Part shown: positions 1 to 64,000 of the stretch, piece after piece
Numbering within the stretch: the stretch's first letter is position 1
How the letters are laid out: each line of letters begins with the position of its first letter
Source of the DNA: Chryseobacterium oleae
Lineage (GTDB): Bacteria > Bacteroidota > Bacteroidia > Flavobacteriales > Weeksellaceae
DNA: 64,000 nt
Assembly: GCF_900115055.1 (NCBI RefSeq)
Contig: NZ_FOVD01000001.1
Location: 124,001 to 188,000 of the forward strand
Direction: 5' to 3'
Notes under the pieces: model-generated
Told to the model about the DNA's origin: nothing
Seen by the model: only the letters and a program-made list of their open reading frames with translations
Database searches by the model: none
Made by a program: the position numbers and the translations under genes

Positions 1-1010
1 AACTGTCGCTCTCTCCTATGATCGCTGCATTGGCTGCGGGAAACTGCTGTATTTTAAAGCCTAGTGAAATAGCAGAAAACACAATGAAAGTGATGGCCAA
101 ACTCATTAATGAGAATTTTCCGCCCGAGTATTTATATGTTTATGAAGGGGGCATTGATGAAACCACGGAGCTTTTAAAACTGAAATTTGATAAAATATTT
201 TTTACAGGAAGTACGAAAGTTGGAAAAATCGTATACAAAGCTGCTGCAGAGCATTTAACACCTGTTGTTCTTGAATTGGGAGGAAAGTCTCCTGCAATCG
301 TCACCAAAGATGCAGACCTTGAAGTCGCTGCCAAAAGAATCGTTTGGGGAAAATTTCTGAATGCGGGACAGACCTGCGTGGCACCGGATTATCTGCTTGT
401 AGAAGAATCCATTCATGAACAGTTTCTGGAAATGCTGAGAAAATATATCACAGAATTCAAATACGAACCCGGTTCCGAACAGTATACAAGAATTATCAAC
501 CGCAAAAATTTTGACCGTCTCGTAAAACTTATTGACCATAAGAAAATTTATTTTGGAGGAAATTCAGACGAAACGAAACTGCATATTGAACCTACCATTT
601 TGAACAACGTTAACTGGGAAGACGATGTCATGCAGGAAGAGATTTTCGGTCCGATACTTCCGGTGATCAGTTTTACCCATTTTAATCCGGTTTTAAATAC
701 GATCCTGGAACATGAAAAACCACTTGCCGCGTATCTGTTCACCCGGAATGCTGAGGAAAAAGAAGCTTTTACTTCGAAATTATCATTTGGTGGCGGATGT
801 ATCAATGATGTGATTATGCATTTGGGTAATGAAAGGTTACCGTTTGGAGGTGTTGGAGCTTCCGGTATCGGGAATTACCATGGGAAATATGGTTTCGAAG
901 CTTTTTCGCATCAGAAATCTATCCTTGAAAAAGCAACCTGGGGCGAACCCAGTATTAAATATCCGCCTTATTCTGAGAAGAAATTAAGCTGGATCAAGAA
1001 ACTTCTGTAA
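1..1010 (+). CDS. Aldehyde dehydrogenase, 5' end cut by window edge
   Basis: NAD(P)-dependent aldehyde dehydrogenase that oxidises an aldehyde to its acid. The reading frame is open to base 3, so the start lies outside the window. The first ATG, at 18, is internal, because the residues before it (LSLSP) continue the family's substrate-tunnel region. Visible motifs are the FTGSTKVG coenzyme loop, ELGGKSP with the general-base Glu, and NAGQTC with the nucleophilic Cys (codon at 375-377). The short C-terminal half and the ending that follows PFGGVGASG resemble the class 3 / fatty aldehyde dehydrogenase branch. A hairpin terminator follows directly. The substrate cannot be told from sequence. Confidence 0.93.
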   Translation, partial: LSLSPMIAALAAGNCCILKPSEIAENTMKVMAKLINENFPPEYLYVYEGGIDETTELLKLKFDKIFFTGSTKVGKIVYKAAAEHLTPVVLELGGKSPAIVTKDADLEVAAKRIVWGKFLNAGQTCVAPDYLLVEESIHEQFLEMLRKYITEFKYEPGSEQYTRIINRKNFDRLVKLIDHKKIYFGGNSDETKLHIEPTILNNVNWEDDVMQEEIFGPILPVISFTHFNPVLNTILEHEKPLAAYLFTRNAEEKEAFTSKLSFGGGCINDVIMHLGNERLPFGGVGASGIGNYHGKYGFEAFSHQKSILEKATWGEPSIKYPPYSEKKLSWIKKLL

Positions 1011-1020
1011 ATAAAAAAAA

Positions 1021-1037
1021 CCGGGAAATTTTCCCGG
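1021..1037. terminator. Bidirectional hairpin between convergent genes
   Basis: Perfect 8-bp stem (CCGGGAAA / TTTCCCGG) with a one-base loop, preceded by an A-run and followed by a T-rich stretch. It can therefore stop the aldehyde dehydrogenase on plus and the thioredoxin gene on minus. Confidence 0.8.
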
Positions 1038-1045
1038 TTGTATTT

Positions 1046-1618
1046 TTATGATTTAGGTGCCCATTGCGTAAAGAATTCTTTTACCTTTTCTTTGCTGTAG
1101 CCTTTACCTTCTTCCAGAACTGAGCTGTCTTTCAGCACATGAATCATTTTTCCATTTTTATCCAACACAATGAAAAAAGGATAACCAAGCTCTTCTTTGA
1201 TATTCACATATTTAGAAAAAACTTTTTCATTCTTATTGTCAGGAGAGTAATTCAAATGATAATAGACATAATTTTTATCTACTGTTTCCTTTAATTCAGG
1301 AGTACTTTGAACAAAATTATTAAAACGGAGACACCAGATACACCAGTTTCCTCCTGCCTGGATGATTATATTTTTCCCTTCCTTTTTAGCTTTAGCAATT
1401 ACTTTATTGATATCAGCCTCTGCATTGGCTTTCGGATCGTATGGTTTTGGAAGTTTCGCCTTCTCCTCACCCGCTTTCTTCTTTGCATCTAACTCTGCAT
1501 GGTCTGTTTTCACCAAAAGAGTTTTATCCTTCTCTCTTCCTTCCGGTACATTTTTGGTTTCCTGGGAAAAAGCAATTGCGCTAAGTCCCAAAAAGGCTAT
1601 GATTGACAATTTTTTCAT
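1046..1618 (-). CDS. Exported thioredoxin-fold protein
   Basis: Probable periplasmic thiol-disulfide protein of 190 residues. I start it at the ATG that gives MKKLSIIAFLGLSAIAFSQ, a clear signal peptide; the frame stays open 17 codons further upstream, but that extension would run into the promoter-like sequence. After a charged stretch (residues ~20-70) comes the thioredoxin fold, with the redox motif WCIWC preceded by QAGGN, and a later YPFFIVLDKNGK segment carrying the cis-Pro region. It resembles DUF255/thioredoxin_7 proteins, which use a WCxWC motif. The partner is unknown. It converges on the aldehyde dehydrogenase. Confidence 0.85.
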   Translation of the reverse strand: MKKLSIIAFLGLSAIAFSQETKNVPEGREKDKTLLVKTDHAELDAKKKAGEEKAKLPKPYDPKANAEADINKVIAKAKKEGKNIIIQAGGNWCIWCLRFNNFVQSTPELKETVDKNYVYYHLNYSPDNKNEKVFSKYVNIKEELGYPFFIVLDKNGKMIHVLKDSSVLEEGKGYSKEKVKEFFTQWAPKS

Positions 1619-1654
1619 AACATAAAAATAAAAAAAATTTATACTTATTGCAAG

Positions 1655-1662
1655 CAAAAATA
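1655..1662 (-). promoter_or_regulatory. Candidate -7 element of the thioredoxin gene
   Basis: On the minus strand this reads TATTTTTG, an exact match to the Bacteroidetes -7 consensus TAnnTTTG, 36 bases upstream of the chosen ATG. No good -33 TTTG is visible. Confidence 0.45.
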
Positions 1663-1683
1663 GAACCATAATTTTATTATCAC

Positions 1684-1691
1684 TAGATTTG
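1684..1691 (+). promoter_or_regulatory. Candidate -7 element of the acyltransferase gene
   Basis: TAGATTTG matches TAnnTTTG exactly and ends eight bases before the ATG at 1700, so the mRNA would be almost leaderless. Confidence 0.5.
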
Positions 1692-1699
1692 CATGTTTT

Positions 1700-2584
1700 A
1701 TGGATTTCCTGATCAAAATATTATATTTCATCTCCAAGCTTCCGCTCAAAGTATTGTATATTTTTTCGGACGTTATGTTCTTCCTGAACTACTATCTGGT
1801 AGGCTACCGAAAGAACGTTATTACCCAAAATCTAAGAAACTCTTTTCCTGAAAAATCGGAAGAAGAGATTAGAGCCATACGAAAGAAATTCTATCTTAAC
1901 TTCTCAGATTATTTGGTAGAAACCATCAAATCTTTCAGTATTTCTGAAACAGAAGCCAGAGTCAGAATGCAGCACATCAATCAGGAGATCTTCCATGAAG
2001 CTAAAGCTGAAGGCAAAAATGTAATCATGCTGGCAGGACACGTTTTCAACTGGGAATGGATGAATGCTTTCGCAAGAGTGATTCCACAAAAACACTGTCA
2101 TCCTGTATACAGAAAGGTCAACAGCGATTTCTGGGAAAACCAGATGAAAAGAGTCAGAAACAAATTTGGAAACGAAGCTCTGGAGGCTAATGAAGTGATC
2201 ATGAATATTTTCAGATCTAAAAACGATGGTGAATCAGCGTATATGTTCGTGGCAGACCAAACGCCCCATGTTGCCCATGTAAATTACGGATTGGAGTTCC
2301 TTCACCAGAGAACGCCTGCCTTTATAGGCTATGATAAACTGGCTACCAGAATGGACCTTGCTTTTATTTATTGTGAAATGAAGAAAGTAAAGCGGGGCTA
2401 TTACCAGGTCAATTACCACAGAATCTATCCTGATGGTGAAAAGTTTACAGAACATGAAGTGGTGAAGAAATTCCACCACCTTCTGGAAAATACACTTCGC
2501 AGGAACCCGGACAACTATCTTTGGTCTCACAGAAAATGGAAGTACCAAAGCTCGATTAAAACCTTTGATGGCGATAAAAAATAA
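1700..2584 (+). CDS. Lipid A biosynthesis acyltransferase (LpxL/HtrB family)
   Basis: Inner-membrane enzyme that would transfer a secondary acyl chain to lipid A or a related lipid. The 294-residue length fits the family. An N-terminal hydrophobic segment (residues ~5-35) would anchor it. The catalytic H-x4-E motif is seen as H114-VFNW-E119 after the strand VIMLAG. Late residues include the NPDNYLWSHRKWK ending typical of the family. A glycosyltransferase follows seven bases later, so both probably work in envelope lipid or polysaccharide synthesis. Many Bacteroidetes have one or two such genes, so the exact acylation step cannot be assigned. Confidence 0.88.
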   Translation: MDFLIKILYFISKLPLKVLYIFSDVMFFLNYYLVGYRKNVITQNLRNSFPEKSEEEIRAIRKKFYLNFSDYLVETIKSFSISETEARVRMQHINQEIFHEAKAEGKNVIMLAGHVFNWEWMNAFARVIPQKHCHPVYRKVNSDFWENQMKRVRNKFGNEALEANEVIMNIFRSKNDGESAYMFVADQTPHVAHVNYGLEFLHQRTPAFIGYDKLATRMDLAFIYCEMKKVKRGYYQVNYHRIYPDGEKFTEHEVVKKFHHLLENTLRRNPDNYLWSHRKWKYQSSIKTFDGDKK

Positions 2585-2590
2585 ATCCTG

Positions 2591-3571
2591 ATGCCGAATA
2601 AATTAGCTGTTGCTATCTTAAACTGGAATGGAAAAAACTGGCTTGAGAAATTTCTTCCGAGTGTTGTCAGTTTTTCTCAAAATGCAGATATCTATGTCAT
2701 CGACAACCTTTCTACCGATGATTCTATAACATTTATACAGACTCATTTTCCTGCCGTAAAAATCATTAAAAACACGCAGAACTATGGTTTTGCCGGTGGT
2801 TACAATGAAGGTTTAAAGGAACTCAAAAATGAATATTACTGTCTTCTTAATTCAGATGTAGAAGTTACTGAAAACTGGACAGTTCCGGTTCTGGAATTAT
2901 TTGAAAAAGATCCTTCCATAGCAGCGATACAACCTAAAATTCTATCTTTTAATAATAAAACTTTTTTTGAATTTGCCGGCGCTGCCGGTGGTCTTATTGA
3001 TAATCTGGGCTACCCTTATTGTCGAGGACGTGTATTCGATGATGTGGAAGAAGATAAAGGACAGTATGATGATGAAACAGAGATTTTCTGGGCTTCCGGA
3101 TGCAGTTTCTTTATCCGTTCAAAAGACTTCTGGGAACAGAGAGGTTTTGATGAAAGATTTTTTGCCCATCAGGAAGAAATTGATCTCTGCTGGAGACTGA
3201 TTAATTCCGGGAGGAAAATTTTCTACACAGGAAAATCGAAAGTCTATCACGTAGGTGGCGGAACACTCAACAAACAAAGCGCTCAAAAAACGTATTTAAA
3301 TATCCGCAACAACCTTTCCATGATGCTGAAAAATTTACCGTTTCCAAAACTGGTAGCGTTAATTTTCTTCAGACTTTGTTTAGACGGAATTGCCGGAATT
3401 TATTTCGGATTGAAAAACGGATTTCCCCATCTTTGGGCCGTTGTAAGAGCTCATTTTGGATTTTATGCACAACTTCCGGGAACATGGAAACTTCGCCAGA
3501 ATCATCAGAAGAGCAAATTCTATCAATCGAAATGGCTGATCTTCAGGCATTTTTTAGGTGGAAGGAAGTAG
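2591..3571 (+). CDS. Glycosyltransferase family 2 (rhamnosyltransferase-like)
   Basis: GT-A fold glycosyltransferase of 326 residues. It opens with the strand LAVAILNWNGKNWLEK. A nucleotide-binding DNLSTDD lies at ~38-44 and the metal-binding NSD at 87-89. A later HQEEIDLCWR segment carries the putative catalytic acid pair and is typical of WbbL-type transferases. A hydrophobic stretch around residues 255-275 could associate with the membrane. It is probably co-transcribed with the upstream acyltransferase (six-base gap). The likely role is transfer of a sugar to an envelope glycan; donor and acceptor are not predictable. Confidence 0.9.
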   Translation: MPNKLAVAILNWNGKNWLEKFLPSVVSFSQNADIYVIDNLSTDDSITFIQTHFPAVKIIKNTQNYGFAGGYNEGLKELKNEYYCLLNSDVEVTENWTVPVLELFEKDPSIAAIQPKILSFNNKTFFEFAGAAGGLIDNLGYPYCRGRVFDDVEEDKGQYDDETEIFWASGCSFFIRSKDFWEQRGFDERFFAHQEEIDLCWRLINSGRKIFYTGKSKVYHVGGGTLNKQSAQKTYLNIRNNLSMMLKNLPFPKLVALIFFRLCLDGIAGIYFGLKNGFPHLWAVVRAHFGFYAQLPGTWKLRQNHQKSKFYQSKWLIFRHFLGGRK

Positions 3572-3593
3572 GGATTAGGGATTAGGGATTAGG
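3569..3593 (+). repeat. Heptanucleotide tandem repeat
   Basis: Three and a half perfect copies of TAGGGAT overlapping the stop codon of the glycosyltransferase gene. It looks telomere-like but is too short and isolated for such a role. Confidence 0.9.
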
Positions 3594-3743
3594 AAAATAA
3601 AGTACAAATATCTGACGGTTAAAGGACTATGGTATTTTACGTGAAAAATTCTTAACTTCAAAAAACTTTAAACTTTGAACATTAAAATAAAACCAGCAAC
3701 TAACCAACCAGTAACACATAACCCTTAACTCATCACTCAAAAA

Positions 3744-4301
3744 ATGGATTTCTGCGCAATAGATTTTGAAACGGCCACTCACGAGAAAAATTCAGCGTGT
3801 GAAATGGGTATTTGTGTTGTTCAGGATTCCAAAATTGTGGAAACAAAGACCTGGCTGATCAAACCGCCAAGTTTTCCTTATTTCAGCAGATTTAATATTG
3901 CTGTTCATGGAATTACCCCTGAAGATGTAAAAGATGCTCCTACTTTTGATGAAATCTGGTATGAAGCTGAAGAAATGATGTACGGATCGCTGATGATTGC
4001 CCACAATGCAAGCTTTGATGCGGGAGTTTTAAGAGGCTGTTTTGCCCATTATGGTATGTTTACTCCAAAGCTGAATTATCTTTGCAGTATTCAGCTGGCT
4101 AAAAAATCCTGGAATTATCTTCCAAAATACGGACTGAAACATCTGGCAGAACATCACCAGATCAATCTGAATCACCACCGGGCCGGAGATGATGCCGAAG
4201 CCTGCGCGAAAATTGCACTTCTGGCTTTTGAGAAATTAATTATCACCGAAAACGACGAGCTCCATGAATCTTTCTTAAATAAATACATCAAAAAACTATA
4301 A
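3744..4301 (+). CDS. DEDDh 3'-5' exonuclease (DnaQ/epsilon-like)
   Basis: 185-residue RNase T/DnaQ-superfamily exonuclease. Exo I is D7-F-E9, the middle motif is HNASFD with D92, and Exo III is H145-x-A-x-D149, so all catalytic acids and the general-base His are present. It is a stand-alone exonuclease domain with no polymerase or UvrC-like partner domain. It could act as a proofreading subunit homologue or as an independent DNA or RNA exonuclease. The next gene begins three bases after its stop. The 170 bases upstream hold low-complexity sequence and no clear promoter. Confidence 0.9.
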   Translation: MDFCAIDFETATHEKNSACEMGICVVQDSKIVETKTWLIKPPSFPYFSRFNIAVHGITPEDVKDAPTFDEIWYEAEEMMYGSLMIAHNASFDAGVLRGCFAHYGMFTPKLNYLCSIQLAKKSWNYLPKYGLKHLAEHHQINLNHHRAGDDAEACAKIALLAFEKLIITENDELHESFLNKYIKKL

Positions 4302-4304
4302 CCC

Positions 4305-5027
4305 ATGAAAAAACTTCTACTTCCGGCTGCCATTATTGTCAGCACCTTATTCCAGGCACAAAGCTCGGAACTCCTCAGCACAACTTGGTATTTAAAGAAA
4401 GTGATCAAGAATAACACGACCTATCTGCTTCCGCAAAATAGTGAAATAGGCACACCTACGATGACTTTTACTCCAACACCTGGATCATCAGGGACCTATA
4501 CCAATATGAATAGTCCTGTATGCGGAAAATCGATCTGGGGTAATATATTTTTGCAAGGTATGCAACCCAATCATTTTGTTTTCTGGACTTATGGTGTCGG
4601 TAACAGCCAAACCTGCACTAACCCTGAAAACATAGATTTCACCAATCAATATGTCAATTATTTTAATATTAGCTCGGACTCACATGATTACCAGATCACC
4701 AATTCAGGAAACACCAAAAACCTGGTTCTTACCAATAATCTGGGAGACAAAGCTTTTTATGAAAGTGGTTTCTTAGCAACCCAAGAATCGGAGGCATCAA
4801 ATGTTTCGTCAATAAAGATTTACCCTAATCCCGTTAAGGACAGTTTCCTTGAAATTAAAGGCATTGAGCGTATTGAATGGACAAAAATTTATAACGCTGA
4901 AGGAAGACTCGTTCAGCAAAATTCTGCAGATTCCAGAATAGATATTTCCGGCCTTTCAAGAGGAGGCTATTTCCTGGAAATCAAATCTCAGAAAGGACTC
5001 AGCAGATATCAGTTTATCAGGGAATAA
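4305..5027 (+). CDS. Secreted protein with T9SS type A sorting domain
   Basis: 240-residue exported protein. The signal peptide is MKKLLLPAAIIVSTLFQAQ. The middle region (~20-160) begins SELLSTTWYLKKV, resembling the lipocalin-like heat-shock META / DUF-type beta proteins of flavobacteria, with no catalytic motif I recognise. Residues ~165-240 form a Por secretion (type IX) C-terminal sorting domain: IKIYPNPVKD, then a beta-rich segment with GGYFLEI and a basic ending. The protein should therefore cross the outer membrane by T9SS and be attached or released. It sits three bases behind the exonuclease gene, which may be accidental. Confidence 0.88.
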   Translation: MKKLLLPAAIIVSTLFQAQSSELLSTTWYLKKVIKNNTTYLLPQNSEIGTPTMTFTPTPGSSGTYTNMNSPVCGKSIWGNIFLQGMQPNHFVFWTYGVGNSQTCTNPENIDFTNQYVNYFNISSDSHDYQITNSGNTKNLVLTNNLGDKAFYESGFLATQESEASNVSSIKIYPNPVKDSFLEIKGIERIEWTKIYNAEGRLVQQNSADSRIDISGLSRGGYFLEIKSQKGLSRYQFIRE

Positions 5028-5293
5028 TCCTAAATTTTTTAGATGTCAGATTTCAGACATCAGATTTCAGACTTTCAACTGGGATGAAGAATGTCAATGG
5101 TGAATTTTGCCCCACAAGTGAATACTGAATGCAAGGTTGGAGAATAAGAGTCAAAAAATTAGACATCAGAATGTCAGATTTAAGACTATAATTTATTAGC
5201 TTAAACACTACCAACCAGCAACTCATACACCAGTAACTAGCAACCAAAATTTACTGAAACTTATAACTCATCATTTAAAACTCATCACTCAGC
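5028..5293. repeat. Intergenic degenerate repeats (CAGATTTCAGA and CCAGCAACT types)
   Basis: No gene seen. 5040-5075 and 5158-5190 carry imperfect copies of a GTCAGATTTCAGACATC-like unit, and 5205-5292 carries ACCAGCAACT / AACTCATCA-like units. Similar stretches occur at 3690-3740 and 16565-16830. Confidence 0.6.
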
Positions 5294-5668
5294 CTAATTG
5301 CTTAACACTTCAGACAACAGGTTGAACTTTGGGATCTCTATCTCAAAGGTTTCCTGCGTATCCATGTTTTTAACGAGGTATTTTCCGCTCATATTACCTA
5401 CGCCGGACCGAAGCATTACATTGGAGAAATAAGCGAAATTTTCGCCTGTGGGAATTTCCGGTGTCAATCCGATTACACCATCACCAATAATCTCTGTGTA
5501 TCCAAAACCGACATCAAAGATGAGCCATTTTCTTTTAAGTACTTTAATGGGAAAGCTTCCGTCATTTTCTATTGTAATATTGTACTTAAAGACATAACGG
5601 TTTTCGGAAGGATAACTGTTTTTACTATCATATTCAGGTATTACTGAAACTTTGATATTGGAAGTCAT
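5294..5668 (-). CDS. apaG: ApaG protein
   Basis: Single-domain ApaG of 124 residues with a fibronectin-III-like beta fold. It shows the family pattern YVFKYNITIEN, a tryptophan-containing KRKWLIFD strand, the GDGVIGLTPEIPTGENFAYFS core and GNMSGKYLV. I choose the ATG giving MTSNIKVSV because family members start there; another ATG lies five codons upstream. ApaG is linked in enterobacteria to Co2+/Mg2+ efflux phenotypes and Ap4A metabolism, but its molecular role is unsettled. It lies downstream of the sucAB terminator, so it probably has its own promoter. Confidence 0.92.
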   Translation of the reverse strand: MTSNIKVSVIPEYDSKNSYPSENRYVFKYNITIENDGSFPIKVLKRKWLIFDVGFGYTEIIGDGVIGLTPEIPTGENFAYFSNVMLRSGVGNMSGKYLVKNMDTQETFEIEIPKFNLLSEVLSN

Positions 5669-5707
5669 TTTTGAGAACATCACCTTAGTTTTTATAACAG
5701 ATACAAA

Positions 5708-5733
5708 AATCTCGCCTTTTTTAAGGCGAGATT
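5708..5733 (-). terminator. Terminator of the sucA-sucB operon
   Basis: Perfect 11-bp stem (arms AATCTCGCCTT / AAGGCGAGATT) with a four-base loop. On the minus strand it is followed by TTTTTG, just beyond the sucB stop. Confidence 0.9.
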
Positions 5734-5761
5734 GTAAGTTATCTTAAAATTTTATTAAATT

Positions 5762-7018
5762 TTATAGTCCAAGGCCTTTTCTTTCGTCGCCTCCCATTAA
5801 AATTTCAACAGGATTGTCGATACCTTCTTTTACCGCTACAAGGAATCCTACAGACTCTTTTCCGTCGATAATTCTGTGGTCATAAGACATCGCAACGTAC
5901 ATCATTGGTCTGATCACTACCTGTCCGTCTACCGCTACCGGTCTCTGGATAATGTTGTGCATTCCAAGGATAGCAGACTGTGGAGGGTTGATGATCGGTG
6001 TAGACATCATAGATCCGAAAGTACCACCATTTGTAATCGTGAAAGTACCGCCAGTCATTTCATCAACAGTAATTTTACCGTCTCTTACTTTAGTTGCAAG
6101 ATCTTTGATGTTCGCTTCAACTCCACTGAAAGACATGTTTTCAGCATTTCTCAATACCGGAACCATTAATCCTTTAGGACCTGACACTGCAATTGAAATA
6201 TCGCAGAAATCATAGTTAATTTTGAAGTCACCGTCGATAGATGCATTCACATCCGGGTACATTTGTAATGCTCTTGTCACCGCTTTTGTAAAGAAAGACA
6301 TAAAGCCTAATCCTACTCCGTGCTTCTGAGCAAATTCTTCTTTGTATATTTTTCTTAATCTGAAAATTTCAGACATATCAACTTCGTTGAAAGTAGTCAA
6401 CATCGCTGTTTCGTTCTTTACAGAAACTAATCTTGAAGCGATTTTTCTTCTTAGAACTGAAAGTTTAGTTGTTGTCGTTGTACGTGCACCAGTTGCAGTA
6501 GAAGGTGTTCCACCTAAAGCAGGAACTGCAGCCAATTCTGCGTCTGTTTTAGTGATTCTTCCGTCTCTTCCGCTTCCTGAAACCTGTCCAGCCTCAACCC
6601 CTTTTTCGTCAAGGATTTTTTTAGCGGCAGGAGATGGAGCTCCCGTTGCATACGTTTGTGGAGCCGCTACCGGAGCAGCTGGTTTTGGAGCTTCCTGTTT
6701 AGCAGGTTCAGCAGCTTTCGGAGCTTCTTCCTGTTTTGGAGCTTCAGCAGCAGGTGCGCTTCCGCCTGCAGGTTTTGGAGCATCCACATCAATTAAACAA
6801 ACTACCTGGCCAACCTGTACTACATCACCCTCTTCTGCTTTTAACGTGATCACACCGCTTTGTTCTGCAGGTAATTCAAGAGTTGCTTTATCTGAGTCTA
6901 CTTCTGCGATGGGCTGATCTTTTTCTACATAATCACCATCTTTCACAAGCCAAGTTGCAATTTCAACTTCTGTAATGGATTCTCCCGGTGAAGGAACTTT
7001 CATTTCTAAAACTGACAT
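5762..7018 (-). CDS. sucB: 2-oxoglutarate dehydrogenase E2, dihydrolipoyl succinyltransferase
   Basis: E2 core of the TCA-cycle 2-oxoglutarate dehydrogenase complex. It moves the succinyl group from lipoate to CoA. Domains in its 418 residues: lipoyl domain (1-78) with lipoylated K44 in DSDKATLE; an Ala/Pro-rich flexible linker (~80-125); an E1/E3-binding domain (~128-165, [13 protein letters not shown]); and the catalytic domain (~185-418) with the SYDHRIIDG active-site motif near residue 380. It lies 47 bases after sucA and ahead of a strong terminator, so it is the second gene of a two-gene operon. The E3 lipoamide dehydrogenase is not in the window. Confidence 0.97.
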
Positions 7019-7065
7019 ATTGAGTATTTTTTATTTTTTTAATTGGGTATTATTCTTAATTACAA

Positions 7066-9882
7066 TTACACGGTAACTGGTCTTTTTACAGGAGCATCAT
7101 CTCTGTCGAAAACTCTGTTGATCACTGCATTCTGACTCTTCTCAAACATTTTGTGACTTCCCGGAGCCGGAGCACCGCTTGGTACCGGAGCTACTACCTG
7201 GATTCCCGTATCTCTGAAGTTTCTCAGGATATAAGACCATGCGCCCATGTTTTCAGGTTCTTCCTGAGCCCAGATCAGCTGTGTTCTGCTGTCATACTTG
7301 CTGAAGATAGCTTCTATAGCATCAGTCTGAAGCGGATATAACTGCTCGAATCTTACCAGTGCAATGTTTTCACAGTTAAGTTCTTCTTTCTTCGCTAATA
7401 ATTCGAAGTACAATTTACCTGAACACAATACTAATTTTTCTACTTTCTTAGGATCTGCTGTAGGATCGTCCAATATCGGCTGGAATGAACCGTTGGCGAA
7501 ATCTTCAAGCGGAGAAACCACTTTAGGATGTCTCAACAGAGATTTAGGGCTCATTACGATCAGCGGCTTTCTGAATGTCCATTTAAGCTGTCTTCTTAAT
7601 AAGTGGAAATAGTTGGCTGGTGAAGTAACGTTGGCTACTACCATATTTTCGTTCGCACAAAGCGTTAAGAATCTTTCTAATCTTGCTGAAGAGTGTTCTG
7701 CTCCCTGACCTTCTGAACCGTGAGGCAACAGCATCACCAATCCGTCCTGGATTTTCCATTTCTCTTCTGCAGCAGCCAGATACTGGTCTACGATGATCTG
7801 AGCACCGTTGACAAAGTCTCCGAACTGAGCTTCCCAGATCGTTAAAGTATTAGGAGAAACCATAGCATATCCATAGTCGAAACCTAAAACTCCGTATTCT
7901 GAAAGGTGAGAGTTGTATACATCAAACCTGCTTTCTGATACATGTCTCAACGGGATGTATTCTTCTTCCGTATCTTCTGTTTTCACTACCGCGTGTCTGT
8001 GAGAGAATGTTCCTCTTTCCACATCTTCTCCGGAAATTCTTACATTGTGACCTTCCACAAGAAGCGTAGCATACGCTAACCATTCTCCAAGAGCCCAGTC
8101 CAGTGAATTTCCTTCAATAGCTTTAATACGGTTATCAAACAGTCTTGTAATTTTATTGATGAACTTTTTGTCCGCAGGAAGAGATGACATTTTAATCGCC
8201 AGTTCTTTAAGCTTCTCTAAGTCATATTTTGTATCTACAGGAATCTGAACGGCCCCTCTTTTTCCGATAGGAAAATTGGTCCAGTCATCTGCCATAAACA
8301 GATCCATTACATTTTTTTCGATTTCTTTGGAAGCATCAAAATCTTTATCTAAAAGCACTTTGAAATCTGATTCCATTTTTGCGATCACATCGTTTGAAGT
8401 GATGCTGTCCTTAAGCAATTTATCCTTATAAATTTCTCTTGGGTTCGGGTGTTTAGAAATCAATTTGTAAAGATTAGGCTGGGTGAATCTAGGCTCATCA
8501 CCTTCGTTGTGCCCGTATTTTCTGTATCCTAATAAATCGATATAAACGTCTTTCCCGAACTTCGCTCTGAAGTCTGCTGCAAAATGCATCGCATGAACTA
8601 CCGCTTCAGCATCGTCAGCATTCACGTGCATTACCGGAGATTCCGTTACTTTTGCAATGTCTGTACAGTATGTTGAAGATCTTGCATCTGCATAGTTGGT
8701 GGTAAACGAAACCTGGTTGTTAACCACGATATGAACCGTTCCACCTGTTTTGTATCCTTCCAGCGTCATCATCTGAGCCACTTCATACGCGATACCCTGG
8801 CCGGCAATAGCACCGTCACCGTGGATCACGATAGGAAGAATCTTAGAACCATCTCCTTTGTATTTGTCATCTATCTTCGCACGGCAGATCCCTTCAACAA
8901 GAGCAGCTACTGTTTCAAGGTGAGATGGGTTCGGAGTAAGGTTGATAGCCACTTCCTCTCCTGAAGCTGTTTTCACGATTTTAGATGATCCTAAGTGATA
9001 TTTAACGTCACCTGAGAATACATCCTCTTCAAATTCTTTTCCTTCAAATTCTGAGAAGATCTGCTTGTAAGATTTCCCGAAAATATTTGACAACACATTC
9101 AGTCTACCTCTGTGAGCCATTCCAAGAACAACTTCGTCTACTCCTAATTGAGAAGATCTTGAGATCAACTGATCCAATGCAGGAATTAACGTTTCCCCTC
9201 CTTCCAGAGAGAATCTCTTCTGTCCTACGAACTTGGTGTGAAGGTAGTTTTCGAAAGCTACCGCCTGATTTAATTTCAGTAAAATCTCAGTTTTTTCGTT
9301 GGCAGAAAGACTTGGGTGATTTTCGTTCACCTGAAGCCATTTCTTGATGAAATCTTTTTCTTCAACGTTGTTGATATACGTATACTCTACCCCGATAGAA
9401 TCGCAGTAGATGCTTTCTAAATGCTTGATCAGGTCCTGTAGTGTTGCAGGTTCTTTCATCCCTGTTTCAACAGCACAGTTGAATTTTGTATTTAAATCCT
9501 CCTTGCTAAGACCGAAGTTCTCGATGTCTAAAGTAGGCGTATAGTGTCTTCTTTCTCTAACCGGGTTTGTTTTTGTGAACAAGTGCCCTCTCGTTCTGTA
9601 AGCCTCGATAAGGTTTACTACCTTGAACTCTTTTTTGATGTGTTCAGGAACCTCTCCACCGGCTACTGCCTGAGAGATCTGCTGTACTGCCGGAGCAACG
9701 CTGGCCGGAGCCTGAATGTATTGAATGTTATCATCATCTCCATAGTTCTCCAAAGCGAAATCGAAACCTTGAAAAAAGGCTTTCCATGATGGCTCCAAAG
9801 AATCCGGGAATTTTAAGTACTGTTGGTATAAATCCTCAATTAACTGAGAATGAGCTGCGTTTAGGAATGAAAATCTGTCCAT
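7066..9882 (-). CDS. sucA: 2-oxoglutarate dehydrogenase E1
   Basis: Thiamine-diphosphate-dependent decarboxylating subunit of 938 residues, normal for the family. The N-terminal FLNAAHSQLIEDLYQQY segment is the E2-docking helix region. MAHRGRLNVL and GDGAIAGQGI carry substrate- and ThDP/Mg-binding residues, and PHGSEGQGAEHSSARLERFL lies in the C-terminal pyrimidine-binding domain. It shares an operon with sucB in the usual E1-E2 order. A -7-like element lies 46 bases upstream. Nothing is missing or unusual in the sequence. Confidence 0.98.
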   Translation of the reverse strand: MDRFSFLNAAHSQLIEDLYQQYLKFPDSLEPSWKAFFQGFDFALENYGDDDNIQYIQAPASVAPAVQQISQAVAGGEVPEHIKKEFKVVNLIEAYRTRGHLFTKTNPVRERRHYTPTLDIENFGLSKEDLNTKFNCAVETGMKEPATLQDLIKHLESIYCDSIGVEYTYINNVEEKDFIKKWLQVNENHPSLSANEKTEILLKLNQAVAFENYLHTKFVGQKRFSLEGGETLIPALDQLISRSSQLGVDEVVLGMAHRGRLNVLSNIFGKSYKQIFSEFEGKEFEEDVFSGDVKYHLGSSKIVKTASGEEVAINLTPNPSHLETVAALVEGICRAKIDDKYKGDGSKILPIVIHGDGAIAGQGIAYEVAQMMTLEGYKTGGTVHIVVNNQVSFTTNYADARSSTYCTDIAKVTESPVMHVNADDAEAVVHAMHFAADFRAKFGKDVYIDLLGYRKYGHNEGDEPRFTQPNLYKLISKHPNPREIYKDKLLKDSITSNDVIAKMESDFKVLLDKDFDASKEIEKNVMDLFMADDWTNFPIGKRGAVQIPVDTKYDLEKLKELAIKMSSLPADKKFINKITRLFDNRIKAIEGNSLDWALGEWLAYATLLVEGHNVRISGEDVERGTFSHRHAVVKTEDTEEEYIPLRHVSESRFDVYNSHLSEYGVLGFDYGYAMVSPNTLTIWEAQFGDFVNGAQIIVDQYLAAAEEKWKIQDGLVMLLPHGSEGQGAEHSSARLERFLTLCANENMVVANVTSPANYFHLLRRQLKWTFRKPLIVMSPKSLLRHPKVVSPLEDFANGSFQPILDDPTADPKKVEKLVLCSGKLYFELLAKKEELNCENIALVRFEQLYPLQTDAIEAIFSKYDSRTQLIWAQEEPENMGAWSYILRNFRDTGIQVVAPVPSGAPAPGSHKMFEKSQNAVINRVFDRDDAPVKRPVTV

Positions 9883-9928
9883 TATTACAGTTTATCTATT
9901 ATTAAAATTTATTTGTAGAATTAATCTT

Positions 9929-9936
9929 CAAATTTA
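9929..9936 (-). promoter_or_regulatory. Candidate -7 element of sucAB
   Basis: Minus strand TAAATTTG, an exact TAnnTTTG match, 46 bases before the sucA ATG. Confidence 0.5.
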
Positions 9937-10006
9937 ATAAAAAAAACCGAGTTAAGACAGCCTGAGACCGTTAAAAAAAATTAAGAAAAAAATAAATGAA
10001 AAAAAA

Positions 10007-11047
10007 TTACTTAAACACTGATAATGAGAGCTTCATGTTCACCTCCTGTCCTTCTATTGGACGTTCAATAAAGGTTTGGCGGATATCTCCGAAGCGCATC
10101 TCGTCTTTTTTGGCCTTCTGAATCAGCTGCTGAACTGCCCTTATTCTGCCTTCATAATTTCCTTTGTAGTAGATCACGTAGTTTTGAGAAGGATTGATTG
10201 TACGGAAATTGAAATTATTATCCGTAACCCCGATCTTCTTGGAAAGTGGAATTCCCAGGAAGTAAGAAACCTCTTTGTCTTTATAGTTATCCGCATCCGT
10301 AATCAGTACCGGAAAGCCGAATTCATCGTCTTTTTTACCAAGATCCATCGTGATGTAGTTGTAAATTTTACTGTAATTCATCACGATATTTTTATACAAT
10401 GCTTCCTTCTTGTTGGATGCACTTACATTGATCCCCAAAATCAGCTTATCCTCTTCATTTTCGACCATCAGACTGTCATACTTGATGGACGCCATCTGGT
10501 GGTCTTTTTCTACCTTATTGCCCAATACATTTTTCAGATTCACCATGCTTTTGTTGATGTTTTCAGCAAACCGGTCTTCTGTCCAGAAATTTTCCACTCT
10601 TCTCAACACGGAAAGCTTAGGTGTATGTACGTTCCAGGTAATTTTCGTTTTTTCTGCAGACACCACTTTGAACTGAACATCAACGACCGTCGGGTTCTCA
10701 TTTCTATCCTCAAAAAGCTGGTAACGAAGGCTATTTAGGGGATTTTCGTAACGGATGAACATTTCACCGTCGGTATCGTTTTTAGGATCTACATAGCTGA
10801 TGGCACCACCCTGACCTTCGTAGGGCGTGTAATAATCTATGTCGATAGACTGCGAACTCGTGAAAAAGTTGTTCCAGCGCGTAAAATGCTGAAGATTATT
10901 AAACTGGGCAAAGACTTTATCGATGGGATAATCGATCTCTTTTTCTATCTTAAAGTCCTTGTTTTCATCCACAAAATAATACATGGAAGCAGCATAAGCT
11001 CCTACCAGCAAAACAAGAATCACGGCTGTAATTTTAAAAAAACGCAT
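10007..11047 (-). CDS. SRPBCC/START-like domain protein with N-terminal anchor
   Basis: 346-residue protein starting MRFFKITAVILVLLVGAY, a membrane anchor or uncleaved signal. Residues ~30-175 look like an SRPBCC (polyketide cyclase) fold: IDYPIDKVFAQFNNLQHFTRWNNF followed by alternating strands. The second half (~190-346) resembles GyrI-like or AraC effector-binding repeats, with FLGIPLSKKIG and VIYYKGNYEGRI. An earlier in-frame ATG gives six extra residues but would overlap the -7-like element at 11052-11059, so I prefer this start. The ligand and pathway are unknown. It is transcribed alone. Confidence 0.7.
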   Translation of the reverse strand: MRFFKITAVILVLLVGAYAASMYYFVDENKDFKIEKEIDYPIDKVFAQFNNLQHFTRWNNFFTSSQSIDIDYYTPYEGQGGAISYVDPKNDTDGEMFIRYENPLNSLRYQLFEDRNENPTVVDVQFKVVSAEKTKITWNVHTPKLSVLRRVENFWTEDRFAENINKSMVNLKNVLGNKVEKDHQMASIKYDSLMVENEEDKLILGINVSASNKKEALYKNIVMNYSKIYNYITMDLGKKDDEFGFPVLITDADNYKDKEVSYFLGIPLSKKIGVTDNNFNFRTINPSQNYVIYYKGNYEGRIRAVQQLIQKAKKDEMRFGDIRQTFIERPIEGQEVNMKLSLSVFK

Positions 11048-11051
11048 CGCA

Positions 11052-11059
11052 CAAAAGTA
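11052..11059 (-). promoter_or_regulatory. Candidate -7 element of the SRPBCC gene
   Basis: Minus strand TACTTTTG (TAnnTTTG), only four bases before the chosen ATG. If used, the mRNA would be practically leaderless. Confidence 0.45.
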
Positions 11060-11209
11060 AGACAAATAAAAAAAGTGACCAATATGTTGATCACCCTAGT
11101 TTTATGTTTAACACTAATTAACCTGATGGAGGTTGAAGGCGGGAAGACGGAAGTTACTGTCCGGAAACCTAATTACTAAAATCCTTAAAACTTCCAGGCC
11201 CCTTTCTAA

Positions 11210-12478
11210 TTAGCCTATATGCGTTCCAGAAGGAAGAACAGCTCCTTTCTTGATCACTACGATTCCATCCTGAACAGAGTGGGTTCCGTAATCGCCATCC
11301 GGAAGGTGTTTTCCTCCAATGATCTTGACATTATCACCGATATAACAGTTTTTATCAAGAATCGCTTTTTCAATGTAACAGTATTTCCCGATTCCCATAT
11401 TAGGACGGCCGTTTCTGTCGTTGAGGACAATTTCTGTCGTATTTTGATAGAAATCAGCACCCATCACGTAAGAATTTACGATGGTACTTCCTTTATCTAT
11501 TCTTGTTCTGTTTCCAATCACAGAATTCTCGATTTTATCAGCCATAATAATGCATCCGTCTCCAAAAACAGCTTTGCTTACGTAAGAACCGTTGATCTTA
11601 GACGGCGGAAGCATCCTCGCCCTTGTATAAATAGGTGAAGAAGAAAACAGATTGAACTGCGGAAGATCCTGACAAAGGTCCAGATTCGCCTCGTAAAACG
11701 ATTCTATGGTTCCGATATCCGTCCAATACCCTTCGTACTGATAGCTCAATGTTTTATACTTCCCTATTGAGTTTGGAATGATATCTTTTCCAAAATCATC
11801 GCCGGCTCCATCTTCGAACATCTTTTTAAGGATCGTTCTCGTGAAAATATAGATTCCCATCGAAGCCAGATATTCTTTTCCTTTGTGCTTGTTTTCCTCC
11901 GAAACCTCAGATTTTAAGCTGTCCAGAATATCGTATTCCGGTTTTTCATAGAAAGAGGTGATATTTCCGTCATCGTCAGATTTTAAAATCCCGAATCCGG
12001 TCGCATCCTTCGCTACCACCGGAATGGTCGCAATCGTTACATCGCCTCCATTTTCAATATGGAAATCCAGCATTTCTCTGAAATCCATCTGATAGAGCTG
12101 GTCACCGGAAAGGATCAGAATATAGTCATAATCATACTTTTCCAGGTGCTTCATCGACTGGCGGACCGCATCTGCTGTTCCCTGATACCAGCTTTCATTT
12201 TCCACATTCTGCTCGGCAGCAAGAATATCTACAAAGCCTTTGCTGAAAATATCAAAGTGATAGGAATTCTTGATATGTGAATTTAAGGAAGCTGAATTAA
12301 ACTGCGTTAAAACCAGGATTTTATTGAGTCCCGAATTCAGACAGTTGGAAATAGGAATATCTACCAGCCTGTATTTTCCTGCAATAGGAACTGCCGGTTT
12401 TGATCTTGAATACGTTAACGGGAATAATCTTGTCCCTCTGCCGCCTCCCAAAACAATGGAGATTACATTTCGTTTCAT
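11210..12478 (-). CDS. glgC: Glucose-1-phosphate adenylyltransferase
   Basis: ADP-glucose pyrophosphorylase, 422 residues, making ADP-glucose for glycogen. The N-terminal nucleotidyltransferase signature is VLGGGRGTRLFPLT, followed by SKPAVPIAGKYRLVDIPISN. SGDQLYQMD binds the nucleotide-metal, and FYEKPE and the YLASMGIYIF region are typical. The C-terminal left-handed beta-helix (~300-422) contains hexapeptide-like repeats used for allosteric control and oligomerisation. It is the last gene of the glgB-glgA-lipoprotein-glgC operon, 14 bases after the broken lipoprotein gene. Confidence 0.97.
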   Translation of the reverse strand: MKRNVISIVLGGGRGTRLFPLTYSRSKPAVPIAGKYRLVDIPISNCLNSGLNKILVLTQFNSASLNSHIKNSYHFDIFSKGFVDILAAEQNVENESWYQGTADAVRQSMKHLEKYDYDYILILSGDQLYQMDFREMLDFHIENGGDVTIATIPVVAKDATGFGILKSDDDGNITSFYEKPEYDILDSLKSEVSEENKHKGKEYLASMGIYIFTRTILKKMFEDGAGDDFGKDIIPNSIGKYKTLSYQYEGYWTDIGTIESFYEANLDLCQDLPQFNLFSSSPIYTRARMLPPSKINGSYVSKAVFGDGCIIMADKIENSVIGNRTRIDKGSTIVNSYVMGADFYQNTTEIVLNDRNGRPNMGIGKYCYIEKAILDKNCYIGDNVKIIGGKHLPDGDYGTHSVQDGIVVIKKGAVLPSGTHIG

Positions 12479-12492
12479 AAGTATCTTGCGTT

Positions 12493-13029
12493 TTATTGAA
12501 TTAAATTTACTGTTCTATTCTTAGTGTTTACTGCCAATCTAAAGCATTCTTTATTTTCGTATTTGAGTTCATGATTGTAAACAATGACTTTAAATTCACC
12601 ATCATCATTGAGCTCAAATACTTCTTTGTCTACATTATATGCCTCTATGTAATGCTTTTTAAGTTCATCCCTGAATACTTTATTCGTGATCAGAACATCC
12701 ATAACATCTACATTTTTCATAGCAAAGTCCTGCATATCTTTATCATAAGCTGCCGTCCAGCCTTTTCCGTATTTTCTTTCAATTGCAGCGTAGGTTCTTT
12801 TATTAATGGCATTTATAGCCCTTCCCTATTCATTACTTATCATACACCCGGATACGGCATAATACTTAATTTTCCATTTTTCAGATATCCCATCCATCTT
12901 CTCCTGTGCGCCCATTTCAGGCAGCCCATATCCATAAATCCAGTAATATCCGCCGTGGTAACTCCCTTCATCTTGTTTACACGAAGAAAGCATGATCATG
13001 ATGACAAAAAGAAAACCGGCAACTTTCAT
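12493..13029 (-). pseudogene. Lipoprotein gene interrupted by an in-frame TAG
   Basis: One reading frame would encode a 178-residue lipoprotein, but an amber codon at 12826-12828 cuts it after residue 67 (after MISNE). Both halves are in the same frame with no other stop, so it is a point nonsense change, not an indel. The N-terminal half has a lipobox (MLSSC, Cys17). The second half, GRAINAINKRTYAAIERKYGKGW and onward, is a typical flavobacterial unknown. There is no start codon placed to restart the second half at once; the first internal Met is about 30 codons on. It sits between glgA and glgC with tiny gaps, so it was once part of the glycogen operon. Function unknown. A base error in the assembly is also possible. 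Confidence 0.75.
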
Positions 13030-13033
13030 AGGA

Positions 13034-14440
13034 TCAGTTATTATATAAAGCTATATATTTTTCTGCAGATTTCTCCCATGCAAAATCAAAATTCATGTTC
13101 GCATGGATCAGTTCACTCATCACTCCTTTCTGATTATAAATTCCCATTGCTCTGTTCATAGCATGGACAATATCATCTACCCCCGGATAGGTGAAATTCA
13201 AACCAGCTCCTCCTGTTGAAATATCTTCTACCGTATCTCTGAGTCCTCCGGTATATCTTACGACAGGAACCGTGCCATATCTCATGGAATACATCTGATT
13301 CAGCCCGCAAGGCTCCACTCTTGACGGCATAAGCAGAAAGTCCGCCGAAGCATAGATCTTATGGGAAAGATGTTCCTTATAGCCCAGATCCAATGCGAAA
13401 TTGGTGTAGGTATGAGCATATTCTTTAAGCTTATTCTCAATATAGGTGTTTCCTGAACCGAGAATCATGATATTTAAAGCGCCGTAACTCTGTTTAATGC
13501 TTTTCCAGACTACATCCGGAAGGAAATCGGCTCCTTTTTCTATAGCAAATCTTCCTATGAAAGCAAAAAGCGGAAGATCAGGCTTCAATCCGTATTCTTT
13601 GCAAAGTTTTTCTTTGTTTTTCTTTTTTTGGGCAACCGCATTTTTACTATTGAAATTGAAATCCAGCATCGGATCTGTTTCAGGATCCCAAACTTCCGTA
13701 TCAATCCCGTTGATGATGCCGTATGCCTTTCCGAACTCTTCCCGCACCAGGCTTTCCAGTCCGCGGAAACTGATGAACAGTTCTTCCAGATACCCTTCTG
13801 AAACCGTGGTAAAAGCATTGGCACATTTGATCATGCTTGCCAATGGGTTCATATAACCATTCCAGTCCATAAGACCCCATTTATAAGAATCAAAAGACGG
13901 CATATAATTCGCCATATTCCAGCTCATCATACCCTGGTATTCTCCGTTGTGGATTGTTCCTATTGTTTTTACTCCTTTTAAAAATTCAAATTCCGGACAG
14001 TGCTGGGTCATAAAAGGCACCAATCCTGTATGGTAATCGTGACAGTGCAGGACATCCGGACGAATCTTCATGGCAGTCAGCCAATGCAGTACCGCATGCT
14101 GAAAAGCGATAAACTGAAAACTTTCATCCTGATACCCGTAAGGATTCTCGCGGTCTAAAAGTCCAGGAACTTTTACCATATACAGCTCAAATCCTAAAGT
14201 ATCCGTTTTCTCCTTCATCACCTGAACCTGCAACATATCCGGTCCCTGATGGATAAAACCATCAAAAACGATGTCAAATTCATGATTATGGACGAAAGGC
14301 TTGTTGTACCACGGCATGACCACCTTGGCGTCTATTCCTTTTATTTTGTTCTCATACTTCGGCAATGCGCCTACAACATCTGCCAGGCCGCCTACTTTGG
14401 CTACCGGATAACATTCTGTACTTAAGTGATAGATTACCAT
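13034..14440 (-). CDS. glgA: Glycogen synthase (ADP-glucose type)
   Basis: GT5 starch/glycogen synthase of 468 residues. It elongates alpha-1,4-glucan from ADP-glucose in the cytoplasm. The N-terminal KVGGLADVVGALP loop binds ADP-glucose. The C-terminal Rossmann domain contains FIGRFAIEKGADFL, the acidic-loop motif SRVEPCGLNQMYSMRYGTVPVVRYTGGLRDTV and the catalytic Glu of EPCG. It is the second gene of the glycogen operon, 59 bases after glgB, with the lipoprotein gene only four bases downstream. Confidence 0.97.
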   Translation of the reverse strand: MVIYHLSTECYPVAKVGGLADVVGALPKYENKIKGIDAKVVMPWYNKPFVHNHEFDIVFDGFIHQGPDMLQVQVMKEKTDTLGFELYMVKVPGLLDRENPYGYQDESFQFIAFQHAVLHWLTAMKIRPDVLHCHDYHTGLVPFMTQHCPEFEFLKGVKTIGTIHNGEYQGMMSWNMANYMPSFDSYKWGLMDWNGYMNPLASMIKCANAFTTVSEGYLEELFISFRGLESLVREEFGKAYGIINGIDTEVWDPETDPMLDFNFNSKNAVAQKKKNKEKLCKEYGLKPDLPLFAFIGRFAIEKGADFLPDVVWKSIKQSYGALNIMILGSGNTYIENKLKEYAHTYTNFALDLGYKEHLSHKIYASADFLLMPSRVEPCGLNQMYSMRYGTVPVVRYTGGLRDTVEDISTGGAGLNFTYPGVDDIVHAMNRAMGIYNQKGVMSELIHANMNFDFAWEKSAEKYIALYNN

Positions 14441-14499
14441 AATTTCAATGTCATTTGTATTTTGTCAGATTTTGCTTTAATTCCCAACATCATCATTCT

Positions 14500-16449
14500 T
14501 TATTTCTTATGTTTTATTCTGTGTAATTTATACTTTTTATCTTTTTTCTGTCTTAAAATAATTCCGGCCAATGGCGGCAGTTTTAAGGTGATAGATTTCG
14601 GATGGCGCATCCATTCTTCATATTTTTCATTCAGAATTTCAGCTTCCGTCCCGCTTCCGCTGTATCTGTGGTCATCAGAATTAAGAACAACTTCCCAATG
14701 AGTTCCTGCGCCCACTCCTATTGTATACTCAAAAACCTGGGGTGTAAGATTTAAAACAACCATCAGAACATCATCTCTTCTTTTCCCTTTTCTCAGATAT
14801 ACATACACCGAATTCTCCAGATCATCCGCTTCTACCCATTCAAACCCGTTTTTATTAAACTGATTCTCATAAAAAGCGGTTTCATCACGATAAAGATGAT
14901 TAAGATCTTTTATAAGTGTCTGCATTCCTTTATGAACAGGATATTCCAGCAAATGCCAGTCCAGACTGCGGGTGAAATTCCATTCACCGGTTTGTGCAAA
15001 TTCATCACCCATAAACAGAAGCTTAGCTCCCGGATGGGTATACATATACACGTAAAGCGCACGGAGATTGGCAAATTTCTGCCATTCGTCGCCCGGCATT
15101 TTATAGATGAGACTTGCCTTCCCATGAACCACTTCGTCATGTGACAGCGGCATCATATAATTTTCATTATACATATACACGGAGGCAAAAGTGATTTTAT
15201 GATGATGGTACTTCCTGTTTTCCGGAGCTTCTTTAAAATAATCCAGCGTATCATGCATCCATCCCATCATCCATTTCATTCCAAAACCTACACCACCGTC
15301 ATGAACAGGTTTTGTAAGCAAAGGAAAATCTGAACTTTCTTCAGCTATCGTCATGATGCTGTCTCCAAATTCTTTATAAACCGCCGTATTGAATTCCTGC
15401 AGGAAAGCTTTGGCTTCAAGATTTACATTTCCGCCTTCTATATTAGGCTCCCACTCGCCTTCATTCCTTGAATAATCGAGATGAAGCATTGAGGTCACCG
15501 CATCTACACGAAGTCCGTCGGCATGATACCGTTCCAGCCAGAACATGGCATTGGAAATCAGAAAAGATTTAACCTCATTTCTGCCGTAATTGAAAATATA
15601 CGACTTCCAGTCGGGATGAAAACCTTTCCTCGGATCTTCATGCTCATAAAGATAAGAACCGTCGAAACGGTGAAGTCCATTGGCATCACCCGGAAAATGG
15701 GAAGGTACCCAATCCAGAATAACCCCGATATCATTTTTATGAAGTTCGTCAATCAGAAACATCAGATCCTGCGGAGAACCGAAACGTGAAGTAGCAGCAA
15801 AAAAACCTGTGATCTGATATCCCCAACTCGGGTCATAAGGATATTCCATAACCGGCATGAATTCTACGTGCGTAAAACCCATTTCCTTGGCATAAGGAAC
15901 CAGCTTTTTAGCAATATCACGATAGTTTAAATATTGATCCGGAGCTTCTCCCTGTCTAACCCAGGAACCCAGATGAAGTTCGTAAACAGATATAGGTGCG
16001 TCCAGACTGTTATTCTTCCAGCGCTTTTTCATCCAGTCTTCATCACTCCACTCATACCAGGTGGTGGAAACCAACGATGCCGCCTGCAGATTCTGCTCCC
16101 AGCTTAAAGCGTAAGGATCACTTTTCTCCAGAATTTCACCTCTGGCTGTTTCTATAGCATATTTGTATAAAGTACCCCAGGTAAGTCCGGCAATAAAACC
16201 TTCCCAAATTCCGGAGCCGTCCCATCTCGGGAACAGAATATGATCTTTATGATTCCAGTTGTTGAAATTTCCTATGACGGAAACTTTTTTGGCATAGGGA
16301 GCCCAAACCGAAAAGTAGACGCCTTTTACACCGTCTTTTTCCACAGAGTGTGCTCCAAATTTCCCATACAGCTTATAATGCCTTCCTTCTTTGAAAAGGT
16401 AGACATCATGGTCCGTGAACAGCGTATAGGATTTAACAGAATTCATCAA
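14500..16449 (-). CDS. glgB: 1,4-alpha-glucan branching enzyme
   Basis: GH13 branching enzyme of 649 residues. It creates alpha-1,6 branches in glycogen. The N-terminal CBM48 domain (~25-115) includes FSVWAPYAKKVSVIGNFNNWN. The catalytic barrel shows the GH13 motifs GLRVDAVTSMLHLDYSR (nucleophile Asp), IAEESSDFP (acid Glu) and LPLSHDEVVHGK (third Asp). It is the first gene of the glycogen operon on the minus strand. The 480-base gap upstream separates it from a divergent esterase with its own GNFNNWN-type domain. Confidence 0.97.
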   Translation of the reverse strand: MMNSVKSYTLFTDHDVYLFKEGRHYKLYGKFGAHSVEKDGVKGVYFSVWAPYAKKVSVIGNFNNWNHKDHILFPRWDGSGIWEGFIAGLTWGTLYKYAIETARGEILEKSDPYALSWEQNLQAASLVSTTWYEWSDEDWMKKRWKNNSLDAPISVYELHLGSWVRQGEAPDQYLNYRDIAKKLVPYAKEMGFTHVEFMPVMEYPYDPSWGYQITGFFAATSRFGSPQDLMFLIDELHKNDIGVILDWVPSHFPGDANGLHRFDGSYLYEHEDPRKGFHPDWKSYIFNYGRNEVKSFLISNAMFWLERYHADGLRVDAVTSMLHLDYSRNEGEWEPNIEGGNVNLEAKAFLQEFNTAVYKEFGDSIMTIAEESSDFPLLTKPVHDGGVGFGMKWMMGWMHDTLDYFKEAPENRKYHHHKITFASVYMYNENYMMPLSHDEVVHGKASLIYKMPGDEWQKFANLRALYVYMYTHPGAKLLFMGDEFAQTGEWNFTRSLDWHLLEYPVHKGMQTLIKDLNHLYRDETAFYENQFNKNGFEWVEADDLENSVYVYLRKGKRRDDVLMVVLNLTPQVFEYTIGVGAGTHWEVVLNSDDHRYSGSGTEAEILNEKYEEWMRHPKSITLKLPPLAGIILRQKKDKKYKLHRIKHKK

Positions 16450-16932
16450 GATATGGTCTTACTTTATTTTTGTCTGAAACTACGAAAATTCCCTGCAATA
16501 AAGGTTAATAATTAGTCAATTTATTATTATGTTAACAGAGTTTGGAATAAGATACCACTTATTGTAGAGCCAAGAGTCAAGAACCAGGAATCAAGATGTC
16601 AGATTTCAGATATGAGACTTTTAGGTTAAGGCTGAAATTGAGGTAGAAAATACTAATGGTGAGTTTTAAGTTGTAAAGATTTAGAAACATCATTTGGACA
16701 CAATCAATCTATTTACTACGAACTAGCAACTCTACACTCCAACATCTTAACACCATATATCCCACTCTCAAACCCAAAAACTCCCAGACTCTCAAACCCA
16801 TACCCCGCACCCCGTAATCTTGAAACTTTTCAGCACATTGATCAAATATATTATTTTTTACATTCATTTTTTTATGATTTTAAAACAATCTTTTTTATAA
16901 ATTTAGCTTCCAATTTATATTAAACACATAGG
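16450..16932. repeat. Intergenic region with degenerate repeats
   Basis: 483 bases between the divergent glgB and the esterase gene, with no gene seen. 16565-16625 resembles the CAAGA / GATGTCAGATTTCAGA family of 5040-5190. 16720-16830 is a C-rich series of AACTAGCAACTC / CTCAAACCC-like units. The last 90 bases are very AT-rich and must hold the promoter of the esterase; the nearest -7-like match (TAAATTTA) has one mismatch. Confidence 0.5.
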
Positions 16933-18054
16933 ATGAGGTTTGAACTTTATACAGAAGAAAGCGATGACAGAACGGTGTACATCACCGGAAATTTCAATAA
17001 CTGGAACCCGAGAGACTACAGTTATCAGCTTAAACAGCTGGATTCACACAATTATTTCATAGAAATCGACAATGAAATTCTTCCCGATACCGTGGAATAC
17101 AAATTCACCAAAGGCGGATGGGAAAATGTAGAACTCGATAAGTACGGAAATATCACCCCCAACCGGAAGGCTGATAAAGCAAAAGGGAAAACATCTGATA
17201 GCATTGAAAAGTGGAGGCTCAACTGGGGTCCTTTCAAAAAAGAATTTTTCCCGATCGCAGAAGTTATTTCCGAGGAATTCTACATTCCGCAGCTGGAACG
17301 TTACCGTAAAGTCTGGGCTGTATTGCCGTATGATTATTATGTAGCTGATAAAAGCTATCCGGTACTTTATCTACAGGACGCTCAAAATCTTTTCAACGAA
17401 GGAAGCGGCTACGGAAACTGGGAAATCGACAAAAAACTGTCTATCCTTGCGGAATACGGCCGTGGCGACGTCATTATCATCGCTATAGAACACGGCAGCG
17501 AAGAGCGTATCAAGGAATATATTTTTGACAACGACAATGTGGCCAACGGTTCAGAAGGAAAAAAGTACATCCGTTTCATTACCGATACATTAAAACCTTT
17601 TGTGGACGAACATTACCGTACTAAAAAAGACCGGGACAATACCGGAATCGGAGGCAGTTCTTTAGGAGCACTGATCAGTATTTACAGCGGATTCCTTTAT
17701 CCGGAAGTGTATTCCAAACTGCTGATCTTCTCCCCTTCACTTTGGGTAGAACCTAATAATAATTTCCCAATGATGAGCTTCAGGGTTCCGTTTAAAACAA
17801 AAATTTATCTCTACGGCGGTGGCCAGGAAGGTTCTAAAATGGTGAAGAGAATTCATGTTTTCGAAGAATATTTAAAACGCTGGGAAAAGAAAAATCTTTT
17901 TGATTTTGAATTCAGGACAAGCATCAATCCGGAAGGAACCCACAGCGAATTTTACTGGTCACAGGAGTTTCCGCGAGCCATTGAATGGCTGTTCTATGAC
18001 AACACGGAAAACCCGGTAGAAGTAAAACCACAACAACAAAGCATTAAAAATTAA
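16933..18054 (+). CDS. Esterase with N-terminal glycogen-binding-like domain
   Basis: 373-residue two-domain protein without a signal peptide. Residues 1-~90 look like an AMPK/CBM48-type E-set domain (VYITGNFNNWNPRDYSYQL, then VEYKFTKGGWENVELD). Residues ~115-360 are an esterase-D-like alpha/beta hydrolase with the nucleophile elbow GIGGSSLGAL (second Ser), an acidic residue in the YLYGG region and a late His in GTHSEFYW. It may act on an ester attached to a glucan, or the domain may only dock it. It faces the glycogen operon and sits four bases ahead of an M17 aminopeptidase. Confidence 0.78.
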   Translation: MRFELYTEESDDRTVYITGNFNNWNPRDYSYQLKQLDSHNYFIEIDNEILPDTVEYKFTKGGWENVELDKYGNITPNRKADKAKGKTSDSIEKWRLNWGPFKKEFFPIAEVISEEFYIPQLERYRKVWAVLPYDYYVADKSYPVLYLQDAQNLFNEGSGYGNWEIDKKLSILAEYGRGDVIIIAIEHGSEERIKEYIFDNDNVANGSEGKKYIRFITDTLKPFVDEHYRTKKDRDNTGIGGSSLGALISIYSGFLYPEVYSKLLIFSPSLWVEPNNNFPMMSFRVPFKTKIYLYGGGQEGSKMVKRIHVFEEYLKRWEKKNLFDFEFRTSINPEGTHSEFYWSQEFPRAIEWLFYDNTENPVEVKPQQQSIKN

Positions 18055-18058
18055 GTTT

Positions 18059-19474
18059 ATGAAATTAATCAACAAAAAAAATAAAAAATACACCCAGATT
18101 TTTCAACTTTTCACCGAGGAAGAATGGACAAAATCCAGTAAAAATTACAATAAAAATGTCGCTTCTTTTTTCACCGGAAAGAAAAATGAGGTTTTTATCC
18201 ACACTGACGACGAAAGCATTACTTATCTGATTGGCTTAGGAAAATCTACCTTACAGAATTTCGAAGTTCAGCAGGTAGCCGTTAAATTTTCCCAAACACA
18301 AAAAGACAAGCTTCAGTCTGCTCCTACTCTTTTGGTAGCAGATTTCCTGAAAGAAAAACAGTTTGAAGAATTTATAAAAGGATTGCTTTTCGGAACATAC
18401 ACTTATCCTTTTGATAAAAAACATGCCTGCTGGAATCCCAAATTTGAGATCCATTTCGAAAATATCAGTCAGAAAAAATTAGATGCTATAGGTTCAAAAG
18501 CCGAAGCTTTGGCTAACGGACAAACTGCCTGTCAGGAATGGCTGAATAAACCTGCCAATCTTAAGAAACCGGATATGCTAAGTCTGTATCTTAAAAATTT
18601 AGCCAAGAAACATGAATTAAAATACACCGTTTTCAACAGAAAAAAATGTGAGGAACTGGGACTTGGCGCTTATCTGTCGGTGAATCAGGGAAGTGCATAT
18701 GATGCTGCTTTTACGATTATAGAGTATAAAACAACGGTTAAAAATGCCAAAACATTTGGTCTCGTAGGAAAATGCGTTCTGTTTGATACCGGAGGAGTTT
18801 CCCTAAAGAATCCAGACAATATGCACTATATGAAATCTGATATGGGCGGTGCTACGGCTGTTATCGGAACCTTAATATACGCGGCTGAAATGAAGATTCC
18901 GGTGAATATCATTGCGGTGCTTCCTATTACAGACAATGCTATTTCTGAAAAGGCTTTTCTTCCGAGCGATGTCATTACAGCCTACAACGGAAAAACCATC
19001 GAAGTTCTGAATACAGATGCCGAAGGAAGAATGATCCTGGCAGACGGCCTTTCTTATCTGGCTAAAAACTATAAAACAGATTTCCTGATCGATCTTGCCA
19101 CGTTAACGGGAAGCTCTGTGAGAATGTTCGGAGATACCTGCGGAGCGATGTTCTCCAATAATGATGACCTGAAGAATCTTCTGGTAAAAACCGGAGATAG
19201 CACTAACCAAAGAGTCTGGAACCTTCCTTTGTGGGACATCTGGAAAGACGACATCCAGTCTGATGTGGCGGACCTTAAAAACATCTCTATGAAACCTATC
19301 GGCGACTGCATTATAGCGGCTAAATTTCTGGAGCAGTTTATAGAAAATCACCCAAAATGGGCGCATCTGGATATTGCTGGCGTAGCATTCGGAAGTACGG
19401 GATATGCAAAGGAAAAAGCTGCAACCGGCTATGGAGTGCAACTGCTAGCCGATTTAATTGAAAATTATCACTAA
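18059..19474 (+). CDS. Leucyl aminopeptidase family (M17) peptidase
   Basis: Cytosolic two-metal aminopeptidase, 471 residues. All M17 metal and catalytic residues are visible: VGKCVLFDTGG (Lys and Asp), MKSDMGGA (Asp) and NTDAEGRMILADGL (Asp, Glu, Arg). The weakly conserved N-terminal macro-like domain spans residues 1-~165. It usually releases N-terminal residues from short peptides. The gene is tightly coupled to the upstream esterase and precedes the amidoligase island, so a role in trimming or recycling a ligase-made peptide is possible but inferred from position only. Confidence 0.9.
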   Translation: MKLINKKNKKYTQIFQLFTEEEWTKSSKNYNKNVASFFTGKKNEVFIHTDDESITYLIGLGKSTLQNFEVQQVAVKFSQTQKDKLQSAPTLLVADFLKEKQFEEFIKGLLFGTYTYPFDKKHACWNPKFEIHFENISQKKLDAIGSKAEALANGQTACQEWLNKPANLKKPDMLSLYLKNLAKKHELKYTVFNRKKCEELGLGAYLSVNQGSAYDAAFTIIEYKTTVKNAKTFGLVGKCVLFDTGGVSLKNPDNMHYMKSDMGGATAVIGTLIYAAEMKIPVNIIAVLPITDNAISEKAFLPSDVITAYNGKTIEVLNTDAEGRMILADGLSYLAKNYKTDFLIDLATLTGSSVRMFGDTCGAMFSNNDDLKNLLVKTGDSTNQRVWNLPLWDIWKDDIQSDVADLKNISMKPIGDCIIAAKFLEQFIENHPKWAHLDIAGVAFGSTGYAKEKAATGYGVQLLADLIENYH

Positions 19475-19499
19475 AAATTAGTTTTTTTCAAAATTTCTC

Positions 19500-19517
19500 T
19501 GTACACTTGATTGTACA
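19500..19517. promoter_or_regulatory. Two TGTACA palindromes, candidate operator
   Basis: TGTACA at 19500-19505 and again at 19512-19517, 12 bp centre to centre, 60 bases before the -7-like element of the amidoligase operon. The regulator is unknown. Confidence 0.3.
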
Positions 19518-19577
19518 TTCTCAAAAACGCAGCTAATTCATGTTTTTAACATTAATTAATCAATAAAAAATTGCTTT

Positions 19578-19585
19578 TATTTTTG
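19578..19585 (+). promoter_or_regulatory. Candidate -7 element of the amidoligase operon
   Basis: TATTTTTG, an exact TAnnTTTG match, 29 bases before the ATG at 19615. It suggests that the island can be transcribed independently of the M17 gene. Confidence 0.5.
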
Positions 19586-19614
19586 ATAATTTACTAAAAA
19601 TTAAAAAACATTAT

Positions 19615-20826
19615 ATGGAGGAGAAAATTATAGTATGTATTTCGTGCTATTACAAGGGCTATGATTTCATAGATGAAATGAAGAAGCTCGGTAACAAAGT
19701 AATTTTGGTAACGTCGGAGGGCCTTAAAGAAAAAAACTGGCCCTGGCACGCCATCGATGAGGTATTTTATATGACAGAATTAAGACCGTCCGTCTGGAAT
19801 CTGGAACATCTGGTTCAGGGATTTTCCCATCTCATGACCACCAGAAAAATAGATGCAGTAGTAGCACTTGATGACTATGATGTAGAAAAGGCGGCGTTGA
19901 TCAGAGAAACATTCCGTATCCCCGGGATGGGACAGACTACCCACCGGTATTTCAGAGATAAACTGGCCATGCGCCAGAAGGCAAAAGATTCGGGAATCAG
20001 TGTTCCGGAATTTACAGCTGTTTTTAATAATGACGAAGTCAACAGCTTTATAGAAAAAGTTCCTGCTCCGTGGGTCTTAAAACCAAGATCGGAAGCCTCT
20101 GCATCCGGGATTAAAAAGTTTTCTTCCAAAGATGAACTTTGGGCGGAACTGAATACATTGGGAGAAGAACGTCACCTGTTTTTGCTGGAAAGCTTTAAAC
20201 CTGGTGATGTATACCATGTAGACAGTCTGACCTTTAATAAAGAAATTGTATTTACTTCTGCTTCAAAATACCTGGCCCCGCCGATGCAGGTTTCTCACGA
20301 AGGCGGCGTATTCAGATCAAAAACACTGGGAAGATATTCTGAAGAATTTAAAGCGCTTGATGAAGCCAATACCAAAGTTCTATCCAGCTTCGGACTTCTG
20401 AACGGAGCTACCCATACCGAATTTATCCGCGGAAAAGCAGATGGAAAATGGTATTTCCTTGAAACTTCTTCCAGAGTGGGCGGTGCACATATTCCGGATT
20501 TGGTAGAGGCCTCAAGCAATATTAATATCTGGCGAGAATGGGCCAAAATTGAAGATGCTCTGCTGCGTGGAAAAAGCTACCAGGCTTCAAAACCTACAGG
20601 TTACTACTCAGGACTGATTATCGCCCTGATCAAAGATAAAGAGCCGGACTATACCGCTTTTGAAAGTGAAGAAGCCATCAAATTTCTTCCGATCGACCAC
20701 CATGTCGGAATTGTTTACAAATCCACCGATCCGGATATCATACAGGAAAGATTAGACAGCGCTGCAGAAAAGATACAGGCAGAAATGCTGAATATTCTCC
20801 CTCCGAAAAGCAAACTGACAAGCTAA
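19615..20826 (+). CDS. ATP-grasp ligase (L-amino acid ligase-like)
   Basis: 403-residue carboxylate-amine/thiol ligase of the carbamoyl-phosphate-synthase-like ATP-grasp group. Residues 1-~110 form the pre-ATP-grasp Rossmann-like domain. The ATP-grasp core has VLKPRSEASASGI (nucleotide Lys and glycine-rich loop), LESFKPGDVYHVD, and the metal-binding ETSSRVGGAHI (Glu, Arg). It would activate a carboxylate as acyl phosphate and join it to an amine. It is the first gene of a same-strand island with an esterase, a second ATP-grasp enzyme, a GCS2 ligase and an amidotransferase. Substrates unknown. Confidence 0.85.
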   Translation: MEEKIIVCISCYYKGYDFIDEMKKLGNKVILVTSEGLKEKNWPWHAIDEVFYMTELRPSVWNLEHLVQGFSHLMTTRKIDAVVALDDYDVEKAALIRETFRIPGMGQTTHRYFRDKLAMRQKAKDSGISVPEFTAVFNNDEVNSFIEKVPAPWVLKPRSEASASGIKKFSSKDELWAELNTLGEERHLFLLESFKPGDVYHVDSLTFNKEIVFTSASKYLAPPMQVSHEGGVFRSKTLGRYSEEFKALDEANTKVLSSFGLLNGATHTEFIRGKADGKWYFLETSSRVGGAHIPDLVEASSNINIWREWAKIEDALLRGKSYQASKPTGYYSGLIIALIKDKEPDYTAFESEEAIKFLPIDHHVGIVYKSTDPDIIQERLDSAAEKIQAEMLNILPPKSKLTS

Positions 20827-20851
20827 AAACCATAACAAAAGAAATTTATCA

Positions 20852-21565
20852 ATGCCGCATATAGAACATACAGATTATTACTCCAATATATTAGGAACAA
20901 ACCTTAAAGTAGAAGTGACGGGACATTACGGACATCCGATCATTATGTTTCCTACTTCTCAGGGGCAATATACCCAAAATCACGATTTCCATCTGAACGG
21001 AAGCATCAACTGGTTTATAGAACAGGGAAAGGTAAAGCTTTATAATGTTCAGACCATCGATGGCTGGAGTTTTTATGATGAAAAGATTTCACCCCAGAAA
21101 AGGATCAAAAATTATGAGCTGTATGTGCAGTTCCTGATCCAGGAATTCATCCCGTACATCCAGAAAATTCACAAAACACACCGTGTCGCAGTAGCCGGAG
21201 CAAGTTTCGGAGGGTACCATGCCGCTAATTTTGCTTTCCGGTTTCCGGATGTGGTTTCCCATCTCTTCTGTCTTTCGGGAGCTTTCAGCATCAGGAATTT
21301 CATGGACGGATATTCGGATGAGCTGGTTTATTTTAACTGTCCGAGAGAATTTGTAAAGAACGACGAAGCCTGGAAATATAAACATATGCACATCGTTCTA
21401 AGCACTTCAGACCAGGACATCTGCAGGGACAAAAATATTGAAATGGCCGAAATCCTAAGCTCAAAAGGCATCGACTTCTGGTATGATGAGAGAAAATGGA
21501 TCAATCATGACTGGCCGTTATGGAGAATGGTATTTCCAACATTTATAAGTACTTTTTTTTCGTAA
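20852..21565 (+). CDS. Esterase family alpha/beta hydrolase
   Basis: 237-residue esterase-D-like hydrolase covering one alpha/beta domain. It shows the nucleophile elbow AVAGASFGGYHAANFAFRFP and an ending WINHDWPLWR that supplies the catalytic His. It has no signal peptide. It resembles the C-terminal domain of the esterase at 16933-18054, so the locus holds two related hydrolases around the peptide-bond enzymes. It lies 25 bases after the first ATP-grasp gene. It may hydrolyse an ester or proofread a ligase product; this is inference from context. Confidence 0.8.
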   Translation: MPHIEHTDYYSNILGTNLKVEVTGHYGHPIIMFPTSQGQYTQNHDFHLNGSINWFIEQGKVKLYNVQTIDGWSFYDEKISPQKRIKNYELYVQFLIQEFIPYIQKIHKTHRVAVAGASFGGYHAANFAFRFPDVVSHLFCLSGAFSIRNFMDGYSDELVYFNCPREFVKNDEAWKYKHMHIVLSTSDQDICRDKNIEMAEILSSKGIDFWYDERKWINHDWPLWRMVFPTFISTFFS

Positions 21566-21624
21566 AAAGCAGTACATTTAAGAAGATAAAAAATAAAACA
21601 TACACCAATTTAAAAACAGAAATT

Positions 21625-22578
21625 ATGGCAAAAAAAGTGGGAATTCTATTCGGTATGGAAGATACGTTTCCTTGGGCGTTTATCGACAAGGTGAATGAAC
21701 TGGGCGGCGGCGAAATTATTGCTGAACCGGTTAATATCGACAAACTGGAACAGGGTGCTGATTACGGCTATGCAGTCATTATCGACAGAATTTCGCAGGA
21801 TGTTCCTTTTTACAGAGCGTATTTAAAAAATGCTGCACTTAACGGAACTTATGTAATTAATAATCCATTCTGGTGGAGTGCAGATGAAAAATTTTTCAAT
21901 AATGCACTGATGTCAAAACTGGGAATTCCGCTTCCGAAGACGGTACTTCTTCCTTCGCACGAAAGGCCAACGGATACTTCAGAAACTTCATTCAGAAACC
22001 TGAAGTTTCCTCACGACTGGGAATATATTTTCGATTATGTAGGATTTCCTGCTTATATGAAACCTCATGACGGTGGTGGATGGAAAAGTGTCTACAGAGT
22101 GGAAAATCCTGATGACCTTTGGAACAAATTAAGCGAAACGGAACAGCTGGTGATGATGGTTCAGGAAGAAATTGTCTTTGACGATTATTACAGGGTGTAT
22201 TGCCTGGGCAAAAAATATGTACACATTATGCCATATGAGCCGCGTAATGCGCATCATCTGAGATATGCGACCACGCATCAGACCAAAGGAGCAGAACTGG
22301 AAAAACTGTTAAAAACCATTCATGATTATACGATTACCATGAATGAAGCACTGGGCTATGATTTCAATACGGTAGAATTTGCGATCAGAGACGGAATTCC
22401 GTATGCGATTGATTTCTGTAATCCGGCTCCTGATGCTGATAAAAATTCGGTAGGTGAAGAAAACTTTGCATGGATTGTAGAACATTCCGCCAAACTGGCC
22501 ATTGAAAAAGCAAAAGAATACATTCCGGGGAAACCTAATATCTCCTGGGGTACTTTTGTAAAAGACTCCGTAAAATAA
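21625..22578 (+). CDS. ATP-grasp ligase, RimK-like
   Basis: 317 residues from the ATG giving MAKKVGILFGMEDTFPWAF. The frame is open upstream, but only through AT-rich non-family sequence. The ATP-grasp core shows FPAYMKPHDGGGWKSVY (nucleotide-binding Lys and glycine-rich loop), MVQEEIVFDDYYRVYCLG, and FNTVEFAIRDGIPYAIDFCNPAPDAD in the metal-binding region, where the usual E-x-N appears as D-F-C-N. It is the second ligase of the island, 59 bases after the esterase and 30 before the GCS2 gene. It probably forms an amide bond on a small molecule or peptide. Confidence 0.82.
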   Translation: MAKKVGILFGMEDTFPWAFIDKVNELGGGEIIAEPVNIDKLEQGADYGYAVIIDRISQDVPFYRAYLKNAALNGTYVINNPFWWSADEKFFNNALMSKLGIPLPKTVLLPSHERPTDTSETSFRNLKFPHDWEYIFDYVGFPAYMKPHDGGGWKSVYRVENPDDLWNKLSETEQLVMMVQEEIVFDDYYRVYCLGKKYVHIMPYEPRNAHHLRYATTHQTKGAELEKLLKTIHDYTITMNEALGYDFNTVEFAIRDGIPYAIDFCNPAPDADKNSVGEENFAWIVEHSAKLAIEKAKEYIPGKPNISWGTFVKDSVK

Positions 22579-22608
22579 CCATTAAAAAATAAAAAAACAC
22601 GAAAAAAA

Positions 22609-23727
22609 ATGCATCAGTTTACTATTGGAATCGAGGAAGAATATCAGATCATTGATGTTGAGAGCAGAGACTTAATATCTCATGTTTCGAAAATAATTGA
22701 GGGCGGAAAAGCGGTTTTAAGTGAAAATTTAAAACACGAGATGCACGAATCCATGATTGAAATGGAAACCGGCATCTGCCAGAATATCAAGGAAGCCAGA
22801 GCGGAACTGACCAATCTGAGACGACATTTGATCAACACAGCCCATGAACAGGGTCTTCGGGTAGCCGGAGGCGGAACTCACCCTTTTTCAAACTGGGAGC
22901 ATAATACGATCACAAACGGTGAACGTTATAACAAGATCGTAGACGATATGGGTGATGTGGCCCGCGGAAATCTGATTTTCGGACTTCACGTTCATATCGG
23001 AATCCCCAACCGTGAAGAAGGCGTAAGGATTCAGAATGTGATGCGTTATTTTCTGCCGCACGTGTATGCGCTTTCTACGAACTCTCCTTTCTGGATCGGA
23101 AGAAATACAGGTTTTAAATCTTACAGACAGGAGATCTTTGTAAAATTCCCAAGAACGGGTATTCCCAGCTATTTCAATTCATTGGCTGAGTTCGACAGTT
23201 ATGTAGAACTTCTTGTAAAAACGGGAACCATTGATAATGCCAAGAAAATCTGGTGGGATCTGCGTGTACACCCGTTCTACCCTACCATTGAGTTCAGAAT
23301 CTGTGATATGCCTTTAAGGATAGAGGAAACGGTTTGTATGGCTGCCATTATGCAGAGTTTAGTGGCGAAAATCTATAAACTTCATCAACAGAATTTAAGT
23401 TTCAGAAGTTACAGAAGATTATTACTGAACGAAAACAAATGGAGAGCCTCCAAAAGTGGTATTGAAGCCCATCTGATCGATTTCGGGAAAGAAGAATCTG
23501 TTCCTTATCCACATCTATTGAAAGAGCTTCTTGAATTCATTGATGACGTTGTCGATGATCTTGACTGCAGAAAAGAAGTTGAGTACGCCTGGACTATTCT
23601 CGAAAACGGAACCGGAGCTGACAGACAGCTTAAAGTCTTTAATGAGACCGGCGATCTTACCAAAGTAGTAGACTACATGATCTCAGAAACAGAGTATGGC
23701 ATAACACATGGCGAAACCGCTTCATAA
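22609..23727 (+). CDS. Carboxylate-amine ligase, GCS2/YbdK family
   Basis: 372-residue glutamine-synthetase-fold ligase related to plant-type glutamate-cysteine ligase and E. coli YbdK. It opens with FTIGIEEEYQIID, whose Glu cluster binds metal. The core has GLRVAGGGTHPFSNWE, NLIFGLHVHIGI and TIEFRICDMPLR, all family hallmarks. YbdK-type proteins have weak gamma-glutamylcysteine synthetase activity and their true substrates are often unknown. Here it lies between an ATP-grasp ligase and a glutamine amidotransferase, pointing to a dedicated pathway, not glutathione synthesis. Confidence 0.9.
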   Translation: MHQFTIGIEEEYQIIDVESRDLISHVSKIIEGGKAVLSENLKHEMHESMIEMETGICQNIKEARAELTNLRRHLINTAHEQGLRVAGGGTHPFSNWEHNTITNGERYNKIVDDMGDVARGNLIFGLHVHIGIPNREEGVRIQNVMRYFLPHVYALSTNSPFWIGRNTGFKSYRQEIFVKFPRTGIPSYFNSLAEFDSYVELLVKTGTIDNAKKIWWDLRVHPFYPTIEFRICDMPLRIEETVCMAAIMQSLVAKIYKLHQQNLSFRSYRRLLLNENKWRASKSGIEAHLIDFGKEESVPYPHLLKELLEFIDDVVDDLDCRKEVEYAWTILENGTGADRQLKVFNETGDLTKVVDYMISETEYGITHGETAS

Positions 23728-23736
23728 TATTTTCGG

Positions 23737-23744
23737 TAACTTTG
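23737..23744 (+). promoter_or_regulatory. Candidate -7 element of the amidotransferase gene
   Basis: TAACTTTG, an exact TAnnTTTG match in the 35-base gap before the ATG at 23763. It could give a secondary promoter inside the island. Confidence 0.4.
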
Positions 23745-23762
23745 TAAAAAATATGAAGTAGT

Positions 23763-24596
23763 ATGAAAGATATTCGAATCGCATTGATAGACATGAACAA
23801 CAATCATGTGAATCAAGGCTTTAGAAATATTAAAGAGATTTCGGAAGCATTCCAGCAGAGCTCTGAAGAAAATGTAATCATAGAAACATTTGATGTAAGG
23901 TTTAAAAATGAAATGCCTAACATCGAAGATTTTGACATTTTTATTTCTTCAGGCGGCCCGGGAAATCCGCACAGAGAAGGTCTGGAATGGGAAGACCGGT
24001 ATGCAGCTTTTTTGGACTCTGTCTTAGAGCACAACCAATACAATGAAGATAAAAAATATCTTTTCCTGATCTGCCATTCATTCCAACTGGCAAGCATCCA
24101 CTGGAAACTGGGAAATATCTGCAAAAGAAGATCTTATTCTTTCGGGGTAATGCCTGTTCACAAAACAGAGGATGGAGAACAGGAGTTTTTGTTCAAAAAC
24201 CTTCAGGATCCCTTCTACGCCGTAGATTCAAGAGCATATCAGTTCATTGAACCGGATATGACCCGTTTTGATGAATTGGGTATGAAAATCATGGCTATTG
24301 AAAAATCGAGACCCCATATCGATTTGGAAAGAGCGGTAATGGCGGTACGTTTCTCCGATGAAATATTCGGGACCCAATTCCATCCGGAAGCTGATCCTAA
24401 AGGCATGATTGAAAACCTGAAAGACGAAAAAAATAAAACGGCAATGATCGAGAACTTCGGAATGGAGAAATATCTTGAAACCGTGGACAGAATTGATGAT
24501 GAAGACAAGATTATCCTTACCAGAAGCCAGATCTTACCGAGATTCCTTCAGTCTGCAAAAAAAAACATTTTGAAGGGAAGTGAAGTTTTAGTTTAA
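23763..24596 (+). CDS. Class I glutamine amidotransferase
   Basis: 277-residue GATase1 protein. The glutaminase triad is visible: nucleophile in FLICHSFQLAS, and His and Glu in GTQFHPEADP. An oxyanion-type ISSGGPGNPHREG lies upstream. The nucleophile elbow reads ICHSFQ where many family members have GxCxG, so it may release ammonia from an amide other than glutamine. No fused synthetase domain is present; the ammonia or cleavage product would go to one of the neighbouring ligases, or the enzyme may hydrolyse a gamma-glutamyl amide, as PuuD-like relatives do. It is the last gene before a strong inverted repeat. Confidence 0.87.
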   Translation: MKDIRIALIDMNNNHVNQGFRNIKEISEAFQQSSEENVIIETFDVRFKNEMPNIEDFDIFISSGGPGNPHREGLEWEDRYAAFLDSVLEHNQYNEDKKYLFLICHSFQLASIHWKLGNICKRRSYSFGVMPVHKTEDGEQEFLFKNLQDPFYAVDSRAYQFIEPDMTRFDELGMKIMAIEKSRPHIDLERAVMAVRFSDEIFGTQFHPEADPKGMIENLKDEKNKTAMIENFGMEKYLETVDRIDDEDKIILTRSQILPRFLQSAKKNILKGSEVLV

Positions 24597-24612
24597 GCTT
24601 TTTATACAAAAA

Positions 24613-24691
24613 ATGCTTCGACTCCGCTCAGCATGACAATGCTGAAAAACAGCCAGTATTAGAGGTGTCTTGCTGAGCGGAGTCGAAGCAT
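24613..24691. repeat. Perfect 21-bp inverted repeat (REP-like)
   Basis: Arms 24613-24633 and 24671-24691 are exact reverse complements, with core CTTCGACTCCGCTCAGCA, separated by 37 bases. TTCGACTCCGCTCAG-type sequences recur in many bacterial genomes, including Flavobacteriia. This is a dispersed intergenic palindrome, not a gene. Confidence 0.85.
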
Positions 24692-24729
24692 CGTTAATAA
24701 AATATTGTATTAACAACAATACAACTAAA

Positions 24730-24755
24730 AATCGGGCAGAAATGCTCGATTTTTT
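24730..24755 (+). terminator. Hairpin with T-run before the third ATP-grasp-like gene
   Basis: Nine-bp stem (AATCGGGCA / TGCTCGATT, one G-T pair) with a GAAA loop, then TTTTT. It lies 25 bases upstream of the next ATG and may end the island transcript. Confidence 0.65.
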
Positions 24756-24779
24756 AAAATCAAATCACAAAGAAAAAAT

Positions 24780-25961
24780 ATGATCCCACAATACAGAAAA
24801 CAATTCAACCAGGAGTTTTCACAGGAAAAATACGATCAGCTTAAAGACATTCTTACGGAAAAAGGCGGTATGGCACCAGCCTTCAGAATTTCGGAAAGTC
24901 CTATTTTTCTTCCTAACGAATTTAAAAACAAACTTTTTGACGCCAGCGACAGCATTATTGACCAGATCAAAGCACTGCCTGCTGAAGTCCTTTCTAAAGC
25001 TGTTCCCGATAACTGCAGGGTTCCCAATGATACCAAACAGCCTCATTTTTTCACGATAGATTTCGGGATCTGCCGGAGCGAAAACGGCGAGATCGAACCC
25101 CAGTTGATCGAACTGCAGGCTTTTCCTTCATTATATGCCTTTCAAAAAACTTTTGAAGAAACGTTTTGTGAGGTCTACCCTTTTCTCTCAGAGATCAAAA
25201 ATAAAATGCCGAATGAGGAATTTAAGAATCATTTAAAGCAACTTATTGTAGGAGACGAACACCCTGAACATGTTATTTTACTTGAAATATTTCCAGAGAA
25301 ACAGAAGACGGCAATAGACTTTGCATTAACGGAAAAACTATTAGGCATAAAGACAGTGTGCCTGACAAAAGTAAAAAAAGAAGGCAAAAAATTATTTTAC
25401 GAAAACAATGGAAAACTGACTGAGATCAAAAGAATTTACAACCGTGTCATCTTTGATGAACTCGACAGAATTCCAGATTTAAAAGCCGGATTCGATTTCC
25501 TTGAAGATATTGATGTACAATGGGTAACGCATCCTAACTGGTTCTTTAAGATCTCCAAATTTCTTCTTCCGATGCTGAAGCACCAGTTTGTTCCTAAAAG
25601 TTATTTCCTTCACGAATTCCCGGAGCATGAAAGTTTAGAACACTTTGTACTGAAACCTTTATTTTCCTTTGCCGGAAGCGGTGTGAATTTGAATCCTACA
25701 AAAGAAATTACAGAAGCTATTGAGGACAAGGAGAACTATATCTTACAAAGAAAGGTAACCTACGAACCTATTTTCGAAGATATTAACGGAGAGTTTTCAA
25801 AAGCAGAAATAAGACTTCTTTATATCTGGCACGAGAATGAAGAACGTCCTGTTCTACTGGAAAACCTAGGAAGAATGACAAAAGCTGCTATGGTGAACGT
25901 AGATTTTAATAAGAAAGATGCCATATGGATTGGGAGTTCCAATGCGTTTTTTGGAGACTAA
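24780..25961 (+). CDS. Unassigned protein with ATP-grasp-like C-terminal half
   Basis: 393-residue cytoplasmic protein with no signal peptide. I do not recognise the family firmly. The C-terminal part looks like an ATP-grasp core: HFVLKPLFSFAGSGVNLNP (Lys plus glycine loop), YILQRKVTYEPIFE and a late LLENLGRMTKAAMVNV segment. The N-terminal part has FFTIDFGICRSENGEIEPQLIELQAFPSLYAFQ, reminiscent of glutathionylspermidine-synthase-type or circularly permuted ATP-grasp proteins. It follows the amidoligase island on the same strand but is separated by the inverted repeat and a terminator-like hairpin. Confidence 0.65.
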   Translation: MIPQYRKQFNQEFSQEKYDQLKDILTEKGGMAPAFRISESPIFLPNEFKNKLFDASDSIIDQIKALPAEVLSKAVPDNCRVPNDTKQPHFFTIDFGICRSENGEIEPQLIELQAFPSLYAFQKTFEETFCEVYPFLSEIKNKMPNEEFKNHLKQLIVGDEHPEHVILLEIFPEKQKTAIDFALTEKLLGIKTVCLTKVKKEGKKLFYENNGKLTEIKRIYNRVIFDELDRIPDLKAGFDFLEDIDVQWVTHPNWFFKISKFLLPMLKHQFVPKSYFLHEFPEHESLEHFVLKPLFSFAGSGVNLNPTKEITEAIEDKENYILQRKVTYEPIFEDINGEFSKAEIRLLYIWHENEERPVLLENLGRMTKAAMVNVDFNKKDAIWIGSSNAFFGD

Positions 25962-25993
25962 TAAGAAACAAATCAAATCCCGATTAATACAAC

Positions 25994-26019
25994 AAATCCT
26001 TCTGAATTCAGGAGGATTT
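25994..26019 (+). terminator. Hairpin terminator
   Basis: Eleven-bp stem (AAATCCTTCTG / CAGGAGGATTT, one T-G pair) with a four-base loop, then TTCTATTTTT, just after the stop of the preceding gene. Confidence 0.75.
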
Positions 26020-26021
26020 TC

Positions 26022-26029
26022 TATTTTTG
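26022..26029 (+). promoter_or_regulatory. Candidate -7 element of the mepB-like gene
   Basis: TATTTTTG (TAnnTTTG), 25 bases before the ATG at 26055. It overlaps the tail of the preceding terminator. Confidence 0.45.
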
Positions 26030-26054
26030 TAACACGGAAACAGCGAAAAATAAA

Positions 26055-26558
26055 ATGTACTCAATAAATCTTAAAAATGTTGATGAACTTATTTTCCAGC
26101 CTCTTGAACTGAAGCTTTTAAATATAGAAGAAGACACTGAATCTAAAGACTATTCCGGTTGCGGTTTTACACTCAGCGATTTAAAAATTAAATTCCGCAC
26201 AGCTAAAATAACACCTACTAAAACAGGTCAGTTTGTAACCATCTGGAAACGAAATGAAAAGGGAGAAACAGCTCCATTTGATTCAAATGATGTCTTTGAT
26301 TTCTATCTGATCTCTGCTTTCAATGATACTCATAAAGGGATTTTTATCTTCCCGAAGGAAATACTCGTTGAAAAACAAATTTTGTCCCACGGAAAAAAGA
26401 TGGGAAAAAGAGGAATCAGAGTCTATCCAACCTGGGATCTTACAGAAAGCAAACAGGCAAAAGCGACTCAAAAATGGCAGACAGAGTATTTTTTTGATCT
26501 TTCACAAAACTCAGAAGCGCATCTTCAAAAAGTTAAAATATTGTTTGATTTGGAATGA
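26055..26558 (+). CDS. MepB family protein
   Basis: 167-residue single-domain protein of the MepB family, named after a gene of the Staphylococcus aureus mepRAB locus. It shows YSGCGFTLSDLKIKFRTAKITPTKTGQFVTIWKR-like family features, then FDFYLISA, GIFIFPKEIL and RGIRVYPTWDLT. The molecular function of MepB is not established. There is no MATE efflux pump or MepR-like regulator beside it here, so the drug-efflux context is not conserved. It converges on cphA with a bidirectional hairpin between. Confidence 0.85.
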   Translation: MYSINLKNVDELIFQPLELKLLNIEEDTESKDYSGCGFTLSDLKIKFRTAKITPTKTGQFVTIWKRNEKGETAPFDSNDVFDFYLISAFNDTHKGIFIFPKEILVEKQILSHGKKMGKRGIRVYPTWDLTESKQAKATQKWQTEYFFDLSQNSEAHLQKVKILFDLE

Positions 26559-26627
26559 AATAATTGATCTGTTTTTTGACGCAAAGTTTTAGATTAATAA
26601 CGCATAGTTTTAAAGGTTGCAAAGGTG

Positions 26628-26648
26628 GAATCGATCCGGGATCGATTC
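26628..26648. repeat. Perfect palindrome, 10-bp arms
   Basis: Arms GAATCGATCC and GGATCGATTC around a single G. No T-run follows. It lies in a 290-base gap that also carries degenerate GCAAAG / GCAGATT-type repeats (26570-26625, 26750-26780). Confidence 0.75.
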
Positions 26649-26803
26649 AATTAAGCGAGCGTTATCCATACTGCTTCATCAGTGGCTATGTCGTTTTCTT
26701 TGCATGACATAAAGCAGAACATACATTTAATAAAACTTTACGTAAAAAAACTCTCGCAGATTGAACAGATTTTGCAGATCATATGATCTTTTGTTTAAAA
26801 TAG

Positions 26804-26829
26804 AAAACGGCTGAAAATTCAGCCGTTTT
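26804..26829. terminator. Bidirectional terminator between mepB-like gene and cphA
   Basis: Twelve-bp perfect stem (AAAACGGCTGAA / TTCAGCCGTTTT) with a two-base loop. It ends the cphA transcript on the minus strand. Confidence 0.9.
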
Positions 26830-26848
26830 ATGTATAGATTATTTATTT

Positions 26849-29479
26849 TTATGAATTTTTATCGTCTTCCAGCAGCTCCCGTGCCTGATATTCCTGTACA
26901 AGGTCGATTGCGTTTGAAATAACGTCACTTAAAGCCGTGATGAAAGTTCCGTCCTCAGCCATTCCCATGGCGTGTTTTAAAGCTTCAATCTCTTTTGGAA
27001 TAATCTCATAGCTTACATCTCTTCCTGCTTCATTAATTCCATCAATGATTAATCCATTGATTTCCTCTTCAGTTCTTCCTCTAAGGTGTTTTTCATTTCT
27101 AATGATGATGTAATCGAACATTCTTCCGGCGATTTTTCCACACTCCCTGATATCGCTGTCACGTCTGTCACCCACTCCGGAAATAATACCTATTTTCTTT
27201 GTAGATTCTACGTTTTTAAGATAATCTTCGATCGCTTCATACCCCGAAGGATTGTGAGCAAAATCAATAAGTACCTTGAAGCTTTTGAATTTAAAAACAT
27301 TCAGTCTTCCCGGTGTAAGCTGCGCACTCGGAATAAAAGTTCTCAGAGAATTGGAAATATCTTCAATGGCAAAACCGTAAAGATAACTTGCTAAACTAGC
27401 TGCCAGAACATTTTCGATCATAAATCTAGCCTTTCCTTCCATCGTGATCGGGAAGTCTTTGGCCTTTCCAATTCTGATCTTCCAGTCGCCTTTTTTAATC
27501 GTTACAAAACCTTCTTCATAGATGCAGGTAATTCTTCCTTCTTTCGCAAATTTTACAATGTGGGGATTATTTTCATCCATACTGAAAATGGCAACTTTGC
27601 TGTCAAGATCATTGATGATCTTCATAGAATATTCGTTGTCTGCATTCAGAACGCTCCAGCCGTTTTTCTTTACACTGTCCAGAACGACTCTTTTTACTTT
27701 CGTCAGGTCCTTCAGATTGTGGATATCATTCATTCCTAAATGATCTTCCTCAATATTGGTTAAAACCCCGATATCACACTGTGAAAACCCTAAGCCTGAA
27801 CGAAGAATTCCTCCTCTGGCCGTTTCCAGAACAGCAAATTCAACTGTCGGATCTTTTAAAACAAATTCAGCAGAAAGCGGTCCCGTAGTATCACCTTTTG
27901 TAAGCATCGTATTCTGAATATAAATACCGTCAGAAGTCGTGAAGCCTACTCTGTAGCCGTTGCTTTTTACAATATGCGAGATCAGTCTTGTGGTCGTTGT
28001 TTTTCCGTTGGTTCCTGTTACTGCAATAATTGGAATCGTAAAAGGTTTCCCCGGAGGATAAAGCATATCAACCACCGGTGCCGCTACGTTTCTCGGAAGA
28101 CCTTCACTTGGCGCTAAGTGCATTCTGAATCCCGGTGCAGCATTCACTTCTATGATCGCAGCGCCGCTTTCTTTAAGGGGTTGCGTAAGGTTTTCAGCCA
28201 TAATATCGATACCGCAGACATCCAAGCCAATGATTTTGGAAACTCTTTCGGCCATCGTAATATTTTCCGGGTGTACCATATCCGTAACGTCTATAGATGT
28301 TCCACCCGTAGAAAGATTGGCTGTAGACTTTAAATACACGATTTCTCCTTTCTGAGGAACCGTTTCAAGAGTATAATGAAGTTTTTCAAGAAGTTCTGAA
28401 GTATCTTTATCCACTTCTATTTCGGTAAGGACATTTTCATGACCATATCCTCTTCTCGGATCTCTGTTTTCTTTATCAATCAGCTCCTGAAGATTCAGTT
28501 CACCATCACCCACAACGTGAGCAGGAACTCTTCTTGCCGCAGCTACCATTTTATTATTAATGACTAAAACCCTGAAGTCATAGCCTGTAACATATTTCTC
28601 TACAATTACTTTTCTGGAATATTTCTGGGCATGTTCCAACCCTATTTTGGCAGCTTCCCAATCGTTTACATTGATGGAAGACCCTTTTCCATGGTTTCCG
28701 TCCAATGGTTTCAGAACTATAGGATAGCCAATCTTTCTGATAACATCCGTTAAGCCTTCTTCATCCACTACCAGATCCCCGATAGGAACCGGAATAGCTG
28801 CATCGTGAAGCATTTTTTTGGTCAACTCTTTATTGCATGCAATATCTACTGCGATAGAACTTGTTTTTCCGGTAATGGTAGCCTGAAAACGTTGCTGATT
28901 CACACCGTAACCAAGCTGTACAAGCGAGTTTGTTCCTAATCTGATCCACGGAATCCTTCTGGAAACCGCTTCCTCTACAATACTTCCCGTAGAAGGACCA
29001 AGACGGACACGTTCTCTGATTTCTTTTAATCTATGGATACAGGCATGGATATCATATTCTTTGTCTTCAATAAGAGCTTCTGCGATCTTTACCGCTTCCT
29101 CAGCAGCATAAATCCCTGCATTCTCTTCAATATAATTAAAGACCACATTATATATTCCCGGCGATTTTGTTTCACGGGTTCTTCCGAAACCTACATCCAT
29201 ACCCGCCAGCGTCTGTATTTCCAGGGCGATATGTTCAATGACATGTCCCATCCAGGTTCCCGTTTCTATCCGGTGAAAAAATCCGCCCTCTACTCCTTCT
29301 GAGCATCTGTGAGTGATGAGAGACGGGATCAGTTTTTGAATTCTTTCCCTGAATCCGTCGATCTTGTTGGTAGGATAATTTTCCATTTCTTCAAGGTCCA
29401 ATCTCATCTGTATCAGCTTCTTTCTTCTGATACTCCAGATATTTGGGCCGCGTAATGCCTGTATCTTCTCAATTTTCAT
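26849..29479 (-). CDS. cphA: Cyanophycin synthetase
   Basis: 876-residue CphA1-type enzyme. It builds multi-L-arginyl-poly-L-aspartate, adding Asp to the backbone and Arg to each Asp side chain, with ATP. The N-terminal domain (1-~160) is of the primer/polymer-binding type. The ATP-grasp domain (~215-485) has K257, GNHGKGSS at 262-268 and EVNAAPG at 444-450. The Mur-ligase-like domain has P-loop TGTNGKTTTT at 489-498 and DFAHNPSGYE in the C-terminal part. All key motifs are intact, so both half-reactions look possible. It diverges from cphB across a 198-base region with paired promoters and an inverted repeat. Confidence 0.95.
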   Translation of the reverse strand: MKIEKIQALRGPNIWSIRRKKLIQMRLDLEEMENYPTNKIDGFRERIQKLIPSLITHRCSEGVEGGFFHRIETGTWMGHVIEHIALEIQTLAGMDVGFGRTRETKSPGIYNVVFNYIEENAGIYAAEEAVKIAEALIEDKEYDIHACIHRLKEIRERVRLGPSTGSIVEEAVSRRIPWIRLGTNSLVQLGYGVNQQRFQATITGKTSSIAVDIACNKELTKKMLHDAAIPVPIGDLVVDEEGLTDVIRKIGYPIVLKPLDGNHGKGSSINVNDWEAAKIGLEHAQKYSRKVIVEKYVTGYDFRVLVINNKMVAAARRVPAHVVGDGELNLQELIDKENRDPRRGYGHENVLTEIEVDKDTSELLEKLHYTLETVPQKGEIVYLKSTANLSTGGTSIDVTDMVHPENITMAERVSKIIGLDVCGIDIMAENLTQPLKESGAAIIEVNAAPGFRMHLAPSEGLPRNVAAPVVDMLYPPGKPFTIPIIAVTGTNGKTTTTRLISHIVKSNGYRVGFTTSDGIYIQNTMLTKGDTTGPLSAEFVLKDPTVEFAVLETARGGILRSGLGFSQCDIGVLTNIEEDHLGMNDIHNLKDLTKVKRVVLDSVKKNGWSVLNADNEYSMKIINDLDSKVAIFSMDENNPHIVKFAKEGRITCIYEEGFVTIKKGDWKIRIGKAKDFPITMEGKARFMIENVLAASLASYLYGFAIEDISNSLRTFIPSAQLTPGRLNVFKFKSFKVLIDFAHNPSGYEAIEDYLKNVESTKKIGIISGVGDRRDSDIRECGKIAGRMFDYIIIRNEKHLRGRTEEEINGLIIDGINEAGRDVSYEIIPKEIEALKHAMGMAEDGTFITALSDVISNAIDLVQEYQARELLEDDKNS

Positions 29480-29524
29480 AATCTATTTGCATTTTTATCA
29501 GTTAACAATAACTCCTTCAAAAAT

Positions 29525-29532
29525 CAAAGATA
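29525..29532 (-). promoter_or_regulatory. Candidate -7 element of cphA
   Basis: Minus strand TATCTTTG (TAnnTTTG), 45 bases before the cphA ATG. Confidence 0.5.
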
Positions 29533-29554
29533 ATGTAAAACCCTAAACGAAACT

Positions 29555-29636
29555 ATACCACATTTAAACATTTCTCAAAAAAGAATTAAAATAAATTAAC
29601 AATCCTAAAAGATTAAAAATCATTTAAATGTGGTAT
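29555..29636. promoter_or_regulatory. 14-bp perfect inverted repeat, candidate cphA/cphB operator
   Basis: ATACCACATTTAAA at 29555-29568 and its exact reverse complement at 29623-29636, 54 bases apart. Each arm lies 22-27 bases upstream of the -7-like element of one divergent gene, so a regulator bound at both arms could control synthesis and breakdown together. The right arm lies within the 10-bp palindrome CATTTAAATG plus TGGTAT. Confidence 0.6.
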
Positions 29637-29663
29637 GAATTTCGTCAAATGTCAATTATTTTT

Positions 29664-29671
29664 TAAATTTG
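29664..29671 (+). promoter_or_regulatory. Candidate -7 element of cphB
   Basis: TAAATTTG (TAnnTTTG), six bases before the ATG at 29678. It implies a nearly leaderless mRNA. Confidence 0.5.
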
Positions 29672-29677
29672 CATACT

Positions 29678-30568
29678 ATGATGAGACCCGTTGGAAAATT
29701 AATTATTATCGGAGGCGCTGTAAACAAAGGAAGTTTTGCAGAAACCGATTTCGACCAGAACATTGAAAAAAACCTTAATTTCTTTGAAAGAGGGATCTTG
29801 CGAAAGATCATTAACGAATCAAAGCACAAAGAAAATTCTGTCATCGAAATCGTAACGACAGCCTCACAAATCCCACAAATTGTAGGCACAGAATACAAAA
29901 AAGCTTTTGAATTTCTGGGTGCCAAAAATGTAAATATCCTCGATATCCACAACCGTGAAGAGGCCAATTCCGATGCTATGGCCGCAAGGGCTAATGCTGC
30001 AGATGTGGTGATGTTCACCGGTGGAGATCAGCTTAGACTGACTTCAATTCTTGGAGGAACGAGATTTCACGATACCATTTTATTGAAATACCAGGAACAG
30101 GATTTTATTTATTCCGGAACTTCAGCTGGTGCAGCTGCCGCTTCTGAAAATATGATTTATCAGGGAAGCAGCTCTGAATCTCTTTTAAAAGGTGAAATTA
30201 AAACCACACAAGGATTAGGTTTAATAGATAACGTCATTATTGATACGCATTTCGTACAGAGAGGCAGAATCGGACGTCTTTTCCAGGCTGTAGTCAATAA
30301 TCCACGAACATTAGGAATTGGGCTGGGTGAAGATACCGGACTTTTTATTCATGACGACGTCATGACTGCTGTAGGTTCAGGTCTTGTGATCTTGGTAGAC
30401 GGAAGATTCATTAAAGATACCAACCTTACCAATATCAACCTTGGAGAACCGATTTCAATTGATAACCTTACCGTGCACGTCATGTCTATGAATGACCATT
30501 ACGACCTTACTACGAAAAAACTGACGATAGAGAATTCACAGTTTAACCCGATACCACAGGATAAATAA
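29678..30568 (+). CDS. cphB: Cyanophycinase
   Basis: S51-family serine exopeptidase, 296 residues, which cuts cyanophycin to beta-Asp-Arg dipeptides. The nucleophile elbow is YSGTSAGAAAASE (Ser near 149), preceded by VVMFTGGDQLRL and followed by GLGLIDNVIIDTHFVQRGRIGRL with the catalytic His. There is no signal peptide, so it acts on the intracellular polymer. I start it at the ATG pair 29678/29681; a TTG codon nine bases upstream overlaps the -7-like element. It is divergent from cphA, and an isoaspartyl peptidase follows. Confidence 0.95.
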   Translation: MMRPVGKLIIIGGAVNKGSFAETDFDQNIEKNLNFFERGILRKIINESKHKENSVIEIVTTASQIPQIVGTEYKKAFEFLGAKNVNILDIHNREEANSDAMAARANAADVVMFTGGDQLRLTSILGGTRFHDTILLKYQEQDFIYSGTSAGAAAASENMIYQGSSSESLLKGEIKTTQGLGLIDNVIIDTHFVQRGRIGRLFQAVVNNPRTLGIGLGEDTGLFIHDDVMTAVGSGLVILVDGRFIKDTNLTNINLGEPISIDNLTVHVMSMNDHYDLTTKKLTIENSQFNPIPQDK

Positions 30569-30661
30569 AAGTGAATGTTCAATGGTGAATCGTGAATTTC
30601 ATCAGCTAAAATTTTTAACTTTATCTTGACAATTGATTTTCACAATTGACACCTACAACCT

Positions 30662-31504
30662 ATGAAAATAATAATCCACGGCGGTTTTTTCTCTGAAAGC
30701 GACCAAAGCCATGAAATAAAGACAGCCAAACAAAATTCTTTGAAGCATATCGCTCAGAAAGCCTTTGATTATCTTCAGACTCATTCTGCATTTGATACGG
30801 TTGCTTATGCTGTTTCCCTTCTGGAAGATGATCCTTTGTATAATGCAGGCATCGGCTCCCAGATACAGAGTGACGGGGTGATCCGTATGAGCGCCGCTAT
30901 TATGGATGGACAAACTCAAAAGTTAAGCGGTGTGATCAATCTTCAGGAGGTAAAGAACCCTGTTTTTGTAGCGAAAGCACTTATCGATGAGGATGACAGA
31001 GTTCTTGGTGGGAATGGAGCTAAAATCTATGCTTCCGAACACGGTTTTGAAAATTTCTCTACTGAAATTCCTCAGAGAAGAAGCGAATATGAAGCTAAAC
31101 TGAATAACGGCGGAAAAGGAACTGTAGGCTGTGTTGCCCTTGATCAAGACGGAAAACTTGCTGTGGCCACCTCTACCGGCGGAAAAGGCTTTGAAATTCC
31201 GGGAAGGATATCAGATTCAGCGACGGTGGCAGGAAATTATGCCAATGCCATTTGTGCTGTAAGCTGTACAGGTGTTGGAGAAGATATTGTAAGCAATGCC
31301 ACTGCTGCCAAAATCGTTACACGAACCACAGACGGGATGAGCCTTGAACAGGCCTTTACCAAGACTTTTGAGGAGCTAAAAGTGATTGACGGGTTCGCAG
31401 GAGCCATCGCCATAGACAAAGACGGAAATATCTATCATCAGGATTCTTATCCTACAATGGTCTTTGCCAGTTTTGATGGCGAAAGTTTTGAGGTCTTCCA
31501 ATAA
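30662..31504 (+). CDS. Isoaspartyl peptidase / L-asparaginase (plant type)
   Basis: 280-residue Ntn-hydrolase precursor, autocleaved before Thr154 in NGGKGTVGCVALD, where the new N-terminal Thr becomes the nucleophile. Other family marks are IIHGGFF at the start, the NAGIGSQIQSDG substrate loop and the late GFAGAIAIDKDGNI. It would split beta-Asp-Arg from cyanophycinase into Asp and Arg, completing polymer use. It lies 93 bases after cphB on the same strand and has no signal peptide. It is somewhat shorter than the ~320-residue secreted relatives. Confidence 0.92.
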   Translation: MKIIIHGGFFSESDQSHEIKTAKQNSLKHIAQKAFDYLQTHSAFDTVAYAVSLLEDDPLYNAGIGSQIQSDGVIRMSAAIMDGQTQKLSGVINLQEVKNPVFVAKALIDEDDRVLGGNGAKIYASEHGFENFSTEIPQRRSEYEAKLNNGGKGTVGCVALDQDGKLAVATSTGGKGFEIPGRISDSATVAGNYANAICAVSCTGVGEDIVSNATAAKIVTRTTDGMSLEQAFTKTFEELKVIDGFAGAIAIDKDGNIYHQDSYPTMVFASFDGESFEVFQ

Positions 31505-31538
31505 TTTTAACATTTTTTTATCATCTGATTTATTTTTT

Positions 31539-31553
31539 TGGCACGTATTTTAC
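31539..31553 (+). promoter_or_regulatory. Candidate sigma-54 (RpoN) promoter
   Basis: TGGCAC at 31539-31544, five bases, then TTAC at 31550-31553. The spacing is exactly that of the -24/-12 consensus TGGCAC-N5-TTGC, with one mismatch in the -12 element. It lies 48 bases before the YtxH-type gene. Confidence 0.45.
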
Positions 31554-31601
31554 ATGTTTAGTAATAACAAATTTTAATACAACATCTTAAAAATAGAAAT
31601 C

Positions 31602-31838
31602 ATGGGAAACAAGACAAAAGGTTTATTAGCTTTACTAGGAATTGGTGCTTTAGCATATTGGAAGTATAAGAATTCTACTCCTGAAGAGAAGCAGGCTGTA
31701 AAAGATAAAATCAATACCGCTAAAGACAATCTGAACAAATGGGGAAATGATGTAAAAAGCAAAGCCAATGACGTGGCTTCCCAGGTTCAGAACAAAGTAG
31801 ATGAAGCTAAGACAAAAGCAGAAGATTCTTTAAGCTAA
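31602..31838 (+). CDS. YtxH-domain small stress protein
   Basis: 78-residue protein starting MGNKTKGLLALLGIGALAYWKYKN, a short N-terminal membrane segment, followed by a strongly charged amphipathic helix (residues ~27-78) with repeated KxK / DxAxKxxD heptad-like spacing. Such YtxH-like proteins are common small general-stress proteins with no known enzyme activity. It is a single-gene transcript with a possible sigma-54 promoter and a strong terminator after it. Confidence 0.8.
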   Translation: MGNKTKGLLALLGIGALAYWKYKNSTPEEKQAVKDKINTAKDNLNKWGNDVKSKANDVASQVQNKVDEAKTKAEDSLS

Positions 31839-31871
31839 AAGCAGATTAGTTTTTTTAACATTCATATATAG

Positions 31872-31905
31872 AAAGTCATCGTAGTCTAAGGATTACGATG
31901 ACTTT
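31872..31905 (+). terminator. Hairpin terminator
   Basis: Perfect 12-bp stem (AAAGTCATCGTA / TACGATGACTTT) with a ten-base loop, then TTCTTAT. Confidence 0.85.
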
Positions 31906-32083
31906 TCTTATAGAATGGATGATGGAAGTCGGAAGCAGGAAGTTAGTGGAGCCCGAAGCACAACCATTAAACAGTTTTACTTTCTTTTTTTTAAGAGTAC
32001 TCCTTAATTTTTATGGTGACAATTTTTAAATTATTGACCAATAGGAACTTCCAGCCTCGCTCTTCGCGCTTTCCCACTTACAT

Positions 32084-32875
32084 CTACTTCTGACATCCTA
32101 TCAAGCTATACACCATCGGGATTTTATTTCCTATGTGTGCAATCCTCCATTTTCCTTTTTCAAATTCGTCCACATGGCTAAAACACGGATAAGGTGACCA
32201 ATCATGCTCCTGAAAGATTTCCAGTTCTATTTTACGATTGATCAGACTTTGCAGGACCTCGCCCAGAGAATGGTTCCACATCACATATTCCTGAACAATA
32301 TCCGCAGATCTGTCTGCGTAGGTTCCTTCAAAGGTTTCTACGATAGGCTTTTCATTAAAATAATTGTAGGCTACTTTGGTAAAATCATCATCGAACATCC
32401 AGACTGCCGGATGAAATTCTGCCATGACAAATTTCCCGCCAGGCTTTAGAAAATGACTGATGACACCAGCCCACTGATCCAGGTCAGGAAGCCATCCAAT
32501 GGTTCCGTAGCTGGTATATACGATATCAAATTTCTGATCCAGAATATCCGGAAGACTGTAAACATCCGAGCAAATGAATTGGGTGTCGGTTCCGCATTGT
32601 TGGGCAAGATCTTTCCCGGCCTCAATGGCTTTATCCGAAAGGTCAATTCCGGTGACCTCCGCCCCCATTCTCGAAAGCGAAATAGAATCCTGACCAAAGT
32701 GACACTGCAGGTGCAAAACACTTTTTCCTTTAATATCCCCCAAAAGCTCCAGTTCTATGGAGTTAAGCGAAGTTCTTCCTTTTAAAAATTCATCTACAAA
32801 ATAGAAATCCGATTTCAAATGCGGGTCTACTTTGGCATTCCAGGAATTTTTATTGATTTCCAGGTAATTTTCCAT
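32084..32875 (-). CDS. Class I SAM-dependent methyltransferase
   Basis: 263-residue Rossmann-fold methyltransferase. Motif I is VLHLQCHFGQDSISLSRMGAEVTGIDLSD (SAM-binding loop and acidic strand end), followed by FICSDVYSLP and FDIVYTSYGTIGWLPD, a methyltransf_11/25-type core. The C-terminal part holds substrate-binding residues with no diagnostic motif. The substrate is unknown. It is a single gene with a -7-like element 17 bases upstream. Degenerate repeats fill the intergenic DNA downstream (31910-32080). Confidence 0.88.
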   Translation of the reverse strand: MENYLEINKNSWNAKVDPHLKSDFYFVDEFLKGRTSLNSIELELLGDIKGKSVLHLQCHFGQDSISLSRMGAEVTGIDLSDKAIEAGKDLAQQCGTDTQFICSDVYSLPDILDQKFDIVYTSYGTIGWLPDLDQWAGVISHFLKPGGKFVMAEFHPAVWMFDDDFTKVAYNYFNEKPIVETFEGTYADRSADIVQEYVMWNHSLGEVLQSLINRKIELEIFQEHDWSPYPCFSHVDEFEKGKWRIAHIGNKIPMVYSLIGCQK

Positions 32876-32892
32876 GGTTTTATTATTTTCAA

Positions 32893-32900
32893 CAAATATA
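32893..32900 (-). promoter_or_regulatory. Candidate -7 element of the methyltransferase gene
   Basis: Minus strand TATATTTG (TAnnTTTG), 17 bases before the ATG. Confidence 0.45.
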
Positions 32901-32959
32901 AATACTATTTTTAAATCTTATAATGGGGATTTATTAAGGTTAGCTTTATACCTCAAAAA

Positions 32960-33604
32960 TTAAATTTTGTGAATAACGATAGACGTATAAGGACTATAAA
33001 GCTCCCATCCTATCGATTGATAAAGACTTCGTCCCACTTCGGTGGCTACTAAAAAGTTATTTGAAATACCTTTTGATACAGCTACTTTTTCAAGTTCCTG
33101 CATCAGAAAAGTACCAAGACCTTTTCTTTGGTGCTTTTCTTCAGTTATAATTCTGTCATAAACAGCGAGATCATCCACTATAACAACACGGCCGGCAGAG
33201 GCCAGTTCACCGTTTTCCGTAAGGATTTTAATGACTGTTGTAGAATTATATGTTTCAGATTCAACCCGGTAGCCTTTGCATAGGTTTGTAACCTTAGTTT
33301 TCATAGGTCCGAAACAGGACATCATGTAGCCGGGAGGCTGTATTACCCATTGATCAGGCACTTTATTTTTCACTTTGTCCGGAGAAGCGCAAACTTTGAG
33401 GTAGATCCAGGGTTCATTAATCTGTTTTGAGAGTTCGATACAATCATCATTCAGCTCAGGAAAAACATATCTTATTTTTTGCTTTTCCTCTCCTACTTCT
33501 ACTTTAAGACCTGATTTATATCGTACCGGAAGAGGAAGTTGCCGTGACAGTGACCATCCTTTCAGCCATTTCTTTACAATATCATGAGATACTTTATCTG
33601 CCAT
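32960..33604 (-). CDS. GNAT family N-acetyltransferase
   Basis: 214 residues. The N-terminal half (~1-110) is an extra domain of unknown role that includes VKKWLKGWSLSRQLPLP and WVIQPPGYMMSCFGPM. The C-terminal half is a GNAT fold: RVVIVDDLAVYDRIITEEKHQRKGLGTFLMQELEKVA contains the acetyl-CoA pyrophosphate loop (RKGLGT). It probably acetylates a small amine or protein N-terminus. It lies 17 bases behind the SHOCT-protein genes and is probably transcribed with them, but a functional link is not evident. Confidence 0.85.
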   Translation of the reverse strand: MADKVSHDIVKKWLKGWSLSRQLPLPVRYKSGLKVEVGEEKQKIRYVFPELNDDCIELSKQINEPWIYLKVCASPDKVKNKVPDQWVIQPPGYMMSCFGPMKTKVTNLCKGYRVESETYNSTTVIKILTENGELASAGRVVIVDDLAVYDRIITEEKHQRKGLGTFLMQELEKVAVSKGISNNFLVATEVGRSLYQSIGWELYSPYTSIVIHKI

Positions 33605-33621
33605 GATTTTATGGGTTATAT

Positions 33622-34455
33622 TTATGAAAGCTGATCGAGCAGTTTCTTTTTCTGTTCTGCAAATTCCTGTTCGGTGAGGATTCCGCTTTCCCTTAGTTTA
33701 CCCAGTTTTTCAAGTTGCTCAAAAATAAGATTGGATGCGACTTCTTTTGTTTCCGGCGTCGCTTTCGGTGCTTTATTTTGATTATAAATTTTATGGATAA
33801 AGTCGTAAAAACGCTCTCCATCTAATCTGTCACAGAAACATTCGAATTCAACGATTTTATTCTCTGTATGCAGTTTAATAACCGGAGATATGGAATTGCT
33901 TACAAAACTTACTTCGCTGATGGTTTCGTTCGGATACGCATTTACTTTTACAGGCCCAAACATAGCTTTCGACACAGAAACGATTCTTTTGGGTGTCACC
34001 AACAGCATTCCGGCATCTACCGTCTTTATAAACTGAGCATCGGTGGCGGCCAGAATAACCTCATCTACGGCAAGTATATAGGGTAATTCTTTGATTTCAC
34101 CTTTTGTAAACATAGAAAGATTGGCTCCAACCTGCTCCAGCTGATATTTGATTTCCCTGAATCTCCTTTTATAAAGATCGCGGGGCATTTCATCAGATGC
34201 AAAAACGGTCATACTTTTTATTTTATTTTCCTGAGGCTGTTCAATGGTTTCAGGTTGTATTTTACCTGTTTCTACCAGGCTTTTAATATCCCTGATGCTG
34301 AATGTATTGAGATTATACAGAAGCTCCTGATGAATACTGCTCACCTTATCCAGACATTTGTTGCATAGATTTCCGCCATCCGAAAGTTTATTTTCGCCGA
34401 GAAGCGTGTCTATTGACGTCAGTTCAGCACTGCATAATGCACAGATATTGCTCAT
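33622..34455 (-). CDS. Zinc-ribbon / PH-like / SHOCT protein, copy 3
   Basis: 277 residues, three parts. Residues 1-40 form a treble-clef zinc ribbon (C5-x2-C8 and C31-x2-C34) like DUF4428. Residues ~135-235 form a bacterial PH-like beta domain (LLVTPKRIVSVSKAMFGPVKVNAYPNETISEVSF). The last 35 residues are a SHOCT helix pair (LEKLGKLRESGILTEQEFAEQKKKLLDQ). It is a paralogue of the next two genes upstream in the operon. Such proteins often work as oligomerisation or membrane-proximal adaptors; the exact role is unknown. Confidence 0.8.
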   Translation of the reverse strand: MSNICALCSAELTSIDTLLGENKLSDGGNLCNKCLDKVSSIHQELLYNLNTFSIRDIKSLVETGKIQPETIEQPQENKIKSMTVFASDEMPRDLYKRRFREIKYQLEQVGANLSMFTKGEIKELPYILAVDEVILAATDAQFIKTVDAGMLLVTPKRIVSVSKAMFGPVKVNAYPNETISEVSFVSNSISPVIKLHTENKIVEFECFCDRLDGERFYDFIHKIYNQNKAPKATPETKEVASNLIFEQLEKLGKLRESGILTEQEFAEQKKKLLDQLS

Positions 34456-34467
34456 TGTAGGTCTTTT

Positions 34468-35409
<942 letters not shown>

Positions 35410-35499
35410 TTGGTTTTAGGTTTAATAGTTTAAAGATTAATGCTCAACAATATTTGCATTAACCCAAATTACAAATTTGTGTTTAAAGTAAGGACAATA

Positions 35500-36036
35500 T
35501 TACAATCTTTCCATCAGTTTTTTCTTCTGCAACTCAAATTCTTCTTCCGTCAGAACGCCACTCTCCCGGATTCTTCCCAACTGTTCCAATTGATCTAAAA
35601 CGGTAGGCTCAGATTTATTCTGGAAATATTCCTTAGGACGGGCCATAAAATCTCTTACTTTTTCACAAAACAATTCTGCATAATATTTCCCTACATTATC
35701 GATCTCCAGAACATTATCCGAGATGTGAATGTCTATGGAAGCCAGCATCAATGACTTTTCATATTGTATGGAACTTACTTTATCATAGGAAAAATCTTCC
35801 ACCTTCAGCCCATACATGAATTCTTTATCCACAAAAATCAATCTTCTTTCTGTGGCCACCAAAATAATGTGGTGATTGGTTAGTTTATTTCTTCCTTCAA
35901 TCAGATACACCAGTTTTTCATTCTCCGAAAGTACTTCCGGCAATGCATGAATTTCTTTTCTGGCAAAAATGGTAGGGTTGATATCTAAGGTTTCCAGCTC
36001 ATCTTTTATTTGATCAAGTCTTGATTTTTCGCTCAT
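35500..36036 (-). CDS. PH-like / SHOCT protein, copy 1 (no zinc ribbon)
   Basis: 178 residues corresponding to the PH-like and SHOCT parts of the two following genes (HIILVATERRLIFVDKEFMYGLKVEDFSYDKVSSIQ, then LEQLGRIRESGVLTEEEFELQKKKLMERL). It lacks the N-terminal zinc ribbon. It is the first gene of the tandem set, with a -7-like element 28 bases upstream. The three proteins may assemble together through their SHOCT ends; this is inference. Confidence 0.8.
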   Translation of the reverse strand: MSEKSRLDQIKDELETLDINPTIFARKEIHALPEVLSENEKLVYLIEGRNKLTNHHIILVATERRLIFVDKEFMYGLKVEDFSYDKVSSIQYEKSLMLASIDIHISDNVLEIDNVGKYYAELFCEKVRDFMARPKEYFQNKSEPTVLDQLEQLGRIRESGVLTEEEFELQKKKLMERL

Positions 36037-36064
36037 TATTTGTTTTTATCAATGGTACATATTA

Positions 36065-36072
36065 CAAATTTA
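36065..36072 (-). promoter_or_regulatory. Candidate -7 element of the SHOCT-gene operon
   Basis: Minus strand TAAATTTG (TAnnTTTG), 28 bases before the ATG at 36036. Confidence 0.45.
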
Positions 36073-36144
36073 ATTTTTTTTAAAATACGGAAAACCATAA
36101 GGCTATTATTTTCCACCTAATTATTTTTGAATAAAAAAATTATC

Positions 36145-36434
36145 ATGTCATTAATTACAAAAGCAGATCTTTATTTTACAGATTATTCATGGAGTGCCAT
36201 AGACCCAGATGATCCAAAATAACAGGTGAACCCGACAGCACTTTATTAAACAGAAAAGAAGGCTATGAAATTCTCTATTTCATCAATAAACTCAGCGATA
36301 TCTGGAATTTAAAAAACAAATCCTCAGCGATAAAAATTGAAAAAATGATAAGGGATGAAGTTCCTTCAGACCTGCACAGTCAGTTGAATATCCGAAATTG
36401 GATTCATGATCACTGGAATGAAAGTAAATATTAA
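36145..36434 (+). pseudogene. Frameshifted small gene of unknown function
   Basis: An ATG at 36145 opens MSLITKADLYFTDYSWSAIDPDDPK, then a TAA at 36220. Shifting the frame at that point continues the protein without a stop as ITGEPDSTLLNRKEGYEILYFINKL..., ending NESKY at 36431, with stop at 36432-36434. One lost base near 36217-36219 explains it. The intact product would be about 97 residues. I do not know its function. A sequencing error in the short A-run is possible. Confidence 0.65.
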
Positions 36435-36482
36435 AAACCACAAGAAACTCATTTTTGTATTAAAAATACTATGAAATAAAAA

Positions 36483-36506
36483 GCCTGCTTCTGGTAGAAA
36501 GCAGGC
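36483..36506. terminator. Terminator of the mannoside operon
   Basis: Eight-bp stem (GCCTGCTT / AAGCAGGC) with A- and T-runs on both sides. It lies downstream of the MFS gene on minus. Confidence 0.8.
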
Positions 36507-36564
36507 CTGTTTTTTACAGATCATACATTGCGATGAAAAAATTATTTAATTCCTACAGTAATTT

Positions 36565-37920
36565 TTATTTCTGAGTCCATCCTTCTTCGATCTCTTCCAA
36601 TGTTTTCCCTTTGGTTTCCGGAACTTTTTTCCATACAAAGATTAACGCCATGACAGCTGCGGCCATGTATAACCAGAATGTATACGCTGGTCCCAAAGAT
36701 CCCATCAACACAGGGAAAGTCTGCGAGACAGCAAAAACAGCAAGCCAAAGAAAGAATGTGGCTATAGACATCGCGGTTCCGCGGGCCCTGTTAGGAAATA
36801 TTTCAGAAATAATAACAAAAGTAAGCGGTCCCATGGACATGGCAAAGCTCGCAATATATCCAAGAATGGCTATAAGAATAATATATCCCTGTTGCTGCAT
36901 ATAAAAAGCAACCCCTACGATGCCCAGACAAATAATCATGCCTGCAATTCCATACATCAGCAGCGTTTTCCTTCCCCATTGATCTGCATATTTGATCGCT
37001 ACAAAAGTAAATATGACGTTGATTACACCCACAACAATAGTCTGCAATAATGCAGATCCTGAACCCACGCCTGTTGATTTGAATATTTCTGGTGCATAAT
37101 ACATGATTGCATTGATTCCTGTAATCTGTGAAAATATCGCCAGCACAATCCCTATGACAAGAGCTTTTTTAAGCTTTGAATCTTTCAGATGGGACCACGA
37201 AAAAGGGAGTGTGTCTTTCAATGATGTTTTAATAGAATCAAGTTCTTCAGTTGCTTTTTTTTCTCCATGAATGAGATTCAATACAGATAGGGCTTCTGTG
37301 TATTTCTTTTTCTCAGCCAGCCACCGTGGGCTTTCCGGAACCGTAAAGAGCAGCAGTATAAAAATAAGCGAAGGAATTACGCCTGAGCCAAACATCCATC
37401 TCCATCCGAAAGAGACATTCCAGCTTTCATCATAAATACCCGCGATATATGCATTCACGAAATAAATAACCAGAATACCCGTCACAATACCCAGCTGGAA
37501 AATGGAAACCAGACGGCCCCGTATAGCTGCAGGAGCCATTTCTGAAATATACATTGGTGAAAGGATAGATGCAATCCCAATACCCATTCCACCCACAATA
37601 CGGAATACAACAAAAATCCAGAGACTTGGAGCCAATGCCGTTCCTACAGAAGAAATGGTAAACAGCAGCGCAGAAATCATCAGCACTTTCTTCCTTCCTA
37701 TCCTGTCGCTCAGCATCCCTGAATACATAGCTCCTACGAGACATCCCAACAGGGCACAGGAGGCCGCCCAGCCTGTCATACCATCAGACAAATGATAGTA
37801 GGTCCGCATAAAACCGATAGATCCGGAAATCACCGCGGTATCATACCCGAATAACAAACCGCCCACCGATGCGACCAGGACAGCTTTGTAAATAATGTGA
37901 GAATTTTCAGTCTGCTGCAT
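36565..37920 (-). CDS. MFS sugar porter
   Basis: 451-residue inner-membrane transporter with twelve predicted membrane segments. It carries the sugar-porter signatures GGLLFGYDTAVISGS (TM1), SDRIGRKKVL (loop 2-3), PESPRWLAEKKK (loop 6-7), NRARGTAMS and PETKGKTLEEIE (C-terminal). I use the ATG giving MQQTENSHIIYKAV, because the longer frame would overlap the preceding gene by 60 bases. It is the last gene of the mannoside operon, five bases after the isomerase, so it probably imports mannose or a short mannoside by proton symport. Confidence 0.93.
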   Translation of the reverse strand: MQQTENSHIIYKAVLVASVGGLLFGYDTAVISGSIGFMRTYYHLSDGMTGWAASCALLGCLVGAMYSGMLSDRIGRKKVLMISALLFTISSVGTALAPSLWIFVVFRIVGGMGIGIASILSPMYISEMAPAAIRGRLVSIFQLGIVTGILVIYFVNAYIAGIYDESWNVSFGWRWMFGSGVIPSLIFILLLFTVPESPRWLAEKKKYTEALSVLNLIHGEKKATEELDSIKTSLKDTLPFSWSHLKDSKLKKALVIGIVLAIFSQITGINAIMYYAPEIFKSTGVGSGSALLQTIVVGVINVIFTFVAIKYADQWGRKTLLMYGIAGMIICLGIVGVAFYMQQQGYIILIAILGYIASFAMSMGPLTFVIISEIFPNRARGTAMSIATFFLWLAVFAVSQTFPVLMGSLGPAYTFWLYMAAAVMALIFVWKKVPETKGKTLEEIEEGWTQK

Positions 37921-37925
37921 ATTGA

Positions 37926-39680
37926 TTATTTTAAGATTTTTTCCTTCATCCTGTCTGTACGGACGGATGCTCTTATGGTGGCACATTCTTTTCCTTCACT
38001 TTCACCGTAAGGCCTAATGGTATAAGCTCCTACAGATGCCGGAACTATAAAGGTTTCTGCATAATGGATGATATAAGGTTCAAAACTATCATCAGGGCTT
38101 TCTACAATGGCTTCCCGCCCTTCAACCAGATTTAAAACGTTCACAACACCTCCCGTATGATGCAGGACTTTTTTACTGAACCAATGCCGTCTGGTCTCAA
38201 TAAATGATAACGCATCCAGACCCGTTCTTTCTTCCCTCCATCCGTCACCTTCTGCTACAGGTTCCACAAGGTTCAGTATATTTTCTTTCGTCCACGATGT
38301 ATCACGCTTCCACTGAATGTTCTTTTTACCGTGTTCCAGAGAGATCGGTCTTGGTTTTCCATCCAGCCCCATGCGCTCCCAGTCCCAGAGTTTAAACGTG
38401 AAAATATAAGGAGTAGCACTTATTTCCAGCACTACAGAATTGGCTCCTGAGCAATGGACCGTCCCGGCAGGAATAGATACATGATCATGTTTGCGGACAG
38501 GCCATTTCTGTACATATTGATCTGCAAGGAAAGGAGCATTCCCTTTTTGGGCTTCTTCCAGATCATTCATCATACTATCAGGACTTATGTTTTCTTTCAG
38601 TCCGAGGTATACAAATGCATCTTCTCCCGCATCCAGCATATAGTAACTTTCATCCTGCGTATATGACATTCCGAATTTTTCCTTTATATATTCCTTCAAT
38701 GGATGGACTTGAAGACTCAAATTGCCTCCCTCCATCGTATCCAGAAAGTCGAAGCGGATGGGAAATTCATCTCCAAAGCCTTCATATACCTTTTTCCCCA
38801 ATAAGGCTTCAGGCTGAAAAAACACCAGATTTATTGATGGGATCTCTACAACCTCATCCCCGAATTCTAAGAGCAGACTGTTTTCTTCGGGAACGCAGTC
38901 AAATCCCCAGGCGTAATTCGGGACATTTCTGTCGAGATCACAGACATCTTTCAGCCACTGCCCACCCCATGGACCCGGATCGAAAAAAGGAACAACCCTG
39001 AAAGGTGAATTTACAATTTGTTTTAAGGCGTCATACAGAGCATCTACCCTGATCATTTTTGGATAATGAGGCTTTGTAGTATCCAGAATAAAATGACAAC
39101 TTTCCAGTATTCTTTTTTTGTAGCGGTCACAGACACGCCAGTCTACAAAATAAGCATGCTTATACTGATAAGAAAAAGAGTCGGTATAGTTTGTTTTCCC
39201 CAGATTGCAGGCTGTATTGTTTCGGTAGCGCATCTGTATTTCCCAGCGGGGCATATCTGCATAAAGGATCAGTTGCGGTTGACTGTTCAATAAAAGTGCT
39301 CCCGGACCTGTAATGACAACGCAACCATTTGCCGAATTTATCTCTTTCTTAAGATCTTCCATTTTCACCTCATCAAAATAATCTTCCAGCTCAAGAGAGG
39401 TCATGTATCCAAACACGGGATCATCCGTGACATAAGGCTGAACCAATGCGTGGATTTCTGCTTCGGATTTCATCGCATCAGAGGTATTGATGATCAAAAC
39501 TGGATTCAGAAGTTCTCTTACCTCAGCTATAATTTCTTCCATAAAAACACCCGGATAGCATTCAATAGCGATTATCTTCGGTGACTGTTTTTTTAATTGG
39601 CTGATGATATTTTTCCAGCCTGCAATACAGCTATGGCCTTTTATAGGTGTTACGGGAAGTTTATTGTAATTCGATTTCAT
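37926..39680 (-). CDS. Class I mannose-6-phosphate isomerase with N-terminal extension
   Basis: 584 residues. The C-terminal ~350 residues are a type I phosphomannose isomerase, with Zn-ligand motifs LSLQVHP and AGTVHCSGANS and conserved FDPGPWGGQWLKD. It interconverts mannose-6-P and fructose-6-P. The N-terminal ~235 residues form a separate domain (IIAIECYPGVFMEEII, VVITGPGALLL, YADMPRWEIQMRYR) resembling a P-loop-kinase-like fold without a clear Walker A. Its role is unknown; such long isomerases occur in Bacteroidetes. It follows the ROK kinase by 25 bases, fitting kinase then isomerase steps. Confidence 0.87.
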   Translation of the reverse strand: MKSNYNKLPVTPIKGHSCIAGWKNIISQLKKQSPKIIAIECYPGVFMEEIIAEVRELLNPVLIINTSDAMKSEAEIHALVQPYVTDDPVFGYMTSLELEDYFDEVKMEDLKKEINSANGCVVITGPGALLLNSQPQLILYADMPRWEIQMRYRNNTACNLGKTNYTDSFSYQYKHAYFVDWRVCDRYKKRILESCHFILDTTKPHYPKMIRVDALYDALKQIVNSPFRVVPFFDPGPWGGQWLKDVCDLDRNVPNYAWGFDCVPEENSLLLEFGDEVVEIPSINLVFFQPEALLGKKVYEGFGDEFPIRFDFLDTMEGGNLSLQVHPLKEYIKEKFGMSYTQDESYYMLDAGEDAFVYLGLKENISPDSMMNDLEEAQKGNAPFLADQYVQKWPVRKHDHVSIPAGTVHCSGANSVVLEISATPYIFTFKLWDWERMGLDGKPRPISLEHGKKNIQWKRDTSWTKENILNLVEPVAEGDGWREERTGLDALSFIETRRHWFSKKVLHHTGGVVNVLNLVEGREAIVESPDDSFEPYIIHYAETFIVPASVGAYTIRPYGESEGKECATIRASVRTDRMKEKILK

Positions 39681-39705
39681 TATTATTCTATTTCATTAAT
39701 TTATT

Positions 39706-40632
39706 TTACTTGTTCTGGCTGTTTACGAGATAGTTCATCCCGTACAAAGCTGAAGAAGATGGAAAAGCCGCCGCTTCAATGCTCACCTTTCCCCAAGGCG
39801 TCCAGGCGTGTTTATCCGTTTGATTTTTGATATGGGGTATAATGTAAGATCCACTTGCCATGATCCCTCCGGTAAGAATGAGTATTTCCGGGTCATAGGC
39901 GTGAATAAGATTGATGGCACAAGCTGCCCAAACGTCTAAACTCTGATCACGTATGGCCAATGCATTCGAATCACCTTCTTCTGCCAACCGAAAGACGGTT
40001 TTATAGTCTGAGAATGGCTGTTCATGATGAATGTTGTTTGGCATTGAACTCACCTTCCAAGTTGAAGCTTCCGTTTCTACGCAGCCTTTATTTCCACAAT
40101 TACAGACTTCTCCTTTATAGTTGATTACGAAATGTCCTCCCAATATTCCGGCTGTAAAGTGCTTTCCTCTCAGCAGCTGACCTTCTACAATAGCAGCGCT
40201 TCCTACTCCGGTACCTAAGCTCATTAAAACAACATTATCCAGATCTTTAGCTCTGCCATATTTCCATTCTCCCAGTAGTGCTGCACGGGCATCATTTTCA
40301 ATACAAAAAGAAAGGTCAAATGTCTGTCTGCACCATTCCTCAAGGTCAATATCCGGAGCATCCCCAAATTTTTTGTCAATTGAAAGTATTTTCTTCCGGG
40401 TGCTGTCGATGATTCCCGGAGAAGCAATTCCCAATCCTGCTATATCTTTACAGGAAAATCCTTGCTGAGCTAGCAAATCTTTTACAGCCTGTTCTATATG
40501 AGGCAGCCTTTGCCTGAGCCCGTTTCCGGAATCGGCAATGATGGCTGTGGAGGACAGTATGATGTCTTCTTTTACAATCCCTATTTTTATCATGGTTCCG
40601 CCCATGTCTATTGCGATAACTGGCTTTGACAT
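39706..40632 (-). CDS. ROK family sugar kinase
   Basis: 308-residue ROK protein of the kinase type. Nothing precedes the ATP-binding IAIDMGGTMIKIGIV, so there is no helix-turn-helix as in repressors. It has LGIASPGIID, the catalytic ENDARAALLGE, LMSLGTGVGSA and a zinc-binding CNCGNKGCVE. It should phosphorylate a hexose, here most likely the mannose released by the upstream alpha-mannosidase and imported by the MFS porter. It lies five bases after the mannosidase. Confidence 0.9.
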   Translation of the reverse strand: MSKPVIAIDMGGTMIKIGIVKEDIILSSTAIIADSGNGLRQRLPHIEQAVKDLLAQQGFSCKDIAGLGIASPGIIDSTRKKILSIDKKFGDAPDIDLEEWCRQTFDLSFCIENDARAALLGEWKYGRAKDLDNVVLMSLGTGVGSAAIVEGQLLRGKHFTAGILGGHFVINYKGEVCNCGNKGCVETEASTWKVSSMPNNIHHEQPFSDYKTVFRLAEEGDSNALAIRDQSLDVWAACAINLIHAYDPEILILTGGIMASGSYIIPHIKNQTDKHAWTPWGKVSIEAAAFPSSSALYGMNYLVNSQNK

Positions 40633-40637
40633 GGCTT

Positions 40638-43600
40638 TTAAGGCAAGATTTTTATTTCCACGACGTCCATTCCGGCAACTGTAATTTTTTCATCAGGAGA
40701 AAGAGTTTTTCCTGTTTTAATATTTATCATTTTTTTAGGCTTCAACTTTTCCCACAGTAAAGTACTGGACTGCTCCTTTTCATCAGAATTATAAAGCCTG
40801 ATAACAAAACTCTGATCCTCCTCCGGTGTAATGGTGGTAACGACAATCTTATCATTGCTCATCTGAAACAGGCCTCCTCCTGCAGGTAGTTTTTCATTAA
40901 CAGAAACGGCCATCAGAGGTTGCGTAAATGCAGCGGCTGATTTTTCATTTTCAACAGCATTAAAACCATCATGCGGACGAAGCGCATAGTGATAATGCAC
41001 AGGGCCTTCCTGATCTGCTCTATAGTTGGTATGCCAGTAGTTATTCATGGCATAGCTGAACCAGTTGGTTGTACCCGGAGTTCCTTTATCTTTCCATTTT
41101 TTGTGGCTGTTGTCTATGACCATTCTTTCATCTATCATTTCAGAGGGTTCAGTTAAGGGAGTTTCCAGCATCATCCACTGTATTCCTTTTTTTCCTGAAG
41201 AAGCATCCACCCAACGGCGGCTGTACCAATAATCCATATTAGATCCGGGAAGCTGGTCGGTAAGGTATTTCATAATCCCATATCCGGCATCTACCGTTAT
41301 GTCTTTAAATTCTGAATTAAAAGGAAAGCCAAAATGCACAGATTCTTTGGTGCGGACAGGCTTTTTATCTACAATATTTTCCAGAGAAATTTCATCGGTA
41401 TCTGAAAACAAAGTAATGATACGTTCAAGGCTGTTGGCTCCCGGGGCTTCCGATAATAAGGAGACTTTAGCCACCAAAGGACCGTTTTCCAGAATTTTAA
41501 CTTTAATATTTGAATTAGATAAAGCTTCCTTGGGATCTGATCCGGGAACGTACCAATAGCTGTTGATTCCCTGTTGATTAAAGCTTCCTGCATGATTCAA
41601 TTCACTATTGTCTTTAATCTGCGTGATGCTTCCTGTCTTTGCATCCCATGTTACCATCACTTTTCCATTAGAAATCTGATGATCCGAAATCGAAAAGGGA
41701 TTCTTTACTTTTACTGCATCTTTAATCACTTTGTACGACGTATATCCTAACGCAGGAACATCTTTAGCTACAAATGCTACTGTCCCGTCATTAAGTTTCT
41801 GTAGCGGAATTTTATTACCTGCAGCATCTACCAGGCCATTTCCGTCTACTTTGTTTTTAATAATGACCGTCCCACTGCGTTTCCAGGATGAGGTATTGAA
41901 CACGGCTATCGTTTTTGAACCTGAACTGATGATCGGTTTTAACAGATCTTCCTCCAATTTGTTGGCTAATGTATTTCCATCAGCAGAAAACTGTTTCTTC
42001 ACCTTCCACTGATCGGTAACGAACGGAAGATCCGGAGCCGTAATGCTATTGAATGCTCCCCACGTATGTTCGTGAAAAAGAATGACATTTTTCCACGCTT
42101 CATAGAATGTAATATGGTTATACAATTCCGGATTAAGGATAGAATAAAGTGTTGTAAGCTGTTGAAGTTTTAAACTACTGTTTCTGTTGACGCCTTCCTC
42201 TTTAGCTGTAGACATTGCTCCGTCTTCCCAATAAGGGCTTATATCTCCTTTTACCACAGGAATCTGATCACCATATTTCTTTTCAAATGTTTCAAACATT
42301 TTTTCATTGGTACTCAGTATGATTTTCGGGGAAGTATATTTTTGGTTCCACTCTTCTACAAATTTTGAAACAGACGTATCAATAGGGCCGTTATCAGCTA
42401 CTATATTGTAGCGCCACTGTACCATATCGTAAGGATATTGGGTTTTCGTAAGATCAACAAGATATTCAGCAATTTTTTTCTTTCCGTTTTCAAAGACATC
42501 CCCCGGATGAGTGCCATGCCATGAAGAATACCCTCTTCCCGCTGTCCAAAATAATATTTTGTCTTTACCAGCGGGTGACTGCCACCATACCGGACGGTCT
42601 CCCCAACTTTTCACAAAGTTTCCGACACGGTCCCCAAGATAAGGATTGCTTTTACCCAGATAATTCGGTCCACTCGAAAAATATTTTACCCCTGAAGAAG
42701 TTAATGCAGGTACCAAAGACCACGCAAATCCCGGAACATCAGACATCATAGCGCTTTTAATGGATAAGCCATATTCTTTTTCCAGTTTTTGTGCATATTC
42801 GGTATAGTGAAATAATTCTTCAGGTTGACTCAAGCCCGTCAAAATATTGGCATACATCGCAGAAAGACCGATATTTCCTTCTTTTACGGCTTTTACAAAA
42901 GACTGTACTTCCTGAGGAGTCGCTTTTTGCATGAAATTCTCTACATCCCAGAGTGCCTCTACATTCCATTTGAAATGGGCTTCTTCAGAAAGATTGCGGG
43001 TTTCTTCAATCATTTTGAGTGCATCGTAAATATTTTGAGTATGAATTTTTGCTACTTCTGCCTGCAAATGAGAATATCCTACATCCGTATGGGAATGATG
43101 AATAAAATATAAAGTGCGGGGAACTACAGCCTCAATAGGAAGTGTTTTTCGGTAAAGCTCTTTATTACCAGCAGCTACGGTTATCAATACAGAATTTTCT
43201 TTCCCTGAAACAGAAACTGGTATTTCAAAACTTTTAATGCCATCTTCCATAGTAAAGGAAAATGTTTCTTTATTATTGATTTTAGCAGTTATTTTCTGCT
43301 CTTTTCCAAAATGAAGCGTAGTAAGATTGATCACTCTTTTACCGTCTTTCAGGATAAAAGGAGTCATATCAGCATCCATTTTTTCCTGAAAAGTAAATTT
43401 ATAGGTCATAAACCAGTCTCTGCTATTTTGTGCCTGACCCGTCATTTTCAGTCGCAGAGGTTTGCCGGGAGTCACTTTGTTGATGGGGATTCTCAAATAA
43501 GCAATTCCATAAGAATCTTTGAGTCCGTCTGTTTTTTTCTGATGAAATACAAAAGCTGTGCTGTCGGCAGCTTTAGAAATCCAGTCCTTACGTTGGTTTC

Positions 43601-43967
43601 CGGGATAAGTAGTAAGGGTAAGCGCTTTTTCACCATTAACAGAAAGATCAAAATGACGTATTCCTCCACTGGTTCCTGAAGAATGAGATACCAGCCAACT
43701 GAAATATACGTAAGGACCTGATACCTTTCCCGGCACGGCATCAGTTTCCCATTCTATGACTTTAGCACCATCCGTTGTACGTGTAAGTAATGCCAGATTC
43801 GCATAATCGGGAAATGCCGAAAAGTAACTGATGTTTTCTCCACTTATTTCACGGGAATAACCATTGACGGTCTCTATAGTCCCAAAAAAGGGAACTTTTT
43901 TCTGTCCGTAAACACAATGACCCGATAGAAGAATGAACATTAATAACGTAAAATATCTTGTATGCAT
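40638..43967 (-). CDS. Secreted GH38 alpha-mannosidase
   Basis: 1109 residues from the ATG giving MHTRYFTLLMFILLSGHCVYGQ, a signal peptide. The catalytic GH38 domain begins near residue 270 with IHHSHTDVGY (Zn-binding His and Asp). It continues with MMSDVPGFAWSLVPAL, where the nucleophile Asp region is expected, and ends in beta-sandwich domains with DTDEISLENIVDK. An N-terminal beta-rich domain (~25-260) precedes it. It should release mannose from alpha-mannosides in the periplasm. It is the first enzyme of the operon, preceded by a GntR gene. Confidence 0.92.
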   Translation of the reverse strand: MHTRYFTLLMFILLSGHCVYGQKKVPFFGTIETVNGYSREISGENISYFSAFPDYANLALLTRTTDGAKVIEWETDAVPGKVSGPYVYFSWLVSHSSGTSGGIRHFDLSVNGEKALTLTTYPGNQRKDWISKAADSTAFVFHQKKTDGLKDSYGIAYLRIPINKVTPGKPLRLKMTGQAQNSRDWFMTYKFTFQEKMDADMTPFILKDGKRVINLTTLHFGKEQKITAKINNKETFSFTMEDGIKSFEIPVSVSGKENSVLITVAAGNKELYRKTLPIEAVVPRTLYFIHHSHTDVGYSHLQAEVAKIHTQNIYDALKMIEETRNLSEEAHFKWNVEALWDVENFMQKATPQEVQSFVKAVKEGNIGLSAMYANILTGLSQPEELFHYTEYAQKLEKEYGLSIKSAMMSDVPGFAWSLVPALTSSGVKYFSSGPNYLGKSNPYLGDRVGNFVKSWGDRPVWWQSPAGKDKILFWTAGRGYSSWHGTHPGDVFENGKKKIAEYLVDLTKTQYPYDMVQWRYNIVADNGPIDTSVSKFVEEWNQKYTSPKIILSTNEKMFETFEKKYGDQIPVVKGDISPYWEDGAMSTAKEEGVNRNSSLKLQQLTTLYSILNPELYNHITFYEAWKNVILFHEHTWGAFNSITAPDLPFVTDQWKVKKQFSADGNTLANKLEEDLLKPIISSGSKTIAVFNTSSWKRSGTVIIKNKVDGNGLVDAAGNKIPLQKLNDGTVAFVAKDVPALGYTSYKVIKDAVKVKNPFSISDHQISNGKVMVTWDAKTGSITQIKDNSELNHAGSFNQQGINSYWYVPGSDPKEALSNSNIKVKILENGPLVAKVSLLSEAPGANSLERIITLFSDTDEISLENIVDKKPVRTKESVHFGFPFNSEFKDITVDAGYGIMKYLTDQLPGSNMDYWYSRRWVDASSGKKGIQWMMLETPLTEPSEMIDERMVIDNSHKKWKDKGTPGTTNWFSYAMNNYWHTNYRADQEGPVHYHYALRPHDGFNAVENEKSAAAFTQPLMAVSVNEKLPAGGGLFQMSNDKIVVTTITPEEDQSFVIRLYNSDEKEQSSTLLWEKLKPKKMINIKTGKTLSPDEKITVAGMDVVEIKILP

Positions 43968-43987
43968 AAGATTTATATTTTTAAAAT

Positions 43988-44013
43988 TATATGTAAGAAT
44001 GTTTGAACATATA
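43988..44013. promoter_or_regulatory. Inverted repeat, candidate GntR operator
   Basis: TATATGT and ACATATA, perfect 7-bp arms 12 bases apart, between gntR and the mannosidase. A related TATGT-N4-ACATA element (44785-44798) overlaps the gntR start codon. Confidence 0.4.
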
Positions 44014-44031
44014 TAAATGTGAAAAATGCTT

Positions 44032-44793
44032 TTAAATTTCACTAGATTTTGTAATATCTATACTGTAAGTGAATTTATCTGATCTGTAATATCCGATATT
44101 GTATTCTACCGGTTTTCCATTGATATCATACACAAAACGTTCGCGTTTCAGGATCGGGAAAGATGCCGGTACTTTTAATTTTTTTCCGATCACTGCACCA
44201 GCATTAGAAGCACTGATATTTTCCCGGGACTGATGCACCACTACTCCATAACGCTCCTGAAGCATTGTATATAAAGGAATATTAAAATCATCTTCTTTGC
44301 TAATGCCTATTCTTGGGTGAAAATAGCTTTCGAAATAGACAATAGGCTCATCAGAATTTTCTCCTTTTAACTTTGATAGTTTAAACAACTTTTTATCCGG
44401 GGTCACGTTGAAAAAATTACATACCGTTTCACCAGGAGTTTCGGTTTCCGTTTTTAACAACAGATTAATCACTTCAATTCCCTTTTCCTGCATTTCTCTT
44501 GTAAAACTGTACCAGTGGTCTAAGCCTGTCACCAGATTTTTTTTCTCTGCTGCGCGGGTACCTATCCCCTTTTTCCTCACAATAAGCCCTTCGTGTTCCA
44601 ATTTATTCGTAGCCTGACGGATTGTATTTCGGGAAACACCCCAGAGATTGGCCAGATCTACTTCTTTGGGAAGCAGAGCCCCTTTACTGAAAGGTTCTAT
44701 TTTGATAAGCTTACGGAAAAGCTCCTCTACCTGCACATGAAGAGGCATTTTACTTTTATGATCAATGTTGAAATTCTTTGTAGGTATGTTCAT
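44032..44793 (-). CDS. GntR family regulator with UTRA domain (HutC type)
   Basis: 253 residues. The N-terminal winged helix (~15-80) includes LPKEVDLANLWGVSRNTIRQATNKLEHEGLIVRKKGIGT. The C-terminal UTRA ligand-binding domain (~100-250) has YFESYFHPRIGI, NAGAVIGKKLKVP and FPILKRERFVYDINGKPVEYNIGYYRSDKFTYSI. Members sense small metabolites such as sugar phosphates and usually repress the adjacent operon. It lies 64 bases upstream of the mannosidase on the same strand and probably controls the whole set including itself. Confidence 0.93.
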   Translation of the reverse strand: MNIPTKNFNIDHKSKMPLHVQVEELFRKLIKIEPFSKGALLPKEVDLANLWGVSRNTIRQATNKLEHEGLIVRKKGIGTRAAEKKNLVTGLDHWYSFTREMQEKGIEVINLLLKTETETPGETVCNFFNVTPDKKLFKLSKLKGENSDEPIVYFESYFHPRIGISKEDDFNIPLYTMLQERYGVVVHQSRENISASNAGAVIGKKLKVPASFPILKRERFVYDINGKPVEYNIGYYRSDKFTYSIDITKSSEI

Positions 44794-44810
44794 ACATATT
44801 AAGATTAAGG

Positions 44811-44818
44811 CAAATGTA
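44811..44818 (-). promoter_or_regulatory. Candidate -7 element of gntR
   Basis: Minus strand TACATTTG (TAnnTTTG), 17 bases before the gntR ATG. Confidence 0.45.
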
Positions 44819-44933
44819 ATTATTTTTTCTTTTCGAAAGAAAAAATAATTTAAAAAGTTTATTTCATAGAAGACATTCTAAAGAAATCATGAAAAGACTG
44901 ATTAATAATCATTTCATTTTTTCACACAAAAAA

Positions 44934-44992
44934 TCCCGCTACAGAAGGTTAAACCAAGCTTTTAATGCCCGGAATAAACTTCTGTAACAGGA
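44934..44992 (-). terminator. Terminator of hisS
   Basis: Long hairpin: TCCCGCTACAGAAG (44934-44947) pairs with CTTCTGTAACAGGA (44979-44992) apart from two mismatches. On minus it is followed by TTTTTTTGTG. Confidence 0.65.
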
Positions 44993-45015
44993 TTTTTATT
45001 ATCTTGAAAACTTTT

Positions 45016-46368
45016 TTACAGATTTAAAAATTCTTCCAGAGAAAGTGTTTTCTGCTCTCCGATTGTAAGGTCTTTAAAAGTAACTGTTCCATTTTTTATT
45101 TCCTCTTCTCCTACGAAAACCAGATTTTTAATTCCTTTCTTTTCTGCGTAGGTAAACTGTTTGTTCAGTTTTGCATTTTCAGGGTAAAGTTCTGCAGAGA
45201 TTCCTTTTTGTCTCAACTGCATAATCAGTTTCAGAGCTTCTACAGTTCCCTCTACACCAAAATTAGCAAATAGATATTCTACCTGAGTGGTAGCTTCTTC
45301 AGGGAAAAGATTAAGTTCTTCCATCACCAGATAAACCCTGTCCAAACCGAACGAAATACCAATTCCCGGAATATTTTTCACCCCGAAAACTTCGGTCAGA
45401 TTATCATATCTTCCGCCACCGCCGATAGATCCCATCGCCACTTCATCTGCTTTCACTTCGAAAATTGCTCCGGTATAATAATCTAAACCTCTCGCCAAGG
45501 TAATATTAAATACAAGATTCTGCATATCTACGCCAAGATTCAGAGACTGTGTCAGAACAAATTCCAATTCTTCCACTCCTTTCAATCCAATTTCACTGTC
45601 TGCAAACTTCTCTTTAAGCTGAAGAAGATTTTCCAGGGCATCATCCGATTGGTTAAATAAAAATTCCAGTTTATCAATAGACTCCTGAGAAATTTCTCTT
45701 TCCAATAATTCCTTCACCACACCTTCTTTTCCGATCTTATCAAGTTTATCCAAAGCAACAGTAAATTCAATCAGTTTATCGGTGATACCCGCATATTCTG
45801 CAAGACCTGAAAGGATCTTTCTGTTGTTCATATGAATGGTAACAGGAATTTTCAGATCAGAGAACGATTTCAGATACAACTGAACCAGATCTACTTCCTG
45901 TAAAAGGCTTTCGCTACCCACCACATCGGCATCACATTGGTAAAATTCTCTGAATCTACCTTTTTGTGGACGGTCTGCCCTCCAAACCGGCTGGATCTGG
46001 TAACGTTTATAAGGAAAAGTCAGTTTCCCATGATTCATCGCTACAAATCTTGCAAAAGGTACAGTAAGGTCATAACGAAGGGCTTTGTCTGAAATTTGGG
46101 AGATTAATTTCTGATGGTTTTTATTATCCCAGTCTTCCTGATTCACTTTTGAAGCGTATTCGCCTGAGTTTAATATTTTAAAAATCAGTCGGTCACCTTC
46201 TTCCCCGTACTTTCCTGTCAACGTAGATAGATTTTCAAAGCTTGGTGTCTCCAATGGCTGAAATCCGAACAATTCGAAATTATTCTGTAATATATTGATG
46301 ATATATTTTCTTCTGGAAACTTCCTGTGCTGTAAAATCTCTCGTTCCTTTTGCTAAACTTGGTTTCAT
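45016..46368 (-). CDS. hisS: Histidyl-tRNA synthetase
   Basis: Class II aminoacyl-tRNA synthetase charging tRNA-His, 450 residues. Motif 2 is in the [22 protein letters not shown] region, and the His-specific [12 protein letters not shown] and motif 3 [14 protein letters not shown] are clear. The C-terminal anticodon-binding domain (~355-450) starts VEYLFANFG. The N-terminal LAKGTRDF is the usual start. It is single-gene by strand and spacing, with its own terminator. Confidence 0.97.
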
Positions 46369-46642
46369 TTTATAATTGATAAATGATATTAATAATTAAA
46401 CATGCTTAACCTATTCAAAGTTTTAAACCACAAAGGATACAAAAGCAAACACTTTAGTTTCATTGAAGTTTATCATAAAAACGTTTTATAAGAACACTTA
46501 AGTTTTTGAAAATCTTTTATTTTCTTCCTTACTTATTTTAATGTGTAATTTATCAAATGGTACACATTAAAGCTATTCTTAAGTCTGGGTCGAATGGATA
46601 AGCAGTGCAAAAATAAGGAATTGAAAGGACTTTTCCGAAACA
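46369..46642. repeat. Intergenic region upstream of hisS
   Basis: No gene seen. 46415-46520 carries degenerate ACCACAAAGG / AGAACACTTAAG-type sequence of the dispersed intergenic kind. The rest is AT-rich and must hold the hisS promoter; I found no exact TAnnTTTG. Confidence 0.45.
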
Positions 46643-46674
46643 TAAAAAAGCTGAGGAAAAAATATTCCCCAGCT
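46643..46674 (-). terminator. Terminator of the ssb-HRDC pair
   Basis: AGCTGAGGAA / TTCCCCAGCT stem with one mismatch. On minus it is followed by TTTTTT. Confidence 0.7.
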
Positions 46675-46706
46675 CATGATGCATGATCATAATTAAGTCC
46701 GAAAAA

Positions 46707-47162
46707 TCAGACACTTTCAAGGATTTCTAAAATCTCTTCACCATAGTTTTCAATCTTATGTTTTCCGAAACCTTTGATATCAAGCAGTTCTTCTTTTTTC
46801 ACAGGCTTATACTTGGCCACAGACATCAGTTCTTTGTTGCTCGCGATAAAATAAATGGGGAGATTCTGTTCTTTCGCCTTCTCTGATCTCCAGTATTTCA
46901 GGGCATCTAAAATTTTTTCTTCATCCGAGCTTAAGACATCATTATCTGCAGAGTATTTAACTGCTTTAGGTTCCTTCACAACATTCTTAGTGGCTTTAAC
47001 CTCTTCAAAATACAGGACCACGGACCAATAACATTCATCATTTACAAAAGCGGTTTCCACTTTTATAATTTCGTTCACTTCAAGGAAATCATCAAGCATT
47101 CTTTGATCTTTGTAGAGAAATTCTTCAGGAAGTCTGATTTTAAAAACTTTTACTTTCATCAT
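46707..47162 (-). CDS. HRDC-domain protein
   Basis: 151 residues starting MMKVKVFKIRLPEEF; the longer frame would overlap ssb. The N-terminal half (~1-70) is an alpha/beta domain of unknown role. Residues ~78-151 are an HRDC domain (LDALKYWRSEKAKEQNLPIYFIASNKELMSVAKYKPVKKEELLDIKGFGKHKIENYGEEIL), the nucleic-acid-binding unit found at the end of RecQ helicases and RNase D. No helicase is fused. It lies 13 bases after ssb and is probably co-transcribed, suggesting a DNA repair or replication role. Confidence 0.88.
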   Translation of the reverse strand: MMKVKVFKIRLPEEFLYKDQRMLDDFLEVNEIIKVETAFVNDECYWSVVLYFEEVKATKNVVKEPKAVKYSADNDVLSSDEEKILDALKYWRSEKAKEQNLPIYFIASNKELMSVAKYKPVKKEELLDIKGFGKHKIENYGEEILEILESV

Positions 47163-47175
47163 TTGTGTTTTAAAA

Positions 47176-47508
47176 TTATTTACTTCCCAATAAGAGGATT
47201 TCATCGATTCTGATCTCCGTAATATATCGTTTCACACCATCTTTATCATCATACGATCTGTACGTAATCTTTCCTTCAATAGCAATTTCTTTTCCCTTTG
47301 GCACATATTTCTGAAGGATTTCAGCTGTTTTTCCATAAGCAATCAGATTGTGCCATTGGGTTTCTTCTACTTTTTCACCTTTCGCATTGGTGTAGTGGTC
47401 GCTGGTGGCTAAAGACACACTAGCCTTTACATTTCCGCTTTCGAAGTTTACGGTTTCAACTTCTTTTCCTGTGTAACCAATTAGTGTTACTTTGTTTCTT
47501 AGTGACAT
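47176..47508 (-). CDS. ssb: Single-stranded DNA-binding protein, tail-less
   Basis: 110-residue OB-fold SSB: NKVTLIGYTGKEVE, ATSDHYTNAKGEKVEETQWHNLIAYGKTAEILQKYVPKGKEIAIEGKITYRSY. It ends right after the OB fold (EILLLGSK). It lacks the flexible linker and acidic DDDIPF-type tip that bind partner proteins in standard SSB (~170 residues). It is therefore probably a second, specialised SSB. It pairs with an HRDC protein downstream. Confidence 0.93.
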   Translation of the reverse strand: MSLRNKVTLIGYTGKEVETVNFESGNVKASVSLATSDHYTNAKGEKVEETQWHNLIAYGKTAEILQKYVPKGKEIAIEGKITYRSYDDKDGVKRYITEIRIDEILLLGSK

Positions 47509-47941
47509 AGCTTTAAAATTTTTAAGATTAATAATTCAGATAAGAGACGTTCACTGTCTTTCTCAAATCTCTGTTGCAAAGATGGTCACAGCACAGTAGC
47601 TTAGTCGGTTATAAACTATTTAAATTCATTTGTATCCGTTTGTTGTCGAATAATTTTCTTTCTGATTTTTAAAAATTTATTCCATTAAGTAGGTAGTTAA
47701 AATCAATATCATTTGATAAAATCGATTTTGTTTGTAATTGAAAAAAAATTGTGATTATTTTTTAATTCAGAGATAAAAATTTACGATCTATTTCCAGTCA
47801 TTAAATTTTTAAAATATTATCGCCATTTTATTTAATTATTCTCATCATAGCACTGCTCAAAAAAACTTTAAAAAAGAGTGCAATATAGTATCTCACCCGT
47901 TTTCAAACGGATAATTCCGTATCTTTGAGGAAATATCATCT
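47509..47941. other. 433-base intergenic region
   Basis: Divergent gap between ssb and the ureohydrolase gene, with no gene seen. It is AT-rich. Near its right end is CCGTTT-TC-AAACGG (47897-47910), a perfect short palindrome just ahead of the -7 element at 47920-47927. Confidence 0.5.
47920..47927 (+). promoter_or_regulatory. Candidate -7 element of the ureohydrolase gene
   Basis: TATCTTTG (TAnnTTTG), 14 bases before the ATG at 47942. Confidence 0.45.
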
Positions 47942-48847
47942 ATGAAAAGGGACATCAATATTTTTGAGTTTCCTCTCAATTTGGGATTAAAGAAAAAAGA
48001 GCACGAAACTGAGCCCGGTGTCAGAAAGCTTCCGGATTGGCTCAGAAAATTTGATTTTCATAAAAAAATCAATCCTCAACATATTTTCAGACTGGAAGCG
48101 CCCGATTATTCGATGGAAATTGATCAGGAATCAGGTGTTTTAAATGCTGTGCGGATTATCGAATATGCCAAAGAACAAGCGGATTTCATCTCAAAAAATC
48201 ATGCAGAAGACTCCTTTAATATTATGCTTGGAGGCGATTGCAGTATTTTGATAGGAGCCGCTCTTGCTTTGAAGAAGCTTGGAAATTTCGGATTATTTTA
48301 TCTGGACGGGCATACTGATTTTATTCCAGTCAGTCTTTCCGAAACGGCTGCCGCTGCGGGGCTTGATCTTGCTATTATTACCGGAATGGGGCATGAAAAA
48401 TTAACCAATATTCAAGGTCTTAAGCCGTATTTCTTGGAAGAAAATATTTTCTGTGTCGGAAATGCAGAAACGGATGATGAAGAATATGTTGCACAGATTA
48501 TCAATTCTGATATCCAATATTTTGATTTGTATGAATTGAGAAAAAATGGTTTTGGAAAAACGGCAGAAGATTTTCTAAAGCTGGTTAACAACAAAGCTCT
48601 GGACGGATTTTTCATTCATCTTGACGTTGATGTTCTGAAAGACGAACTGATGCCCGCCGTAGACAGCAGAATGGAAGATGGAATTGATTACAAAAATCTA
48701 AGAGAAATGCTAAAACCTCTGATTCATTCTCCCTTATGCTTCGGAATACAAATCACCGTTCTGGATCCTGATTATGATGAAAATGGAACATATACCAAAC
48801 CTTTCGTAAAGAATTTAATTCAACTCATAAAAAATAAAGAAGATTAA
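47942..48847 (+). CDS. Arginase/agmatinase/formiminoglutamase family hydrolase
   Basis: 301-residue ureohydrolase-fold protein. Metal-binding motifs are present but modified: LGGDCSIL where arginases have GGDHS, YLDGHTDF for DAHxD, and LDVDVLKDELMPAVD for SxDxDxxDPxxxP. Four Asp and one His ligand remain; the first His is Cys. It may hydrolyse a guanidino or formimino compound. It lies on the opposite strand from ssb and overlaps the next gene by one base (TAATG), so it is translationally coupled to an HPP membrane protein. Confidence 0.85.
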   Translation: MKRDINIFEFPLNLGLKKKEHETEPGVRKLPDWLRKFDFHKKINPQHIFRLEAPDYSMEIDQESGVLNAVRIIEYAKEQADFISKNHAEDSFNIMLGGDCSILIGAALALKKLGNFGLFYLDGHTDFIPVSLSETAAAAGLDLAIITGMGHEKLTNIQGLKPYFLEENIFCVGNAETDDEEYVAQIINSDIQYFDLYELRKNGFGKTAEDFLKLVNNKALDGFFIHLDVDVLKDELMPAVDSRMEDGIDYKNLREMLKPLIHSPLCFGIQITVLDPDYDENGTYTKPFVKNLIQLIKNKED

Positions 48848-49449
48848 TGAAGAAGACTATAAAAAGAACATTCAGGGTATCAAAATATGTAATCTACAAA
48901 GAAACCCTGGTTGATTATAAAGAGCATTTCTGGTCGTTTCTAGGAGCATTTGTAGGTATTGGACTTATTGCATTTATCCAGTCCCATTCTGTTTCCGCTA
49001 CCGAAAATATATTCCTGATTGGATCTTTCGGGGCCTCCAGTGTTCTGATCTATGGAGCGATCCAGAGTCCTTTGGCTCAGCCGAGAAACCTTGTGGGAGG
49101 CCATGTGCTTTCAGCAATTGTGGGAGTTACTGTTTATAAAATCGTTCCCGATATTATCTGGCTTTCGGCCCCGCTGGCAGTGGCATTTTCCATTGTATTG
49201 ATGCAGTATACAAAAACCCTTCACCCACCCGGAGGTGCTACGGCTCTGATCGCTGTAAGTTCTGTGGGTAAAATTCCTGAATTAGGTTATTGGTACGTTC
49301 TTTCGCCAGTTTTGTCAGGTTGTATCATTCTTCTCCTTGCAGCCCTTTTATTCAACAATATGACGCCGAACAGAAGCTATCCTACCCATACCAGATTCAA
49401 AAGGCTTTTAAGAAAAAAACACGAACACACCCACAAAATGAAAAAATAA
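48847..49449 (+). CDS. HPP family membrane protein
   Basis: 200 residues with about four transmembrane segments and the family motif TLHPPGGATALIA near residue 125, plus GSFGASSVLIYGAIQSPLAQPRNLVGGHVLSA. HPP proteins have been linked to nitrite transport in plants and cyanobacteria, but most bacterial members have no known cargo. Its start codon overlaps the stop of the ureohydrolase gene, so the two proteins may serve one pathway, for example moving a substrate or product of the hydrolase. Confidence 0.9.
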   Translation: MKKTIKRTFRVSKYVIYKETLVDYKEHFWSFLGAFVGIGLIAFIQSHSVSATENIFLIGSFGASSVLIYGAIQSPLAQPRNLVGGHVLSAIVGVTVYKIVPDIIWLSAPLAVAFSIVLMQYTKTLHPPGGATALIAVSSVGKIPELGYWYVLSPVLSGCIILLLAALLFNNMTPNRSYPTHTRFKRLLRKKHEHTHKMKK

Positions 49450-49453
49450 AAAC

Positions 49454-49798
49454 ATGGAATGTCTTGAATGTGGCGAAAAAATTATCGGGAGGTCTGATAA
49501 AAAATTCTGCAACGACGCCTGCCGGAACGCCTACAATAATAAGCAGAATAAAGATTCCACCAATCTGATGCGGAATGTGAACAACAAACTTCGCAAAAAC
49601 TACCGCATTATGATGGAACTGAATACAGACGGTAAAGCAAAAATTGCAAAATCAAAGATGGATGGCTTGGGTTTTGATTTCGATTACTTCACCAACCTGA
49701 AAGTGTATAAAAATGGCTCTGAATATAGATTTATCTATGACTATGGCTATAAACTTTTAGAAGAGGATTTTGTTCTGATCGTTAAAAGTCAGACTTAA
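49454..49798 (+). CDS. Small protein with N-terminal zinc ribbon
   Basis: 114 residues. C3-x2-C6 and C19-x3-C23 (ECLECGEKI... KKFCNDACRNAYNN) form a short zinc finger like the DUF2116 type. The rest is a basic helix (~30-60) followed by a beta-rich end (LKVYKNGSEYRFIYDYGYKLLEEDFVLIV). It probably binds nucleic acid or protein; function unknown. It lies four bases after the HPP gene, so it belongs to the same transcript. Confidence 0.8.
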   Translation: MECLECGEKIIGRSDKKFCNDACRNAYNNKQNKDSTNLMRNVNNKLRKNYRIMMELNTDGKAKIAKSKMDGLGFDFDYFTNLKVYKNGSEYRFIYDYGYKLLEEDFVLIVKSQT

Positions 49799-49825
49799 TC
49801 ACACACCATTCCTAAATATCGTATT

Positions 49826-50737
49826 ATGAAAGAAATCGTTCTGATAACCGGTGCCGGCGGCATGATCGCCCGTGAGCTGTCTAAAAAGATAGAAAAAGAA
49901 TTCACCGTTCGTTTCCTCACCCGAAAGAAAAAACATGAGAATGATTTTGAGTGGGATATCAAAAAAGGGACAATCGATGAATCTGCACTGGACAATGTTT
50001 CCCACATCATTCATCTGGCGGGAGCCAATATTTCTGAAAAACGCTGGACCCAAGAAAGAAAACAGGAACTGATCTCCAGCCGTGTAGATTCTGCGGGATT
50101 ACTTTTGGAAACCGTAAGAAAGAAAAATATAAAGCTCAAATCCTTTATTTCCGCTTCGGGGATCAATTATTACGGTACCGTAACTACGGAAAAAATTTAC
50201 ACCGAAGATGATCCGCCCGGGAATGATTTTCTAAGCGAGGTCGTGGTTTTATGGGAAAGAGCTGCAGACGATTTCAAAGAGCAGAATCTGGCTGAAAGAG
50301 TGGTAAAAATACGAACAGCCGTTGTCCTCTCTAAAGAAGACGGAGCCTTGAAGAAAATGCTGCCCACTATACAATTCGGGATCGGATCTGCTTTGGGAAG
50401 CGGGAAACAATATATGCCGTGGATTCACATCGAGGATATCTGTTCGATCTATGAAGCAGCTTTGAAGAATTCAGCTGTAGATGGGGCCTATAATGCCGTT
50501 TCTCCTCAACATACAACCAATGAAAATTTAACCAAAAAGATCGCTGAGGTCCTGAACAAACCCCTGTTTATACCCAATGTTCCGGCTTTCGTTTTAAAAC
50601 TAATATTCGGGGAGCTGGCAGATGCTTTACTGGAAGGCTCTAGAGCTTCTTCACAAAAAATTCAGGAGACTGGATTTCATTTTAAATTTCCGGATCTGAA
50701 AGGAGCTTTGGAGGATTTGTTGAAAAAAGATAATTGA
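49826..50737 (+). CDS. TIGR01777 family NAD(P)-dependent oxidoreductase
   Basis: 303-residue extended SDR-like (epimerase family) protein, called YfcH/SulA type in other bacteria. It opens with IVLITGAGGMIARELSKKIE, the Rossmann nucleotide loop. It contains HIIHLAGANISEKRWTQERKQELISSRV, a family signature, and SASGINYYG with the Tyr. The C-terminal DUF1731-like region ends FPDLKGALEDLL. The substrate is unknown. It is on the same strand as the zinc-ribbon gene, 27 bases after it. Confidence 0.9.
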   Translation: MKEIVLITGAGGMIARELSKKIEKEFTVRFLTRKKKHENDFEWDIKKGTIDESALDNVSHIIHLAGANISEKRWTQERKQELISSRVDSAGLLLETVRKKNIKLKSFISASGINYYGTVTTEKIYTEDDPPGNDFLSEVVVLWERAADDFKEQNLAERVVKIRTAVVLSKEDGALKKMLPTIQFGIGSALGSGKQYMPWIHIEDICSIYEAALKNSAVDGAYNAVSPQHTTNENLTKKIAEVLNKPLFIPNVPAFVLKLIFGELADALLEGSRASSQKIQETGFHFKFPDLKGALEDLLKKDN

Positions 50738-50758
50738 AACCAGTGAACAACTAAATGG

Positions 50759-50775
50759 TCAGGAACAAATCCTGA
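50759..50775. terminator. Weak hairpin between convergent genes
   Basis: TCAGGA / TCCTGA, 6-bp stem, with TTTCTGTATTTTTT on the plus side. Confidence 0.4.
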
Positions 50776-50787
50776 TTTCTGTATTTT

Positions 50788-51210
50788 TTATACTTTAATA
50801 TTTTTCAAAACCTTGTTCAGCAGGCCTGTGAGTGTCTGTAGTTCATGATTATCCAGGACAGCGGAGACCTGATCAGTGACCGTTTTTCGGAAATCCTCAG
50901 AATTGTTGATCAAAAATTGTCCTTTTTCTGTGGCAGAGAGATTAAATATTCTTCTGTCGTAACTGTTTTGTTTCTGTTCTATCAGCTCATTCTTAATTAA
51001 AAATTTGATCTGTTTGGAAACGGCAGCCTGACTTACATTAAATGCCCGGGAAATCTGCTTTCCGGTGACTTCCTCTTTTCGGTAAATATATTCTATTATA
51101 TTGTAATGCGTGGCCGTTACCCCACTGATATTTCCTTTGTTCATATTCGCCAGTATAAAACACTGCAAATCTGTAAAGACATCAAAAAAATCATCATTCT
51201 GTTGTTTCAT
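50788..51210 (-). CDS. MarR family transcriptional regulator
   Basis: 140 residues, a winged-helix dimer of normal length. The recognition region is VTGKQISRAFNVSQAAVSKQIKFLIKNELIEQKQNSYDRRIFNLSATEKG, with the Asp-Arg wing typical of MarR. It is divergent from a UvrA2-like ABC gene. A 29-bp palindrome in the 48-base gap is the obvious operator. It likely represses both genes and releases on binding a toxic small molecule; that is inference from family and arrangement. Confidence 0.92.
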   Translation of the reverse strand: MKQQNDDFFDVFTDLQCFILANMNKGNISGVTATHYNIIEYIYRKEEVTGKQISRAFNVSQAAVSKQIKFLIKNELIEQKQNSYDRRIFNLSATEKGQFLINNSEDFRKTVTDQVSAVLDNHELQTLTGLLNKVLKNIKV

Positions 51211-51219
51211 AAAAAATAC

Positions 51220-51248
51220 TTAACTTAGTTAACTATTAACAAAGTTAA
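51220..51248. promoter_or_regulatory. 29-bp palindrome, MarR operator candidate
   Basis: Half-sites TTAACTTAGTTAA and TTAACAAAGTTAA around CTA. The halves are reverse complements apart from one base. It fills most of the 48-base gap between the two start codons. Confidence 0.8.
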
Positions 51249-51258
51249 TGAAAATATT

Positions 51259-53514
51259 ATGAAAGAGATTATTATTACCCACGCCCGACAGAATAATTTG
51301 AAGAATATTTCATTACGTATTCCAAAGAACAAAATAACGGTCTTCACGGGAGTCTCCGGATCCGGGAAATCATCTTTGGTATTCGAAACCATTGGAGCCG
51401 AGGCACAACGCCAGATCAACGAAACACAAAACAGCTTTGTAAGAAACCGCCTGCAGCATCTCGGGGTTCCGAATGTAGATAAAATCGAGAATCTGAATGT
51501 CCCGTTTATTATCAATCAGAAAAGATTGGGTGGAAACGCACGTTCAACAGTAGGAACTGCTACGGATATTTATGCTTCCCTCCGATTGCTTTTTTCGAGA
51601 ATCGGAAAGCCATTTGTCGGCTACTCCAACGTATTCTCATTTAACAATCCCCAGGGAATGTGCCGCGAATGTGAAGGATTGGGCTATGTACAGACAGTAA
51701 ATGTTGACACTCTTTTTGATAAAAATAAATCACTGAACGAAGGCGCCATACAGTTTCCGACATTTCAGCCTGGTGGCTGGAGGCTGACGCGCTATATTCA
51801 TTCAGGCTATTTTGATAATGATAAAAAACTCAGAGATTTCACAAAAGATGAATGGGAAATATTACTCAATGCAGAAGAGCACACTCCTAAAAAACCCGAT
51901 AAGGAATGGGGGAAAACGGTAAAATATAAAGGAGTCATTCCAAGAATAGAAAACTCATTTCTGAAAAAAGATTCCAAAGAAAATGTCACCAGAAAAGATA
52001 CTTTAAAGAAAGTCATCATTACTAAAGAATGCCCTGTTTGCAAAGGACAGCGTCTCAATTCAAAGGTACTGACCTGTACAATAAACCGTAAAAATATTGC
52101 AGATTGTACAGCTTTATCCATCGATGATTTACTAAGTTTTATCCAGAAAATACCCTCTGAAAAATATACTTCCGTCATACAGGAACTTGAAAAGAAACTT
52201 CAAAACCTTCTGGATGTAGGTTTGCAGTATCTGAGTCTGGACCGACAAACAGACACCCTTTCAGGAGGGGAATCCCAACGGATAAAAATGGTTAAACAAC
52301 TGGGGAACAGCCTAGTAGATCTACTCTATATTTTTGATGAACCCAGTATCGGTCTTCACCCGAAAGATATTGACCATATTGTAGATATCATCAAAAAAAT
52401 ACGGGACAAGGGAAATACAGTCCTGATTGTGGAGCATGATCCGGATCTCATTAAAATAGCTGATCTGATTATCGATATGGGTCCCGGTTCAGGAAAAAAC
52501 GGCGGTGAAATCATGTACCAGGGAAGCTTCAAAAATTTAAAAAATGCGAAAGGCAAAACGGCCAGCTATTTCAGCAGAGAAAGGGTTTACAATACAAACC
52601 CCAGAACAGCAAAAGGCTTTCTTGAAATAAAAAACGGGCATCTTCATAATTTAAAAAATGTCAGTGTCAAAATACCTACCGGAATCATGACGGTAGTAAC
52701 CGGTGTGGCAGGTTCCGGAAAAAGCACATTGATCAATAAAGTTTTACCGTTATTTTACCCTCAGGTAACTGTAGTAGATCAGTCTGTTTTCACAGCGAGC
52801 AGCCGCTCAAACCTTTTAACCTATCTGAATCTTTCAAATACCGTAAGGAAGCTTTTTTCAAATGCTAACCAAGTCTCTGAAAAACTTTTCAGCAGAAACG
52901 GAGAAGGCGCATGTCCTAATTGCAGAGGATTAGGCGTTGAAAAAATAGACCTTGCTTTTATGGATGATATTGAACAGCCTTGTGAGGTCTGCCACGGATC
53001 AGGATATAGGCCTGAAGTTTTACACTATCAGTACCAAGAAAAAAATATTGCTGACATTATGAATATGACCGTTTTGGAAGCGCTTCACTTTTTCCCGAAA
53101 TCCGGTTTTGAACATGAACTCGGTCTGCTGATTAAATTAGGATTGGATTATCTTACGCTCGGACAAAGACTGGACAGCTTTTCAGGTGGTGAAAGACAGC
53201 GTTTAAAATTGACCAAAGAACTGAATCATACTGATCAAATCATTATTTTAGACGAACCCAGCACAGGACTCCATCCCATTGATAATGAAAAGCTCCTATC
53301 TTTCCTTGAAGAATTGGTTAATAAGGGAAATACCCTCATCGTTATTGAACATAATCTGGATATCATTGCTAAGGCCGACTGGATTATTGATATCGGTCCG
53401 GGAGCAGGAAAACTCGGTGGTAAGATTGTATTCGAAGGAACTGTGGAAAATTTGCTATCTGAAAAGAATTCTGCAACATCTATTTATCTAAAAAAGCATC
53501 TGAAAGGAAAATAA
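51259..53514 (+). CDS. UvrA2/DrrC-like ATP-binding protein
   Basis: 751-residue UvrA-type tandem ABC ATPase, shorter than UvrA (~940) because the UvrB-binding insert is missing. Two Walker A motifs are GVSGSGKSS (31-39) and GVAGSGKST. The ABC signatures are LSGGESQRIK and FSGGERQRLK, with FDEPS and LDEPS Walker B ends. Three CxxC pairs give zinc sites (CRECEGLGYV, CPVCKGQR, CPNCRGLGV with CEVCHGSGY). UvrA2/DrrC relatives protect against DNA-binding drugs. It is divergent from and probably controlled by the MarR gene. Confidence 0.9.
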   Translation: MKEIIITHARQNNLKNISLRIPKNKITVFTGVSGSGKSSLVFETIGAEAQRQINETQNSFVRNRLQHLGVPNVDKIENLNVPFIINQKRLGGNARSTVGTATDIYASLRLLFSRIGKPFVGYSNVFSFNNPQGMCRECEGLGYVQTVNVDTLFDKNKSLNEGAIQFPTFQPGGWRLTRYIHSGYFDNDKKLRDFTKDEWEILLNAEEHTPKKPDKEWGKTVKYKGVIPRIENSFLKKDSKENVTRKDTLKKVIITKECPVCKGQRLNSKVLTCTINRKNIADCTALSIDDLLSFIQKIPSEKYTSVIQELEKKLQNLLDVGLQYLSLDRQTDTLSGGESQRIKMVKQLGNSLVDLLYIFDEPSIGLHPKDIDHIVDIIKKIRDKGNTVLIVEHDPDLIKIADLIIDMGPGSGKNGGEIMYQGSFKNLKNAKGKTASYFSRERVYNTNPRTAKGFLEIKNGHLHNLKNVSVKIPTGIMTVVTGVAGSGKSTLINKVLPLFYPQVTVVDQSVFTASSRSNLLTYLNLSNTVRKLFSNANQVSEKLFSRNGEGACPNCRGLGVEKIDLAFMDDIEQPCEVCHGSGYRPEVLHYQYQEKNIADIMNMTVLEALHFFPKSGFEHELGLLIKLGLDYLTLGQRLDSFSGGERQRLKLTKELNHTDQIIILDEPSTGLHPIDNEKLLSFLEELVNKGNTLIVIEHNLDIIAKADWIIDIGPGAGKLGGKIVFEGTVENLLSEKNSATSIYLKKHLKGK

Positions 53515-53659
53515 TGTATTGATGCATAAGTAAAAACTGTTGTCCCGACCGCCTTATTTTAAGGGTATTTTAAAGCTCTGTTGAAAAAGAAATATTAATT
53601 TAGCACTTATATAAATTCCATCAGGACACCATTCAATCTAACAAAAGAAGATATCCCCA

Positions 53660-54241
53660 ATGCAGAATCCTAAGATCAACATTATTAAGACAGAAATCCT
53701 TTCCGACAACTGGTACACTTTAAACAAAGTCACCTACACCATCGCCAAAAAAGACGGAACTACAGAAACCCAAAGCAGAGAAGCCTATGACAGAGGAAAC
53801 GGAGCGGTGATCCTGCTTTATAACAAAACTTCGGGTACTGTGATTTTAACCAGACAGTTCAGACTGCCTACATTCATCAACGGAAATACCACAGGAATGC
53901 TTATCGAAGCCTGTGCAGGCCTGCTGGATAATGATAATCCAGAGGAATGTATCAAAAGAGAAACAGAAGAAGAAACCGGGTACAAAATCTCAAAAGTGGA
54001 GAAAGTATTTGAAGCCTATATGTCGCCGGGTTCTGTAACGGAAATCCTTCATTTTTTCATTGCGGAATATTCTTCTGAGATGAAAATTACAGACGGCGGC
54101 GGACTTGAAGAAGAAGGTGAAAACATTGAAGTTCTGGAACTTTCATTTGATGATGCGCTTTCGATGATAGACAGTGGAGAGATCATGGATGCGAAAACCA
54201 TTATGCTTCTGCAATATCTCCGCATTAAAAACAGGATATAA
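53660..54241 (+). CDS. nudK: Nudix hydrolase, NudK-like (GDP-mannose type)
   Basis: 193 residues. The Nudix box is [22 protein letters not shown], preceded by EACAG and followed by the [19 protein letters not shown] and [16 protein letters not shown] regions typical of GDP-mannose pyrophosphatase NudK. It would hydrolyse GDP-mannose to mannose-1-P and GMP, or another nucleotide sugar. It stands nine kb from the mannoside operon and is followed eight bases later by a lipoprotein gene. Confidence 0.88.
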
Positions 54242-54249
54242 AAGATAAG

Positions 54250-54933
54250 ATGAAAAAACTATTGCCCGCATTCGTTCTGTTTACTTTAATTTACTGCAAA
54301 GAAGAACCTAAAAAGGAAAATAAAGCAACAGTAGAAAAAGAAACAACAGCTCCAACTAAAGCTGAAGTTATAAAAGATGCTGTATATACTGAGCTTAAAC
54401 CTGATAAAATTTCTGATTTAAAAATCAAAGGATTCGATATTGAGCAGGCTTTTTCTGTGGAAGGAAACAAGATTGTAGCAGGAAATTTCCAATTTACTGA
54501 TGGCAAGATTACTCTACCTGACACTGAAGAAGACTTCGGAAAGAGACTTTTACTGCTGAATCATAAAAACGAAATTATTTACCAATCTCCAGGCTCAGGA
54601 GAGGCATATCTTTATGAACCTTATTTTTATAAAAACAGTCAGAACGGAAATATCATCATCGTCTGTCAGCTGGCTTATGAGTACTTTTTCGGTGGTGATG
54701 TCTATTTATTAGAAAAAGGAAAGATCAGATATCTCGGAAATCTGGATATTGAACCTAATAATGAGGAAAGAAAACTGACGGATATCTTACTAATTAAAGA
54801 ATCAGGAAATGGAATTACTTTTAGTTTTGATTCGGATTCATTAGTTTTGAAACCTGGAAGTGAAGATATTACGATCAAAAATAATGATGTAAAATACGTG
54901 TATGACTACAAGTCACTCAAATTATATCAATAG
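54250..54933 (+). CDS. Lipoprotein of unknown function
   Basis: 227 residues. The lipoprotein signal MKKLLPAFVLFTLIYC ends at the lipidated Cys16 and is followed by a charged Lys/Glu/Thr-rich spacer (17-45). The remainder is beta-rich with FDIEQAFSVEGNKIVAGNFQ and repeated ILLINHKNEI-type strands. No enzyme motif is seen. It is probably co-transcribed with the Nudix gene (8-base gap). Confidence 0.8.
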   Translation: MKKLLPAFVLFTLIYCKEEPKKENKATVEKETTAPTKAEVIKDAVYTELKPDKISDLKIKGFDIEQAFSVEGNKIVAGNFQFTDGKITLPDTEEDFGKRLLLLNHKNEIIYQSPGSGEAYLYEPYFYKNSQNGNIIIVCQLAYEYFFGGDVYLLEKGKIRYLGNLDIEPNNEERKLTDILLIKESGNGITFSFDSDSLVLKPGSEDITIKNNDVKYVYDYKSLKLYQ

Positions 54934-54976
54934 TTTTATGATGAAAGGTTAATGTCAATTTCAAAAGACATCTGAA

Positions 54977-55070
54977 AACACAAATAGCACAAATATAAAC
55001 CACGAATTTCCACAAATAAATTGACAACATTCGCATTATTAGTGAAAAATATTCGCGCAATTTGTGTTTA
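54977..55070. repeat. Dispersed CACGAATTTC-type intergenic repeat
   Basis: AACACAAATAGCACAAAT, CACGAATTTCCACAAAT, then ATTAGTGAAAAATATTCG and GCAATTTGTGTTT, with inverted ends. Sequences of this style recur between genes in many bacteria. Confidence 0.6.
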
Positions 55071-55141
55071 AAAATTCAAAATATTAATTTTACAGCCACA
55101 TTCAGAAAGTCATTCCGGAAATACATCACACAACAAATTAT

Positions 55142-55906
55142 ATGAAAAAATTAATACTCACCCTTTCAATAACCCTTTCTGTAGCAGCCTTTGGACAGAA
55201 AACAACTGGTAAGACCAACAATCTGGCTCTTTATGCTTACCAGACTTTCAACTGCGATAACAAAGGATATTATGATCCGGGAAAATACAAAAAAGAGGAA
55301 ATAGACGGCGTTTTTAAACTTCTGTACACCCTCAACGGGGGAGCTTTTGATAATCACACGGTTTTTAAGCTTTCAGATCTTGAAGATATCAGAAAAAATA
55401 AAAATACCTATCTGCAGCAACTGGATAAACAATATCAGCAAAAAAAGGCAGAACTGTATAATCTTAAAGTAATCAATCTTCCGGAATGGAAAAAACTTCA
55501 CCAGGAAACCATCAAGGCTTTTGAAGGAGAATACCAGCTCAAAAAAGAAGAGCTTAATGCCTATTCTGACCCTGCATCACTCAAAAACAGTCAATTTTAC
55601 AATACCTGCAAAGAATATATCGATGCCGTTTCTTCTCCGGACAAAGAGAAAATGTATGCCGTATGGGAGAAATTTGCAGTAGCAAAAAGTAAAAATAATT
55701 CTGATCCGCAATCTGTGATGACCCGATTTAATGATCAGCTTAATGATCTTCAAAAAGATGATTATGCACTCATCGACCTGATGGGAATGGGTTTTCACAA
55801 CTGCGCGAACGCCAGTTTCAGAGCTGAACCGGATGATGATGGAATCCTTTACAGGAAGTTTGACAAGATCTTTGTGAAGCTGAAGCAGGACTGTGATGAG
55901 CCGTAA
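55142..55906 (+). CDS. Exported protein of unknown function
   Basis: 254 residues. The signal peptide is MKKLILTLSITLSVAAFG. A helical region at ~80-135 (LQQLDKQYQQKKAELYNLKVINLPEWKKLHQETIKAFEGEYQLKKEELNAY) may form a coiled coil. It has five or so Cys overall, including NTCKEY and KQDCDEP, which could form disulfides in the periplasm. No family recognised. Single gene with a terminator after it. Confidence 0.75.
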   Translation: MKKLILTLSITLSVAAFGQKTTGKTNNLALYAYQTFNCDNKGYYDPGKYKKEEIDGVFKLLYTLNGGAFDNHTVFKLSDLEDIRKNKNTYLQQLDKQYQQKKAELYNLKVINLPEWKKLHQETIKAFEGEYQLKKEELNAYSDPASLKNSQFYNTCKEYIDAVSSPDKEKMYAVWEKFAVAKSKNNSDPQSVMTRFNDQLNDLQKDDYALIDLMGMGFHNCANASFRAEPDDDGILYRKFDKIFVKLKQDCDEP

Positions 55907-55964
55907 GTGTATTTAAAGATTGAATCATTTAAAAATTTAATGATTTAGAGATTCAGAAATTATA

Positions 55965-55993
55965 ACAGCATTCGTTTTCGGGTGCTGTTTTTG
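55965..55993 (+). terminator. Hairpin terminator
   Basis: ACAGCATTCG / CGGGTGCTGT, ten pairs including two G-T, with a four-base loop and TTTTTGTTTTT after it. Confidence 0.75.
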
Positions 55994-56002
55994 TTTTTAT
56001 TT

Positions 56003-56464
56003 TTAAATACTTACGCCATGAATATTTTTTACCTCAGCCATGACAAAAGTACTGTGCGCACTACCAATAGTATCCAATGAACCTAATTTATTGAATACAA
56101 AATCCTGATAGTGCTTCATATCTCTTACCTGAACTTTGAGCAGAAAATCAAAATCTCCGGAAATATTATAACACTCCGCCACTTCATCGATCTGTAAAAT
56201 ATCTTCCACAAACTGGTTGCCTACGGAACGGTCATGCATCTTAAGCTTGACCTGACAAAAAACAGTAAATCCCCTATTCAGTTTTTCGGCCTCTAAAACG
56301 GCTGCATAATGTTTAATATATCCGGCCTGCTCCAGCCTTTTCATCCGTTCGAAAACAGGTGAAGGTGAGAGATTTATTTCTTTGGCAAGTTCCTTTACCG
56401 TCAGTTTAGCATTCTTTTGCAGGATTCTAAGCAACTGAAGATCCTTTTCGTCAAGTCTTTCCAC
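56003..56464 (-). CDS. Lrp/AsnC family regulator
   Basis: 153 residues. The helix-turn-helix lies at ~5-60 (DLQLLRILQKNAKLTVKELAKEINLSPSPVFERMKRLEQAGYI) and the RAM/effector domain at ~70-150 (VKLKMHDRS..., EVAECYNISGDFDFLLKVQVRDMKHYQDF). It senses amino acids and probably autoregulates: AGAAT-AAT-ATTCT at 56465-56477 lies next to its start codon. It is divergent from the metE riboswitch, so amino-acid supply may also influence that region. Confidence 0.93.
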   Translation of the reverse strand: MERLDEKDLQLLRILQKNAKLTVKELAKEINLSPSPVFERMKRLEQAGYIKHYAAVLEAEKLNRGFTVFCQVKLKMHDRSVGNQFVEDILQIDEVAECYNISGDFDFLLKVQVRDMKHYQDFVFNKLGSLDTIGSAHSTFVMAEVKNIHGVSI

Positions 56465-56495
56465 AGAATAATATTCTTTTTGGGATTATGTTTTT

Positions 56496-56503
56496 CAAAT
56501 TTA
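56496..56503 (-). promoter_or_regulatory. Candidate -7 element of the Lrp gene
   Basis: Minus strand TAAATTTG (TAnnTTTG), 31 bases before the ATG. It is flanked by two GAAT-An-ATTC palindromes. Confidence 0.45.
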
Positions 56504-56635
56504 CAGAATAATTCGCTTTTAAATCAATATCAAACCAAATTATATTCTTATTTTATTCAATTCAACCAATCAATTCACTTTAATCAATACCTTTAGCCCA
56601 GATTTTGTTCTTTAACATCCTTCATCAAACAGAAG

Positions 56636-56800
56636 AGGTTTTACATAACGTAGATTAATAGGGAATCGTGTGAAAATCACGAGCTGTCGCGCAACTGTAA
56701 GTAACATACCAAAGGTTTTTATCCGTGAATATCCACTGCGAAAGCGGGAAGGATGATGAAAACCGTTACAAGCCAGGAGACCTGCCTAGTCTGAATTGAC
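56636..56800 (+). promoter_or_regulatory. Cobalamin riboswitch
   Basis: Aptamer hallmarks in order: GGGAATCGTGTGAAAATCAC at 56661-56680; GCTGTCGCGCAACTGTAA just after; and the B12 box AGCCAGGAGACCTGCC at 56771-56786. Boundaries are approximate. It lies about 180 bases upstream of metE. When adenosylcobalamin is present it should lower metE expression. The expression platform between 56800 and 56983 includes the hairpin CCTG-TTAG-CAGG. Confidence 0.95.
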
Positions 56801-56982
56801 AATGCTTTCGCGGTCTGAAGCTTTGGGTCATACAGATGATACTTTTTTTGAACGTCCCTGTTAGCAGGAAAATTACGTCCTTATGGTATCACTTTATCCT
56901 CAACATTCTTTCCCGGCAGCATTGCGAAGCATTCTAAAAGAGCTTTTACCATCATTATTGTTTAATTTAAAAGTGTAAGAAC

Positions 56983-59304
56983 ATGCAAACGCACCTACTT
57001 GGCAGCCCGCGTATTGGCCGCCACAGAGAACTCAAAAAAGCCTGCGAGCAATATTGGTCAGGCAAAACATCACTGAATGAACTTCTGGAAACCGGAAAAA
57101 ATATCAGCCTGCAAAACTGGAAACTTCAGCAGGAAGCAGGAATCGATCTTATTCCCTGCAACGATTTCTCTTTTTATGACCAGGTTTTGGATATGACGCT
57201 GACTGTCGGTGCCATTCCGGAGCGTTATCAGGAAGTTGCTGCCAGAAAATCAACCTCAGAGCTTGATTTGTATTTTGCCATGGCAAGAGGGTATCAGAAA
57301 GATGATCTCGATATTACTGCGATGGAAATGACGAAATGGTTCGATACCAATTACCATTACATTGTACCGGAATTCCAAAAGAATCAGCCGTTCAGATTGT
57401 TTTCCCAAAAGATCATTACTGAATTCATCAGTGCCAAACAAGCCGGAGTGAATGCAAAGCCTGTCATTATCGGGCCTCTTACTTATCTTCTCCTGGGAAA
57501 AGAGAAAGAAGGAGGGTTTGACAAATTAGATTTAATCCATCATCTTCTTCCGGTATATATTGAAATTGTAAAAGAACTTGAGAACCAGGGTGCTCAATGG
57601 ATACAGTTTGACGAACCGTTTTTAGGACTGGACCTTACTGAAAAAGCAAAAGAAATCTATCAATCGGTTTACAGCGAACTCAGAACTCAGTTTCCGGATC
57701 TGAAATTTATCGTTGCTACTTATTTTGAAGGTTTAAAAGATAATCTTTCATTGGCGGCTTCGCTTCCGGTTGATGTATTACACATTGATTTGGTACGTTC
57801 TCCCGAGCAGTTGGATGAGGTTTTACATGCTATTCCACAGACATTGAGTTTATCCTTAGGTGTTGTAGACGGAAGAAATATCTGGAAGAATGATTTTGAA
57901 AGATCATTGGGAATCATTGAGAAAGCGGTCAATACCATCGGATCTGACAGGGTTTTCATCGCTCCGTCATGCTCCCTGCTCCACTCTCCTTTCGACCTTG
58001 ATCTGGAAACCAATGAAAACACATTATCTCCTGAGATCAAACAGTGGATGGCTTTCGCCAAACAAAAAGTTCATGAAGTCGTTGCTTTAAAAAAACTGGC
58101 AGCCGGAAAAGCAGATTACCAAGCCTTGCAACAGTTTGCAGAAAATAAAAAAGCGATTGACAACCGTAAAATTTCATCCCTTATCCACAATCAGGCTGTG
58201 AAGGACCGTGTTGATATTACTACTGAAAATGATGCACAAAGAAAAAGTCCTTTCAGCATAAGAAAAGAAAATCAGCAGAATGTTCTTCAGCTTCCTCTAT
58301 TCCCGACAACGACTATCGGTTCGTTTCCTCAAACTAAGGAAGTAAGAGCCTGGAGATCGAAATTCAAGAAAGGTGAACTGACTGCCGAACAATATGATGA
58401 CCTGCTTAAAAAAGAAACCGAAAGAACCATCCGCTGGCAGGAAGAAATCGGCATCGATGTATTGGTTCATGGTGAATTTGAGCGAAACGATATGGTGGAA
58501 TATTTCGGGGAACAGCTTGCCGGATTCGCCTTTACTCAAAACGGATGGGTTCAGAGCTACGGAAGCCGTTGTGTAAAACCTCCGGTAATTTATGGAGATG
58601 TTCACCGACCACATCCAATGACCGTTTATTGGTCTCAATATGCTCAATCACTTACTCAAAAATGGGTAAAAGGAATGCTTACCGGTCCGGTAACGATCCT
58701 TCAATGGTCTTTTGTCCGTGATGACCAGCCAAGATCCGTAACCTGCAAACAGATTGCATTAGCCATCCGTGATGAGGTCAACGACTTGGAAAAAGCAGGA
58801 ATCAGAATTATTCAGATTGATGAACCCGCTATCAGAGAAGGGCTTCCGCTTAGAAGGTCCGAATGGCAGCAGTATCTGGAATGGGCAGTAGAAGCCTTCA
58901 GAATTTCAGCTTCAGGTGTTGAAGATACTACACAGATCCATACGCATATGTGCTACTCCGAATTCAATGATATCATTCAGAATATTGCCGATATGGATGC
59001 CGATGTGATTACCATAGAATGCTCCAGAAGCCAGATGGAACTGCTTCAGGCCTTTGCAGATTTCAAATATCCGAATGAGATTGGCCCGGGAGTTTACGAT
59101 ATTCACTCACCAAGGGTTCCTTCAAAAGAAGAAATGATTCATCTGTTGAGAAAAGCCCAAGCCGTAATTCCAGCTCAGCAACTTTGGGTGAATCCTGATT
59201 GTGGTTTGAAAACCCGTCATTGGGATGAAACGGAAAAAGCCTTGATTGCGATGGTAGAAGCATCAAGAGAAGCTGCAGCAGCTTATGTGTTGCAGGAAAG
59301 CTAA
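56983..59304 (+). CDS. metE: Cobalamin-independent methionine synthase
   Basis: 773 residues. It methylates homocysteine from methyltetrahydropteroyl-polyglutamate in the cytoplasm. It is a two-barrel protein; the C-terminal barrel holds the zinc site, with HTHMCYSEF (His, Cys) near 655 and NPDCGLKTR (Cys) near 740. TTTIGSFPQTKEVRAWR starts the second barrel. Full length. It is governed by an upstream cobalamin riboswitch, which implies the cell also has a B12-dependent MetH elsewhere. Confidence 0.98.
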   Translation: MQTHLLGSPRIGRHRELKKACEQYWSGKTSLNELLETGKNISLQNWKLQQEAGIDLIPCNDFSFYDQVLDMTLTVGAIPERYQEVAARKSTSELDLYFAMARGYQKDDLDITAMEMTKWFDTNYHYIVPEFQKNQPFRLFSQKIITEFISAKQAGVNAKPVIIGPLTYLLLGKEKEGGFDKLDLIHHLLPVYIEIVKELENQGAQWIQFDEPFLGLDLTEKAKEIYQSVYSELRTQFPDLKFIVATYFEGLKDNLSLAASLPVDVLHIDLVRSPEQLDEVLHAIPQTLSLSLGVVDGRNIWKNDFERSLGIIEKAVNTIGSDRVFIAPSCSLLHSPFDLDLETNENTLSPEIKQWMAFAKQKVHEVVALKKLAAGKADYQALQQFAENKKAIDNRKISSLIHNQAVKDRVDITTENDAQRKSPFSIRKENQQNVLQLPLFPTTTIGSFPQTKEVRAWRSKFKKGELTAEQYDDLLKKETERTIRWQEEIGIDVLVHGEFERNDMVEYFGEQLAGFAFTQNGWVQSYGSRCVKPPVIYGDVHRPHPMTVYWSQYAQSLTQKWVKGMLTGPVTILQWSFVRDDQPRSVTCKQIALAIRDEVNDLEKAGIRIIQIDEPAIREGLPLRRSEWQQYLEWAVEAFRISASGVEDTTQIHTHMCYSEFNDIIQNIADMDADVITIECSRSQMELLQAFADFKYPNEIGPGVYDIHSPRVPSKEEMIHLLRKAQAVIPAQQLWVNPDCGLKTRHWDETEKALIAMVEASREAAAAYVLQES

Positions 59305-59326
59305 CGAATTCATTATTGCAATTTTT

Positions 59327-59354
59327 AAGCAGGAGTTTTGGCTCCTGCTTTTTA
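59327..59354 (+). terminator. Terminator of metE
   Basis: Stem AAGCAGGAG / CTCCTGCTT (nine pairs), six-base loop, then TTTAT. Confidence 0.88.
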
Positions 59355-59426
59355 TGTTTTGGCTAAAGCCTTTTTTAATGGACAATGATGAGTGAGCGGG
59401 CTAAAGCCCGCTCCTATTGAATTTCT
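59351..59426 (+). repeat. GGCTAAAGCC repeat, copy A
   Basis: Begins TTTATGTTTTGGCTAAAGCC, then a variable middle with GGGCTAAAGCCC, ending CCTATTGAATTTCT. The same beginning and end appear in copy B (60791-60868). Each copy follows a terminator directly. Confidence 0.85.
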
Positions 59427-59510
59427 TAAAGATACCTACTATATAATCATTTAGATTTCAGAATTGGAAGACAAATTCAGCTTTTAAGGTAGAAAATCAA
59501 TTTAATTCAA

Positions 59511-59518
59511 TAATTTTG
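59511..59518 (+). promoter_or_regulatory. Candidate -7 element of the AraC gene
   Basis: TAATTTTG (TAnnTTTG), 24 bases before the ATG at 59543. Confidence 0.45.
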
Positions 59519-59542
59519 AATATTATTTTTTCACCATTTTTC

Positions 59543-59923
59543 ATGAAAAAGCAGGACAAAAGTATTTCTTTAAGACAGGCAGAAATAGCCAGTCAGTTTG
59601 TTTCTGAACTGGATAAACATTTAGACGAACTTGTGTCTGGGCAGGTTGAAACCGCTTATGAAATCAATGAGTTTGCAGACTTGCTGTTTATCAATCCCAA
59701 TCATTTAAGTGATACCATTAAAGATGTTCTGGGAAAATCACCCTGCGCCGTATATGAAGAAAAACTGGCTATTATTTCTAAGGATCTGATTGTGAACACC
59801 AACAAACCCATCAGTGAAATTGCAAGGATTTTAGATTATGACCCATCCAATTTCACGAAATTTTTCAAACGGTTTACAGGCAAAACGCCCAAAGAATTCA
59901 GAAATGAAAACCACTCAGGTTAA
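59543..59923 (+). CDS. AraC family regulator, DNA-binding domain only
   Basis: 126 residues. Nearly the whole protein is the AraC double helix-turn-helix: first HTH TAYEINEFADLLFINPNHLSDTIKDVLGKSP (~38-68), and second NTNKPISEIARILDYDPSNFTKFFKRFTGKTPKEFR (~88-123). Only a short N-terminal helix precedes it and there is no sensor domain, so the signal must come otherwise. A TTG nine codons upstream overlaps the -7-like element and is rejected as the start. A tandem 21-bp repeat directly downstream, ahead of the SDR gene, is a likely binding site. Confidence 0.88.
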   Translation: MKKQDKSISLRQAEIASQFVSELDKHLDELVSGQVETAYEINEFADLLFINPNHLSDTIKDVLGKSPCAVYEEKLAIISKDLIVNTNKPISEIARILDYDPSNFTKFFKRFTGKTPKEFRNENHSG

Positions 59924-59925
59924 AA

Positions 59926-59967
59926 AAACAGAAAAGGTTACCATTTAAACAGAAAAGGTCACCATTT
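59926..59967 (+). promoter_or_regulatory. Tandem 21-bp direct repeat, AraC site candidate
   Basis: Two adjacent copies (59926-59946 and 59947-59967) sharing AAACAGAAAAGGT and ACCATTT and differing at one base. The period equals two helical turns. The second copy ends 18 bases before the SDR gene's -7-like element. Confidence 0.75.
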
Positions 59968-59985
59968 TCCCTGTCATACACTTTC

Positions 59986-59993
59986 TATTTTTG
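59986..59993 (+). promoter_or_regulatory. Candidate -7 element of the SDR gene
   Basis: TATTTTTG (TAnnTTTG), 24 bases before the ATG at 60018. Confidence 0.5.
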
Positions 59994-60017
59994 CTCTATC
60001 ATTTAACAACAGAAATT

Positions 60018-60749
60018 ATGACAACAAAGAAAACGGCTTTAATTACAGGGGCTAATAAAGGGATAGGTTTTGAAACGGCGAGACAGCTTTTACAGCTTGG
60101 GTATTTTGTTTTCATCGGCAGCAGAGATCGGGAAAGAGGTTTAAAAGCCGTAGAAGAGCTTAAAAAGACTGGATTTACTGATATTGACCTGCTGGAGATT
60201 GACGTAACCAATTTACTCTCTGTTCAGCATGCCAGAGAAGAACTCGGAGCTAAGATTTCAAAGCTTGACGTGCTTATCAATAATGCCGGAATTACGGGAG
60301 AAATGCCTCAAAATGCGTCGAGCATATCATTAGACAATCTACGAACTGTTTACGAAACCAACTTCTTTGGCGTTATTCAGGTGACACAGCATTTTCTGGA
60401 GCTGATGAAAAAGTCTGATGAGCCCAGAATCGTCAATGTTTCGAGTGATCTTGGCTCCCTGACCAATCACAGTAATCCTGATTACGAATTTTATGACGTA
60501 AAACTTACAGCCTATTGCAGTTCAAAAACGGCTGTCAATACTTTTACCGTAATGCTTGCCTATGAACTGAAAGATACCCATTTCAAAATCAACAGTGTGA
60601 ATCCAGGATTTACGGCAACGGATCTTAACGGACATACAGGATATCAGACCGTAGAACAGGGAACCAAAGCCATTATTAAATACGCCACGATTGATCAAAA
60701 TGGTCCATCCGGAAAGTTTTTCGGTGATGGATTGGAAATTGCGTGGTAG
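60018..60749 (+). CDS. SDR family NAD(P)-dependent oxidoreductase
   Basis: 243-residue classical SDR. TALITGANKGIGFETARQL is the coenzyme-binding Gly-rich loop, with a following GSRDRERG suggesting NADP(H) preference. NNAG lies in VLINNAGITGE, the catalytic Ser in VNVSSDLGS and the Y-x3-K pair in YCSSK. It resembles carbonyl reductases. It is probably activated or repressed by the adjacent AraC protein. The longer frame from a TTG at 59991 overlaps the -7-like element and is rejected. Confidence 0.93.
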   Translation: MTTKKTALITGANKGIGFETARQLLQLGYFVFIGSRDRERGLKAVEELKKTGFTDIDLLEIDVTNLLSVQHAREELGAKISKLDVLINNAGITGEMPQNASSISLDNLRTVYETNFFGVIQVTQHFLELMKKSDEPRIVNVSSDLGSLTNHSNPDYEFYDVKLTAYCSSKTAVNTFTVMLAYELKDTHFKINSVNPGFTATDLNGHTGYQTVEQGTKAIIKYATIDQNGPSGKFFGDGLEIAW

Positions 60750-60768
60750 AAGTTTTTCAAATTTAATT

Positions 60769-60793
60769 AAACAGGATATTTTCCTGTTTTTTT
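60769..60793 (+). terminator. Terminator of the SDR gene
   Basis: AAACAGGA / TCCTGTTT, eight pairs, five-base loop, then TTTTTTAT. Confidence 0.82.
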
Positions 60794-60868
60794 ATGTTTT
60801 GGCTAAAGCCGTTTTTTGTTTGAATCATAATGATCGGGCGGGCTAAAGCCCACCCCTATTGAATTTCT
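60791..60868 (+). repeat. GGCTAAAGCC repeat, copy B
   Basis: TTTATGTTTTGGCTAAAGCC ... GGGCTAAAGCCC ... CCTATTGAATTTCT, matching copy A at both ends. A partial relative, GGGTTTAGCCCAT, occurs at 61036-61048. The rest of the gap up to 61050 has GACGCAAAGG-type degenerate sequence and no gene. Confidence 0.85.
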
Positions 60869-61059
60869 GATAGTTTCTGAAAACCTGTTGGATCGGTTCA
60901 ATGTATTGAATTTTAGACGCAAAGGTTTAAAATTCATCCTGTTGATTTAATTACAACAAAGAATAATCAATTTTTCAGATTGATTGACTAAGCGGACGGA
61001 AAGAGTAATTAGGATTCTCACAATACAATAGAAATGGGTTTAGCCCATTATTACACAAC

Positions 61060-61185
61060 AATATTATTCAAAAGACAAAGAATGGAATCGTTATTTTTAC
61101 GAATGTTGATGATGTCTATAAATCCTTTGAAAAATTATTAGCTGGATATTTTGGGGAATACGATAGGTTGTGGAGATTGAGATGA
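61060..61185 (+). pseudogene. Possible C-terminal gene remnant
   Basis: The frame open to the TGA at 61183-61185 reads KTKNGIVIFTNVDDVYKSFEKLLAGYFGEYDRLW near its end. This resembles the C-terminus of serine hydrolases (beta-lactamase family), where a GIVIFTN strand is followed by a helix. No start or catalytic part remains. Low confidence. Confidence 0.3.
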
Positions 61186-61224
61186 AGTAAAGAAAAAGCT
61201 GCTAAGACTTATTTCAAGAACCTA

Positions 61225-61232
61225 TAGATTTG
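61225..61232 (+). promoter_or_regulatory. Candidate -7 element of the small-protein/NTase pair
   Basis: TAGATTTG (TAnnTTTG), 51 bases before the ATG at 61284. Confidence 0.4.
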
Positions 61233-61247
61233 TAATATATTTTGTAA

Positions 61248-61266
61248 CTTAGTAACAACAACTAAG
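61248..61266. promoter_or_regulatory. Inverted repeat CTTAGT-N7-ACTAAG
   Basis: Perfect 6-bp arms just downstream of the -7-like element and 17 bases before the first start codon. It is a possible autoregulatory operator of the following pair. Confidence 0.4.
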
Positions 61267-61283
61267 ATAGTTATTTATCCCAA

Positions 61284-61430
61284 ATGAAAACCGTTATAAA
61301 ATATTCATCTTTTAAAGAATTAAAGTCCAATGAACATACTCCATTGGATAAAGAAGCCGCGGATAAAAAACATAAAAAATTCGAACAATTTATTAAATCC
61401 ATTCAAAAATCTTCTAATAAAAGCAGTTGA
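61284..61430 (+). CDS. 48-residue lysine-rich protein
   Basis: MKTVIKYSSFKELKSNEH opens a 48-residue product rich in Lys, Glu and Ser, ending QKSSNKSS. It is probably mostly helical (residues ~20-45, DKEAADKKHKKFEQFIKSIQ). It has no Cys and no membrane segment. The stop lies four bases before the nucleotidyltransferase ATG, a spacing typical of coupled genes. By position it resembles an antitoxin or accessory partner, but there is no family evidence that I can see. Confidence 0.6.
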   Translation: MKTVIKYSSFKELKSNEHTPLDKEAADKKHKKFEQFIKSIQKSSNKSS

Positions 61431-61434
61431 CTAT

Positions 61435-61935
61435 ATGGAGGATAATTTCAAAATAAGCTTGCTGCATATCTGCGAACTTTTGGAAAAACATTCCGTGCAG
61501 TATATGATAGTTGGCGGAACAGCAGTTGCTTATTATGGATATTACAGACCCTCTACAAATATGGATGGTACAATTTCGGAGAAACCTGATATTGACATCT
61601 GGTACAATCCAACTTATGAAAATTACTTCAGGTTAATTAATGCTATTGAAAATCTAGGAAAAGATGTTACGAAATACCGGGCTGAGAAAAGTCCAGACCC
61701 TAAAAAATCTTTTTTCAAGTTCGAATTATCTGATTTCAATGTAGATTTTCTTCCTAAAACCCGTTCTAACACTACTTATTCAGCAGCAAGTCTTAAAAAA
61801 GAAACTGTACAACTGGATGGTATAAATATTTATTTTATAAGTCTTTATGACCTCATTGAAGATAAAAAATCAAGCGGAAGAAAAAAAGATTTGGAAGATA
61901 TTAATGAGCTTAAAAATTTAGGCAATATTGATTGA
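61435..61935 (+). CDS. Nucleotidyltransferase-fold protein (AbiEii/MNT-like)
   Basis: 166 residues. The polymerase-beta-like NTase core is seen: VGGTAVAYYGYYRP with GG27-28, PDIDIWY with metal ligands D52 and D54, and a third Asp in SDFNVDFLPK. ISLYDLIEDKKSSGRKKDLEDINELK at the end is a typical lid of AbiEii-like toxins and the nucleotidyltransferases described as DUF6036 and relatives. It could transfer a nucleotide to a protein, tRNA or small molecule. It is coupled to the 48-residue gene. A longer frame from 61330 overlaps that gene and is rejected. Confidence 0.75.
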   Translation: MEDNFKISLLHICELLEKHSVQYMIVGGTAVAYYGYYRPSTNMDGTISEKPDIDIWYNPTYENYFRLINAIENLGKDVTKYRAEKSPDPKKSFFKFELSDFNVDFLPKTRSNTTYSAASLKKETVQLDGINIYFISLYDLIEDKKSSGRKKDLEDINELKNLGNID

Positions 61936-62169
61936 TAAAGCAAAATACATTCTTGACTCATCCCCTTTCTTCCGGTTTTATAAAATAAAGTAGTAGACTT
62001 CTATGTCACATCGCAAATGAAGTCATATCAATATCTTCTACAATCAGTTAACTTAAGTTATCAACAATTTATCCTATTAAAAAACAAAAAAACATTTGAC
62101 AAACACCTGTTTTTTAATTCTCAAATAAATTAATACTGAATAACTTACGGTTTTTTAAATTAAAAAGCT
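61936..62169. other. Intergenic, no gene seen
   Basis: AT-rich sequence between the nucleotidyltransferase and KTSC genes. No convincing hairpin or repeat family. Confidence 0.4.
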
Positions 62170-62177
62170 TAATTTTG
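62170..62177 (+). promoter_or_regulatory. Candidate -7 element of the KTSC gene
   Basis: TAATTTTG (TAnnTTTG), 25 bases before the ATG at 62203. Confidence 0.5.
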
Positions 62178-62202
62178 CACCCCGAAATAAGGATTTACAG
62201 TT

Positions 62203-62649
62203 ATGAAAAAATTAGGCGAATACAGAAAACTTCTTAATGTTGATAAGACCGTTACTTTAAAGGAATTAAAGACAATTTACAGAAATACGATGAAAGATTC
62301 GCATCCTGATAAATTTATTGATGACGAAGCCGGGAAACTGGAAGCAGAAGAAAAAAGTAAGGCTGTGATTGAAGCATACCATTTCTTGGTAAGCATCAAC
62401 CAGGAAACACAGGAAAAATATAAAGAGGAGTATACTGAAACGATCACAAAATCTAATATTCAGGATTTTTATCTTGAAAAGGCAGTTTTAAAAGTTCAGC
62501 ACCTGAACGGAAATATGTACGAATACATCGGAGTTCCAAAAAACACGTATATCAAAATGGTGAATGCTGATTCGCCAAGCCGTTTTGCAAGAAGACACAT
62601 TTACGGAAGTTTTGTCTACAGAAAAGCCGGTGAGGCGATGGTAGATTAA
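62203..62649 (+). CDS. J-domain and KTSC-domain protein
   Basis: 148 residues. Residues 1-~65 are a J-like domain with HPD at 34-36 (MKDSHPDKFI) and flanking helices, so it may stimulate DnaK. Residues ~82-146 are a KTSC domain (VLKVQHLNGNMYEYIGVPKNTYIKMVNADSPSRFARRHIYGSFVYRK), a small nucleic-acid-linked beta domain. The combination is common in flavobacteria and its job is not known. It stands alone with promoter and terminator. Confidence 0.85.
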   Translation: MKKLGEYRKLLNVDKTVTLKELKTIYRNTMKDSHPDKFIDDEAGKLEAEEKSKAVIEAYHFLVSINQETQEKYKEEYTETITKSNIQDFYLEKAVLKVQHLNGNMYEYIGVPKNTYIKMVNADSPSRFARRHIYGSFVYRKAGEAMVD

Positions 62650-62673
62650 GTTGTTTCCGCATCAAAATATTTG

Positions 62674-62705
62674 AAGGCTTTCAGACTAGTTCTGGAAGCT
62701 TTTTT
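62674..62705 (+). terminator. Terminator of the KTSC gene
   Basis: AAGGCTTTCAGA pairs with TCTGGAAGCTT, with G-T pairs, followed by TTTTTATTTT. Confidence 0.65.
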
Positions 62706-62709
62706 ATTT

Positions 62710-62970
62710 TAAATTAAGAGAGGAAAAATTGAGAGATTCAGGAATTAAGATACTTAGAAATTAAAGAATTCAGTGTAAGCTGAAATTTAATCTCAAAAAA
62801 CAAAAAATTTCATTTAGGAGACTATGTTAAGAGATTGCTTCGTCGCTTTGCTCCTCGCAATGACAGAATGAAACCAATGGCTCTTTTCATTACTGAAATC
62901 CACTTTGTCGAAAACCTCATCCTTAATTTCTAAATCTCTCAATTCCTCAATTATTTAATTCCCCAATTCT
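62710..62970. repeat. Intergenic repeats including a GCTTCGTCGC-type element
   Basis: No gene seen. 62715-62780 and 62918-62970 carry opposite-strand versions of a GAGAGATT / GAAATTAAGGAATT-type degenerate repeat. Between them, 62831-62866 is GATTGCTTCGTCGCTTTGCT followed by CCTCGCAATGACA, a REP-like unit found in many bacterial genomes. Confidence 0.6.
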
Positions 62971-62976
62971 AATATA

Positions 62977-63008
62977 AAAAAGCGCCACAGAAGTTCTGCA
63001 GCGCTTTT
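62977..63008 (-). terminator. Terminator of the RND efflux gene
   Basis: AAAAGCGC...CAGAA / TTCTG...GCGCTTTT long stem with a bulge. On minus it is followed by TTTTTATAT. Confidence 0.8.
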
Positions 63009-63029
63009 AGGTTAATTAAGGTTGTTATA

Positions 63030-64000
63030 TTATTCTACGTGTTTCGGAGTGTATCCGTCTTCACTTAGTTCTTTATGTACGTATTCAGCTTTCATTTCAG
63101 CTTCATAGTCTACTTTTTCACCTTTGCCCATTCTTCTTAGAATAGAATCAAATAATGAGTATACTACCGGTACAATGATCAACGTCAGGAATAATGATGA
63201 TGTCAAACCACCGATAATTACCCAGGCCAATCCGTTGTTCATCTCTGCTCCGGCTCCTTTTGCAATCGCAATCGGGATCATACCGAAGATCATCGCAATC
63301 GTGGTCATCAGGATCGGACGAAGACGGGCGTGGTTTGCCTGAATCAAAGCATCATGGGTATTCGCACCTGCTGCTTTTCTCATATTCGCAAAGTCGACAA
63401 TCATAATCGCGTTCTTCGCTACCAAACCAATCAACATGATCATCCCCAGCATCGTAAAGATGTTTAATGAGTTTCCGGTGATGGCAAGAATAACCATTAC
63501 CCCGATCAATGCCAGAGGAATAGAGAACAATACCACGAACGGATATACAAATGAGTCATACAGTGAAACCATTACCAGATAAACCAATACGATGGCTGCC
63601 ATCAAGGCAATTCCTAACGTACCGAAACCTTCCGTCTGGTTTTCCATATCACCACTCCAGATATAGCTTACTCCTGCCGGTTTGGTCTTTTCGTTATCCA
63701 TAAACTGAGCTGCCCATTCGTTGGCAACGTCTCCTACAGGACGACCTACCACCTTAGATTTTACTTTTACAGAAGGTGCTTTATCTCTACGTTCAAGCAA
63801 ACTCGGTCCTGAACCCATTTTTACATCAGCAAACTGGCTCAGTCTGATCTGTTCTCCCTGAGGGTTTGTAAACATCAGGTTTCTTACATCATCAATAGAC
63901 TTTCTGTTGGCATCACCAAAACGGATGTTGATATCATATTCATATTCTCCGGCTCTGAATTTTCCGTCTGTATTTCCACTGAATGCAGTCTGCATCGTTT
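63030..64000 (-). CDS. RND efflux permease (HAE1/AcrB type), C-terminal part
   Basis: The frame runs to the window edge, so the N-terminus is missing. The visible 320-odd residues cover the end of the second periplasmic loop (SGNTDGKFRAGEYEYDINIRF), then the last six membrane segments with IVLVYLVMVSLYDSFVYPFVVLFSIPLALIG, GLVAKNAIMIVDFAN, and RPILMTTIAMIFGMIPIAIAKGAGAE, ending in a soluble tail. It is the inner-membrane proton-driven pump of a tripartite multidrug efflux system. The partner genes (periplasmic adaptor, outer-membrane channel) would lie outside the window. Confidence 0.95.
   Translation of the reverse strand, partial: TMQTAFSGNTDGKFRAGEYEYDINIRFGDANRKSIDDVRNLMFTNPQGEQIRLSQFADVKMGSGPSLLERRDKAPSVKVKSKVVGRPVGDVANEWAAQFMDNEKTKPAGVSYIWSGDMENQTEGFGTLGIALMAAIVLVYLVMVSLYDSFVYPFVVLFSIPLALIGVMVILAITGNSLNIFTMLGMIMLIGLVAKNAIMIVDFANMRKAAGANTHDALIQANHARLRPILMTTIAMIFGMIPIAIAKGAGAEMNNGLAWVIIGGLTSSLFLTLIIVPVVYSLFDSILRRMGKGEKVDYEAEMKAEYVHKELSEDGYTPKHVE

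Follow-up and report, generated by a model that had tools for sequence, protein, structure and literature searches.

The 64,000-nucleotide stretch of Chryseobacterium oleae analysed here (the window) carries on its plus strand a conserved cassette of predicted amide ligases and hydrolases, the core of which, estB-grasp2-gcs2-(gat or M29 peptidase)-grasp3, is found again at loci of Flavobacteriia, Ignavibacteria, Opitutia and Acidobacteria. We propose that the cassette makes a small non-ribosomal peptide of gamma-glutamyl type, or a peptidyl-amide, through successive ATP-dependent ligations and then trims or recycles it, a reading that we consider evenly balanced between right and wrong. It draws on the gene set, the replacement of individual parts, the predicted folds, the retention of catalytic-type residues and the co-occurrence of genes that are not linked. 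An earlier note on this DNA had taken the island for a pathway in which amide ligases make or modify a peptide or amide metabolite, and the conserved gene set and folds support it. The same note knew of no characterised product for the set; likewise, we found none in the searchable literature, and the novelty of the cassette is provisional.

Extent of the unit and its neighbourhood

The unit runs in the order est0-lap-grasp1-estB-grasp2-gcs2-gat-grasp3 over positions 16933-25961 of the plus strand (Table 1). It is probably one operon, with est0 as its probable first gene, lap starting 4 nt after it, and a terminator-like hairpin closing the unit behind grasp3. The stem of this hairpin is among the two longest of the scan, but it is weak evidence alone, as the scan gave 15 sites compared to 12.8 (sd 3.6) in shuffles; a promoter scan was uninformative (49 sites, 38.6 expected, sd 6.0). 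The start of grasp2 was chosen from the alignment, a longer ORF from 21520 overlapping estB. Six genes, grasp1 to grasp3, had been described in the earlier note, and the ORF positions bear out their coordinates and strand; the start of the island, however, lies further upstream than proposed, the unit opening with est0 and the M17 aminopeptidase gene. The note had also placed the island directly before cphA. The two are indeed close, but the hairpin and a MepB-like gene lie between them and cphA is convergent.

Table 1. Genes and terminator-like hairpins of the unit and its downstream flank, in window coordinates
Feature	Position	Strand	Description
est0	16933..18054	+	PF00756-type esterase, 373 aa, 82 bits
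lap	18059..19474	+	M17 leucyl aminopeptidase, PF00883 349 bits
grasp1	19615..20826	+	putative ATP-grasp ligase, in the unit in Weeksellaceae
estB	20852..21565	+	PF00756-type esterase, 36 bits, core gene
grasp2	21625..22578	+	RimK/LysX-type ATP-grasp ligase by predicted fold, signature core gene
gcs2	22609..23727	+	YbdK-type carboxylate-amine (gamma-glutamyl-type) ligase, PF04107
gat	23763..24596	+	class I glutamine-amidotransferase-like hydrolase, PF00117
grasp3	24780..25961	+	putative ligase of glutathione synthetase / GspS / YgiC fold (predicted), E-x-Q motif
terminator-like hairpin	25994..26019	+	11-pair stem, then T-rich tail
MepB-like gene	26055-26558		between grasp3 and cphA
terminator-like hairpin of cphA	26829-26804		from hairpin scan
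cphA	26849..29479	-	PF18921 162 bits; neighbour outside the unit, convergent

Gene order across Weeksellaceae, a comparison that the earlier note had called for, proved to be well kept: lap, grasp1, estB, grasp2, gcs2, gat and grasp3 are present in all 40 loci with full flanks (including L034, which is titled only 'Flavobacteriaceae'), and est0 in 38 of them. The genes from est0 to grasp3 are under strong purifying selection, with dN/dS of 0.008-0.069 against five congeners (35 of 40 comparisons; dS was saturated in the five that gave no value). Retention at 40/40 loci together with low dN/dS argues that the island is not a chance assembly.

A few observations, all lineage-specific, could hint at a link to glycogen. 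At 28/40 Weeksellaceae loci a glgB gene is encoded upstream of the unit on the opposite strand (glgB, as well as an asparaginase-like gene, was named by eye only), and at six Ignavibacteria loci a family lies beyond grasp3, in which the one member scanned has an alpha-amylase domain. The N-terminus of est0 looks carbohydrate-binding-like by eye and has no Pfam match at 0.01.

The earlier note had suggested a cyanophycin derivative as one possible product, and in Chryseobacterium and Halpernia, which account for 25 of the 40 Weeksellaceae loci, cphA does lie within 10 kb. There is also weak co-occurrence, with PF18921 in 18/108 grasp2-positive compared to 16/188 grasp2-negative genomes (odds ratio 2.2) and corresponding figures of 17/70 and 17/226 for gat and cphA (odds ratio 3.9), both uncorrected for relatedness. 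Against this, 90 of the 108 grasp2 genomes lack PF18921, and cphA is on the opposite strand with hairpins between it and the island. Among the 15 loci with no cphA nearby, 13 were searched genome-wide (L033 and L034 being left out): ten have cphA elsewhere, while two Elizabethkingia genomes and one of Cloacibacterium retain the island and lack the gene altogether. We rejected the link on the phyletic pattern, the opposite strand and the intervening terminator-like hairpins; synthesis of a cyanophycin derivative, or salvage, is thus a very improbable role, and the island is probably a separate, uncharacterised pathway.

The core cassette in distant bacteria

The core keeps its order on a single strand in Chryseobacterium as well as in Acidobacteria, Opitutia and Ignavibacteria. 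Of 35 distant loci, 19 have all five core parts, 33 have grasp2 and 23 have estB, which was not found in the other 12; est0-like genes occur at five, in opposite orientation. Neither lap (at E 1e-6) nor grasp1 had a match among the ORFs of these 35 loci, and grasp1 would be an additional ligase of Weeksellaceae. Clustering covered ORFs of at least 90 aa, and at that size no further neighbours recur across distant phyla beyond the named parts and lineage-bound families, such as a kinase-like family at five acidobacterial loci.

The position between gcs2 and grasp3 is occupied by different hydrolases. gat is found at eight and the M29 peptidase at 20 of the 35 distant loci, never both, and seven loci have neither; at L058, L059, L069 and L074 grasp3 directly follows gcs2. 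The figure of 20 comes from a six-frame profile scan with a profile built from 14 of these loci, ORF calling having given 17/35 since shadow frames hid genes in GC-rich loci. The replacement, which lies outside the window, scored 55-58 bits for PF02073 (cut-off 27) in all three proteins scanned and retains E209, E281, E301, H307, H327 and D329 in 14/14 aligned rows, which we take to be the six M29 metal ligands. An M29 match at E up to 1e-20 is present in 37 genomes, of which only the six at E < 1e-160 were assigned to the cassette family; in the remaining 31, the matches lie between 1e-21 and 1e-39 and are read as other M29 peptidases. A precedent for such a neighbourhood comes from PMC2588565, in which a GCS2-like family has an amidotransferase-like thiol peptidase as its neighbour.

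Among 296 genomes of the phylum (phylum and family names being inferred from the window's relatives), and counting matches at E up to 1e-20, grasp2 is present in 108, grasp3 in 92 and both in 89, leaving 19 genomes with grasp2 only and three with grasp3 only. In 40 of these 89 genomes the two genes are either separated by more than 10 kb or placed on different contigs, and linkage alone is therefore insufficient to account for the pairing. That they co-occur even when unlinked argues for shared function, with the reservation that the Fisher tests of co-occurrence ignore shared ancestry. The earlier note had held that scattering of the genes in relatives, together with a lack of co-expression, would speak against a common pathway; scattering there is, in these 40 genomes, and the co-occurrence of grasp2 and grasp3 persists all the same. 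gcs2 accompanies grasp3 in 87 of 92 genomes and is found in 103 overall; nine of the 103 carry gcs2 by itself (E 1e-89 to 1e-117) and may represent a different GCS2 group.

Other gene combinations tell both for and against the pathway proposed here. Against it stand the 19 genomes with grasp2 and no grasp3, four of which have no other tested cassette gene, genome G154 with gcs2-gat-grasp3 and no grasp2, and the 12 distant loci at which estB was not found. In 15 genomes grasp2 and gat occur without grasp3, and in the four of these loci that were opened a circularly permuted ATP-grasp protein is encoded between them. A further 28 of the 296 genomes have grasp2, gcs2 and grasp3 and neither hydrolase, which indicates that the hydrolase is not required. 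Unrelated hydrolases in one slot and the permuted ATP-grasp protein suggest nevertheless that the combination of ligation and amide hydrolysis outlasts changes of enzyme family.

Enzyme families and predicted folds

The family assignments of the earlier note held for estB, gcs2 and gat by profile and for grasp2 and grasp3 by predicted fold, while grasp1 has ATP-grasp profile matches below the Pfam cut-offs and a PRK02186 match of 57.6 bits, again below its cut-off. Conserved residues were read from alignments of chosen locus subsets (A1, 23 rows; A2, 28; A3, 18; A4, 20; A5, 14 of 17; A6, 15; A7, 28), and 'invariant' refers to those rows only.

grasp2 has no Pfam match. Its AlphaFold model (pLDDT 85.2, with one additional N-terminal residue in the modelled protein) aligns with RimK, LysX and ArgX at Z 20-21 (RimK 21.1) and 13-18% identity, and by predicted fold it is a RimK/LysX-type ATP-grasp ligase; K147, E252, D264 and N267, by analogy the putative metal/ATP residues, are invariant in 23/23 rows. 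These best folds would fit modification of a protein or carrier, in which grasp2 would attach residues to the tail of a protein or to a small amino-group carrier protein and gat, M29 or M17 enzymes would remove them, and the structure titles pair RimK with RpsF and LysX/ArgX with LysW. However, no small carrier-like gene recurs among cassette ORFs of at least 90 aa, nor does a carrier or target gene recur near grasp2 in that size range, and the GCS2 and GSS-fold classes act chiefly on small molecules. We consider protein or carrier modification unlikely. Still less can be said for a graspetide-type RiPP cluster, which the combination of ATP-grasp ligases with hydrolases and the similarity of grasp2 to the graspetide ligase PsnB (Z 18) might call to mind: the cassette has no recurrent additional ORF of at least 90 aa, and in the compact core of Halpernia locus L024 the gaps are at most 59 nt, that between gat and grasp3 being 7 nt, with no room for a precursor. 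A precursor within the cassette was rejected on this ground, and we regard such a cluster as scarcely credible.

gcs2, the sole GCS2 match of the genome, exceeds the curated cut-offs of PF04107 (221 versus 21 bits), TIGR02050 (307 versus 176) and PRK13515, and matches the YbdK structures 1r8g (E 5e-65) and 1tt4 (E 3e-65). It belongs to the same sequence family as YbdK and sits here in a multi-ligase cassette. It did not reach the cut-off of the cyanobacterial GshA model gshA_cyano (TIGR02048; 61.2 versus 249 bits).

grasp3 has a single Pfam match, below cut-off, and a weak sequence match to YgiC (E 0.005). Its AlphaFold model (pLDDT 91.6) has as its nearest folds YgiC (Z 25.3), YjfC (24.9), GspS (24.6), human GSS (23.4) and Cp1B (22.0); 25 entries align at Z 25.3-19.1 over 317-367 residues, essentially full length, and the next entry at 12.3. 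By predicted fold, then, grasp3 belongs to the GSS/GspS/YgiC ligase superfamily, with putative amide ligation. According to PMC12568646, members of this group couple the carboxylate of an acid or peptide with an amino acid or amine, YgiC and YjfC are termed peptidylpolyamine synthetases, and the catalytic residues of Cp1B are R139, D141, E163 and N165. D94, E111 and Q113 of grasp3 are invariant in 28/28 rows, and judged by motif correspondence grasp3 has E-x-Q where Cp1B has E163-x-N165; at position 92, the counterpart of R139, there is T, A, C, Q or S and never R. Both differences count against the pathway proposed here. The E. coli proteins YgiC and YjfC are closest in fold over nearly the full length, at 15% structural-alignment identity, and YgiC is listed in PMC12506659 as having no glutathionylspermidine synthase activity; the fold of grasp3 therefore does not give its reaction.

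As for the hydrolases, S118 and H219 of estB are found in 19/20 and D189 in 20/20 aligned rows, a probable catalytic triad as judged from the alignment. gat exceeds the PF00117 cut-off (37.2 versus 22.8 bits), and its C104-H207-E209 triad is invariant in 18/18 rows.

A candidate pathway and its rivals

In the proposed pathway, gcs2 would couple an amine or amino acid X to a glutamate-type acid, grasp2 and grasp3 would extend the product by further amino acids or an amine, and gat, or the M29 peptidase elsewhere, would hydrolyse the terminal residue for deprotection or turnover. In Weeksellaceae the M17 aminopeptidase may also remove a terminal residue, and the esterases est0 and estB might process an ester or thioester form. 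The order of the ligation steps, the gamma linkage and the roles of the hydrolases are what we infer from these families. Gamma-glutamyl chemistry, already raised in the earlier note, is made plausible by a YbdK-type GCS2 protein next to a ligase of predicted glutathione-synthetase fold; on the other hand, the cellular substrate of a YbdK-type enzyme may be something other than glutamate.

The synthesis of glutathione, glutathionylspermidine and trypanothione likewise combines a GCS2-family enzyme with a ligase of GSS/GspS/trypanothione-synthetase fold (grasp3, Z 20-25) and hydrolases, and a glutathione-like compound for redox or detoxification, be it an alternative low-molecular-weight thiol or a peptidyl-polyamine, must be weighed. 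PF00756, in which estB falls, also includes S-formylglutathione hydrolase. For the aminopeptidase, PMC7852106 reports a leucyl aminopeptidase that has Cys-Gly dipeptidase activity. Here, however, gcs2 is YbdK-type and far from the cyanobacterial GshA cut-off, the RimK-type ligase is more widespread than any other part, grasp3 has E-x-Q, the hydrolase is a class I GAT or M29 enzyme, and bshC coexists with the module. It was matched in 39/40 module-positive genomes (hand-picked for spread from the 89 two-gene genomes) and in 40/40 module-negative ones (of 176 with neither gene; 38 taken from the top of a randomised list and two added by hand), 78 of the 79 matches exceeding the curated cut-off. 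The presence of bshC whatever the state of the module indicates that the module does not replace bacillithiol, and replacement by a new thiol thus found no support. The GSH-S_ATP model (PF02955) gave two partial matches in this genome (28.0 and 25.4 bits, cut-off 23), one of them inside cphA; since it also matched 9/14 control genomes, including archaea, it is not specific. We judge a glutathione-like compound to be quite unlikely.

A compatible-solute pathway for osmotic stress seems similarly doubtful. The mix of roles resembles that of the NAGGN operon, with a ligase, an amidotransferase and a glutamyl aminopeptidase; PA3459-PA3461 make the non-ribosomal dipeptide amide NAGGN and the operon includes an aminopeptidase (PMC8070244). 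The enzyme families differ, however, and the asparagine-synthase-type and GNAT-type enzymes of NAGGN synthesis are absent from the family matches of the cassette.

Returning to the proposed ligation pathway, the likeliest prior prediction is that of Iyer et al. in 2009, who reportedly predicted amidoligase neighbourhoods with GCS2-type, ATP-grasp and peptidase genes. The compact operon would allow tests, in one system, of what YbdK-type and YgiC-like ligases do, with the interchangeable hydrolase and ligase parts serving as natural controls. A bolder version, which we put forward as speculative and rather improbable, is that the cassette encodes the pathway of an undescribed, widespread cofactor-like molecule, a gamma-glutamyl peptidyl-amine or similar conjugate, with interchangeable hydrolases for its turnover. 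If so, the product would span Bacteroidota, Acidobacteria, Verrucomicrobia and Ignavibacteria and serve as a general metabolite alongside bacillithiol, in the way that glutathionylspermidine accompanies glutathione. With the signature ligase grasp2 in roughly one in three genomes sampled from the phylum, most of them also having grasp3, a general cofactor would add a new piece to the core metabolism of common environmental and host-associated bacteria, while a lineage-specific metabolite would still offer a tractable source of amide-forming enzymes.

Layout of the unit and its conservation in Weeksellaceae

The six genes named in the earlier note are confirmed at 19615-25961, all on the + strand, and in the 5.28-Mb C. 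oleae genome two further genes precede them. The resulting unit, est0-lap-grasp1-estB-grasp2-gcs2-gat-grasp3 (est0 and estB, esterases; grasp1-3, ATP-grasp ligases; gat, a class I amidotransferase-like hydrolase), has intergenic gaps of 4, 140, 25, 59, 30, 35 and 183 nt in order, taking 21625 as the start of grasp2. Hairpin-type sites such as that following grasp3 were in slight excess only (15 found against 12.8 in shuffles). The N-terminus of est0 (16933-17200) resembles a glycogen-binding module by eye, with no Pfam match at 0.01, and a gene named glgB by eye lies upstream on the opposite strand.

Features flanking the six genes (window positions)
Feature	Position	Strand	Remark
est0	16933-18054	+	PF00756; upstream of the six genes
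lap	18059-19474	+	M17 aminopeptidase; upstream of the six genes
hairpin	25994-26019		3' of grasp3; 11 pairs, T-rich tail
MepB-like gene	26055-26558		PF08877; between the island's terminator and cphA
cphA	downstream of MepB-like gene	-	own hairpin 26829-26804
cphB	beyond cphA	+	TIGR02069
putative asparaginase-like gene	beyond cphA	+	name from the earlier note

Loci were collected by a gcs2 scan of genome contigs (best 80 of 585 relatives), and the 40 Weeksellaceae loci having both 10-kb flanks were compared, as the earlier note had proposed. Its six genes, as well as lap, each occur in all 40 and est0 in 38, while among the neighbours glgB is found in 28, cphA in 25 and the MepB-like gene in just 7 (tblastn, E 1e-30), which makes the gap between grasp3 and cphA a variable spot. 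The gcs2 product is 98-100% identical to those of the five nearest named relatives, all Chryseobacterium (L002-L006), and dN/dS over the unit, measured against five congeners, is 0.008-0.069, with the smallest values in grasp2 and gcs2 (35 of 40 comparisons gave a value, dS being saturated in the other five). Many region genes of Chryseobacterium sp. E1 (L013) are broken into two or three tblastn pieces, probably by sequencing indels.

The tie to cyanophycin suggested in the earlier note was not supported: adjacency is confined to Chryseobacterium and Halpernia, and five of the genomes searched have no cphA. When 15 loci lacking a nearby cphA were searched genome-wide (L034 left out), 10 genomes carried it outside the flank, and it was absent from both Elizabethkingia genomes, the one Cloacibacterium genome and the two Flavobacteriaceae. 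Of the 296 genomes examined from the phylum, 34 encode a member of the cyanophycin synthetase family PF18921; it occurs in 18 of 108 grasp2 carriers versus 16 of 188 non-carriers (odds ratio 2.15, p 0.04, uncorrected), and is tied more strongly to gat (17/70 versus 17/226, p 0.0004). The island-cphA neighbourhood is a Chryseobacterium/Halpernia arrangement, not a requirement.

A core cassette with interchangeable parts

Six-frame profile scanning around gcs2 was extended to 35 more remote loci (L047-L081), which come from Flavobacteriaceae, Cytophagales, Saprospiraceae, Ignavibacteria, Opitutia, Acidobacteria and other groups. It found grasp2 in 33, grasp3 in 29 and estB in 23, with constant order and strand; the slot between gcs2 and grasp3 holds an M29-type peptidase in 20, gat in 8, never both, and neither in 7. 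All five core parts are together in 19. The two loci without a grasp2 match (L059, L060) start within 300 nt of gcs2, and three of the six without grasp3 reach a contig end (L052, L063, L077). Neither grasp1 nor lap had a match among the ORFs of these 35 loci. In four hydrolase-less loci (L058, L059, L069, L074) grasp3 is immediately 3' of gcs2. Residues C104, H207 and E209 of gat are conserved in 18/18 rows; the M29 family (PF02073 at 55-58 bits, 3/3 scanned members) keeps E209, E281, E301, H307, H327 and D329 in 14/14 aligned rows.

Fifteen of the 296 genomes have grasp2 and gat without grasp3. In the four such loci opened (L093, L094, L095, L112; genomes G112, G030, G219, G254), a circularly permuted ATP-grasp (PF14403 at 24-32 bits, under the cut-off of 32, three scanned) occupies gcs2's usual position between grasp2 and gat, and estB is 5' of grasp2 in three; gcs2 has a match elsewhere in G112 and G254 and none in G030 and G219.

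Several loci showed further peculiarities. Two from Cytophagales (L053:11155-11739, L071:5411-5992) encode a 193-194 aa protein directly 3' of gcs2, in the gat/M29 place, which carries an HNH_3 domain in L053 and looks similar in L071; the profile scan found no grasp3 near either. In an Ignavibacteria MAG, estB (L069:8248-8964) has E and K at the positions where the probable triad has Ser and His, yet grasp2, gcs2 and grasp3 are retained. A family of ~1250-aa proteins lies 3' of grasp3 in six Ignavibacteria loci (L054, L059, L061, L067, L068, L074); the sole member scanned, from L054, has an alpha-amylase domain.

Co-occurrence and predicted folds

Across the 296 genomes (E <=1e-20), grasp2 has 108 carriers, gcs2 103, grasp3 92, gat 70 and the cassette M29 6. 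Both grasp2 and grasp3 are present in 89, grasp2 alone in 19 and grasp3 alone in 3 (Fisher p 3e-52, uncorrected for relatedness). The pair lies within 10 kb in 49 co-carriers and not in 40, a number that assembly fragmentation may inflate; in G059, G043, G033, G269 and G292 the two are far apart on one contig. In genus g3, of the same order, the full set of grasp2, gcs2, gat and grasp3 is present in two genomes, G142 and G218. A third, G154, has three of these genes, with no grasp2 at its locus though the contig extends past it; of the g3 genomes without grasp3 among those listed (at least 11), none carries any of the four. A divergent grasp2 (E 1e-65 to 1e-114), perhaps a separate subfamily, stands alone in G007, G087, G160 and G287 (L117-L120), the other tested cassette genes being absent at the locus.

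The grasp3 model (pLDDT 91.6, from 28 sequences) matched by VIA-align YgiC (Z 25.3), YjfC (24.9), GspS (24.6), human GSS (23.4), Cp1B (22.0) and trypanothione synthetase (21.9), over 327-356 residues at 3.3-3.8 A; 25 entries reach down to Z 19.1, the next being 12.3 and 8.0, and Foldseek returned the same YgiC/GspS/GSS group. D94, E111, Q113, K292, E343 and R345 are invariant in 28/28 rows. In Cp1B, R139/D141/E163/N165 are important (PMC12568646), whereas the grasp3 motif is D...E-x-Q, with R missing; metal binding is possibly altered. The grasp2 model (pLDDT 85.2, from 23 sequences) is closest to RimK (Z 21.1) and LysX/ArgX (19.9-20.6, one LysX entry 18.6), with Ddl at about 18. The gcs2 product belongs to the YbdK family and falls below the TIGR02048 cut-off.

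A proposed amide-forming pathway

To our knowledge, the cassette has no characterised product. No description of it was found in titles or abstract openings of the matches listed among open-licence PMC papers (at most 25 of up to 1,628). An earlier prediction is possible, most likely in Iyer et al. 2009, and we claim only the lack of a known product. A thiol replacing bacillithiol is unsupported, because bshC is present alike in tested carriers (39/40) and non-carriers (40/40).

We propose a small pathway in which three amide-forming enzymes, all ATP-dependent but each of another type, would act with one or two esterases and an amide hydrolase, the last interchangeable and at times absent. In pairing a GCS2-family enzyme (gcs2) with a GSS/GspS-fold ligase (grasp3), the cassette follows the enzymatic scheme by which glutathione and glutathionylspermidine are made, and a GCS2-like family adjoining an amidotransferase-like thiol peptidase was noted earlier (PMC2588565). 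Because of this pairing and that precedent we favour, at about even confidence, the peptide or amide product, perhaps gamma-glutamyl, that the earlier note envisaged: the cassette may make a gamma-glutamyl-type peptide or peptidyl-amide.
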